A stretch of 44,002 nt of DNA. It comes from an uncultured Pelagibacteraceae bacterium. GTDB lineage: Bacteria; Pseudomonadota; Alphaproteobacteria; Pelagibacterales; Pelagibacteraceae. The translations under genes and the position numbers were made by a program. Position 1 is the stretch's first letter, and each line of letters starts with the position of its first letter. Of the stretch, positions 1 to 44,002 are shown piece by piece. The notes beneath the pieces were generated by a model, which did not search any database, was not told where the DNA came from, and saw only the letters and a program-made list of their open reading frames with translations. The stretch is taken from positions 1 through 44,002 of the forward strand of contig CACDSX010000008.1 of NCBI GenBank assembly GCA_902555655.1, given 5' to 3'.

Positions 1-110
1 TTATGAACGAAAAAAAAATTACTAGTTTATGTGTTCACAATAAATTAAATAAAAAAAAAACTATAGGAATACTTCATATACATAATTTAATTGATGCAGA
101 TATATCTTAG
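1..110 (+). CDS. kdsD: KdsD/KpsF arabinose-5-phosphate isomerase, C-terminal end (partial)
   Basis: Only the last ~35 codons are in the window. The frame is open from the left edge and stops at TAG 108-110. The tail contains ITSLCVHN and then IGILHIHNLIDADIS, which resembles the end of the second CBS domain of KdsD/KpsF (family pattern near 'vGllHiHDLLrAG'). KdsD makes arabinose-5-phosphate, the precursor of Kdo in LPS. The position two bases upstream of lptC fits the common alphaproteobacterial LPS gene order. The call rests on this short tail plus context. Confidence 0.65.
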   Translation, partial: MNEKKITSLCVHNKLNKKKTIGILHIHNLIDADIS

Positions 111-112
111 AT

Positions 113-742
113 ATGCGCAAAAAAACCTTAACCCAAGTAACTTTGCTTATATTTTTAGCAATAATAACATTTTTGGTATTTAAAAATTATTATATAAAAA
201 GTGGGTCTAAAAATGATTTAACAGAAAATGATAACAAAATTTTAAAAGATTCTAGCAAAAGTGATAAAAATATAATTAAAGACATAAGTTATACTGCTAA
301 CAATACTAGAGGTGACATTTATCTTTTATTGGCTGACTATGGAGAAATATATTCAGATAATCAGGAACTAATGTTTTTAACCAAAGTTAATGGAAAAATC
401 ACTCTTGCAGATGGAACAAATGTAACTATTAGATCTGATTTTGCAAATTTTAATACTAAAAATTTTGAAACAACATTTATAAATAATGTGATAGTTAAAA
501 GAAAAGATGAAAAAATAACTGGAGATGAGCTTTATTTAGTCTTAGAAAAAGATGAAATAGAAAAGCTTAATGAAAATAAAAATGATGAAAATATGATAAG
601 AATGTCTAGGAATATTGTTTATAAAAAACCTGGGTATGATCTCTCAGCCGATATACTAGAAATTGATTTAATCACAAAAAATATTAAAATCTATATGTTG
701 GATAAAAATAAGAAAGTTTTTGTAACAAGTGAAATTAAATAA
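113..742 (+). CDS. lptC: LptC-like LPS export protein
   Basis: A 209-residue protein with a single N-terminal membrane anchor (about residues 9-26) and a periplasmic part. Residues ~58-150 read as an LptC/OstA-type beta-jellyroll: alternating strands such as NGKITLADGTNVTIRSD, then NNVIVKRKDEKITGDEL. LptC links the inner-membrane LptBFG transporter to the periplasmic LPS bridge. It starts two bases after kdsD and its TAA shares one base with the lptB ATG. In many relatives lptA lies between lptC and lptB, but here there is no room for it. Similarity is by fold pattern, so LptC and LptA cannot be fully separated by eye; the membrane anchor favours LptC. Confidence 0.75.
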   Translation: MRKKTLTQVTLLIFLAIITFLVFKNYYIKSGSKNDLTENDNKILKDSSKSDKNIIKDISYTANNTRGDIYLLLADYGEIYSDNQELMFLTKVNGKITLADGTNVTIRSDFANFNTKNFETTFINNVIVKRKDEKITGDELYLVLEKDEIEKLNENKNDENMIRMSRNIVYKKPGYDLSADILEIDLITKNIKIYMLDKNKKVFVTSEIK

Positions 743-1521
743 TGTCTGTAATTAAAAAATTTAGAATAACAAAAATAAAAAATAGCAAACCACTTATTTC
801 GTTAAAGAAGATTTCTTTATCATTTAAAAAAAATCATTTAATTTTAGATAATATATCTTTAGATATTTCGAAAGGACAAGTAATAGGTTTATTGGGACCA
901 AATGGGGCTGGAAAAAGCTCTTTAATGAATCTCATTACTGGAGTAATAAAACCAAATTTCGGGAATATAATTATTAATGGTGAAGATATTACACAATATC
1001 CTGTTTTTACTCGAACAAAAAAATTCAAAATTTCACTAGTTCCTCAAATTGGTGGTTATTTTTCGGATTTATCTGCTGAGGATAATTTAAACGCAGTTGG
1101 TGAAATTTTAATAAAAGATGACAAACTCCGTAAAATGAAGATTGAAGAGCTAATATTTAAATTTGAATTAGATGCGGTAAGGAAGGTTGAGGCAAAATTT
1201 TTAAGTGGTGGAATGAAACGAAGACTTGTAATTAGTATGTCATTATTAGGAGAGCCTGAAATTTTACTAATGGATGAACCACTAGCTGCTCTAGATCCTC
1301 AAACTATTCAAATGCTTCAAAACATTATCATTAAATTGCAATCAGATTACAACTTATCAATTTTAATTACAGATCACCAAGCAAGGGATCTTTTAGTTGT
1401 GTGTGATAAAGCTGTAATATTATCTAATTCAAAGATAGTTGCAGAAGGCACTCCAAGTGAGCTTATGAAAAACGAAAATGCAACAAAATATTACTTTGGT
1501 GATAATTTTAAATTTAAATAA
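742..1521 (+). CDS. lptB: LPS export ABC transporter ATP-binding protein LptB
   Basis: Cytoplasmic ATPase of the LPS exporter, 259 residues. All ABC motifs are present: Walker A GPNGAGKSS (52-60), Q-loop PQ (101-102), signature LSGGM (154-158), Walker B ILLMDEP (174-180) and H-loop histidine 212 in TDHQ. The core is about the family length; roughly 20 extra basic residues precede the usual start (SLKKISLSF..). The start codon shares one base with the lptC stop (TAATG), which suggests translational coupling. The LptFG partners are not in this window. Confidence 0.93.
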   Translation: MSVIKKFRITKIKNSKPLISLKKISLSFKKNHLILDNISLDISKGQVIGLLGPNGAGKSSLMNLITGVIKPNFGNIIINGEDITQYPVFTRTKKFKISLVPQIGGYFSDLSAEDNLNAVGEILIKDDKLRKMKIEELIFKFELDAVRKVEAKFLSGGMKRRLVISMSLLGEPEILLMDEPLAALDPQTIQMLQNIIIKLQSDYNLSILITDHQARDLLVVCDKAVILSNSKIVAEGTPSELMKNENATKYYFGDNFKFK

Positions 1522-1529
1522 ATAATTAG

Positions 1530-2864
1530 GTGAAAAAAGTAATTGTAATTAATAAAAAAATTAAATTTTTTAAAAAAAAATCAATTAATGTAGATGGAGA
1601 TAAATCTTTAAGTATTAGATTTATATTATTGTCGTCTCTTAGTAAAGGAAAGTGTATTGCTTCGAATTTATTAAGATCAGGTGATGTTAATAGTACTATT
1701 AACAGCATGAAAAAATTAGGTATAAAAATAAAAGTAAAAAACGGCTATTGTGAAGTAAATGGCAAAGGTTTATTTGGCCTTAAATTTAAAAAAAATTTAG
1801 TTTTAGATTCAGAAAATTCAGGAACAACTGCGAGATTAATATTGGCAATGTTATCTTATTCAAATCATTGGGTTAAAGTTATAGGAGATAAATCTTTAAA
1901 AAAAAGAGATATGGGAAGAGTGATTAAACCTCTCAAATTATTTGGATTAAAATTTAAAAATAATAATACAAAACTACCACTATGGATTAAAGGACCAAAA
2001 ATATTAAAGTCCATAAAGTACAATGAAAACTTAGGATCTGCTCAGTGTAAGTCTGCTATGATGATTGCTGCTTTACGGGCGAATGGAAAAACCAAATTAA
2101 AATGTTTGCCTTCAAGAAATCATACAGAATTGATGTTTAAAAATGTTTTAAAAATTCCGATTAAGCTTAAAAAAGAAAATGGTTTTGAAATTATTGAAAT
2201 TGAAGGAATGAATGAGTTTAATAAATTTAACTATAAAATTCCAGGTGATATTTCATCGGCTTCATTTTTTATAGTACTTACTTTATTATCAAAAAAAAAT
2301 GATTTAATGATTAAAAATATAAATGTTAACCCCTCCAGAATAGGTATAATTAAAATTTTAAATATGATGGGAGCTAAGATTAGAATTTTAAAAAAAAAAA
2401 ATTATAAAGGTGAGTCTACTGCAAACATTTTTATACGGTCAAATAGAAATTTACGAGGAATAAATCTCAATTCAAAATTAAACAGTTCTGCTATTGATGA
2501 ATTTTTATTAATATTTTTAGTTGCAGGTGTTTGTAAAGGAATAAGTACTTTCAAAAACCTTTCTGAGCTAAATAAAAAAGAATCTAAGAGACTAGATTGG
2601 GGTATCAAAATACTCAAAATGATGAATATTAAAACAAAAAGAATTAAAAATGATGGTGTAAAAATTTGGGGTAATCCTAATTTAAAACTTAACAAATCGT
2701 ATGTTATTAAAAATTTTTTAAAAGATCACAGAATTTTTATGGTTTCAACAATTGCAGCTCTTACTCTGGGAGGTAAGTGGAAAATCAATGATGCTAATTG
2801 TTTTAAAACTTCTTTTCCAAAATATTTAGACATATTAAATTCTCTTGGTGCAAAATATAAATGA
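1530..2864 (+). CDS. aroA: 3-phosphoshikimate 1-carboxyvinyltransferase (EPSP synthase)
   Basis: Sixth step of the shikimate pathway: shikimate-3-phosphate plus PEP gives EPSP. 444 residues, normal length. Visible motifs: KSLSIR (25-30), ENSGTTAR (95-102), KKRDMGRVIKPL (~124-135), SAQCKSA (170-176), the catalytic-aspartate region SAIDEF (D323), ESKRLDWG (351-358) and DHRIFM (399-404, usual DHRIAM). The start is GTG at 1530, preceded by AATTAGG, a weak ribosome site. The 3' end overlaps cmk by four bases (ATGA). aroB and aroK lie 33 kb away in the same window. Confidence 0.92.
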   Translation: MKKVIVINKKIKFFKKKSINVDGDKSLSIRFILLSSLSKGKCIASNLLRSGDVNSTINSMKKLGIKIKVKNGYCEVNGKGLFGLKFKKNLVLDSENSGTTARLILAMLSYSNHWVKVIGDKSLKKRDMGRVIKPLKLFGLKFKNNNTKLPLWIKGPKILKSIKYNENLGSAQCKSAMMIAALRANGKTKLKCLPSRNHTELMFKNVLKIPIKLKKENGFEIIEIEGMNEFNKFNYKIPGDISSASFFIVLTLLSKKNDLMIKNINVNPSRIGIIKILNMMGAKIRILKKKNYKGESTANIFIRSNRNLRGINLNSKLNSSAIDEFLLIFLVAGVCKGISTFKNLSELNKKESKRLDWGIKILKMMNIKTKRIKNDGVKIWGNPNLKLNKSYVIKNFLKDHRIFMVSTIAALTLGGKWKINDANCFKTSFPKYLDILNSLGAKYK

Positions 2865-3508
2865 ATAAATTAATTCAAGTAGCAATAGACTCGCCTGCAG
2901 CAGCAGGAGCAGGAACTCAAGCAAAATTAATAGCCAAACATTATAATTTACTTTATTTAGATACTGGTAAAATATACAGATTTATTGGAAATTTAAAAAT
3001 TAAGAATAAAAAAAAATTTAATTACTCTTTAATAAAAAAAAACATTAGTAAATTAAAAATTAAAAACTTACAAAGTAGAATTTTATTATCAAATAGAGTA
3101 GCATTAGAAGCTTCCATAGTTGCAAAGGATAAAAAAATAAGAAAGCTTGTTTATAGTTTTCAAATTAAATGTGCGTACAAACCTCCAAAAAAATTTAAAG
3201 GTAGTATTCTAGATGGTAGAGATATAACGAGTGTAATAATGAAAAAAGCTATGTTTAAATTTTTTATAACTGCAAATATTAAGACAAGAGCTCTAAGAAG
3301 ATACAGGGAGTTAAAACTCCTAAATAAAAAAATTACTTATAAAGAGGTGCTTAAAAGCATTAAAATACGTGATAAAAGTGATTATAATAGAAAAATATCA
3401 CCTTTGAAGAAAACAACAGATTCGATCTTGATTAATACTACAAATTTAACTAAAAGGTCATGTTTTTTAAAAATTAAACAAATTATGGATAAAAAATTAA
3501 AATATTAA
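2861..3508 (+). CDS. cmk: (d)CMP kinase family protein with an altered P-loop
   Basis: By position (aroA-cmk-rpsA) and length (215 residues) this is cytidylate kinase, which phosphorylates CMP/dCMP. Conserved parts: LDTGKIYR (~33-40; E. coli LDSGAIYR), LDGRDI and the late block RDKSDYNR-ISPLK (E. coli RDDRDRNR-VAPL). The Walker A site, usually GPxxxGKGT, reads SPAAAGAGT (11-19). The first Gly is Ser, and the phosphate-binding Lys is Ala17. The codons are clear (gga gca gga act) and the frame is intact, so this is not a frameshift. It may work through another lysine (K22 is close), or be inactive; neither is shown. TAATG junction with rpsA. Confidence 0.85.
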   Translation: MNKLIQVAIDSPAAAGAGTQAKLIAKHYNLLYLDTGKIYRFIGNLKIKNKKKFNYSLIKKNISKLKIKNLQSRILLSNRVALEASIVAKDKKIRKLVYSFQIKCAYKPPKKFKGSILDGRDITSVIMKKAMFKFFITANIKTRALRRYRELKLLNKKITYKEVLKSIKIRDKSDYNRKISPLKKTTDSILINTTNLTKRSCFLKIKQIMDKKLKY

Positions 3509-5229
3509 TGGAAATTTATAAAGACTTAACAACCTCTGCCTCTAAAGAATTTGAACAACTTCTAAACAGTCAACTTTCAAAAACTAAAATCGAAGAAGGA
3601 AAAGTTATTGATGGTAAAATCAATAAAATTACAGAAAAATTTGTATTTTTGTTTATTGAAGGATTAAAAAGTGAGCCCGTTTTAGATATAAATGAATTAA
3701 AAAGTATGGGCTGGACTGATAAGATTAAAATTGGTGAAAAAATTCCAGTTTTGCTGGAAAGGATTGAAGATAAAAATGGAGAAGTTTTAGTTTCTGCTAG
3801 TAAAGCACAAAAAATAAAAGGTTGGGATAAATTAGTTGAAGCTTATGAAAAGAATGAGCCAATAATGGGTAAAATTACATCTAAATGTAAAGGTGGATGT
3901 ATAGTTGAACATATTGACACTGGATCCTTAATGTTTTTACCAGGGTCTCAAATAAGCGATAAACCATTAAAAGACATTAGTCATTTAATGAATGAGCCTC
4001 AAAAGTTTGCATTAATTAAATTAGATAAAATAAGAGGGAACGCATGCGTTTCTAGAAGAGAAATAATTTCCTCTTTTAAAAAAGAAGATAAAGCAAAAAT
4101 AATAGAAAAATATAAAGTTGGTGACATTATTAAGGATGCAGAAGTAAAAGGATATAGTTCATTTGGTTGTTTTTTTAATGTCAATGGTGAGCTTGATGTT
4201 TTAGTGCATTTACAGGAAATCTCTTACTCTAGAGTTAATCATCCTGATGAGGTGTTTAACATTGGAGAAAAACACTCATTAAAAGTAATTTCAGTTGATA
4301 AAGAAAAATTACAGGTTGGATGTTCAGTAAAACAACTTTCACCAGATCCATTCGAACATATTGAAAACTATGAGCTAAAAAAAGTTTACAAGGTCAAAGT
4401 AACTAAAATTATGGATTTTGGTGCTTTTTGTGAATTAGAACCAGGACTAACAACACTACTACATAGTAGTGAGCTTAGTTGGACTAAAAAAAATGTTTCG
4501 GCAAAAAAAATGTTTAAAGTTGGTGATGAGATAAACTGTGTTATTACTGAAATCGATAAAGAAAAAAGAAGAGTAGCAATTTCTCACAAATTAACAAAAG
4601 ATAATCCTTTTGATATATTTGAAAAAAAATTTCCAATTGGAACAATTGTTGAAGGAAAAGTTGTTAACAAAAATGAATATTCTTTATTTGTTAATATAGA
4701 AGACTTAGAAATAGATGCTTTTTTACATTGTAATGATTTAACATATTTAAATAATGGAGAGGAAGAATTAACTAAATATAAAAAAGGTGACAGTGTTAAA
4801 GTTAAAATACTTGAAGTTAAAGTTTCAGAACAAAAAGTAAGAGTTGGTTTAAAGCAAACTCAAAGTGATCCTTTTGATTGGTTTAAAGAAAAAAAAATAA
4901 ATCAAACAATTACAGTAAAGATAATTTCTACGGATAATAAAGGCCTAGTCGTAAGACCAATAGGTTGCGAAATGGATTTTTTAATAAAAAAGTCTCAAAT
5001 TGCAATCAATGCGGCAGATTCTAGACCATCAAGATTTACAGGTGGTGAAAGTATAGACTGTGCAATATCTGATTTAGATTTAAATAAAAGAAAAGTTGGA
5101 TTAAGTATAAAGCTTTTAGAAGAGATTGAAAAAAAAGAAGCTTTAGAAAAATATGGTTCTGAGGGATCTGGTAAGAATTTACCCTTTTCATCATTATCAG
5201 AGGACCTAAAAAAAAAAGATAAGCAATAA
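3508..5229 (+). CDS. rpsA: 30S ribosomal protein S1
   Basis: 573 residues, normal length for a six-domain S1. Six OB-fold S1 repeats can be read at roughly residues 29-100, 115-185, 203-277, 290-363, 375-450 and 463-535. Repeats 3 and 4 have the clearest RNA-binding pattern (YSSFGCFFNVNGELDVLVH; MDFGAFCELEPGLTTLLH). S1 recruits structured or leader-poor mRNAs to the 30S subunit. Most genes here lack strong Shine-Dalgarno sites, so translation probably leans on S1; that is inference. The neighbours cmk upstream and ihfB downstream match the cmk-rpsA-ihfB order seen in many proteobacteria. Confidence 0.96.
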   Translation: MEIYKDLTTSASKEFEQLLNSQLSKTKIEEGKVIDGKINKITEKFVFLFIEGLKSEPVLDINELKSMGWTDKIKIGEKIPVLLERIEDKNGEVLVSASKAQKIKGWDKLVEAYEKNEPIMGKITSKCKGGCIVEHIDTGSLMFLPGSQISDKPLKDISHLMNEPQKFALIKLDKIRGNACVSRREIISSFKKEDKAKIIEKYKVGDIIKDAEVKGYSSFGCFFNVNGELDVLVHLQEISYSRVNHPDEVFNIGEKHSLKVISVDKEKLQVGCSVKQLSPDPFEHIENYELKKVYKVKVTKIMDFGAFCELEPGLTTLLHSSELSWTKKNVSAKKMFKVGDEINCVITEIDKEKRRVAISHKLTKDNPFDIFEKKFPIGTIVEGKVVNKNEYSLFVNIEDLEIDAFLHCNDLTYLNNGEEELTKYKKGDSVKVKILEVKVSEQKVRVGLKQTQSDPFDWFKEKKINQTITVKIISTDNKGLVVRPIGCEMDFLIKKSQIAINAADSRPSRFTGGESIDCAISDLDLNKRKVGLSIKLLEEIEKKEALEKYGSEGSGKNLPFSSLSEDLKKKDKQ

Positions 5230-5252
5230 ACAAATAAATTAAGTAGCAAAAA

Positions 5253-5546
5253 TTGGCAATTGTAAAATCGAAGCTTTTAAAAGATTTATCAAAAAACTAC
5301 CCAAATTTTTTAAAAAAAGATTTAGAAAAATTTATTAATATCATCTTAACTGAAATTAAAAACACACTTAAAAAAGGTGAAAGGGTAGAATTAAGAGGTT
5401 TTGGAATATTCTCAACAAAGATTCAAAAAGAAAGAATTTCTAGGAACCCAAAAACAGGCGAAAAAGTCAATACTCCAAAAAAAAGAACAATTCACTTCAA
5501 AATGGCTAAAGATTTGTTTAAAAAATTGAATAATGAAAAAAAGTAA
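5253..5546 (+). CDS. ihfB: Integration host factor beta subunit / HU-family protein
   Basis: 97-residue DNA-bending protein of the HU/IHF family. The signature GFGIFSTKIQKERISRNPKTGE (shown by GFGIFS and RNPKTGE) lies at about residues 50-70; the arm that enters the minor groove is RNPKTGEKV. The position after rpsA is typical of ihfB. The start is TTG at 5253, because an in-frame TAG lies just upstream and the protein then begins AIVKSKLLKDL, the family N-terminus. The 3' end overlaps pyrF by 14 bases. An HU-type role cannot be excluded from the sequence alone. Confidence 0.87.
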   Translation: MAIVKSKLLKDLSKNYPNFLKKDLEKFINIILTEIKNTLKKGERVELRGFGIFSTKIQKERISRNPKTGEKVNTPKKRTIHFKMAKDLFKKLNNEKK

Positions 5547-6207
5547 AATATTTATTGCTTGTGATACAACAAATATATCGAAAATAAATAAAATAATCAA
5601 AAAAACAGAAAATTCAAAAATTAAAATTGGATATAAATTCGGATTAGAATTTTTAAATTCAAAAAATGGTAGAAGTTATTTATCTAAATTAAAAAAAAAA
5701 ATTATTTTTGCTGATCTTAAACTTCACGATATTCCAAATACTTGTGTCTCAGCAATTAAAGCTGTTAAAGATTTAAAAATTAATTATTTAACAATTCACA
5801 TAAGTAGCGGCCTAGAAGCATTAAAAGCTTGTAAAAAAGTTTCGGGAAAAATAAAATTAATAGGAGTTACAATTTTAACGTCTCTAGATAATAAAGCTTT
5901 AAAAGAAATTGGTTTTAAAAAAGATGTAAAAAAATTAGTTTATCATCAAGCTAAATTAGCTAATAAAGCTAAGCTTGATGGTATTGTTTGTAGTGCACAA
6001 GAGGTATCTATAGTGAAAAAAATTTTTAAAAAAGAAATAATTACTCCTGGAATTAGACTCGATTCTAAAACTTACGACCAAAAAAGAGTTTTAACTCCAA
6101 AACAAGCTTATAAAAATGGTAGCGATTGGTTGGTGATGGGAAGACCTATAACCAAAGGAAATATAAAGAAAAATGTTTTATCATTAATTAATCATTTAAA
6201 TCAATGA
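5533..6207 (+). CDS. pyrF: Orotidine 5'-phosphate decarboxylase
   Basis: Last step of UMP synthesis (OMP to UMP). 224-residue TIM barrel. The catalytic DxKxxD motif is in FADLKLHDIPNT (D61, K63, D66). Also present: KIGYKFG (~31-37), GVTILTS, TPGIR and the phosphate-binding end DWLVMGRPIT. It starts within the last 14 bases of ihfB and ends in an ATGA overlap with trpF, so it is probably read from the same transcript. Confidence 0.92.
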   Translation: MKKSKIFIACDTTNISKINKIIKKTENSKIKIGYKFGLEFLNSKNGRSYLSKLKKKIIFADLKLHDIPNTCVSAIKAVKDLKINYLTIHISSGLEALKACKKVSGKIKLIGVTILTSLDNKALKEIGFKKDVKKLVYHQAKLANKAKLDGIVCSAQEVSIVKKIFKKEIITPGIRLDSKTYDQKRVLTPKQAYKNGSDWLVMGRPITKGNIKKNVLSLINHLNQ

Positions 6208-6833
6208 TTCTTAAATCAAAAATTTGTGGAGTCTCTGACTCTAAAACATTAAGCTATATAGTTAATCATGAAAACCCTCCTCAATTCATAGGGTTTATTG
6301 TTAACTATCCAAAATCAAAAAGGTATGTTGATTCAATTAAACTTAAAGAATTAATTAATAATGATAAAAAAAACTGTTCTTACGTTGCAGTCTTGGTTGA
6401 CCCAAATCAAAATACTCTTGAGAAAATTAAAGATTTACCTTTTGATTATTATCAACTTTATAATTGTAGTGTAGATAAAATTCGGTCTATTAAAAGATCA
6501 TATAATAAAAAAGTTATTGTAGCTCTAACTATTGAAAATTCTGAAGATGTAAAGAATTATAAGTTATATGAAGAAGTATCTGATATTTATCTATTTGATA
6601 GCAAAGGATATGAAAAAAGTATGTCTTTCAATCATACTTTAATTGAAAATATTCAGTTTAATAAAGATGTGATGTTAGCTGGAAATATTCAGATTAATGA
6701 TGATCTTGAAAAATATAAAAAAATAGCGGATATTATTGATATATCTGGAGGATTAGAAACTTCTGGTTTAAAAGATATTTCCAAAATAGAGATTTTTTTA
6801 AATAAAATAAAAAATTTGAATAATGAAACTTAA
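6204..6833 (+). CDS. trpF: Phosphoribosylanthranilate isomerase
   Basis: Third step from anthranilate in tryptophan synthesis (PRA to CdRP), 209-residue TIM barrel. The start KSKICGVSD carries the KICG motif with the catalytic Cys. GFIVNYPKSKRYV matches the family GFvFyprSPRyv, and DISGGLETSGLKD matches the usual SGvE..pGxKD end. The usual DxxQLHG block is replaced by FDYYQLYN. It overlaps trpB by 11 bases. trpC, trpD and trpE are not in the window. Confidence 0.85.
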   Translation: MILKSKICGVSDSKTLSYIVNHENPPQFIGFIVNYPKSKRYVDSIKLKELINNDKKNCSYVAVLVDPNQNTLEKIKDLPFDYYQLYNCSVDKIRSIKRSYNKKVIVALTIENSEDVKNYKLYEEVSDIYLFDSKGYEKSMSFNHTLIENIQFNKDVMLAGNIQINDDLEKYKKIADIIDISGGLETSGLKDISKIEIFLNKIKNLNNET

Positions 6834-8052
6834 AAAAAATATACCTTTAATTGATCAACATGACAAATATGGATTTTGGGGAGATAAATTTGGTGGAAGT
6901 TTTATTCCCGAAACTTTAAAAAAACCAGTAGAAGATCTAACAGATAAATTTAAAAAATTAAGGAAGAATAAAAAATTTATCAGGAAAAGAGACTTTTATT
7001 TCAAAAATTATATAGGCTCCCCTACGTCATTTATAAAATTAGAAAACTTATCCAAACATTTGGGAGGAGCTCAAATCTGGGCAAAAGTTGTTTCGGAGGC
7101 CAATGGTGGTGCCCATAAGATATATAATGCAACTGTCCACGCCCTAATTTGTAAGGCGATGGGTAAAAAATATATTGTAGGTGATACTGGTGCTGGATAT
7201 GCAGGAAAAATGCTTAGCATGGCTGCAAAAAAGTTTGGTTTAAAATGTAAGATTTTTATGGGGGCAAAGGATATCAGGAGACAAAAACCAAATTGTGATG
7301 CGATGAAAAAAAATGGTGCAGAAATTGTGCCAGTATATTCTGGAAGCCAAACTTTAGTTGATGCAGTAAGTGAATGTATGAGATATTGGGTTTCAAATTG
7401 TGATAATACCCATATGTGCGTAGGCTCTACTGTTGGTCCAAATATCTTTGTAAAAATCTGCGGATGGTCTACTGCTCAAATATCAAGAGAACTTAAAACT
7501 CAATTAAAAAAGGAATTTAAAAAAATTCCAAAAAAAATTAAACTAATTAATTGCGTTGGAGGTGGAAGTTCAGCTTACGGTTTTTGGAGTGAATTTATCG
7601 ATTATGATAAAAAACAAATTGAATTAATAGGGGTAGAGGCTGGAGGTCCAAAAAAATCAAAATTACATGCCGCTCCATTAAGTAGAAATGCTAAAATTGG
7701 GATTTTACATGGGGCAGCATCATATGTGTGTCAAAATAATGAAGGGCAAATTCAAGAAACAGAATCTATTAGTGCTGGATTAGATTATCCTGGTGTAAGT
7801 CCAATCCATTGTTTTTTAAAAGACTCTAAAAGAGCAAGATATACTTATGCAACAGATGAGGCTGCTCTAAATGCATACAAGATGGTAACAAAATTTGAAA
7901 AACTTAATCCAAGTTTAGAACCTAGTCATGCTTTTGCTGAGGCCATTAAAATAGCACCGAAATTAAGTAGGGACACAATTTTAATAGTTAACTCTTGTGG
8001 CGATGCTAAAAAAGATAGAGATATTTTAAGAGAACGATTGGGTAAGTATTAA
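6823..8052 (+). CDS. trpB: Tryptophan synthase beta chain, divergent active site
   Basis: Context (trpF-trpB-trpA) and length (409 residues) identify TrpB, which condenses indole with serine on PLP. Retained: GFWGDKFGGSFIPETL start, PLP lysine K99 in GGAHK, the phosphate loop GGGS (246-249) and SISAGLDYPGVSP. Several near-invariant blocks differ: REDLNHTGAHKINN reads VVSEANGGAHKIYN, ETGAGQHG reads DTGAGYAG (catalytic Glu109 becomes Asp121), GTAAGPHPYP reads GSTVGPNIFV, and NLSGRGDKD reads NSCGDAKKD (Ser377 becomes Cys392). The spacing K99-D121 is exactly that of K87-E109 in Salmonella TrpB. The frame is intact and trpA follows through TAATG, so a conserved but altered enzyme is more likely than a pseudogene. 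Confidence 0.88.
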   Translation: MKLKKNIPLIDQHDKYGFWGDKFGGSFIPETLKKPVEDLTDKFKKLRKNKKFIRKRDFYFKNYIGSPTSFIKLENLSKHLGGAQIWAKVVSEANGGAHKIYNATVHALICKAMGKKYIVGDTGAGYAGKMLSMAAKKFGLKCKIFMGAKDIRRQKPNCDAMKKNGAEIVPVYSGSQTLVDAVSECMRYWVSNCDNTHMCVGSTVGPNIFVKICGWSTAQISRELKTQLKKEFKKIPKKIKLINCVGGGSSAYGFWSEFIDYDKKQIELIGVEAGGPKKSKLHAAPLSRNAKIGILHGAASYVCQNNEGQIQETESISAGLDYPGVSPIHCFLKDSKRARYTYATDEAALNAYKMVTKFEKLNPSLEPSHAFAEAIKIAPKLSRDTILIVNSCGDAKKDRDILRERLGKY

Positions 8053-8855
8053 TGAATAATTCTTTAATTGCCCAATCTTTTCAAAATGCCAAGAAGGAAA
8101 ATAGGCCTGCTCTTCTTACTTATACAGTAGCAGGTGACAATACTAAAAAAAAATCATTAGAGATTTTAAAATCAATTTCGAAATATGCAGATATTTGTGA
8201 ACTAGGATTTCCACACAATACGCCTATTGCAGATGGTGGTCAAATTCAAACTAGCGCTTATAGAGCAATAAAAAATGGTATCAAAATAAATGATGTATTT
8301 TCAGTTGTTAGAAAATTTAAAAAATTTAGAAAAAATAAACCAATTATTTTAATGGGATACTATAATATGATCTATCAATACGATGAAAATAAATTTATTT
8401 CAAAATGTAAAAAATCTAAAGTTGATGGTATAATAGTTGTTGATTTGCCTTATCCAGAAAATAAAATTTTTGCATCAAAATGTAAAAAAAATAAGATTAA
8501 TTTTATTCAGCTAATTTCACCTACTACTTCTAAATCAAGATTAAAAAAAATTGTTAAAGACTCTCATGATATGATATATTATATTAGCATGTTGTCTACT
8601 ACCGGTGGAAAATTGAAAGTTTCTCCAAAAAAAATAATCCAAGAATACCAAAAAATCAAAAATCAAAACAAATCAAAGAACGTAGTAATTGGATTTGGTA
8701 TTACTGAAAAGACTATCAGATCATTAAGAAAAGCTGATGGATTAGTTGTTGGAAGCGCAATTTGTAAAGAAATTACAAGATCTATTAAAAAAAGACAAAA
8801 TACCGTCATAAATGTTACTAATATTGTAAAAAAATTAAAAAATAAAATACAATGA
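8052..8855 (+). CDS. trpA: Tryptophan synthase alpha chain
   Basis: Cleaves indole-3-glycerol phosphate to indole, which is passed to TrpB. 267-residue TIM barrel. The catalytic pair is present: Glu50 in CELGFPHN and Asp61 in PIADGGQIQ. Other blocks: LMGYYNMIY, IIVVDLPYPEN, SPTT. Loop 6, usually SxxGVTGxR, reads SMLSTTGGK. The block after ELG, usually PFSDPxADG, reads PHNTPIADG. It shares the divergence of its TrpB partner. It overlaps accD by four bases. Confidence 0.9.
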   Translation: MNNSLIAQSFQNAKKENRPALLTYTVAGDNTKKKSLEILKSISKYADICELGFPHNTPIADGGQIQTSAYRAIKNGIKINDVFSVVRKFKKFRKNKPIILMGYYNMIYQYDENKFISKCKKSKVDGIIVVDLPYPENKIFASKCKKNKINFIQLISPTTSKSRLKKIVKDSHDMIYYISMLSTTGGKLKVSPKKIIQEYQKIKNQNKSKNVVIGFGITEKTIRSLRKADGLVVGSAICKEITRSIKKRQNTVINVTNIVKKLKNKIQ

Positions 8856-9781
8856 ATTGGATCACAAAAATTATTAAAGCAGGTGAAAAAATTAAATCTG
8901 CTATACACAAAAGAGCGTCTAAGGAAGATATAGCCAATAGTGATTGGACTTCGTGCTGCAAAGGACCAATCTTGAAAAAAGACCTAGAAGTAAATCTCTG
9001 GGTATGTCCTGACTGCAATAAACATCACCGCATTAAACCAAAACAAAGATTTGATATTATCTTTGGAAAAAATAATTATGAGATTTTTAAAACACCAATC
9101 CCAAAAGATGACCCTCTAGAATGGACAGATTCAAAATCATATAAAGATAGATTAAGGAGTGCACGAAAAAAAACTGGAATGGATTGTGGAATGATGGTGG
9201 TAACTGGATCAATTAATAATATAAAAATTACAGCAGTTGCATCTGATTTTGATTTTCTAGGGGCTTCAATGGCTGCCGCAGAAGGTGAAGCATTTTTATA
9301 TGGTATTCAACATGCAATAGAAAATAAAACTCCATTTTTATGTGTTAGTGCAGGTGGTGGAATGCGGATGATGGAAAGTTTAATTTCACTATCTCAAATG
9401 ACCAGAACAACATTGGCTATAAATGAGCTAAAGAAAAATAATCTTCCATACTTGGTGTGTATGACCGATCCAACAGCTGGTGGTATTACAGCCTCATATG
9501 CTATGTTGGGTGATATTCATATTGCTGAACCAGGAGCTTTAATTGCATTTGCTGGGGCTAGAGTAATCCAAGGGACTGTCAAAGAAGAATTACCTGAAGG
9601 CTTTCAAAAAAGTGAATATGTTGAAAAAACAGGTTTTGTAGACATAATTATTGAAAGAAAAAATCTTTCTGAAAAAATTGGAACTTTATTATCAATATTG
9701 TTAAAGAAAAATTCTGTTATAAGCACTGAAGAAAATGAAACTACAGAAAATACTCAGTCGCTTTCTAAAGTTGCATCCTAA
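8852..9781 (+). CDS. accD: Acetyl-CoA carboxylase carboxyltransferase beta subunit
   Basis: Carboxyltransferase subunit that makes malonyl-CoA with AccA. 309 residues. The crotonase-fold core shows GASMAAAEGEAF, VSAGGGMRMMES and PTAGGITASYAMLGD. The N-terminal zinc ribbon is half degraded: the second pair CPDC (C52, C55) is intact, but the first reads SCCKG (C35, C36), with Gly where the second Cys of CxxC should be. Some alphaproteobacterial AccD proteins are known to lose these cysteines, so this need not mean loss of function. The last 47 bases overlap folC. Confidence 0.92.
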   Translation: MNWITKIIKAGEKIKSAIHKRASKEDIANSDWTSCCKGPILKKDLEVNLWVCPDCNKHHRIKPKQRFDIIFGKNNYEIFKTPIPKDDPLEWTDSKSYKDRLRSARKKTGMDCGMMVVTGSINNIKITAVASDFDFLGASMAAAEGEAFLYGIQHAIENKTPFLCVSAGGGMRMMESLISLSQMTRTTLAINELKKNNLPYLVCMTDPTAGGITASYAMLGDIHIAEPGALIAFAGARVIQGTVKEELPEGFQKSEYVEKTGFVDIIIERKNLSEKIGTLLSILLKKNSVISTEENETTENTQSLSKVAS

Positions 9782-11000
9782 AGAAATCGATCTTAGTCTT
9801 GATCGGATTTTAAACCTTTGTGAAAAGCTTGGAAATCCACAAGATAAGATTAAAGCTATAAGTATAGTTGGTACAAACGGAAAAAACTCAACTATCCAAG
9901 CATGTTACTCAATTTTAAAAGAGGCAAATATTAAATGTAATGTTTACACAAGTCCACATATCCAAAAAATAAATGAAAGGTTTGTTTTTAATAATCAAGA
10001 ACTAAAAGATAATGAACTAGCAGTTCTCTTTGAAGAGGTGGAGAAAGTTAATAATAATCAACCAATTACATTTTTTGAAATCCTGACTGCATGTTATTTC
10101 TATAAAGCTGCTCAATATCCAAATAATATTAACCTAGTTGAGTCTGGTTTATTTTTTAGATTTGATGCCACCAACATACTTAAAAAAAATTTAGCTAGTA
10201 TTGTAACTTCTATAAGTAAAGATCATTTAGATTGGCTTCCAAAAAATGAGCAAACTATTGATAAAATTGTATTTGAAAAAACTTCAAGTCTTTTAAATTC
10301 AAATATCATAGTAGCAAAACAGAATAGTAAAAACACAATAGATTCTATCAAGAAAAATATTGCCAAAAACCGATCAAATAAAATTTTTTTTAATGAGGAC
10401 TTTTCTTTTACAAAAGGAGAAAACGGTTTTTTTTATTATGAAGATAAATATGGTGGATTAAAATTACCAGAGCCCAACGTTCTTGGACTTTATCAATTAG
10501 AAAATATCTCAACTGCAATAGCAACTCTAAGGGAATTGGACCTTGATGTTAAAAGAGATAATATTAAAACTGGAATAAAAAAAATTAATAATATTGCAAG
10601 ACTTCAAGAAATTACATCTGGTAACTTAAAAAGTTTAGTTAAGGATAATCTATTTTTAATATCAGGAGATCATAATGAAGATGGTGCAAGAGTGTTAAAT
10701 GAATACCTCCAAAGTTTAGATTGTGATAAACACATAATAGTTGGCATGATGGCCAACAAAGATCACGAAAGTTATATTAGTTTTCTAAAAAATATTTCAT
10801 CAATCACAACTGTTGATATACCTAATCAACCAAATGCTATTTGTGGCAAAAAATTAAAAGATAAATTTAAAAGCTTACCGAATGTTAATTATGCAGAAAG
10901 TATTGAGGAAGCTATAAAATCTATAAAATTAAATCAAGGAGACTTATTATTAATTACTGGATCGCTTTATTTATGTTCAGAAGTTTTAAATTTAAATTAG
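9735..11000 (+). CDS. folC: Folylpolyglutamate/dihydrofolate synthase
   Basis: 421-residue Mur-ligase-like enzyme that adds glutamate to dihydropteroate and folates. The start inside accD is chosen because the N-terminus ILSRFLKLHPKEIDLSLDRI and KLGNPQ match the family start; a later start would lose it. Two motifs differ from the consensus. The P-loop GTNGKGST reads GTNGKNST (46-53, Lys50 kept), and EVGLGGRLDATN reads ESGLFFRFDATN (136-147). ISKDHLDWL (family HLDHLG...) and SGDHNEDGARVL (family DGAHN) are recognisable. Its stop overlaps the convergent trxA stop by four bases. Confidence 0.88.
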   Translation: MKLQKILSRFLKLHPKEIDLSLDRILNLCEKLGNPQDKIKAISIVGTNGKNSTIQACYSILKEANIKCNVYTSPHIQKINERFVFNNQELKDNELAVLFEEVEKVNNNQPITFFEILTACYFYKAAQYPNNINLVESGLFFRFDATNILKKNLASIVTSISKDHLDWLPKNEQTIDKIVFEKTSSLLNSNIIVAKQNSKNTIDSIKKNIAKNRSNKIFFNEDFSFTKGENGFFYYEDKYGGLKLPEPNVLGLYQLENISTAIATLRELDLDVKRDNIKTGIKKINNIARLQEITSGNLKSLVKDNLFLISGDHNEDGARVLNEYLQSLDCDKHIIVGMMANKDHESYISFLKNISSITTVDIPNQPNAICGKKLKDKFKSLPNVNYAESIEEAIKSIKLNQGDLLLITGSLYLCSEVLNLN

Positions 11001-11314
11001 ATGTTTTTTTCTAAAAAATCTTTCATCTGACTTTCAGGAACTCCACCAACTTTTCTATCTACCTCAACACCCTTTTTATAAATTATTACTGTAGGTACAC
11101 CTCTTATTCCTGCGGCACTGCCTGTATTTATTCCGCCATCTTCAATGTCTGCATAATAAAATCCTGCTTTATCTTTATATTCAACAGCTAATTTATCCAT
11201 AACAGGCTTCAAAGCTTTACATGGTCCACACCAAGCGGCACTAAATTGAATAACTGACACATCCTCATTTTTAACTTTGTTATCAAAGTCTTCATCTTTA
11301 AAATCTACAAGCAT
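10997..11314 (-). CDS. trxA: Thioredoxin
   Basis: 105-residue cytosolic disulfide reductase. The redox motif WCGPCK is at about residues 28-33, with the cis-proline in GVPTV and the family blocks VIQFSAAWC and RGVPTVIIYKKG. No signal peptide. It has one of the few clear Shine-Dalgarno sites of the window: GAAAGGAAAT directly before ATG. It sits 34 bases downstream of the ExoI-like gene and may share its transcript. The accD-folC-trxA order is common in Alphaproteobacteria, here with trxA on the opposite strand. Confidence 0.95.
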   Translation of the reverse strand: MLVDFKDEDFDNKVKNEDVSVIQFSAAWCGPCKALKPVMDKLAVEYKDKAGFYYADIEDGGINTGSAAGIRGVPTVIIYKKGVEVDRKVGGVPESQMKDFLEKNI

Positions 11315-11348
11315 ATTTCCTTTCTATTAATAAGTTTCCTAAAGTCAA

Positions 11349-12785
11349 CTAGGCAATTTCATATTTTTTTTCAATAGACATAATAAATTCGTTAATTTCA
11401 TCTAATTTTTTAAGCTCTTCTTCATCGTCTCTGTTATCTGCCTGATCTCGCAATATATCAATTTCATTATAGGCCATTCCTATTGTTTGCCACTTTTCTT
11501 TATTTTTACTTAAAATTCGTCTAGCAATTTCACTTTTAATATTTTTATATAAGTCTAATGGTAAAATTTGTGGTGCTTCTTGATAAATAATTTTCTGCCC
11601 AAACCAGCTGCATCGTTTGTCTTGAAATTTATCTAACATTCTTAATTTATCTTCCCAGGAGGAACTATGCCATGTTTTGAATAATGCTGTATCTTTGTTT
11701 GGAATAAACTTTTCATATAAAGTTTCTTCTGGTAATAAATCTTCTTGTGTTTTAGTTTGTGCTTTCTCCTCGGCTGCTTCTCTATTAATGATTTGAATAT
11801 TTTGACAAAATTTTTCGCTACTTCTTACTAATTTTGCCCTTTTTTTAATTGTTTCTAAATCAAGATCAGAATAAGCCTTTTCTTTTAATGCGAATTTTTT
11901 TTCTAACACTATTGGAGCTTTATTGGTTTTGATTACTCGAAGTGCTTTAGGACTAATTTTTTTTAAATTTGCCTTAAGCTCATTTACAGACATATTTAAA
12001 AATGGTTCTGGATCTCTTCTTAAATCCCACATATATCCCCAGGATGCATAGGAAGGATGAAAACAATGAGTTGGGTGTAATGTGCAAACTAGGTACATCA
12101 TATTTCTTCCTTTAACATTTTCAAAAATTGAATGTATTCCCTCACTTTTTAAAATAGTCTCAACACTACTTTTTGTTGAAGTACATAAAAAATTTTCCCA
12201 ACTTGCTTTATGTTTATCCTTTATAATTCTTAAAATTTTTAATGAATTATGTGCATCAACATAAGCGGTATGAGATGCCGACGTATCAAAACCTTGTTGA
12301 CGAGCTAAACCCTCCAAGGCTAAACTTTCATTTCCGGCATCTGTTAATTCTGTTTTTAATGTCTTAGAGTCAATAGTTTGTGCTGCTCTTGCAATATGAA
12401 GACCATCATGTTCTTGGTTTGGTGATGAATGAGTAGCATATGGGTATCGATTTCCCTTGAAAAAATTAAAATGAAACATTCTTCGATCAAAATTTAAGTT
12501 TGACCAACCCATAAACATTGCTGGAGCACATTTTGAAAAAAAATTCTCAACAGCTCCTAAAAAATCATAGTGAGAATAGTTACCTTTTGTAAGTAATTCT
12601 ACGCTAGTTGAATTTACTAGTAAAGCTTTAGCGCTTGGCACTTCACCCTCTGGCATTCGGCCTCTGATATTTAATTTTCCAATCTCTTTTAGATTTCTAT
12701 CAACAACGACAGCCCCAACCTCAATTATAGATCCCCAAATAGTACTATTGGTTGTCTCTGTGTCATAAATTACAATTTTATCCAT
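11349..12785 (-). CDS. Exonuclease I-like DEDDh 3'-5' exonuclease
   Basis: 478 residues. The N-terminal ~200 residues are a DEDDh exonuclease: D8 and E10 in YDTETT, D100 in GWSNLNFD, H172 and D177 in SHTAYVDAH. The layout resembles E. coli ExoI (SbcB): 'MGYNNVRFD', 'WDLLDV'-like HDGLHIARA, and 'NAHDAMAD'. The C-terminal part (LYEKFIPNKDTALF.., then a helical end) also follows the ExoI C-terminal domain. ExoI degrades single-stranded DNA from 3' ends in mismatch repair and recombination. Its start overlaps the upstream nuclease gene by eight bases, so the two are probably co-translated. ExoI-like by motif and layout; orthology to sbcB is not proven. Confidence 0.83.
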   Translation of the reverse strand: MDKIVIYDTETTNSTIWGSIIEVGAVVVDRNLKEIGKLNIRGRMPEGEVPSAKALLVNSTSVELLTKGNYSHYDFLGAVENFFSKCAPAMFMGWSNLNFDRRMFHFNFFKGNRYPYATHSSPNQEHDGLHIARAAQTIDSKTLKTELTDAGNESLALEGLARQQGFDTSASHTAYVDAHNSLKILRIIKDKHKASWENFLCTSTKSSVETILKSEGIHSIFENVKGRNMMYLVCTLHPTHCFHPSYASWGYMWDLRRDPEPFLNMSVNELKANLKKISPKALRVIKTNKAPIVLEKKFALKEKAYSDLDLETIKKRAKLVRSSEKFCQNIQIINREAAEEKAQTKTQEDLLPEETLYEKFIPNKDTALFKTWHSSSWEDKLRMLDKFQDKRCSWFGQKIIYQEAPQILPLDLYKNIKSEIARRILSKNKEKWQTIGMAYNEIDILRDQADNRDDEEELKKLDEINEFIMSIEKKYEIA

Positions 12786-13476
12786 TTTTTTTATCTAAGT
12801 TATTCATTTCATTAAATCTTTTAAGTCTTCCTAAAAATAAATTTTGATAAGTTATCAATTCAGAACCTTGAATTTTAAATTCTTGGAACAAATTATCTAC
12901 TGTGCAAACAAGAATAACACAAGCAGTGATATTAGACTTATACACAACATTATGGGCTAAAGAATAAGCAGCTGTTTGTAGTAGCCAAGAGTCTATATAC
13001 TCAGCTTTTTTAGGTTTATTGGATTGTTTAAAATCAATTATCGTTTCTTTTCCTTCATATACCCCAACACAATCAGCAGTGCCCGCATATTTTTCTGGGT
13101 AATAAAGAGTACACTCAGTTCCATATATTTCTTCTAGTCTATTTTTTAAACCTTTTTCAATTATTTTTTTTGCCATCATTTTATATTGTTCTTTATCATC
13201 AAAAAAACTCAAATTTTCTCTTCCTAACAAAAATGTCTCTAAATAGTTATGCATCTGTGAGCCTCTGCTACTTGCAGCTTTTGTAATTGCTTCAGCTTCT
13301 TTATATCCAGTTCTTTCCCTCCAGTTTGCTAATGCAGCTTTATCCTCTTCAGATTTTGTGGCATCTAAAATAGAAGTAACACTAGGTAATTTTTTCTCTC
13401 CTAATAAATATCTTCTAATTCCACCTTCTGTTGCTCTTGATGATGTTGGATAATTATATTTCTTATTCCACTGCAT
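12778..13476 (-). CDS. PD-(D/E)XK nuclease resembling MGME1 and phage exonucleases
   Basis: About 232 residues from the preferred start MQWNKKYNYP. The frame could extend to 13545, but that would overlap rmuC and adds a low-complexity stretch. Motifs: LPSVTSILDAT (~30-40), ANWRERTG, RGSQMH (71-76), the nuclease core GTAD (D125) and IIDFK (D138, K140), then WLLQTAAY (Q157). The order 'PSVT.IL..W..R..RG..H..E....G.lDCV..y.....IDwK.S.KPK....Q..AY' is that of human mitochondrial exonuclease MGME1 and related phage nucleases. Those enzymes degrade single-stranded DNA ends. It lies between rmuC and the ExoI-like gene, overlapping the latter. Function in the cell is inference. Confidence 0.75.
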   Translation of the reverse strand: MQWNKKYNYPTSSRATEGGIRRYLLGEKKLPSVTSILDATKSEEDKAALANWRERTGYKEAEAITKAASSRGSQMHNYLETFLLGRENLSFFDDKEQYKMMAKKIIEKGLKNRLEEIYGTECTLYYPEKYAGTADCVGVYEGKETIIDFKQSNKPKKAEYIDSWLLQTAAYSLAHNVVYKSNITACVILVCTVDNLFQEFKIQGSELITYQNLFLGRLKRFNEMNNLDKKNG

Positions 13477-13513
13477 GTGATTTCTTATAATCGGTATTTT
13501 TAGAAAAAAGAAA

Positions 13514-14605
13514 TTAATTTTTGAGCTGTTTATTTCTTTCAACAAATTTTTCTACATTTTCTGTTTGAAGAGCTTTCTCAACCTGCTCGGGATCTTTTAT
13601 ATTTTCTAAAGTTCTGCTTATTGATCTTGCATCAGTGCCAAACTTGTCTACTACACTCATTGCTTCTTCTAATTTTTTTCTAAGTGTAATTATATTGTCA
13701 AAATGTTTTCCAAATCTCGTAGTGATAGTTTTAAGATGATTATATATTTCCGTGGCTCCTTTTTGAACTTTTAATGATTGAAAACCCATATGTAATGATT
13801 GTAAATAAGCCGAGAGAGTATTAGGACCACAAATTACTATTTTATATTTTTTCATTAATTCTTTAATTAATAATTCTTTGTTGCTTGGATCTTGATATTC
13901 AGTTAATTCTTTGTAAAGACTTTCCGTTGGCGCATACACTATTGCAAAATCAGTCGTTTTAGGTGGAACAATATATTTTTCCATAACACTTTTTGCTTTA
14001 GCCTTAAATGCACTTGCTAATTTTGTTCTAGCATCAGCAACAGCTTTTTTATCATCTGTATCATAAGCATCTGTAATTGCTTTAAATTTTTCTACTGGAA
14101 AATGAGAATCTACTGGAACTAAAACATCACCTTGTAGTTTAATTGCAAATTCTACATTTTCACTCGTATCTTCTTTCATCTTAACATTTGTCATAAATTG
14201 AGATGCAGGCAATAGGTCTTTAATTAAGGCATCTAAAGAATACTCAGCGAGAGTTCCATATTTTTTTACACCTGCTAGAATTTTAGTAATTCCCTCTTGG
14301 CTTTGATTTAACAATTGTACTTGTTGATTGAAATTTCCAACTTTTTCATCTACTTTTGTTAAAGCTTCAGTCATATCTTTAGTTACACCAGTTGACAGTG
14401 CATTAAATGAAGTCGACATTGAACCCAGAGACGAATTTATTGTTGTATTTAAACTATCCTTCAGTCGAACTATTTCGGCATTTAAATTTGCTATTTCTTC
14501 AGACTCTTTGCCATCACTCTTTGGTTTAGATCTTATATTCAAATACAGAATTGCTATAGTTACTAATAGCAATAGAATTAATATTGTTAATAAAATTGTG
14601 TCCAT
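13514..14605 (-). CDS. rmuC: RmuC family DNA recombination protein
   Basis: About 363 residues. An N-terminal membrane anchor (~residues 2-22, hydrophobic Leu/Ile run) is followed by a short coiled coil (KESEEIANLNAEIVRLKDSL region) and the RmuC domain with VDSHFPVEKF, PPKTTDFAIVYAPTESLYKEL and GPNTLSAYLQSLHMGFQ. RmuC limits DNA inversions at short inverted repeats in E. coli; its fold relates to PD-(D/E)XK nucleases. ATG at 14605 is preferred; a TTG three codons earlier is possible. It is the first gene of the apparent rmuC-nuclease-exonuclease unit. Its start lies 30 bases from the start of a divergent small ORF. Confidence 0.88.
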   Translation of the reverse strand: MDTILLTILILLLLVTIAILYLNIRSKPKSDGKESEEIANLNAEIVRLKDSLNTTINSSLGSMSTSFNALSTGVTKDMTEALTKVDEKVGNFNQQVQLLNQSQEGITKILAGVKKYGTLAEYSLDALIKDLLPASQFMTNVKMKEDTSENVEFAIKLQGDVLVPVDSHFPVEKFKAITDAYDTDDKKAVADARTKLASAFKAKAKSVMEKYIVPPKTTDFAIVYAPTESLYKELTEYQDPSNKELLIKELMKKYKIVICGPNTLSAYLQSLHMGFQSLKVQKGATEIYNHLKTITTRFGKHFDNIITLRKKLEEAMSVVDKFGTDARSISRTLENIKDPEQVEKALQTENVEKFVERNKQLKN

Positions 14606-14635
14606 GATTCGCAAGTTGTATTATAAGGGTTTTTT

Positions 14636-14767
14636 ATGGAATTATACCTAATTTTGAAATTTATATTTGCAGTTGGTGCTTTAGTGGCTGTTTATGCAAT
14701 ATTAAGAAATTTAGATATTATCAAAATAATACTTATTTATTTTAAAGATAAATTATTTGGAAAGTAA
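14636..14767 (+). CDS. Small membrane protein, 43 residues
   Basis: A short ORF (MELYLILKFIF... to ...YFKDKLFGK) with one or two predicted membrane segments: residues ~4-24, then ~28-36. It has a reasonable ribosome site, AAGG eight bases before the ATG, which is rare in this window. It fills the gap between divergent rmuC and convergent hisG, overlapping the hisG end by 15 bases. No family recognised. Support is the ribosome site, the membrane pattern and the fit to the gap. Could be chance. Confidence 0.5.
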   Translation: MELYLILKFIFAVGALVAVYAILRNLDIIKIILIYFKDKLFGK

Positions 14768-15439
14768 CTGAATTAATTTCTTTAATCCTTTTTTTTTTGA
14801 ATTTTTCTTTGATGTAAAAATACAAGCTTGAGACTTTAGAATTTCACCATCTTTTAAAATTCTCAAATTGTTAGCTTTTAATGTTTCACCTGTGGAACTA
14901 ATATCAGTGATTAGTTCAGCAGATCCAGTAAAAGGATATGCCTCTGTTGCCCCAAGACTTTCAACCAACTTAAATTGAGTGACACCTTTTGAAAATAAAA
15001 ATTCTTTTGTCAAATTCGGATATTTAGTTGCAACTCTTAATCTTTTTTTCTTTTTATCCCTAAATTCAAATGCAATTTCCTCAAGATCAGCTATTGTTTG
15101 AACATCAATCCAAGGATCAGGAATAGCAACGACTAAATCAGCTTTTCCAAAACTTAATTTTTTATTTACATTAATTTTTTTTTGAATGTTAATTTCACTT
15201 TCTTTAAATAGATCAAAACCTGAAAAACCAATATCCAGAGAATTGTCACCAAGTCTTTCTATAATTTCTCTTGCATGTAAATATAATATTTTTACATTTG
15301 TTTTACTTTTAATTGAGCCAATTAAATCTCTCTCTCCTCTTTCTGAAATAAGATTTAATTTTTTCTTTTTAAAAATCTTTAAAATATCTTTTTTTAATCT
15401 ACCTTTACTTGGAATTCCTATATTTATTATGTTGTCCAT
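14753..15439 (-). CDS. hisG: ATP phosphoribosyltransferase, short form (HisG-S)
   Basis: First step of histidine synthesis: ATP plus PRPP. 228 residues, the short form that lacks the C-terminal regulatory domain and needs HisZ. Features: NIGIPSKGRLKKD start, GFSGFDLFKES, ADLVVAIPDPW, VESLGATEAYPFTGSAELITDISSTG (PRPP-binding block, E and D residues around TGSAELITDI). Two bases separate it from hisZ upstream, so the two subunits are probably translated together. Confidence 0.92.
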   Translation of the reverse strand: MDNIINIGIPSKGRLKKDILKIFKKKKLNLISERGERDLIGSIKSKTNVKILYLHAREIIERLGDNSLDIGFSGFDLFKESEINIQKKINVNKKLSFGKADLVVAIPDPWIDVQTIADLEEIAFEFRDKKKKRLRVATKYPNLTKEFLFSKGVTQFKLVESLGATEAYPFTGSAELITDISSTGETLKANNLRILKDGEILKSQACIFTSKKNSKKKGLKKLIQLLSK

Positions 15440-15441
15440 GA

Positions 15442-16494
15442 TTAGTAATTTAAGTTTAAGGCAGCTCCTACTGCAGAGACTTGAGTTTTAGAACCTAGAT
15501 CAGAGATTAATTGATCGTATCTTCCGCCATTAATAATGTTCTTAATTCTTTTATTAGATTTAATATCAATTTTAAAAACCATTCCTGTATAATATTCAAG
15601 TTGCCTTCCAAAGGAAGTTGAAAAAATTATATTTAATTTTGATACTTTATTGTTTGATATTGGAAAATATTTTTGATCTACCACCAAATTAATTTGATAT
15701 TTTTTAAAAAATTTATTTAATTCTTTGGCAGCTTTATTTATTGGACATTTAATTTTTAAAAACTCTTTAATAATTTTAGATACATTTTTCCCCTTACTTG
15801 CACGTCTTGGGTCTTTAATTTTATTATCAAACCTACTTAAAATTTCTTCAATAGATCTACCAGCTATGATTAATGATTTGTCCTCCTTTAGCATTTTAAG
15901 ATAACGTTTTTTATCAATTTCAACTATAGTTGGGTCCACATCTGAGTTTGTCTCTAATCTTTTTAATAAATCGTTAAAATAATCTTCTCTCCAAAAGTGT
16001 CTATATAGTCTTAACTTCCATCTTTTTGGAATATCTAATTTTGATATTAGAAGATTGAAAATTTCTACATTTCCAAGCGTTAATTTTCCTGAAGAGTATT
16101 TTAATTTTTTTAGAGAATTTAAAGATGTATTTATTATTTCTTTATCGTCAATTTTTTCATTTTTTGAGCCAATAATTTCAAATCCTATTTGATCTCTTAT
16201 TATTGAGGCTTTTTTATTGTTTGATTTTCTATATGCCTGACCGCTATAAAATATTTTTTCTTTTCCTTTAAAATTATTTTCTAAATATCTAAGACACGAG
16301 ACTATTGTTAAATCAGGACGTAAACATAGCTCATTTCCATTATGATCAGTAAATGAAAAGATAAATTTTCTAAAGTTTTCGCCCGATCTTTGTACTATAT
16401 GATTTGTCTCAATTACAGACGGTAATTGAATGTACTTAAATCCTTTAGACTTTACAGATCTAAGGATTTTTTCAGATAAGTTTTTTAATTTCAT
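15442..16494 (-). CDS. hisZ: ATP phosphoribosyltransferase regulatory subunit HisZ
   Basis: 350-residue paralogue of the HisRS catalytic domain that makes short HisG active and feedback sensitive. Class II-like blocks: YIQLPSVIE, LRPDLTIVSCLRYL (motif-2 area; family 'LRpDlT..vaR') and QLEYYTGMVFKID. It lacks the HisRS C-terminal anticodon domain, which is why it is not a second synthetase. It overlaps hisS by 23 bases and lies two bases before hisG. Confidence 0.9.
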   Translation of the reverse strand: MKLKNLSEKILRSVKSKGFKYIQLPSVIETNHIVQRSGENFRKFIFSFTDHNGNELCLRPDLTIVSCLRYLENNFKGKEKIFYSGQAYRKSNNKKASIIRDQIGFEIIGSKNEKIDDKEIINTSLNSLKKLKYSSGKLTLGNVEIFNLLISKLDIPKRWKLRLYRHFWREDYFNDLLKRLETNSDVDPTIVEIDKKRYLKMLKEDKSLIIAGRSIEEILSRFDNKIKDPRRASKGKNVSKIIKEFLKIKCPINKAAKELNKFFKKYQINLVVDQKYFPISNNKVSKLNIIFSTSFGRQLEYYTGMVFKIDIKSNKRIKNIINGGRYDQLISDLGSKTQVSAVGAALNLNY

Positions 16495-17866
16495 TTATCA
16501 AATTTGATTTTGGAATTGTCTGGCTGTTCTCACCTTTAACGCCTTTGAGGTTTTTAATAGTGACAGTATTATCTTCAAACTCATTTTCTCCACAAATTAT
16601 TGCAACGGATAATTCACGCTTATTTGCCAGTTCGAGCTGCTTTCCAAGATTTTTTTTAGTACTTAAAAATACTTCAGCACTAATATTATTTTCTCTTAAT
16701 AAATCAACTATTTCATAATAACTCTTCAAATATTTTTGATCCATTACACAAACCAAAACAGGTTTTTGATCTTCTACTTTAGTTTGATTAAGCTGCATTA
16801 ATGCAAATAATAATCGATCAACTCCAAAACTAATTCCTGTCCCAGGGACATCAACTCCCCTAAATCTTGAAATAAGTTTGGCATACGAGCCTCCAGAACA
16901 AACGCTGCCCAACTCTATTTCCTTGCCTTTATTATTAGTAACTTTGAAATTTAAGTTAGTTTCTACAATAAAATCTGAATAATAAGCAAGTCCCCTCACT
17001 ATAGTGAAATTTGTTTTAACTTGTTTTAAATTTAATCCATATTCAAGAATTTGAAATACATTTTCTAATTCTTTTATTCCTTCTTGAGATAAAGGATTTT
17101 TTAAAGTTTCTTTTAATTCTTTTAAATCTTTTATTTTAAGAAAATTTAATATTTGTGTTGCTTGATTATCTGATAACTCAGCTCCTTTTGTTATAGCACC
17201 ACTTTTATCTTTTCTCTCTTTTTTGAGTAAATCTTCAACTCCTTTAAGGCCAAATCCAGGTTTATCGAGTTTATCTATAGCTCGAATGACTTTAGTTTGT
17301 TTTTCTTCAGAAATTTTTAATTCATTAATTAATCCTTGAACTATTTTTCTATTACTTACATTGATGGTAAATTGATCTTTGTTTAATCCAAAATCTGTTA
17401 ATGTGCTTGATATTAAATTACAAAGTTCTGCATTTGCTTGAGCAGGATTAACATTCCCAATAATATCAAAGTCTGCTTGCATAAATTCTCTATATCGACC
17501 GTTTCCTGCTTTTTCATTTCTAAATACATTTTGAATTTGATATCGCTTAAAGATTGATGGAAGTTCTTGATTGTTTTGAGCATAAAATCTTGCAAGTGGG
17601 CTTGAAAGATCATAACGAAGAGTTATATTTTTGTCTCCATCATCAAATGAGAATACATCAGACATAGGATTAGTCTCGTCTTCTGCAAGAAAAGATCCTA
17701 TATTTTCACTAAATTCAAATGAGGGAGTTTCAAGAGCTTCTGCTCCAAACTTAATAAAGTTTTTCTCAATAGCCTTTAACAGCTTTTTCTTAAGAAGAAC
17801 TTTTTTTCCCCATCGATCTTCAAATCCTGAAGGTAATCCAGGAACTAATTTATTTTCTTTATTCAT
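16472..17866 (-). CDS. hisS: Histidyl-tRNA synthetase
   Basis: Charges tRNA-His. 464 residues from ATG at 17866; the frame runs back to 17899, but that would place the start inside tRNA-His. Class II motifs: GLPSGFEDRW, LRYDLSSPLARF (motif 2), FRNEKAGNGRYREFMQADFDIIG, and GTGISFGVDRL (motif 3). The histidine-binding block reads RGLAYYSDFIVE, where E. coli and most bacteria have RGLDYY. This D-to-A form is found in an alphaproteobacterial HisRS type associated with tRNA-His lacking G-1, which matches the tRNA next door. The ATG is five bases after the tRNA CCA end. Confidence 0.95.
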   Translation of the reverse strand: MNKENKLVPGLPSGFEDRWGKKVLLKKKLLKAIEKNFIKFGAEALETPSFEFSENIGSFLAEDETNPMSDVFSFDDGDKNITLRYDLSSPLARFYAQNNQELPSIFKRYQIQNVFRNEKAGNGRYREFMQADFDIIGNVNPAQANAELCNLISSTLTDFGLNKDQFTINVSNRKIVQGLINELKISEEKQTKVIRAIDKLDKPGFGLKGVEDLLKKERKDKSGAITKGAELSDNQATQILNFLKIKDLKELKETLKNPLSQEGIKELENVFQILEYGLNLKQVKTNFTIVRGLAYYSDFIVETNLNFKVTNNKGKEIELGSVCSGGSYAKLISRFRGVDVPGTGISFGVDRLLFALMQLNQTKVEDQKPVLVCVMDQKYLKSYYEIVDLLRENNISAEVFLSTKKNLGKQLELANKRELSVAIICGENEFEDNTVTIKNLKGVKGENSQTIPKSNLINEIKKLI

Positions 17867-17871
17867 TTTTT

Positions 17872-17946
17872 TGGTACCCGGGCTGAGAATCGAACTCAAA
17901 CTTAAAGTTCCACAAACTTTCGTGCTAACCGTTACACCACCCAGGC
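17872..17946 (-). tRNA. tRNA-His (anticodon GTG), CCA encoded, no G-1
   Basis: 75 bases including CCA. Acceptor GCCTGGG/CCCGGGT (G1-U72 and U4-G69 wobbles), D-stem GTGT/GCAC with AACGGTTA loop, anticodon stem AAAGT/ACTTT with loop TTGTGGA (GTG at 34-36), four-base variable region, T-stem TTGAG/CTCAG with a normal TTCGATT loop. The discriminator is A73. The base before G1 is T, so the extra G-1 that marks most bacterial tRNA-His is not encoded. It heads the hisS-hisZ-hisG unit. Confidence 0.93.
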
Positions 17947-17982
17947 ATTCCTTGTTTTTATATTATTTTTATGTGGATTAAA

Positions 17983-17993
17983 ATTATATTATA
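17983..17993 (-). promoter_or_regulatory. Candidate -10 region for tRNA-His/hisS
   Basis: Two overlapping TATAAT hexamers on the minus strand (17988-17993 and 17983-17988), 37-47 bases upstream of tRNA-His. No good -35 lies 16-19 bases upstream; that position is taken by the 16-base palindrome at 17999-18014. This would fit a promoter that depends on a bound factor, but AT-rich DNA yields such hexamers by chance. Confidence 0.35.
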
Positions 17994-17998
17994 AATAA

Positions 17999-18014
17999 AT
18001 AGCCTATAGGCTAT
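17999..18014. promoter_or_regulatory. Perfect 16-base palindrome, possible operator
   Basis: ATAGCCTATAGGCTAT reads the same on both strands. It sits where the -35 region of a tRNA-His/hisS promoter would be, in the only sizeable non-coding gap of the window. Its G+C content is higher than the flanks, which makes chance less likely. It could be an operator or the stem of an RNA element. Confidence 0.4.
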
Positions 18015-18016
18015 GG

Positions 18017-18040
18017 AAACAGATTCTGTGAAAACTGTTT
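18017..18040. other. Hairpin in the gap between tRNA-His and cspA
   Basis: AAACAG at 18017-18022 pairs with CTGTTT at 18035-18040 around a 12-base loop. No T-run follows on either strand, so it is not a simple terminator. With the adjacent palindrome it forms a compact structured stretch; no known RNA family recognised. Confidence 0.35.
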
Positions 18041-18119
18041 GAAGTTACTTTAAATGTAATATTTATAATCATGAGCAGTCTTTTAGACAAAAATTGGGAT
18101 TATTCAACCCATAAAAGAA

Positions 18120-18154
18120 AAGGACGTCTATCTATTTACTAGAAAAACGTCCTT
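18120..18154 (-). terminator. Probable intrinsic terminator of cspA
   Basis: Eight-base stem AAGGACGT (18120-18127) / ACGTCCTT (18147-18154) with a loop of about 19 bases. On the minus strand the stem is followed by TTCTTTT. It lies 15 bases after the cspA stop. The loop is long for a classical terminator. It is one of very few terminator candidates in the window. Confidence 0.55.
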
Positions 18155-18168
18155 AAAAAATTTTAAAA

Positions 18169-18381
18169 TTAATCTATTTTTTTTAAATTTACAGCTGATG
18201 GGCCTTTAGGACCATCTTCAAGAGTAAACTCTAATTTGTCACCTTCATTTAAATACCTCATACCTGCAGCTTTAACTGCGCTTGCATGTACAAATGCATC
18301 TTTTTCTTTATCTTCTCTCTCAATAAAGCCAAAGCCTTTTTTTCCGTTAAACCATTTAACAGTTCCTTTTAATGTACTCAT
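18169..18381 (-). CDS. Cold shock domain protein (CspA family)
   Basis: 70-residue single OB-fold RNA/DNA chaperone. RNP1 KGFGFI (14-19) and RNP2-type DAFVHAS (~28-34; usual DVFVHxS), plus the start GTVKWFNGKKG. Normal length. It lies downstream of tRNA-Phe and ends before a probable terminator. Csp paralogues cannot be told apart here, so no symbol is given. Confidence 0.95.
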   Translation of the reverse strand: MSTLKGTVKWFNGKKGFGFIEREDKEKDAFVHASAVKAAGMRYLNEGDKLEFTLEDGPKGPSAVNLKKID

Positions 18382-18457
18382 CTTATTTCTTAGTCCTTTA
18401 TTTTATTTAATATCATCTAAAATTAATTTCTTTTTTGAGAATTTCAAGATATTTTGG

Positions 18458-18532
18458 TGGTGCCTCGGGAAGGATTCGCACCTCCGACACAAGCCTTTTC
18501 AGGGCTCTGCTCTACTCCTGAGCTACCGAGGC
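18458..18532 (-). tRNA. tRNA-Phe (anticodon GAA), CCA encoded, unusual D/T-loop pair
   Basis: 75 bases including CCA. Acceptor GCCTCGG/CCGAGGC, D-stem GCTC/GAGC, anticodon stem GAGCC/GGCTT with loop CTGAAAA (GAA), T-stem GGAGG/CCTTC. The T-loop reads TGCGAAT instead of TTCGAAT, so the near-invariant U55 is G. The seven-base D-loop AGGAGTA has A where G18 is expected. The 18-55 contact is therefore changed on both sides, while G19-C56 is kept. It begins six bases after the infA stop and is likely cut from the same transcript. Confidence 0.9.
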
Positions 18533-18538
18533 AAAAAA

Positions 18539-18754
18539 TTAACCTCTAAAGATTATTCTGCCTTTTGTGAGATCGTAAGGTGTCATTTCTACTGTAACGT
18601 TATCGCCTTGCAATACTCTAATTCTATTTTTCCTCAACTTACCTGCAGTGTGGGCGGTAACTTTTGCTCCATTCTCGAGTTCAACCCTAAACATAGCATT
18701 CGGAAGTAAATCAATTACTTTCCCTTTAAATTCAAGTAAATCTTGCTTTGCCAA
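18539..18754 (-). CDS. infA: Translation initiation factor IF-1
   Basis: 71-residue OB-fold factor that binds the 30S A site. Family blocks: [27 protein letters not shown] (visible as MFRVELENG and [10 protein letters not shown]), [18 protein letters not shown]. The start [11 protein letters not shown] is as expected. Two bases separate it from hisD, and tRNA-Phe follows after six. The hisD-infA link is common in Alphaproteobacteria. Confidence 0.96.
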
Positions 18755-18756
18755 AT

Positions 18757-20040
18757 TTATTTTCTCCTAATTCTTTTTATTACAGATTGAGCATGTCCTG
18801 CTAACCCTTCGTAATTTGCAAGAGTTATAACTGATGGTCCAAGACTTTCAATACCCTTTTTAGATAAGTTTATGTAGGAAATCCGTTTATAAAATTCATT
18901 AACACTTACACCACTTGAATATTTTGCAGAACCATTAGTTGGTAGTATGTGGTTAGATCCAACATTGTAGTCTGTCATTGCCATAACAGCATATTTTCCT
19001 AAACAAACAGATCCAGAACTTTTAATTTTTGTTACAAATGAATTATAATTTTTAACATTAAGCTCCAAGTGCTCAGGTGCTATTTTATTTACAACATCAA
19101 TTATTTTCTTATCAGAATTAATGTACATTAAAATTCCATTGCTTGAGAGGCTTTGTCTTGCAGTAGAAGATCTTGGAATTTCCTTTAATTGTTTGACAAT
19201 TTCATTTTGAACTTTATCTATTAAGGATTTATCTTTTGAAATTAAAATACATTGTGCAAGATTATCATGTTCTGCTTGTCCAATTAAATCACTTGCAACC
19301 CACTCTGGATTTGAAAATTTATCACAAACAATGGTGACCTCAGAAGGACCTGCAGTCATTCCTTCAATACCAACATCGCCAAAAACTTCTTTTTTAGCAG
19401 CTGCCACATAAGTGTTACCGGGTCCTACTATTTTATTAACTTTATTTATTTTCTTTGTTCCATAAGCTACAGCTGCAATTGCAGAAGGTCCACCTATTGA
19501 ATAGATTTCTTTAATTTTACATTTATGTGCCGCATACAATACTGCTGGATTTTGTTTTCCTTTAAATCCAGGATTAATCATCACAATTCTTTTAACTCCT
19601 GCAACAATCGCTGGAATTGCATTCATTAATACACTTGATGGATATGAAGCTGTTGAACCTGGTACATAAATTGCAACAGACTCTAAAGGTATATATTTAT
19701 ATTCAAGTTTATTTTTAAACTTATCAACGTATGAGATATTCTTAAATTTTTGAAGTGAATGAAATTTGTAAATTCTATTATAAGCAATATCAATTGCTTG
19801 TTTTACTTTTTTATTCAGTGATTTTATTGAATTAGAAACTTGTTTTTGAGAGGGAACAATTACATTGTTTTGATTAAATCTCTTTTCATATTTTACCAAT
19901 GCTTTATCTCCATTTTTTCTGACATCTTTAATGATGTTTGTCACTGAAATTGAATTAGACTGAATCTTATTTTTTCTTTTTAGTAGTAAAATATCTAAAG
20001 ATTTATCAAAATTCTTACTATTAATATTTAATTTTTTCAT
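18757..20040 (-). CDS. hisD: Histidinol dehydrogenase
   Basis: Last two oxidations of histidine synthesis (histidinol to histidine, NAD, zinc). 427 residues, normal length. Blocks: [49 protein letters not shown] (seen as [11 protein letters not shown] and MTAGPSE), QAEHDNLAQ with zinc-binding Gln/His, APEHLEL, and [13 protein letters not shown]. It overlaps the DUF2948 gene by four bases. Confidence 0.95.
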
Positions 20041-20435
20041 AAATTTTTAATTTCACTTTGATCTTCAAGTCTTACTTCAATTGTTTCAGTAGTCAAAGCA
20101 ATGTGTGCATTGTTATTAAAAATAAGATTTATTTCATAATCGTTATTATTTTTCAAATAATCAATCCCTATTAACTCTAAAATCATTTCTTGGTTCGATT
20201 GATCAATGTTTTTTGATCGAACTTTATCAATAAAGTCAAACCTGCAAATACTATTGATTTTTTTATCCTCTTGATTTGTTTCAATTTTTGTTCTTTCAAT
20301 CGATATTAAAAAAACTTTGTTTGATATTAAATATTTAATATCTGCAACTTTAACCTTAGCTCCTGAGCTACAAGCTGAAATCATTTGTAATCCTTCTTGA
20401 TCATTTGCAATTATTTTAGCTAAATATTTGCTCAT
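20037..20435 (-). CDS. DUF2948 family protein, function unknown
   Basis: 132 residues, soluble. It matches the DUF2948 pattern by eye: a start resembling 'LkLiAlDeEDLqviSAh.QDAvvkv.D', here AKIIANDQEGLQMISACSSGAKVKVADIKYL, and a later FDFIDKVRS segment. It is found between murA and hisD in many Alphaproteobacteria, and the same order is seen here. No function is known to me. TAATG junction with murA. Confidence 0.82.
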   Translation of the reverse strand: MSKYLAKIIANDQEGLQMISACSSGAKVKVADIKYLISNKVFLISIERTKIETNQEDKKINSICRFDFIDKVRSKNIDQSNQEMILELIGIDYLKNNNDYEINLIFNNNAHIALTTETIEVRLEDQSEIKNL

Positions 20436-21694
20436 TATTTAATTCTTTTAATTTTAACACCAATTTTTTTTAATTTATTTTCAAAGTTTTCAGCCCCACG
20501 ATCAAGATGATATATACGATCGACCTGACTAACTCCATCAGCTATCATAGCCGCAAGTACGAGAGCTATAGATGCACGAAGATCAGAACTCATAAGTGGA
20601 CATGCCTTAAACAAAGTATTTCCCTCAATAATTGCTTTATTATTCTTAATAATTATTTTTGCACCAAGTCTTCTTAATTCAGCAACATGCATAAATCTAT
20701 TTTCAAAAATATTTTCTGTTATAGTGCTTTTTCCATTTGCCTTACACATAAGAACCATTAATTGACTTTGTAAATCAGTTGCTACTCCAGGAAATTCTTT
20801 GGTTATAATATTTTTAATACTCTTTATTTTTTTTGGACCTTTAATAAAAATTTTATTATTAGTAGTTTTTATGTTAGCTCCAATTTTTTTTAATAAACCT
20901 AATTCTGTATTGATTATTTTAGGATTTACATTCTCTATTTCTAATTCTCCTCTATTGAGACAAGCTACTATACAAAAAGTTCCCGCCATTATTCTATCAG
21001 CCATGACAGAATATTCTGTTTTATTAAGAGAATTAACACCAATTATATTACAAGTTCTACCAGACCATTTTATATTTGCACCAGCCAAATTTAAAAAATT
21101 TGTTAGATCTTTTATTTCAGGTTCTATTGCACAATTTTTTAAAATTGTTTTCCCTTTTGCTAAACACGCTGCAATAATTGTATTTTCAGTTGCCCCTACG
21201 CTTATTTTAGGAAAATTTATCAAAGTGCCTTTAAGTTTTCCTTTTGATTTTGCTAAGATGTAGCCATCTTTTAAATGATAATTCATTCCTAATTTTCTTA
21301 ATGCTTGTAAATGATAATTTACAGGTCTAGCTCCTAGATTACACCCACCAGGTAAAGAACACTTAGAATTATAATGCTTTGTAATTAATGGTCCTAAAAC
21401 TAAAAAAGATCCTCTCATTTTTTTTACAATTGAATAGCTAGCAAAAGTTTTCATTTTTTTTTTATTAATAATCTTTACACTTCTCTTATCTTTTGAAAAA
21501 ATTACTTTTGAACCAAGAGATTGTAATAAAGAAATCATTGTATCAATATCCTTTACTCTCGGTAAATTTTTAATAACTACTGGCTGATCAAATAATAAAG
21601 TTGCAGCTAATATTGGAAGTGATGAATTCTTAGATGGTTCCACTGAAACCTTACCCTTGATTTTACAAGGACCTGCAATCAAAAATTTATCCAT
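20435..21694 (-). CDS. murA: UDP-N-acetylglucosamine 1-carboxyvinyltransferase
   Basis: First committed step of peptidoglycan synthesis: PEP plus UDP-GlcNAc. 419 residues. KNSSLPILAATLL (usual KNAaLpil), MRGSFLVLGPL, and the catalytic loop LPGGCNLGARPVNYH with the reactive Cys kept (fosfomycin target). Later: EFPGVATDLQSQ, RFMHVAELRRLGA, SSDLRASIALVLA and YHLDRGAENFENKL. All as in active MurA. Three bases separate it from dcd upstream. Confidence 0.95.
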   Translation of the reverse strand: MDKFLIAGPCKIKGKVSVEPSKNSSLPILAATLLFDQPVVIKNLPRVKDIDTMISLLQSLGSKVIFSKDKRSVKIINKKKMKTFASYSIVKKMRGSFLVLGPLITKHYNSKCSLPGGCNLGARPVNYHLQALRKLGMNYHLKDGYILAKSKGKLKGTLINFPKISVGATENTIIAACLAKGKTILKNCAIEPEIKDLTNFLNLAGANIKWSGRTCNIIGVNSLNKTEYSVMADRIMAGTFCIVACLNRGELEIENVNPKIINTELGLLKKIGANIKTTNNKIFIKGPKKIKSIKNIITKEFPGVATDLQSQLMVLMCKANGKSTITENIFENRFMHVAELRRLGAKIIIKNNKAIIEGNTLFKACPLMSSDLRASIALVLAAMIADGVSQVDRIYHLDRGAENFENKLKKIGVKIKRIK

Positions 21695-21697
21695 AAA

Positions 21698-22249
21698 CTA
21701 TTTAAATTTAGCTAAAGTAATGCCTGTTTGGCCCTGATATTTTCCATTTCTATCTGCGTAAGAAACTTCTGGTTGTTCACCTTGAAAGAATAAAATTTGA
21801 GCAGCTCCACTGTTCGCATATAATCTTATTTGATTACTTGTATGATTTGAGAATTCTAAGACAAGATTACCGCTCCAACCAGCCTCCAAGACAGTTGGTG
21901 GTGTTCCTAAACCACATCTAGCATAAGAAGATTTAGCTGTTACTAAACCTGTCACATTTCTAGGCATTTTGAAATATTCTAAACTACTTGCTAAAGCAAA
22001 AGAGTTTGGAGGAATTAGAATTGAGTCCTCACCTTTTACTGTGATAAAATTGTCTTCACTAAAGTTTTTAGGATCAGCAGTGGCACCTTTAATATTTGTA
22101 AATATCTTAAATTCAGAGCCACATCTTAAATCATACCCAAAAGAATTAAGTCCATGACTTATACCTTTGGCAACACTTTCATTTACAAATGGAGTAATCA
22201 TCTCCTGTTCTACAGCTAATTGTTTAATTTGCTTGTCGTTTAATATCAT
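21698..22249 (-). CDS. dcd: dCTP deaminase
   Basis: Deaminates dCTP to dUTP, feeding dTTP synthesis. 183 residues, normal for the trimeric Dcd/Dut fold. GINSFGYDLRCG-like block (GLNSFGYDLRCGSEF), LVTAKSSYARCGLG and EAGWSGNLVLEFSNHT with the catalytic Glu, ending IRLYANSGAAQILFF and KYQGQTG. Its first 26 bases overlap the end of the upstream 39-residue ORF. Confidence 0.94.
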   Translation of the reverse strand: MILNDKQIKQLAVEQEMITPFVNESVAKGISHGLNSFGYDLRCGSEFKIFTNIKGATADPKNFSEDNFITVKGEDSILIPPNSFALASSLEYFKMPRNVTGLVTAKSSYARCGLGTPPTVLEAGWSGNLVLEFSNHTSNQIRLYANSGAAQILFFQGEQPEVSYADRNGKYQGQTGITLAKFK

Positions 22250-22343
22250 ATTTTTTTTTATTTTTTTTTTGAAATATTTTTCTCTTTTTTAAATTTTTCT
22301 TAAGCGCTATACTTAAACGCTCAATTTTATCTTTGGTAATCAT
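22224..22343 (-). CDS. Small basic protein, 39 residues, coupled to dcd
   Basis: ORF starting MITKDKIERLSIALKKNL and ending KRQAN. Its ATG overlaps the stop of the upstream 67-residue gene (ATGA) and its end overlaps dcd by 26 bases, both typical of coupled genes. The core ALKKNLKKRK recalls small alphaproteobacterial proteins with an 'ALkkNLkrRK' motif; this is memory, not a search. It runs through A-tracts of 10 and 9, so the C-terminal frame depends on correct homopolymer length. Function unknown. Confidence 0.6.
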   Translation of the reverse strand: MITKDKIERLSIALKKNLKKRKIFQKKNKKKYDIKRQAN

Positions 22344-22543
22344 TCTTTGTTAGGATTTGTAAGAAAGTCTAGCGTTATTGGCTTAGAAGCATCTAATGAT
22401 TTTTGTTTTGGTTCTTCATTATTTTTGTTGCCTTCTTTAGCTAATCTCCTGGCTTTTTTTTCGGCAAGCTTTTTCTCTCTTTTCGCTTGCTTCTCCATTA
22501 GCTTAGCGCTTTTCGTAGATTTATAATCGTAATGAATTCCCAT
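22340..22543 (-). CDS. Small lysine-rich hypothetical protein, 67 residues
   Basis: Begins MGIHYDYKSTKSAKLMEKQ. A strongly charged helix (KQAKREKKLAEKKARRLAKEG, residues ~18-38) is followed by a low-complexity tail ending ITLDFLTNPNKE. Likely cytoplasmic, possibly nucleic-acid or ribosome associated from charge alone. First gene of the dcd-murA-hisD-infA run. I do not recognise a named family. Confidence 0.72.
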   Translation of the reverse strand: MGIHYDYKSTKSAKLMEKQAKREKKLAEKKARRLAKEGNKNNEEPKQKSLDASKPITLDFLTNPNKE

Positions 22544-22597
22544 AAAAATTCCTTATGTAGATATAAATCATATTAATCAAAAAATTAAGGCAATAAT

Positions 22598-22627
22598 TTG
22601 AGAAAAATGCTCTATATTCAATAAATT
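22598..22627 (+). promoter_or_regulatory. Candidate promoter of tRNA-Thr
   Basis: TTGAGA (22598-22603), an 18-base spacer, then TAAATT (22622-22627), 16 bases before the tRNA. The -35 fits the consensus at four of six positions. Weak evidence in AT-rich DNA, but the placement is right for a tRNA promoter. Confidence 0.35.
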
Positions 22628-22643
22628 ACAATTTGAAATAATT

Positions 22644-22717
22644 GCTCCTGTAGTTAAATGGTATAACAAGTCCTTGGTAAGGACTAGTTCCCTTGTCAGT
22701 AAAGGGTGGGAGCACCA
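22644..22717 (+). tRNA. tRNA-Thr (anticodon GGT), CCA encoded, atypical T-loop
   Basis: 74 bases including CCA. Acceptor GCTCCTG/TGGGAGC (T6-G67 and G7-T66 wobbles), D-stem GTTA/TAAC with AATGGTA loop, anticodon stem AGTCC/GGACT with loop TTGGTAA (GGT), T-stem CCCTT/AAGGG. The T-loop is GTCAGTA, so T54 and A58 of the standard TTCRA are both G, while T55 and C56 remain. All four stems close, so it is a plausible gene, but the T-loop may defeat scanners and function is less certain. It ends 10 bases before the convergent TVP38 gene. Confidence 0.8.
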
Positions 22718-22727
22718 TAATTATCGA

Positions 22728-23447
22728 TTATTTCTTGTAAAACATTTTTCTTAAAAAAATTGTAACTATAACTAGTAAAATAAAAATTATCAAAGGAACA
22801 TAAATATCTTTTGAAGAAATTAATTCTATTATATTAGGTGCCTCTAAATTCTCATCAATTAATTTTTCCAAACCACTGCCAATTGAGCAAATTAAAAATA
22901 CTTGAGGTAAAATACCAATCATAGTAGCCCAGAAAAAATTAAAAACCTTTACATTAAAAATACAAGGCAATACATTTGAGATTGCAAAAGGTATCCCTCC
23001 AATAAATCTATAAATTAACAAATAAATAAATTCTGATTTTTTAAATTTTTCATCTAAATTTTTAAATCTATTTAAAAATTTTTCTTTAACGAGATCTTTT
23101 AAAAAATAATTTGCAAAAAAATAGAGTAATGTTGCGCCTGAAGACAGACCCACAATAACAATTAACGCTCCTATCCATTTACCAAAAATGAATCCTCCAA
23201 AGACTGCAACTGGAGAACCAAAACCAGCAGCCAGAACCCAAATTATTGTGAATAGAAAAAAAATAATGGCTAGTAAAAATAAGTTAGATTGTTTTAATTC
23301 AAAAAAATAATCTCGGTTATTTTTTATAAATTCATAACTAGTAATCTCTTGAATGCTAAATTTAGAAAAAAAAAAATACAAAAACAGTCCAATCAACATT
23401 AGGTAAAATAAACCTATAAATAATTTAATTTTTTTAGCTTTTTCCAT
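22728..23447 (-). CDS. TVP38/TMEM64 (VTT/SNARE-associated) family membrane protein
   Basis: 239 residues with about five or six membrane segments: ~8-28, ~55-75, ~78-110, ~135-165, ~170-185 and ~215-235. The VTT/DedA-like core includes GSPVAVFGGFIFGKWIGALI, SSGATLLYFFANYF and the second re-entrant block YRFIGGIPFAISNVLPCIFNV. Related proteins act as lipid scramblases or in membrane homeostasis. The substrate here is unknown. Convergent with tRNA-Thr, divergent from rpmH. Confidence 0.85.
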   Translation of the reverse strand: MEKAKKIKLFIGLFYLMLIGLFLYFFFSKFSIQEITSYEFIKNNRDYFFELKQSNLFLLAIIFFLFTIIWVLAAGFGSPVAVFGGFIFGKWIGALIVIVGLSSGATLLYFFANYFLKDLVKEKFLNRFKNLDEKFKKSEFIYLLIYRFIGGIPFAISNVLPCIFNVKVFNFFWATMIGILPQVFLICSIGSGLEKLIDENLEAPNIIELISSKDIYVPLIIFILLVIVTIFLRKMFYKK

Positions 23448-23478
23448 TAATTGTTATCGTATTTGTAAAATCTTCTAT

Positions 23479-23507
23479 TTGCTATTTATATATTTAATTA
23501 CTATAAA
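23479..23507 (+). promoter_or_regulatory. Candidate promoter of the rpmH-rnpA-yidD-yidC run
   Basis: TTGCTA (23479-23484), exactly 17 bases, then TATAAA (23502-23507), 31 bases upstream of the rpmH ATG. It lies in the 91-base divergent gap between the TVP38 gene and rpmH. Two changes from consensus in the -35 and one in the -10. Confidence 0.5.
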
Positions 23508-23538
23508 GAGCCAAATTTAAAAAATATTACTCACATTT

Positions 23539-23679
23539 ATGAAAAGAACTTACCAACCATCTAAAATTAAAAGAGCTAGAAAACATGGTTTTAGATCAAA
23601 AATGAAGACTAAAGGTGGAAAAAAACTTTTAGCGAGAAGACGAGCAAGGGGAAGAAAATCCTTAACTGTTTCTGGTTAA
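23539..23679 (+). CDS. rpmH: 50S ribosomal protein L34
   Basis: 46 residues. [20 protein letters not shown] and [10 protein letters not shown] are the L34 signatures. Very basic and full length. It begins the rpmH-rnpA-yidD-yidC cluster found in most bacteria; three bases separate it from rnpA. Confidence 0.97.
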
Positions 23680-23682
23680 TAA

Positions 23683-24024
23683 ATGAAAAGCAAAATACTT
23701 GCTCTTTCCAAAAACGAAGAATTTAAAAATTTACTTAAAATGAAAAAAACATCTAATAAATATGTTACAATTTTTTTTGGTTTTTTAAAAAATAAAGATA
23801 ATAAAAAATTAAATATCAGTTTTGTCACAAAAAAAAAAATTGGTAATGCTGTCAATAGGAATAAAATCAAAAGACGCCTTAGAAATATTCTTAATGATGC
23901 TGTTAAAGAAATATCGATAAAACTTAATTATTCGTATCTTGTTATTGCTAAGCCAACCATGTTAAATAACGAGTTTAAAAATATAAAAAAAACATTGTTT
24001 CAAGAATTTGAAAAAATTAAATAA
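23683..24024 (+). CDS. rnpA: Ribonuclease P protein component
   Basis: Protein subunit of RNase P, which trims tRNA 5' ends. 113 residues, basic. The RNR motif is in [14 protein letters not shown] (~65-78), with an FVTKKKIG strand before it (family F.vskK.G.AV.RN). Its TAA shares one base with the yidD ATG. The RNase P RNA is not in this window. Confidence 0.93.
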
Positions 24025-24263
24025 TGAATATTCTAACTTACATTCTTATTAAATTAATTAAATGTTATAAATTTTTAATAAGCCCTTTGCTTGGTCAGTC
24101 TTGCAGATATTTGCCTACTTGCTCAGACTACAGTATTGAAGCACTCAAAACGTATGGTTTTTTCAAAGGTCTTTTTTTAAGTGTTAAAAGAATTTCATCT
24201 TGTCACCCTTGGGGGCAAGGTGGTTTTGATCCAGTAAAAAAAGAAATGAAGGTTAAAAAATAA
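24024..24263 (+). CDS. yidD: Membrane protein insertion efficiency factor YidD
   Basis: 79 residues. Family blocks: [22 protein letters not shown] with the conserved cysteines, [27 protein letters not shown]. An amphipathic protein at the inner membrane that assists insertion next to YidC. Joined to rnpA and yidC by one-base TAATG overlaps on both sides. Confidence 0.95.
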
Positions 24264-25942
24264 TGGATTCAAAAAATGTCATAGCAGCTATTGCTTTATC
24301 TTCAGCAGTGATTGTTTTGTATTCATTATTTTTTATTCCAGAACAACCAAAAAAATCTCAAAATTTAGATGAAAAAAAAATTGAACAAAATACTGATACT
24401 CCAAGTTTAGACCAAAAAGAAACTTTAGTTCAAATATCCAGAGAGGATGCTTTAAATGAGAACGAAAGAGTTAAATTTGAAAATGAAAGTATTATTGGAT
24501 CAATATCCCTTAAAGGTGCCTCAATTGATGACTTAACTTTTAAAGATTATAATACTGAACTTGAAAGTAATGAAAAAATTATACTCTTAGCCCCAAGAAA
24601 TATTGAAGATGGTTATTTAATTGAAAGTGGTTTTGTTACTTCAGATAAAAATGTTGATATTCCTGATGCTAAAACAATTTGGTCTTTAAAAGGAAACAAT
24701 AGATTAACTGATAAATCTCCAATTAAATTATCCTGGACAAACAAACAAGGCTTAACATTTGAAAAGGAAATTTCATTAGATGATAAATTCTTATTCACTA
24801 TCAAACAAAAAGTAATAAATTCTACAAATAATAAGTATGATTTTTATTCTTATGGTCAAATTATAAGAAACAAAATTCCAGAGGATTTATTAAATTTTTT
24901 TATTCTTCATGAAGGTCCAATTGCAACCCTGGATGATGAGCTAATAGAAGAGGATTATGATGATATTCAAGAAAAAAAGTTTTCAAAAACTTCTCAAAAA
25001 GGTTGGCTTGGAATCTCGGATAAATTTTGGATAACATCATTAATTCCACCTAAAGGAAAAGAGTTTAAAACTACATTTGATTATAAGAAAAAATTTAGAG
25101 CAAATTTTGTTGCTACAGATCCTATAGAATTAAAAGAAAATGGAACTATTGAAGAAGAACTACAAGTTATAGTTGCTGCTAAAAGAGTAGATATAATTGA
25201 TGGTTATGCAGAAACTCTCAAAATTGATAAATTTGATTTAGTAATCGATTGGGGTTTTTTGTATTTTATAACTAAACCTCTTTTCTTTGGAATTGATTAT
25301 TTTTTCAAATTATTAGGTAATTATGGATTAGCAATTATTGCTATTACAATTTGCATTCGATTAGCTTTTTTTCCATTAGCTAACTTTTCTTTCAGAAGTA
25401 TGGCTAAGATGAAAGCACTTCAGCCTGAAATGGTTAGACTAAAAGAACTTCATAAAGACGATAAAATGAAACTGCAGCAGGAAATGATGGCTTTATATAA
25501 AAAAGAAAAAGTTAATCCAATGTCAGGATGTTTACCAATTTTAGTGCAGATACCAGTATTTTTTGCTTTGTATAAAGTTTTATTCGTTACAATTGAAATG
25601 CGTCACATGCCCTTCTATGGATGGATACATGACTTAAGTGAGCGAGATCCAACAAGTATATTCAATTTGTTTGGACTATTACCTTATGATGTTCCTTCAT
25701 TCCTAGTTATAGGAGCGTGGCCAGTAGCAATGGGAGTTTCGATGTGGATACAACAAAAACTTAATCCTGCACCTACAGATGCAATACAGGCAAAGATATT
25801 TATGTTTTTTCCTCTTTTTCTAACTGTAATACTTGCACCTTTCCCAAGCGGGCTAGTTATTTACTGGACGGTAAATAATATTTTAACTATGGCCCAACAA
25901 GTGTTCATCATAAAACGAACAACTGTTAAAACTGTAACTTAA
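24263..25942 (+). CDS. yidC: Membrane protein insertase YidC
   Basis: 559 residues, the long Gram-negative form. One N-terminal membrane segment (~5-23), a periplasmic beta domain (~50-345) and the conserved insertase part (~350-545) with five membrane segments. Blocks: LGNYGLAIIAITICIRLAFFPL, MKALQPEMVRLKE, MALYKKEKVNPMSGCLPILVQ and the hydrophilic-groove arginine in ICIRLAF. It inserts proteins alone or with SecYEG. In many relatives engB (yihA) lies between yidC and argB; here argB follows directly by TAATG. Confidence 0.96.
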   Translation: MDSKNVIAAIALSSAVIVLYSLFFIPEQPKKSQNLDEKKIEQNTDTPSLDQKETLVQISREDALNENERVKFENESIIGSISLKGASIDDLTFKDYNTELESNEKIILLAPRNIEDGYLIESGFVTSDKNVDIPDAKTIWSLKGNNRLTDKSPIKLSWTNKQGLTFEKEISLDDKFLFTIKQKVINSTNNKYDFYSYGQIIRNKIPEDLLNFFILHEGPIATLDDELIEEDYDDIQEKKFSKTSQKGWLGISDKFWITSLIPPKGKEFKTTFDYKKKFRANFVATDPIELKENGTIEEELQVIVAAKRVDIIDGYAETLKIDKFDLVIDWGFLYFITKPLFFGIDYFFKLLGNYGLAIIAITICIRLAFFPLANFSFRSMAKMKALQPEMVRLKELHKDDKMKLQQEMMALYKKEKVNPMSGCLPILVQIPVFFALYKVLFVTIEMRHMPFYGWIHDLSERDPTSIFNLFGLLPYDVPSFLVIGAWPVAMGVSMWIQQKLNPAPTDAIQAKIFMFFPLFLTVILAPFPSGLVIYWTVNNILTMAQQVFIIKRTTVKTVT

Positions 25943-26808
25943 TGTCAAAGATTACAGAGGAAGAAATTAAAAAAATCTTACCATTAAAAGGCCCTTCTTT
26001 TGAAGAAGTAAAAAAATATTTAGATAAATATAACGAAGAATATATAATTATTAAATGTGGTGGTAGTGTTTTAGTTGATCAAAATTTATTAAATAATTTT
26101 ATTAATGATATTTCGGTCCTGAATAAATTAGGTTTTATACCTATTGTTATTCACGGTGGTGGTAAGAGAATTTCAAATAAATTAAATGAGTCTGGAATTA
26201 AAAGTAATTTTATCAATGGATTAAGAGTTACTGATGAAAAATCAATTACCATTGTTGAAGAAGTTTTAATTAACTTTAATGAAGAAATAACAGAAGCCTT
26301 AAAAAAAAATAATTGTGATAGTCAAGCTGTAACAAATAAAAAAAATAATATTCTAGTTGTTGAACAAGAGAATAAGGAACTAGGTTTTGTTGGTTCTCCA
26401 AAAGAAATAAACCAATCAATCATAAAGCAAATAGTGAAAGAAAAAAAAGTTCCTGTAATAGCTCCTTTGGGATTAGATAAAAATAATCAGGTTTATAATA
26501 TCAATGCAGATACAACTGCTGGAGCTATTGCAAAAAAACTTAATGCAAGAAGATTAATCATAATGAGTGATGTTGAAGGTGTACTAGATAATAACAAAAA
26601 ATTAATATCAGAAATAAATACTGATAAAATTAATGAATTAATAAAAAATGAAACCATAAATGGTGGAATGATCCCAAAAATTAAAAACTGTTTAGATGTT
26701 GCAAGTAATGGTGTTAAAGGAGTTTGTATTATTGATGGTCGTCTAAATCATTCAATCTTATTTGAATTACTTTCAGATAAAGGATCAGGAACACTTATAA
26801 GATTATGA
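25942..26808 (+). CDS. argB: Acetylglutamate kinase
   Basis: Second step of arginine synthesis, phosphorylating N-acetylglutamate. 288-residue amino acid kinase fold. IIKCGGSVL (~42-50) with the ATP-binding Lys, VIHGGGKRI (~72-80), NINADTTAGAIAKKL, IIMSDVEGVLD and NGGMIPKI. All expected motifs are there. ATGA overlap with the next gene. Confidence 0.95.
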   Translation: MSKITEEEIKKILPLKGPSFEEVKKYLDKYNEEYIIIKCGGSVLVDQNLLNNFINDISVLNKLGFIPIVIHGGGKRISNKLNESGIKSNFINGLRVTDEKSITIVEEVLINFNEEITEALKKNNCDSQAVTNKKNNILVVEQENKELGFVGSPKEINQSIIKQIVKEKKVPVIAPLGLDKNNQVYNINADTTAGAIAKKLNARRLIIMSDVEGVLDNNKKLISEINTDKINELIKNETINGGMIPKIKNCLDVASNGVKGVCIIDGRLNHSILFELLSDKGSGTLIRL

Positions 26809-27494
26809 ACCTTAAGGAAAAAAAATATCTATTACTTGATCTAGATGGAGTTTGTTATGGAAAACACAACAATTATTCTTTAGAAAAGGTATTTGGCCAA
26901 GTATCACGAAGAATGACTAAATTTATTTCAGAAAGGCTCAAAATAGATACCGATGCAGCAAAAGAACTTCAAACCAATTATTTTTATAAATACAACACAA
27001 GTTTAAATGGTCTTATGATCCACCATAATATACCACCTCAAGAATTTTTAAAATATGTTCATACAATCGATCTTTCATTTATGAAAGAAGATGTGGTAAT
27101 GAGAAGAGAACTAGAACAATTAGATATGGAAAAATTTATTTTCACCAATGGAAGTGCAGAGCATGCAGAAAATATTTTAACCCACCTTGGAATATATGAC
27201 TTATTTGGTCGTGATAAAGTATTTGATATAGAAGACGCAGGTTATGTACCTAAGCCTGAGGCAAAAACTTTTGATCTTATGGTCAAAAAATTTAATATTA
27301 ATCCAAAAGAAACAGTCTACATAGAAGATATTGCGAAGAATCTTAGCATTGGGCACAAACGAGGCTGTACGACTGTTTGGTTAATTAATGACGAACATTT
27401 TGGAAAGATGGATGCAGATAAAGATTTTATTTCACACAAAATTGAAAATCTGTCTTTATTTCTTAGGGAAATAAGGTTATTAAAAAGTCAGTAA
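26805..27494 (+). CDS. HAD-family hydrolase, probable pyrimidine 5'-nucleotidase
   Basis: 229 residues. HAD motif I LLLDLDGVC (nucleophile D12, D14), motif II IFTNGSAEH, motif III lysine in VPKPEAKTF and motif IV VYIEDIAKNL. The helical cap with NYFYKYNTSLNGLM resembles yeast Sdt1-type pyrimidine 5'-nucleotidases, commonly found between argB and dapD in Alphaproteobacteria. Substrate is by family analogy. Confidence 0.8.
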   Translation: MNLKEKKYLLLDLDGVCYGKHNNYSLEKVFGQVSRRMTKFISERLKIDTDAAKELQTNYFYKYNTSLNGLMIHHNIPPQEFLKYVHTIDLSFMKEDVVMRRELEQLDMEKFIFTNGSAEHAENILTHLGIYDLFGRDKVFDIEDAGYVPKPEAKTFDLMVKKFNINPKETVYIEDIAKNLSIGHKRGCTTVWLINDEHFGKMDADKDFISHKIENLSLFLREIRLLKSQ

Positions 27495-27497
27495 ATT

Positions 27498-28325
27498 ATG
27501 TCTTTAGAAAAAATTATAAATGATGCTTGGCAAAACAAAGACCAAGTAAATCCAAATTCGGATCAGTCTTTAAAGGATGCAATCAATCAAGTAATAAATG
27601 ATTTGGATAGTGGTAAATCAAGAGTTGCTGAAAAAATAAATGGAGAATGGGTAACTCATCAGCACCTGAAGAAAGCAATTATGCTAAGTTTTAGAATTTA
27701 TCCAATGGAAAACTTAAATGGACCTTACTCCAGTTGGTATGATAAATCACATTTGTTAAAAGGAAAAACAGCTGGCTGGACAAAAGAAGATCATGAAAGA
27801 GCAGGTTTTAGGATGGTTCCAAACTCGCCTGTTAGAAAAGGATCATTCGTAGGAAAAGATGCTGTTCTTATGCCATGTTATGTAAACATTGGTTCTTATA
27901 TTGGGGCTAAAACGATGATGGATACATTTAGTCGTGCTGGTAGTTGTTGCCAGATTGGAGAGAATTGCCATATATCTGCAGGGTCAGGAGTTGGGGGAGT
28001 ACTGGAACCTGCTCAAGCATTACCTACAATAATAGAAGATAATGTATTTTTAGGAGCAATGTCTGAAGTAGTAGAGGGAGTTATAGTTGGAGAAGGTTCT
28101 GTATTAAGCATGGGAATGCTAATTACACAATCTACAAAGATAGTAAATAGATCAACCGGTGAGATCACGTATGGAAAAATTCCTCCATACTCAGTGGTTG
28201 TACCAGGTTCTCTTCCTGATAAAAAAAATCCATCTGCTCCATCACTAAGCTGTGCAGTAATAATCAAGCAAGTAGACGAAAAAACTAGATCTAAGACATC
28301 AATTAATGATCTTTTAAGAGATTAA
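27498..28325 (+). CDS. dapD: 2,3,4,5-tetrahydropyridine-2,6-dicarboxylate N-succinyltransferase
   Basis: Succinylase step of lysine and diaminopimelate synthesis. 275 residues. N-terminal helical domain, then left-handed beta-helix hexapeptide repeats: VRKGSFVGKDAVLMPCYVNIGSYIG.. (read as short turns at ~112-135), MMDTFSRAGSCCQIGENCHIS, and VVEGVIVGEGSVLSMGMLI. Paired with dapE two bases downstream, giving two consecutive parts of the succinyl pathway. Confidence 0.96.
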   Translation: MSLEKIINDAWQNKDQVNPNSDQSLKDAINQVINDLDSGKSRVAEKINGEWVTHQHLKKAIMLSFRIYPMENLNGPYSSWYDKSHLLKGKTAGWTKEDHERAGFRMVPNSPVRKGSFVGKDAVLMPCYVNIGSYIGAKTMMDTFSRAGSCCQIGENCHISAGSGVGGVLEPAQALPTIIEDNVFLGAMSEVVEGVIVGEGSVLSMGMLITQSTKIVNRSTGEITYGKIPPYSVVVPGSLPDKKNPSAPSLSCAVIIKQVDEKTRSKTSINDLLRD

Positions 28326-28327
28326 AC

Positions 28328-29485
28328 ATGCAAAAAATTAATGAATTACAATTAGCTAAAGAGCTAATCAGGTTTCCAACTGTAACTCCAGTAGATGCTG
28401 GGGTGATGAAATTTTTAGAAAAAAAATTAAAAAAACTTGGTTTCAAAACGAAAATATTAGAATTTAAAGAAAAAGGTTTCAAACCAGTTAAGAATTTATA
28501 TGCAAGATTAGGAACACAAGGACCAAATTTATGTTATGCGGGTCACCTAGATGTTGTGCCCCCAGGTAATATAAAAGATTGGACAACAAATCCATTTGGA
28601 CCATCTGTAAAAAAGGGTCATTTAATTGGAAGAGGCGCAAATGACATGAAAAGTTCTATTGCAGCTTTTGTTTCTGCTGTAAGTATTTTTTTATCACAAA
28701 ATAAAAAATTTAGTGGATCGATTAGTTTATTGATTACCGGAGATGAAGAAGGTGATGCGGTAAATGGAACAAAAAAAGTCGTAGAATATCTAAAAAGGAA
28801 AAAAGAAAAAATTAATTTCTGTTTAGTGGGTGAGCCAACAAATCCAAATAGATTAGGTGAGATGATTAAAATTGGTCGAAGGGGGAGTTTAACTGGAAAA
28901 CTTATTATAAATGGTGCTCAGGGTCATGTCGCTTATCCCCAAAGAGCAAACAATCCTTCGACAACTATTGTTAAAATTCTAAATGAATTAAAAAACATTA
29001 AATTTGATAAAGGAACAAAAGATTTTCAACCAACAAATTTAGAGGTAACAAAAATTAACATAAATAACACTGCTGACAATGTAATTCCAGGATCTGCTGA
29101 GGCAACTTTTAATATTAGGTTTAACAACAAACATTCATCGAGCTCTATAAAAAGAAGACTTAATAAAGTTTTTAAAAAAATATGCAAAAAAAATAAATCA
29201 AAGTTTAGGATTGATTATAGAGTTTCAGGAGAAGCTTTTTTAACAAAACCAAATGAAACAACTTTTATGATACAAAATATCATAAAAAAAATTACTAAAA
29301 TTAAGCCAAAGTTATCTACTACAGGCGGAACTTCAGATTTGCGATTTATAAAATCTATTTCACCCGGCTTAGAATTTGGTTTAGTTGGTAAAACTATGCA
29401 CAAAGTTGATGAAGCCGTATCACTAAAAGATTTGAAAAATCTTACTAAAATTTATCAAAATATTTTACAAAGTTATTTCAAGTGA
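28328..29485 (+). CDS. dapE: Succinyl-diaminopimelate desuccinylase
   Basis: 385-residue di-zinc peptidase fold (M20). Zinc ligands in AGHLDVVPPG (H73, D75), GRGANDMKSS (D106) and GDEEGDA (two Glu), plus TGGTSDLRF and KTMHKVDEAV near the end. Removes succinate from succinyl-DAP. It overlaps the next gene by four bases (GTGA). Confidence 0.95.
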   Translation: MQKINELQLAKELIRFPTVTPVDAGVMKFLEKKLKKLGFKTKILEFKEKGFKPVKNLYARLGTQGPNLCYAGHLDVVPPGNIKDWTTNPFGPSVKKGHLIGRGANDMKSSIAAFVSAVSIFLSQNKKFSGSISLLITGDEEGDAVNGTKKVVEYLKRKKEKINFCLVGEPTNPNRLGEMIKIGRRGSLTGKLIINGAQGHVAYPQRANNPSTTIVKILNELKNIKFDKGTKDFQPTNLEVTKININNTADNVIPGSAEATFNIRFNNKHSSSSIKRRLNKVFKKICKKNKSKFRIDYRVSGEAFLTKPNETTFMIQNIIKKITKIKPKLSTTGGTSDLRFIKSISPGLEFGLVGKTMHKVDEAVSLKDLKNLTKIYQNILQSYFK

Positions 29486-30411
29486 AAACTGGATTAATAA
29501 CTTCCGACACATTCCAAAATCACGATACAGGACCAGGACATCCTGAACAAATAGCAAGAGTCTCAGTAATAAATGAAAATTTTAAGAAATTAAACAACCC
29601 AAATATTTTGTGGAAAAAACCATCAATAATTTCAGATGAAATTATTAAGAATACTCATGATCCAAAATATGTTGATTTAGTAAAAAAATCTTTTCCTTCT
29701 AAAGGTTTTTCCTCTCTTGATGGGGATACTATTATTTCACCTGGAAGTAAGGAGGCTACATTCGATGCAGCTGGTTCAATTATTGCAGCTATTGATGGTG
29801 TTCAAAATAAAGAATTTAAAAATGCTTTTGCAAGTGTTCGTCCACCTGGCCATCATTGTAATCAAAACAAGGCAGCTGGTTTCTGTATTTTAAATAATAT
29901 TGCGATTGGGGCTAAATATTTATTAAACAAATACAAATACAAAAAAATTGCTATCATCGATTTTGACGTTCACCATGGTAATGGCACACAAGATATTTTT
30001 TATGAAAATGAAAATGTTCTATTTATATCAACTCATCAATATCCTTATTATCCAGGAACAGGCTCTGAACAAGAAAAAGGTAAATTTGATAATATTTATA
30101 ATATCCCTTTGCCTGCTGGAACAAATTCTGAGGAATATTTAAATGCTTTCGAACATGCTTTAAAAAAATTAAAAGAATTTAAACCTGAATTTATTTTGAT
30201 CAGTGCTGGATTTGATGCTCATAAAGATGATCCTTTAGCACAAATTAAACTTGAAACAGATGATTTTTATACCATTACAAAAAGAATTTTAGAAACTTCA
30301 AAAATCTTCTGTAATGGAAAAATTGTTTCTATACTTGAAGGCGGATACGATTTAGCAGCTCTTCGAGATAGCACTAAAAGACATGTTGATGCATTAATAG
30401 AATTCATTTGA
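29482..30411 (+). CDS. Histone-deacetylase-like amidohydrolase
   Basis: 309 residues, class II-type HDAC/acetylpolyamine amidohydrolase fold. VRPPGHHC (catalytic HH 124-125), DFDVHHGNGTQDIF (zinc D162 and H164), ISTHQYPYYPGTG, ISAGFDAHKDDPLA (third zinc Asp) and EGGYDLAAL (Tyr). All catalytic residues are present. Bacterial members act on acetyl-lysine or acetylpolyamines; substrate unknown here. GTG start overlapping dapE. It lies with the SET gene between dapE and truA. Confidence 0.9.
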   Translation: MKTGLITSDTFQNHDTGPGHPEQIARVSVINENFKKLNNPNILWKKPSIISDEIIKNTHDPKYVDLVKKSFPSKGFSSLDGDTIISPGSKEATFDAAGSIIAAIDGVQNKEFKNAFASVRPPGHHCNQNKAAGFCILNNIAIGAKYLLNKYKYKKIAIIDFDVHHGNGTQDIFYENENVLFISTHQYPYYPGTGSEQEKGKFDNIYNIPLPAGTNSEEYLNAFEHALKKLKEFKPEFILISAGFDAHKDDPLAQIKLETDDFYTITKRILETSKIFCNGKIVSILEGGYDLAALRDSTKRHVDALIEFI

Positions 30412-30441
30412 TAAATCTCTAATTCATTATAAATAATCAGC

Positions 30442-30933
30442 ATGAAATTATATAAAATCAAAAAATCTAAAATTGATAATAAGGGAAGAGGTCTCTATGC
30501 AGCTAGAGATATAAAAGAAGGTACAAAAATTATTGACTACAAAGGGAAAATCATAACCAACAAACAAGTTGATGAGTCCAACAAATATGACAATAGTAAG
30601 CCAATATATTTATTTACCTTAAATAAAAAATATACATTAGATGGTGATTTTTCTTGGAATACAGCAGGCTTAATAAATCACAGCTGTGATCCTAATTCTC
30701 AGTACGATGGCAAAGGTTTAAAAATATGGATTACAGCAATAAAAGATATCAAAAAGGGTGAGGAATTTACGTGTGATTATGGATTTGGTTTTGATAAAGA
30801 TTACAAACAATTTCCTTGCAAATGTGGAACTAAGAACTGTTGCGGTTATATAGTCCGAGAAGAGTCTAGATGGCGAATAAATAAACGATTTGCTATGAAT
30901 AACAAAAAAAAATTAATAAATAATTCGCGTTAG
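30442..30933 (+). CDS. SET-domain protein (probable lysine methyltransferase)
   Basis: 163 residues. N-terminal IDNKGRGLYAARDIKEG, the SAM-site motif INHSCDPNSQ (~76-85), GEEFTCDYGF and a post-SET cysteine cluster CKCGTKNCCG (~127-136). These are the core SET motifs, so methyltransferase activity is likely; the target is not evident. Close neighbour of a deacetylase-like gene (30 bases). Its end overlaps convergent truA by 21 bases. Confidence 0.9.
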   Translation: MKLYKIKKSKIDNKGRGLYAARDIKEGTKIIDYKGKIITNKQVDESNKYDNSKPIYLFTLNKKYTLDGDFSWNTAGLINHSCDPNSQYDGKGLKIWITAIKDIKKGEEFTCDYGFGFDKDYKQFPCKCGTKNCCGYIVREESRWRINKRFAMNNKKKLINNSR

Positions 30934-31653
30934 ATAAAGTCCTTCTGGGGGTGCTGGGGGAGCACACAGGTTTCTATTTTTTGACTTCATTACAATTTCA
31001 AATTTTTTTAAAGACCATTTTTTCTCACCAAGATATTTTAAAGAGCCAACCATAGAGCGTACTTGTTTTTGTAAAAAAGATTGTGATCGAAACTCAATTT
31101 TAATCTTTTTTTTGGAAGATGTAATTTTCACTAATTTCATTGTTTTAACTGGACTTTTTGCTCTACAACTTGATGCTCTAAATGTAGAAAAATCTTTTGT
31201 TCCAATCAATTTTTTAGCACCTTTTTTCATCAAATCTAAATCAAGTTTTTTCATGATATGCCAACCCCTGTTATGTTCTAAAACTGGCCCACCTAATTGA
31301 TTGATTATAATATATTTATATATTCTCATTTTAGCTGAAAATCTTGCATGAAAATTTTTATTTCTTTTTTTAATTTTAAGAACTGTAACTCCATCTTTAT
31401 TTAAAAAATGATTAATTGATTTTAGAAATCTGTTGAAATCTTTAATTTGATTTTTGCAGTCAAAATGTGCAGATTGTTCAATAGCATGTACACCAGTATC
31501 AGTTCTGCCCGACCCTAATAATATTATTTTTTCTTTCAAAAGCTTTGAAATTTTTTCTTGAAGAAGTCCTTGGATAGTTTTACCTTTTTTTTGAACTTGC
31601 CAACCTCTAAAATTTGTACCAACGTACTCAATCAATATTTGATACCTAAACAT
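30913..31653 (-). CDS. truA: tRNA pseudouridine(38-40) synthase
   Basis: 246 residues. Catalytic Asp52 in GSGRTDTGVHA, with FRGWQVQ upstream and the later blocks FHARFSAKMRIYKYII and FLQKQVRSMVG. Modifies the anticodon arm. Overlaps fmt by eight bases and the SET gene's 3' end by 21 bases. Confidence 0.95.
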   Translation of the reverse strand: MFRYQILIEYVGTNFRGWQVQKKGKTIQGLLQEKISKLLKEKIILLGSGRTDTGVHAIEQSAHFDCKNQIKDFNRFLKSINHFLNKDGVTVLKIKKRNKNFHARFSAKMRIYKYIIINQLGGPVLEHNRGWHIMKKLDLDLMKKGAKKLIGTKDFSTFRASSCRAKSPVKTMKLVKITSSKKKIKIEFRSQSFLQKQVRSMVGSLKYLGEKKWSLKKFEIVMKSKNRNLCAPPAPPEGLYLTRIIY

Positions 31654-32578
31654 TGGGAATCATCGAACCTTTTTTAATTTTTGATCCAAGCATAAACTCA
31701 CTAATTTTTTGTGGGTTTTTTCCCTCTCTTTGAATTTCAAGGATTTTAATAGTTTGATTATTGCCACAAGCTATTTCTAAATTATCAGAAATTACTTCAC
31801 CAAATCCACCCATACCATTGCCAATCTCTGCTTTTAAAATTTTATATCTTTCTCCATTAAAACTAAAAAAAGCTCCTGGTGAAGGGAATAAACCGTTTAT
31901 TTTTCCAATAATTTTTGGTGCTCCAATTTTCCAATCAATCTGTCCTTCTTTTTTTTCTATTTTTTTTGCGTATGTTGCTTTTGAATGATCTTGTTCGGTA
32001 AATTCTGCTTTGTCCTCTAAAATATCATCAATGTTATCTAAAATTTTTTCTGCTGCAAGCATAGATAATTTTTCTGAAACTTCTTGAGCATTTTGATTAT
32101 TATCAAGTTTTAATTTGTATAAATTACTTACAGGACCACTATCAAGTGCCTCTACAATTTTCATAATACTTATTCCTATTTCATCATCTAAATTCATAAT
32201 TGACCTCTGAATAGGTGCAGCACCTCTCCATGCTGGAAGTAATGATCCATGAACATTAATAAAACCTTTTTTAGTTAATTTTAAAAATTCTTTTGGAATA
32301 ATTTGACCATACGCAACAACCACTGCCAAATCAGCATTCAATTCTTTCAAAAATTTATATTCTTCCTCATTATTCTTAAGAGTTATTGGAGATCTAAAAT
32401 CTATATTTAATGTTTCTGAAATACCTTGAATTGGTGATTTGTTTATCTTTTGACCACGCTTAGATCTCTGTGGAGCCTGTGTATAAACAATCGATATAGG
32501 ATATCCATTTTGATATAATGACTTTAAAATTGGTACTGCAAATAATGGAGTACCCATAAAAATTATTTTTTTAGGCAT
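31646..32578 (-). CDS. fmt: Methionyl-tRNA formyltransferase
   Basis: Formylates initiator Met-tRNA. 310 residues. NVHGSLLPAWRGAAPIQ (H110; usual HaSLLPrWRGAAPIQ) and catalytic Asp146 in EALDSGPV; start IIFMGTPLFAVPIL. C-terminal OB-like domain with SPGAFFSF. Works as a pair with def, three bases upstream. Confidence 0.95.
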   Translation of the reverse strand: MPKKIIFMGTPLFAVPILKSLYQNGYPISIVYTQAPQRSKRGQKINKSPIQGISETLNIDFRSPITLKNNEEEYKFLKELNADLAVVVAYGQIIPKEFLKLTKKGFINVHGSLLPAWRGAAPIQRSIMNLDDEIGISIMKIVEALDSGPVSNLYKLKLDNNQNAQEVSEKLSMLAAEKILDNIDDILEDKAEFTEQDHSKATYAKKIEKKEGQIDWKIGAPKIIGKINGLFPSPGAFFSFNGERYKILKAEIGNGMGGFGEVISDNLEIACGNNQTIKILEIQREGKNPQKISEFMLGSKIKKGSMIPNV

Positions 32579-32581
32579 TTA

Positions 32582-33100
32582 TCAAACAACTATCCGTGGT
32601 GATTTTATTTTAGATAGTTTTTTTATAATCATAGATTTTTTTAATTTTGATAGATAATCAATAAAAAGTATACCTTCTAGGTGATCCATCTCATGTTGAA
32701 TGCAAGTAGCTAATAAACCTTCTACATTCAAAATTTTTTTTTCACCATTATAATCTAAATATTCAATATCACATTTTTTTGGTCGCTCAATTTCTGCAAA
32801 TTGATTTGGGACTGATAAACAGCCCTCCTCATAAGTAGATTTCAAAGTATCTTTATTACTTATAATGGGATTTACAAAATACCTGGGTTCTTTTTTTTCA
32901 TTTTCTTTACTTAAATCCATAACTATAATTCTTTTAGGAATACCTATTTGGATAGCTGCTAAACCAATACCATTTGCAGAATACATTGTTTCTAACATGT
33001 CATCCATTAATTGTTGCTCTTCTTTACCAACTTTTGCTACAGGTTGAGAAACTTGCCTCAATAGTTTATTGGGTTCAGTAAGAATAGTTTTAACTGTCAT
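32582..33100 (-). CDS. def: Peptide deformylase
   Basis: Removes formyl from nascent N-termini. 172 residues. Three motifs: GIGLAAIQIG (44-53; usual GvGLAAPQvG, with Pro replaced by Ile), EEGCLSVP (C94) and QHEMDHLEG (H136, E137, H140). Metal ligands are complete. Same unit as fmt and truA. Confidence 0.95.
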   Translation of the reverse strand: MTVKTILTEPNKLLRQVSQPVAKVGKEEQQLMDDMLETMYSANGIGLAAIQIGIPKRIIVMDLSKENEKKEPRYFVNPIISNKDTLKSTYEEGCLSVPNQFAEIERPKKCDIEYLDYNGEKKILNVEGLLATCIQHEMDHLEGILFIDYLSKLKKSMIIKKLSKIKSPRIVV

Positions 33101-33122
33101 AAATATTATTTTAATATAATTT

Positions 33123-34892
33123 TTAAACTTTTAAAGGTAGAACTTTAAGTAAAATTTTATTTCTCAGTAAATCTATATTCAATTGATTTAATGTTCTAAT
33201 TATAAAATAAATAGTATCATCGTCAATTCTCTCTAATTTGTCTTGCCCGATAACTTCAGCAATCCTTAATAACACAAGACCTTTTTCGTCATTATTTATC
33301 ATCACTTGAATATCTGTGGGTATTTCTGAGTCATCTTCTTGATATAAATCATCGTATTTTTTTGAAATTTCAATACCATCAAACCTCAAAGATTCTAAAA
33401 ATATTTGATCTTTTTTAGAAAAAAAGTATTTTTTATTTTTTTTTATCTTTTTAAGAAAACTATTTAAATCTTTTTCAATCTTTGATTTGGAATAATCTCC
33501 ATTAAAATAATTGATAAGTTTTGATTGATGTAAAATATCTTTATTAAATTTTTTTTCAATAATTTCATTTTCCTTTATTTCTATATTTGTATAATAAAAA
33601 CTTGTTAAATTATCTGGAACTTCAGTAGGATTGATTTTTTCTAAAAATTTCTTTAATTCAATATCAAAAGCCTTTTCTAAATTGTCGTTTTTAAAAGACT
33701 CTTTGAGTAATTTCAGTAATTTTAATTTTTCAACTATTTCAGACTCAAGCAAAATCTTTTGGTAAATTAAGGCTCGTCCTTCAATATTAGATAAGGTTTT
33801 ATAAGATTGTTTTACGTTTAAAAGTTGATTTATGTTAAATTGAAATCGTTTATATATTTCAAATAAATCTTTTTCTGGATAGTTTTTATCATGTGTGGCT
33901 TTTTCAAGAGTTGAAATTTTATTTAATTCAGAAATCTCAATTAATTCGAATGACTTTAATAAACCTGAAGATGATAGATACTTCCAGATTATTTTTTTTG
34001 TAGTATCTTTTGGTTCAAATACAAAGTCAGGATTTGTTTTATGGGCTAAATAAAAATCAAATATAGTTTTTTCAGATATTTTCTCATCAATTTTAGAAGT
34101 GTATCCAAATAAATAGTTAATTTTTTTTTCAAAATATTTGTTACTAAAACCTAATTCTTTTTTTAAGTCAAAAATCAGTTGTGCCTCTTCTTTTTTACCA
34201 AGGTGTATTAAACAATAAATATTAAATTTTGATAAATATTCATCATTAAATGGTTCTAAATTTTTAGAAAGTATTTCGCATGCTTTATCAATATTTGTTT
34301 CGGATAAATATTGATCAACTAAATATTTTGTAAGATTAGGCTGGGAATTGAATATTTGATTTTTAACTAAGTACTCTTCTATTAAATCTAAATCTGAATT
34401 TTTAATTAACCACTCAGATTTTAAATTTAAAAATTCTTTTTCAGAAATATTTTTTTTTGGATTCTGAGCATTTGTTAATAATGCTATTTTAACTATTTCC
34501 GTTGAGTCTTTTGAAAGTTTTATTTTATCCAATTTTAAAAAAATATTTTTTAATTGATCACCATCTGAATTCAACCACATATTAATGTCTAGACCATAAT
34601 TTTGCGGATCATATAATCCAATAATTTTTATTTCTTTTGAATTTAAATTTTCATTTGACTCTACTAGAATATTTTCTTTCTGTTTTTGCATGTTAAAAAT
34701 TTCAAATTCAGATGTCGAATTAATCTCCATATCTTCTTCATTAGACTGTAAAGCTTTAGAGTCTTTTTCTTGTTGTTTACTGTCAATATTCCAAATATCT
34801 ACAGGTTGCTCTTCTGCATTAGAAAATGATGCAAAAAATATAAAAAATATTAAAAAAAAAAAATTTTTATTTAACAATCTTGAAATTTTCAT
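33123..34892 (-). CDS. Large exported protein of unknown function
   Basis: 589 residues. N-terminal signal peptide with a Phe-rich core (~10-22) and a likely cleavage after FSNA (~26). The rest is almost wholly helical, rich in Lys, Glu, Leu and Asn, with repeated helix pairs at ~150-330 (YLVDQYLSE.. NIDKACEILS.., YLSKFNIYCLIHLGKKEEAQLIF), resembling an alpha-solenoid or TPR-like periplasmic protein. No catalytic motif seen. It overlaps the upstream 59-residue ORF by 26 bases. Helical-repeat reading is inference. Confidence 0.72.
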   Translation of the reverse strand: MKISRLLNKNFFFLIFFIFFASFSNAEEQPVDIWNIDSKQQEKDSKALQSNEEDMEINSTSEFEIFNMQKQKENILVESNENLNSKEIKIIGLYDPQNYGLDINMWLNSDGDQLKNIFLKLDKIKLSKDSTEIVKIALLTNAQNPKKNISEKEFLNLKSEWLIKNSDLDLIEEYLVKNQIFNSQPNLTKYLVDQYLSETNIDKACEILSKNLEPFNDEYLSKFNIYCLIHLGKKEEAQLIFDLKKELGFSNKYFEKKINYLFGYTSKIDEKISEKTIFDFYLAHKTNPDFVFEPKDTTKKIIWKYLSSSGLLKSFELIEISELNKISTLEKATHDKNYPEKDLFEIYKRFQFNINQLLNVKQSYKTLSNIEGRALIYQKILLESEIVEKLKLLKLLKESFKNDNLEKAFDIELKKFLEKINPTEVPDNLTSFYYTNIEIKENEIIEKKFNKDILHQSKLINYFNGDYSKSKIEKDLNSFLKKIKKNKKYFFSKKDQIFLESLRFDGIEISKKYDDLYQEDDSEIPTDIQVMINNDEKGLVLLRIAEVIGQDKLERIDDDTIYFIIRTLNQLNIDLLRNKILLKVLPLKV

Positions 34893-35046
34893 TGGGAATT
34901 ATTTTTTCTATTTCTTTTTTTGGTGCAGGAAAATCAATCTTATTTAATAAAAAAACAATTCCTAAAATTACTACTAAAACTAAAGTTAATTTAAATATTA
35001 ACCCAAGAATATTTGTTCTCGAACTTGTTTTTTTTATAAATTGCAT
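34867..35046 (-). CDS. Small single-pass membrane protein, 59 residues
   Basis: Starts MQFIKKTSSRTNILG, has one hydrophobic helix (~13-34), then FPAPKKEIEKIIPNENFKIVK. Positive residues before the helix favour a cytoplasmic N-terminus and a periplasmic tail. Its end overlaps the exported-protein start by 26 bases, which argues for a coupled pair. Divergent from aroK (57 bases between starts). No family recognised. Confidence 0.6.
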   Translation of the reverse strand: MQFIKKTSSRTNILGLIFKLTLVLVVILGIVFLLNKIDFPAPKKEIEKIIPNENFKIVK

Positions 35047-35103
35047 ATAGTTTTAGTTATTTTCAAATTAAGACATATTTGTGTTTTTTCAATAAAGAAA
35101 GTT

Positions 35104-35628
35104 ATGAAATCAAAAGAAAATATTGTTTTTTTAGGAATGATGGGCTCGGGGAAGACCTCTATAGGATCATTAATTTCAAAAAAACTAAAATTAGATTTTT
35201 ATGATGTCGATCAATATATTGAAAAAAAATTAAATACAAAAATTTCAAAAATATTCCAAGATAAGGGTGAGAAATTTTTTAGAGATTTTGAGGAAAAAAT
35301 AACTTTAGAAATATTAAAAAATAAAAATATAGTAGTTGCATTAGGTGGTGGAGCTTTTTTAAACAAAAAAATTAGAAATGAAGTATTAAGAAATCACAAT
35401 TCCTTTTGGTTAAAATTGGATACAGTGACTCTTTTAAAAAGAATAAAAAATAACCCTAAAAGACCAATTGCTTATAATTCAACCAATTCTGAATTAGTAA
35501 ATTTAATAAAAAAACGTTCAAACATCTATTCAAAGGCATTATATAGTATTAATTGCAATGATCTTACAAAAAAAGAAATTGTCAGTAAAATTATAGAAAT
35601 TTATGAAACCAATAAAGTTAAAAGTTAA
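35104..35628 (+). CDS. aroK: Shikimate kinase
   Basis: 174 residues from ATG at 35104 (MKSKENIVFLG). The frame opens back to a TTG at 35041, but that adds 21 residues with no family match and overlaps the divergent small gene. P-loop GMMGSGKTS, YDVDQYIE, FFRDFEEK, GGGAFL and a lid with NPKRPI. Fifth step of the shikimate pathway. Overlaps aroB by 26 bases, as commonly seen. Confidence 0.95.
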   Translation: MKSKENIVFLGMMGSGKTSIGSLISKKLKLDFYDVDQYIEKKLNTKISKIFQDKGEKFFRDFEEKITLEILKNKNIVVALGGGAFLNKKIRNEVLRNHNSFWLKLDTVTLLKRIKNNPKRPIAYNSTNSELVNLIKKRSNIYSKALYSINCNDLTKKEIVSKIIEIYETNKVKS

Positions 35629-36706
35629 AACTAGTAATGAAAGTTACCCAATTTTAATTGGTGCTAATCTTGCTTCTAAATTTTCAAACTTACTGAGTCA
35701 AAATTTAATTAAATTTGAAAAATGTCTGTTAGTAATAGATAAAAACGTTCCAAAAAAAAAAATAATACAAATAAAAAAGGGATTAAAAAATAAAGAGGTA
35801 TTTACTCAATTTATTAAGGTCAATGAAAAAAACAAGAATCAAAAAAGTTTAGACTTAATAGTAAAAATTTTATTAAAAAAAAATTTTTCTAGAGAAGATT
35901 GTTTAGTTTCAGTTGGAGGTGGCATTACTGGAGATGTAAGTGGTTTTGCAGCAAGTATATATAAGAGAGGACTTAAATTTATTAATATTCCAACTACTTT
36001 ATTATCACAAGTGGACTCTTCGATTGGCGGAAAAACTGGAATCAATACCAGTTATGGTAAAAATCTTATAGGTAATTTTTATCAACCAAAATTAGTATTA
36101 AGTGATAGTGATTTTTTAAAATCCCTCCCAAAAAGGGAAATTATTTGTGGATATGGGGAAATTTTAAAACATTCATTAATATCAAATCGAAAATTTTATG
36201 AATTTTTAAATAAAAATTTTTCTAAAATTCTTAGCTTAAAATCTCCTTTCATTGAAAAAGCAATTTATGAAAGTTGTAAAATTAAAAAGAAAATAGTTGA
36301 AAAAGATGAAAAAGAGAAAAATCTTAGAAAAGTTTTAAATTTTGGCCATACTTTTGCTCACGCTTACGAAGCTTCTTTAGGTTATTCGAAAAAATTAAAC
36401 CATGGTGAAGCTGTCCTATTAGGAATATATACAGCAATTAATTTTAGTTTAGATAGTAATTTTTTAAATCGTAAAGATTACAACTTAATTGCAAAACATA
36501 TTGTAAATTCAAAACTTCCTTTTAAAATTAAAAATTTCTTTGAACAAAAAGATCTTAAAAAGATTTTGTTTTACATGATGAAAGACAAAAAAAATGATTC
36601 GAATCAAATAAATTTAATTTTATTAAAAAAAATCGGCAAACCTTTAATAGACTATAAATTTAGGTTAAATAAAATAAGATCATTTTTAAAAAAAGAATTA
36701 AATTAA
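35603..36706 (+). CDS. aroB: 3-dehydroquinate synthase
   Basis: 367 residues, NAD- and zinc-dependent, second step of the shikimate pathway. VSVGGGITGDVSGFAASIY, RGLKFINIPTTLLSQVDSSIGGKT (short: IPTTLLSQVDSSIGGK), GNFYQPKLV, the zinc-site Glu in CGYGEILKH and NFGHTFAHAYE. Complete. Its last nine bases overlap the convergent bolA. Confidence 0.96.
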   Translation: MKPIKLKVKTSNESYPILIGANLASKFSNLLSQNLIKFEKCLLVIDKNVPKKKIIQIKKGLKNKEVFTQFIKVNEKNKNQKSLDLIVKILLKKNFSREDCLVSVGGGITGDVSGFAASIYKRGLKFINIPTTLLSQVDSSIGGKTGINTSYGKNLIGNFYQPKLVLSDSDFLKSLPKREIICGYGEILKHSLISNRKFYEFLNKNFSKILSLKSPFIEKAIYESCKIKKKIVEKDEKEKNLRKVLNFGHTFAHAYEASLGYSKKLNHGEAVLLGIYTAINFSLDSNFLNRKDYNLIAKHIVNSKLPFKIKNFFEQKDLKKILFYMMKDKKNDSNQINLILLKKIGKPLIDYKFRLNKIRSFLKKELN

Positions 36707-36958
36707 AAATATTTGTATAGAGTGAATGAACGTTTTAAGCTCCTCTTTTAATAATTGGTAAATTTTCTTAGTACTTTGAATCTTACTCATTTTCTTTAAT
36801 TGTTTTGACTCTATTGAAATTTTTAAATGAAATTTGTTTTCACTATTTCCAGGATGGTTTTTATGAAGAAAAGATTTATCTTCAATCTTAATATTCTCAA
36901 TTATAATTTCTTTTTCAATTTTTTTTTTTACAATTGCAATTAATTGATTTATATCCAT
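36698..36958 (-). CDS. BolA family protein
   Basis: 86 residues. Partial BolA pattern: KIEDKSFLHKNHPGNSENKFHLKI and a helix ending LKTFIHSIQIFLI (family 'e.iHAL.i...'). The usual RHR of the helix is replaced (QSTKKIY). Relatives partner monothiol glutaredoxins in iron-sulfur or iron sensing. The bolA-J protein-cobS-cobT order is shared with other Alphaproteobacteria. Confidence 0.85.
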   Translation of the reverse strand: MDINQLIAIVKKKIEKEIIIENIKIEDKSFLHKNHPGNSENKFHLKISIESKQLKKMSKIQSTKKIYQLLKEELKTFIHSIQIFLI

Positions 36959-36969
36959 AAATATTACCT

Positions 36970-36975
36970 ATTATA
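36970..36975 (-). promoter_or_regulatory. Candidate -10 box of bolA in a 21-base divergent gap
   Basis: Perfect TATAAT on the minus strand, 11 bases before the bolA ATG, so the transcript would have a leader of only about five bases. The gap to the divergent J-protein start at 36980 is 21 bases, so no full promoter fits outside coding sequence for either gene. Confidence 0.35.
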
Positions 36976-36979
36976 TATC

Positions 36980-37507
36980 ATGAAATATATTTGTGACTGG
37001 AAAAATTGTAATAAAATTGGTGAATTTAAAGCACCTATAGAAAGAGATAACAGTAAAAAATTTAGAATGCTGTGCTTAGAACACGTAAAAGAATTTAATA
37101 AAAATTGGAATTACTTTTCTGGAATGAATGATACGCAGGTAATTAATTTTTTGAAGTCAGATATGATTTGGCATAAACCAACTCAAAGTTTTAGTTCTTC
37201 AGATAATTTTTTTAAAGTTTTGTGGAATAATACTTTAAAGGATGAGCTTGATGGCGACAAATTCAAAAGTGAATTTAATCACATGCGGCAATTTAAATTT
37301 AACCACAAGGACATAGAAGCCTTTGGCATATTAGGAATTTCAGTTGGTTTAAAGTGGCAAAAAATACAAGAAAAATTCAAAATCCTTGTCAAAAAATTTC
37401 ACCCTGATATGAATTCAGGAAGTAAAAAATTTGAGGAAAAACTTAAACTAATAACATTGGCTTACACACAACTAAAAAATACATATAAGGAAAAATTTGA
37501 TACCTAA
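36980..37507 (+). CDS. J-domain (DnaJ-like) protein
   Basis: 175 residues from ATG at 36980; an upstream ATG at 36944 would overlap bolA and adds no family match. N-terminal part with CDWKNCNK and MLCLEHV looks like a small Cys/His metal site (C4, C9, C33, H36). C-terminal J domain (~113-172) with [10 protein letters not shown] and the HPD motif in KKFHPDMN. Likely a DnaK co-chaperone. In relatives the same type of gene sits before cobS. Overlaps cobS by 11 bases. Confidence 0.86.
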
Positions 37508-38471
37508 TTTAAATATACAACCAGAAATTAAAGTTTCGATTAAACAGACTTTTGGTTTTGACTCTGAAATGGAAGTAAATGCTTTTTCAAAAAAAAGTGA
37601 GCATGTTCCAGAGATAGACAAAAATTATAAGTTTGATAAAGATACTACATTGGCCATAATTTCTGGCTTTGCTTTTAATAAGAGAGTCTTAGTTCAAGGA
37701 TATCATGGAACAGGAAAATCTACACATATTGAACAAATTGCTGCTAGATTAAATTGGCCTTGTATAAGAGTTAATCTTGACAGTCATGTAAGTAGAATTG
37801 ATTTAATTGGAAAAGATGCCATTGTTTTAAAGGAAGGAAAACAAATAACTCAATTTAATGAAGGTATTCTACCATGGTCAATCCAGAATCCAGTTGCTCT
37901 AGTCTTTGATGAATATGATGCTGGAAGACCGGACGTTATGTTCGTAATACAAAGAGTTTTAGAAGCAGAGGGTAGTTTTACTCTGCTAGATAAAAATAAA
38001 GTTATAAAACAAAATAAGTTTTTTAGATTATTTGCTACATCAAATACAGTAGGTTTGGGTGATACAACTGGTTTATATCATGGAACACAACAAATAAATC
38101 AAGGTCAAATGGATAGATGGAATATTGTTACGACTCTTAATTATTTAAGCCTAGATAAGGAGATGGATGTAGTGTTGGCAAAAAATAAAAATTTTAACAA
38201 TCAAAAAGGGAAAGAAAAAATTGCCAATATGATCAAGGTTGCATCCTTGACAAGGAAAGGATTTGTGGCGGGAGATATATCAACTGTAATGAGTCCTAGA
38301 ACAGTTCTGCACTGGGCTGAAAATGCTGAAATATTTAAGGATATTGGATATGCTTTTAGAGTTACTTTTTTAAATAAGTGTGATGAAATTGAAAAAAATA
38401 CTATAGCTGAATATTATCAAAGATGTTTTGGTGAAGAACTACCTGAGTCACTTGCAAACATTCAAATCTAA
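37497..38471 (+). CDS. cobS: CobS-like AAA+ ATPase
   Basis: 324 residues. Walker [10 protein letters not shown] (68-76), Walker B ALVFDEYD (134-141), sensor-1-type FRLFATSNT and DRWNI. N-terminal CobS region with [10 protein letters not shown]. The start is TTG at 37497 with AAGG seven bases upstream. CobS works with CobT as motor of the aerobic cobaltochelatase CobN. No cobN or other cob gene is in this window, so the actual partner is open. cobT follows without a gap. Confidence 0.9.
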
Positions 38472-40280
38472 ATGAGTAATGGCAATAAAGATGCTAATTT
38501 AAAAGAGAAATTTAAACAGGCTCTCGAGTCAACTTTTAAAGTTATTTCAGGTGACTTTAAAATAAATGATAAATCTGAAAAAAACAAAAATATAAGTAAA
38601 TTTGATTTTTTTGATTTAGATAATTTTAATACTAAAAGTGCTTTTATTAAAGCAAGAGCTGATACAGACTCATCTGCTTTGAAAAAAAAATTTTCTAATG
38701 AAGGTGTATATAAAAAAAATTTACCCTCAAATTCATCGTGTAAATCTCTATATTCAATAGCAGAAAAAATTAGGTGTGAGTCTTTAGGTGGAAAAATGCT
38801 TAAAGGAATTCAAAAAAATTTTACTGAAAATTATAATCAAATAATTGATTTAAAAAGAAAAGATCAACTTAAAACTAAAGAAGATGTAACTGTTAACGAA
38901 GCTTTTGAATTATACATGTTAAAAAAATTTCATGATATAGAACTTAATACATTGACCACTAAAATGTTGAAGTTTTGGGAAAGTGATTTTGATAAATCAA
39001 TAGACAAACACTTAACGTTTTTAAAAGATAATCTTGAAAACCAAGATAATTACTCTTTAAAATTTTCTGAAATACTCCAATCTATGGATATTTTTCAATC
39101 AGAGGAAAATGAGGAAACTAAAGAAGAAAATCAAGATGATGGACAGAATAATCCTTCAAATGAAGATCAGGAGTCTAACAATGAAGATAATAAAGATCAA
39201 AATAAAGAAGAAGAGACAGAGGCTAGTTTAGATTCGGATTATGATATTGATGAATATAAATTAGATGAACAACTAGTGGATGCTGAGTCTGAAAAACAAA
39301 ATAATGAACAAATAATACAAAAAAAATCACATAATAATATTGATCTAGAATACAAAATTTTTACCTCTAAATATGACGAAATTACTAAGGCAGAAAATTT
39401 AGAAAGTGCTTCTGAAGCTTCAAAACTAAGAAAGACATTAGACCAGCAACTTGTGGGTTTTCAAGATATAATTACCAAACTTGCAAATAAGTTACAAAGA
39501 CAATTATTGGCCAAACAAAATCGTTCCTGGGATTTTGATTTAGAGGAAGGTTTATTGGACAGTTCAAAATTACCAAGAATAATAATGGATCCGTATAATT
39601 CATTATCATTTAAAAAAGAAAAAGATTTAGAATTTAAAGATACAGTCGTTACTTTGTTAATTGATAACTCGGGTTCTATGAGGGGGAGGCCCATTACAAT
39701 TGCTGCAATTTGTGCAGATATTTTATCGAGAACTCTAGAACGTTGTTCAGTAAAAGTTGAAATACTAGGGTTTACTACAAAGAATTGGAAAGGTGGACAA
39801 AGTAGAGAAAATTGGAACAAAAATGGAAAACCAAAATTTCCTGGAAGATTAAATGACCTGAGACATATAATTTACAAAAGTGCAGATACCCATTGGCGTC
39901 AGTCAAAAAATAATCTTGGCTTAATGTTAAAAGAGGGATTACTTAAAGAAAACATTGATGGAGAAGCTATATCATGGGCATTCAGTAGATTAAAAAAAAG
40001 AAAAGAGGAAAGAAAAATACTTATGGTGATTTCAGATGGTGCTCCAGTAGACGACTCAACATTATCAGTCAATTCAGGGGATTTTTTAGAAAAACATTTA
40101 AAAAGAATGGTTAAATTTATTGAAGATAAAACCGAAATTGAAATTTTAGCTATAGGTATTGGTCATGATGTATCTAGATACTATAATCGTGCAATTAAAA
40201 TTACTGATGTAAATGAATTAGGTGATGTCATGATTTCACAATTAAATGTATTATTTGATAAAAAAAATAAATTACATTAA
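38472..40280 (+). CDS. cobT: CobT-like VWA-domain protein
   Basis: 602 residues. N-terminal alpha-helical domain, a very acidic linker (~210-270, Glu/Asp/Asn/Gln-rich), then a C-terminal VWA domain. The metal-ion site DNSGSM begins at residue 398, and later [11 protein letters not shown] supplies the rest. The block [26 protein letters not shown] is CobT-typical (seen as [10 protein letters not shown]). Works with CobS as an AAA+/VWA pair. Its end overlaps the convergent regB-like gene by four bases. Confidence 0.9.
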
Positions 40281-41557
40281 ATCTTAAATAACTCATTATT
40301 TTTCCACTGGATAATTACTTCTGCACCACCTTTGGTTTCTGAATTACTGCAATTTATCGTGGCAAAATTTTTCTCTAAAAGAGTTTTTCCAATAAATAAC
40401 CCAAGCCCTAATCCAATTTTTGATTTCTCTATTGGGTTATTTGACTTTAAATATGGTTCTCCAATTTTTGATAAAACATCTTTAGGGTATCCATTTCCAT
40501 CATCTTCAATTATAATTTTAGTAATTTCATTATCACTTTTTAAACTTATATAAACTGTCTCTTTAGAAAATTTATTAGCATTCCCAATAAAGTTTCTTAA
40601 TCCATAAACAATTTCAATAGATTTTGTTATTTTTTTAGGGTTTGAATATTGATCAAAATTAAAAACAAAATTTTTTTTACTGATCTCTTTAAATGATGAA
40701 ATAATTTCACCGAGATAATCTTTTATTGTTAAATCTTTATCAATGAAATCATCTTCTTCAACAGGATTTAAAGTTAATCGTTTTAAAATTTGATTACATC
40801 TTTCAACTTGACTGGATAGCAATTCTATATCTTTTTCAAAATCTTTTTTTCCTTTAAATTGTTTCCTAAGATCATGGGTGATAATCTTTATTGTTGATAG
40901 GGGTGTTCCTAATGAATGAGCAGCGGCAGCTGCTTGGCCACCTAAAGATAAAAGTTCATGCTCTGTGGCCATTACCTCTTCCATTTTAGCTAGTGCTTCT
41001 CTTCTAAGTCTAGATTGTTCACCAAATGTCATAGCTAAATAATTTAAAAAAATTAATGCGATAATTAAGGCGACAGGAATAGAGAAAAAATAATATGGAC
41101 TTACATGAAAATGATCACTTATAGGAGAAGGTAAATCTTGTGAATGAAAAGTTAGGATTAGAATTATAACTAAGGTTAAAGATACTAACATGATATTGGT
41201 TTTAAAATTCAGATTTGATGATGAGAAGACACTCGGAATTAATAAAAAAATTACAAAAGGGTTGGTGACACCACCTGTTAAAAAAAGTAAAGCACCTAAC
41301 TGTAATATATCTATTGCTAAAAAAATAAATGCTGATCTATCTGATAACTGAGTTTTTTTATATATATAAATTAAATAAAAGTTACTTAAAATTCCTAAAA
41401 AAATAACTAAATTTGATAAAATAAAATCAAATTTAAAATTAAGAACAAAATAAACAAAATTAACTGATATTAATTGACCAACTATACCAATCCATCTTAA
41501 GCTTATATAAGTTGATTTTTTAAAAAAATGATATTTTGAAGTTTCAAAAAACTCCAT
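40277..41557 (-). CDS. RegB/PrrB-type sensor histidine kinase
   Basis: 426 residues. About six membrane segments (1-185). Between them lies GGVTNPF (95-101), the quinone-site motif of RegB. The H-box [17 protein letters not shown] (H214) matches RegB except that HELGTP is HSLGTP. ERCNQIL has Cys254 where RegB has its redox-sensitive cysteine. ATPase boxes: [12 protein letters not shown] (N), EDDGNGYP (D) and [10 protein letters not shown] (G). Likely senses quinone redox state. The RegA response regulator is not in the window. Confidence 0.87.
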
Positions 41558-41559
41558 CG

Positions 41560-43641
<2,082 letters not shown>

Positions 43642-43726
43642 TTATCATATCATTTTTTTAATGGTGAAACTATTTAAATAATTTTATAAAAATATAGATG
43701 GCTAATTTTTGCTTAAATACTTGTTC

Positions 43727-44002
43727 TTATTTGTGTTTAATTTTAAACGAAAATTTAATTTTTTTACGGTCTGGAAAACACTCAAAATCGAGATCTTTTA
43801 GAGGAAAATTATATCTAAAATTTTTTTTATATTTATTAATTTTCTTATTTACAAAAGAAATTTCTAATACTTCAAAAAAAGCATCCTTATTTGTTAAGTT
43901 AAAATAGTTATTTGCATGTATATGTACAATATCGAAATTTTTAAGTAATTTTTTCACCGAATCTATAAACATTTTTTTTTTACTTCTGATAAAATGAAAC
44001 TC
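43727..44002 (-). CDS. C-terminal part of a gene, possibly FkbM-type methyltransferase (partial)
   Basis: The frame is open to the right edge, giving at least 91 residues. The fragment has EFHFIRSKKK, then FDIVHIHANNYFN and FEVLEISFVNKK. The combination of an 'EFH' strand, an 'hiHaNN' block and a late 'vlEisf' strand recalls C-termini of FkbM-like methyltransferases tied to surface polysaccharide genes; this is a pattern impression only. Same strand as gyrB, 106 bases upstream of it. The missing N-terminus prevents a firm call. Confidence 0.45.
   Translation of the reverse strand, partial: EFHFIRSKKKMFIDSVKKLLKNFDIVHIHANNYFNLTNKDAFFEVLEISFVNKKINKYKKNFRYNFPLKDLDFECFPDRKKIKFSFKIKHK

Follow-up and report, generated by a model that had tools for sequence, protein, structure and literature searches.

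A cytidylate kinase of Pelagibacteraceae without the P-loop lysine, and a candidate replacement charge at position 37

The window analysed here is a stretch of 44,002 nucleotides (contig CACDSX010000008.1) from an uncultured Pelagibacteraceae bacterium, and close to its start it carries a cytidylate kinase gene, cmk, that overlaps both of its neighbours (Table 1). The aroA gene runs into cmk, and the cmk stop codon overlaps the start of the next open reading frame (3508-5229), a 573-residue frame that we take to be rpsA. An integration-host-factor-like gene, which scores below its cut-offs, lies between this rpsA-like frame and pyrF, and the presence of pyrF indicates that UMP is made de novo.

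The 215-residue product of cmk, which starts MNKLIQVAIDSPAAAGAGTQAKLIAKHYNLLYLDTGKIYR, is a full-length match to the PF02224 (Cytidylate_kin) profile above the curated cut-off (133.3 bits against 26, profile positions 1-205 of 211 covered), and narrowly misses the cut-off of TIGR00017, the NCBIfam equivalog cmk (131.3 against 135.55 bits). Its AlphaFold2 (AF2) model (pLDDT 91.2) has the predicted fold of a CMP kinase: a VIA-align comparison with this model returned CMP kinase entries in all of the top 17 rows (Z 25.5 to 16.2), the best structural match being 3r20 (Z 25.5, rmsd 2.0 over 200 residues). The protein resembles the bacterial (d)CMP kinases (PF02224/TIGR00017) in this full-length family match and fold, in the presence of all nine substrate arginines and aspartates tested, and in the position of its gene right after aroA. 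It differs from them in the replacement of the P-loop lysine by alanine and of the first glycine by serine and, together with its clade, in having Lys or Arg at the place of E. coli Ala38.

A different arrangement of the locus was seen in genera g2 and g4, where a cmk with a normal P-loop lies inside a single open frame of 657-669 residues (L235:283-2253, L233:675-2645, L100:1471-3477 and L223). The L235 frame, the one scanned, matches AroA as well as Cmk and is a gene fusion.

Table 1. Coordinates of the cmk locus, of the residues discussed and of pyrF within the window.
Feature	Position	Strand	Evidence or remark
aroA	1530..2864	+	TIGR01356 307.2 bits, cut-off 287.25; 4-base overlap with cmk
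cmk, lysine-free cytidylate kinase, 215 aa	2861..3508	+	PF02224 1.3e-38; AF2 model
Walker A / P-loop D10-T19, DSPAAAGAGT	2888..2917	+	read directly
Ser11 codon (tcg), replaces first P-loop Gly	2891..2893	+	Gly in 69/69 class-level Cmks read
Ala17 codon (gca), replaces P-loop Lys	2909..2911	+	Lys in 69/69 class-level Cmks read
beta2-alpha2 motif DTGKIYR, residues 34-40	2960..2980	+	Y39, R40 in 145/145 lysine-free rows
Lys37 codon (aaa), candidate replacement cation	2969..2971	+	K/R conservation; hhalign to adenylate kinase
LDGRD, residues 117-121 (D118, R120, D121)	3209..3223	+	R120, D121 in all rows with letters
R146-R147 (E. coli R157-R158)	3296..3301	+	all rows with letters there
RDKSDYNR, residues 170-177 (R170, D174, R177)	3368..3391	+	all rows with letters there
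pyrF, orotidine-5'-phosphate decarboxylase	5533..6207	+	NF001273 197.8 bits, cut-off 193

The usual Cmk loop reads DGPxxxGKGT, whereas that of the window reads DSPAAAGAGT, and the Walker A pattern GxxxxGK appears in it as SPAAAGA, its lysine absent. The original prediction had described a Cmk with an SPAAAGAGT loop in which the first glycine and the P-loop lysine are both gone; the profile match and direct reading of the loop bear this out, with Ser11 in place of the first glycine and Ala17 at the stated codon (2909-2911). By comparison with the E. coli sequence, Ala17 takes the place of Lys18 and Lys37 that of Ala38.

Lysine-free rows of the Cmk alignment were chosen by Gly18 and Gly36, not Lys17, giving 145 rows, of which 137 are distinct and three are copies of the window. 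Three rows fall outside this selection: L210 (Ser17, Thr18), and L064 and the second fragment of L212, both of which have no letters at the P-loop. Ala17 and Ser11 occur together in all 145 rows, and the same alignment holds 119 rows with Lys17. For the codon and residue counts, also over 145 rows, L210 was included and the extra window copy excluded. Codon 17 is GCT in 69 rows, GCA in 60, GCG in 10, GCC in 5 and TCC (Ser) in 1, so all four alanine codons are in use and the amino acid is maintained while the DNA drifts. L210 itself (genome G164, genus g6) shows a second form of lysine-free loop, DATAGSGSTS, with Ser17 and Ala11, and Lys37 is present.

A Cmk match was found in 258 of the 297 sampled Pelagibacterales genomes, and loop readings cover 228 of those with a match. 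Reading from the proteins, 113 of the 297 genomes have the lysine-free loop and 116 the normal one, genome G179 being counted in both. Among the loci of named genomes 30 of 33 carry DSPAAAGAG[T/S]; the other three are a gene cut off before the loop (L064) and two distant normal-loop enzymes (L066 and L067). At the DNA level, a pattern for xPAA[A/G]GAG with a loosely defined Ser as its first codon matched 103 of the 297 genomes, every one belonging to the genus of the window; the reversed control gave no tabulated match in the same set. Protein reading adds genus g6 to the lysine-free form (L208, L209, L210).

Beyond the order, a Cmk match was present in 281 of 318 sampled genomes of the class, and Lys17 and Gly11 were found in all 69 loops read there (from the 29 top-ranked matches other than the window and from 40 lower-ranked ones). 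Outside the class the loops compared were those of L066, L067 and E. coli. A looser lysine-free pattern matched 36 places, spread over 32 of 385 class genomes (that of the window among them), against about 24 control matches, and none of the 35 places other than the window lay inside a Cmk frame (19 + 16 loci checked). Lysine is present in every Cmk P-loop read outside the lysine-free clade.

The gene is single copy in nearly all cases, with one Cmk match in 255 of the 258 genomes that have any. The 39 order genomes with no match, a group that includes 15 of the 150 better ones, could be explained by incomplete assemblies. Several individual genomes depart from the usual state: a single contig of G241 carries a pair of lysine-free cmk genes (L083/L202), a single contig of G179 carries a lysine-free and a normal copy (L207/L247), a frame break interrupts the cmk of G159 (L212), the cmk of G233 (L205) lies in a shorter open frame, and a second match in G088 (G088:C2:115698-116333) contains 15 internal stops.

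Lysine-free rows form one clade (SH-aLRT 98 with 53 rows; 99/95 with 11 rows, in an analysis whose bootstrap had not settled). Normal-loop clades occur in the window's genus and family too. The question of whether Ala17 is fixed across SAR11 Cmks, posed in the original prediction, is answered by fixation within one clade (145 of 145 rows), other clades of the order keeping the lysine. Relatives with a normal GKGT, named there as evidence that would count against the finding, do exist in the same genus and family, but they lie outside the clade and none lies inside it, and the finding stands. Some relatives have both lysines, 17 and 37 (L012, L033, L211). A constraint that joined the lysine-free rows and genus g3, which has both lysines, in one clade was not rejected (p-AU 0.577): the constrained tree scored higher than the unconstrained tree, by 5.77 log units, and either state may be ancestral.

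Compared with six relatives, the window gene has a dN/dS of 0.077-0.154 alongside strong synonymous divergence (dS 0.66-1.22). We take the CMP- and phosphate-binding residues to be E. coli R41, R110, R131, D132, R157, R158, R181, D185 and R188. All nine are conserved in the 145 lysine-free rows, with one incomplete row gapped at eight of the nine. Neither a relaxation of constraint nor the loss of a further catalytic residue was seen in the six pairs and the 145 rows. Purifying selection, together with substrate-binding arginines and aspartates that do not vary, speaks against a dead enzyme. In the T. thermophilus CMP kinase (PMC7259600), Lys15 bridges the beta-phosphates of ADP and CDP, and Arg126, Arg153 and Arg171 lie at the phosphates. 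Arginines at the places taken as equivalent to these three appear to be kept in the lysine-free enzymes, and the LDGRD residues may be assigned roles by correspondence with Glu124, Arg126 and Asp127 as described in the same paper.

The candidate for a replacement charge, a residue that the original prediction did not name, is position 37. It is Lys in 122, Arg in 21 and Leu in 2 of the 145 lysine-free rows (K/R in 143), and the charge is preserved by both lysine codons and two arginine codon families (AAA 108, AAG 14, CGN 14, AGA 7). The 119 normal-loop rows have Leu in 75, Lys in 20, Arg in 9, Ala in 5 and others in the remainder; 29 therefore carry K/R37, all but three of them from the same order. 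In the class sample the figure is 10 of 69 (K 5, R 5), and within the family's own normal-loop clades the position varies among L, K, S, T, M and A. Position 37 is one of several that are rich in Lys or Arg in the lysine-free clade, others being for example 183, 184, 206 and 212. Two related loci, L094 (G155) and L170 (G122), combine Leu37 with Ala17, and no clear replacement residue was seen in them; K/R37 is therefore not strictly required. As the lysine was lost once, the association of Ala17 with K/R37 rests on one clade. Changes from K/R to another residue at 37 number 1 in the lysine-free clade against 7 in the rest of the tree (tree lengths 14.57 and 31.56), and the coupling of Ala17 and K/R37 on the tree is not significant (binomial P=0.145).

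An hhalign comparison of the lysine-free family with the adenylate kinase of this genome gave a gapless alignment of 34 columns (probability 91.3, E 9.3e-7), in which Ala17 falls on the adenylate kinase P-loop lysine and Lys37 on the aspartate of its STGD motif. That aspartate lies near the Mg-phosphate site in adenylate kinases. Adenylate kinase (PF00406) is thus like Cmk in the gapless match from P-loop to beta2-alpha2 and in the type of reaction, but that of this genome keeps the P-loop lysine and has Asp where the window's Cmk has Lys37. Mapping Lys37 onto Asp32 of CoaE, as described in PMC3019153, was rejected as evidence on distance, the motif being alignable in two registers. An hhalign run with the window frame labelled CoaE gave no useful match. 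That frame reads like a shikimate kinase, which we presume it to be.

Other nucleotide kinases were surveyed in six genomes with a lysine-free Cmk, five of them 99-100% complete. Each has one PF00406 (ADK) match above the cut-off plus partial matches below it. PF13189 (Cytidylate_kin2) picked out Cmk itself and partial matches in the six genomes, and no convincing separate protein; a 173-residue frame of G026 exceeded its cut-off only with the pieces summed and was discarded as a Cytidylate_kin2 (from its length we take it for a shikimate kinase). PyrH gave no match above the cut-off in the same six genomes, five of which had weak matches to frames of ~407 and 382 residues. A second CMP kinase was not found in the six genomes searched. 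As a separate observation, the adenylate kinase frames (L268-L273) are 187-189 residues long in four genomes and 213 in two, so that one genus perhaps holds two adenylate kinase types.

The absence of PyrH extends to the whole family. TIGR02075 scored above its cut-off in none of the 244 genomes of the window's family (f1), eleven single-contig genomes included, and in 35 of the 53 genomes of the sister family f2. The f1 matches are weak (best about 3e-13) and those listed are frames of about 330-424 residues; judging by length, we take these for aspartokinase, and frames of about 380 residues matched in the six-genome survey for glutamate kinase. We put the PyrH gaps among f2 genomes down to incompleteness, but two that are at least 90% complete (G012 and G021) also have no match. 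By coordinates pyrH stands directly before frr in three f2 genomes, and f2 retains the order tsf-pyrH-frr. In the seven f1 loci read of ten (L332-L334, L336, L340, L342 and L343) a tsf-like frame, presumably tsf, stands directly before frr with nothing between. The genome of the window is 84% complete and the frr region is missing from its assembly, its own tsf-frr junction being unseen. Normal-loop f1 genomes are also without PyrH, and the loss of pyrH is therefore not tied to the loss of the lysine.

On balance we lean slightly towards a functional enzyme of the bacterial Cmk family, acting on pyrimidine nucleoside monophosphates, in which the P-loop lysine has been lost and Lys/Arg37 provides the bridging charge. 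In such an enzyme the backbone amides of the loop would still hold the ATP phosphates, and arginines 40, 120, 146/147, 170 and 177 would hold CMP and the moving phosphate. The charge that normally spans the two phosphates, donor and acceptor (from Lys15 in T. thermophilus and from Lys18 in E. coli), would be supplied by Lys/Arg37, which would sit in the opening turn of the helix that follows strand 2 and face the same phosphate site, the net effect being that lysine and alanine are swapped within one active site. Because of the places given by hhalign, the T. thermophilus geometry and the retained arginines, this swap is the simplest working model; we infer the enzymatic activity, the reach of residue 37 to the phosphates and, by alignment, the roles of the arginines. 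Of the two options put forward in the original prediction, that catalysis uses a different residue is accordingly the better supported, with Lys/Arg37 as the candidate. The arrangement would work like that of the WNK ('with no lysine') protein kinases, in which a different strand provides the catalytic lysine that the usual position lacks; the folds are unrelated, and the relocation was shown by structure there and is proposed from alignments for Cmk.

A serious rival to replacement by residue 37 is that the P-loop lysine is simply dispensable, the backbone amides, Mg2+ and the arginine ring being enough and Lys/Arg37 being inherited with no catalytic role. L094 and L170, uncharged at both positions, would fit this explanation, as would the K/R37 of normal-loop relatives and the non-significant coupling test. 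The mycobacterial CoaE study (PMC3019153) also reports that K14A lost only 19% of kcat, despite which Lys14 is given a role in ATP binding. Against it, K/R37 persists in 143 of 145 rows despite the synonymous divergence of the six pairs, the same position varies in the family's normal-loop clades, and lysine is found in every P-loop read outside the clade. We regard dispensability as unlikely overall, but as deserving real weight. A different phosphate donor or mechanism, with a loop that need not neutralise a triphosphate, would account for the replacement of both the first glycine and the lysine in every lysine-free row read; the fold and the conserved arginines, however, match CMP kinases that use ATP, and with no positive support this reading is quite improbable.

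We consider it very improbable that the protein has become a pseudokinase or regulator while another kinase makes CDP, which was the second option of the original prediction. The residue that usually defines a P-loop is gone and the score lies just below the NCBIfam cmk cut-off, but the nine substrate residues of the active site are invariant, the dN/dS values are low, and Cmk is the single copy in 255 of 258 genomes with a match. The second CMP or UMP kinase that this option called for was not found either: the family lacks PyrH, and the six genomes tested yielded no further member of a CMP kinase family. A sequencing or assembly error at codon 17, also considered at the outset, has a practically negligible chance of being the cause, error and accident alike being ruled out by the recurrence of the loss, seen in 113 of the sampled genomes and in 30 records of named genomes (sets that may overlap), and by the four alanine codons.

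The same Cmk may also phosphorylate UMP and so serve all of family f1 as its UMP kinase, because PyrH is missing, UMP is made de novo and a CMP kinase can suppress the loss of PyrH. According to PMC3603445, cells that would die without PyrH can be rescued by over-expression of CMP kinase, suggesting that this enzyme has a low activity on UMP. No alteration towards uracil was found in the cytosine-reading residues, Asp121 being unchanged, and Thr occupies position 35 in 144 of 145 lysine-free rows and in 64 of 69 class rows. A UMP kinase of another family, unrecognised in f1, is a possible alternative. The fullest version of the scenario, about which we are doubtful while holding it possible, is that the Pelagibacteraceae Cmk replaced PyrH as the single UMP/CMP kinase, and that one clade then moved the catalytic lysine to position 37, the place of the adenylate kinase aspartate, and works without the Walker A lysine.

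The lysine-free Cmk is a variant of a known enzyme family, to which we would add, as things inferred, the relocated charge and the UMP role. No report of it or of the loss of pyrH in SAR11 was present among the literature matches listed (titles and abstract starts of open-licence papers), a weak hint that both may be new. PMC9599734 treats the lysine of Walker A as a reference residue that P-loop enzymes strictly conserve. In the very abundant ocean bacteria studied here, a core kinase present in single copy has lost that lysine and is apparently still active, and it allows a direct test of whether the place of the lysine is important or only its charge. With the UMP kinase missing, one step of pyrimidine synthesis in SAR11 is left unassigned, and Cmk is the obvious candidate for it.
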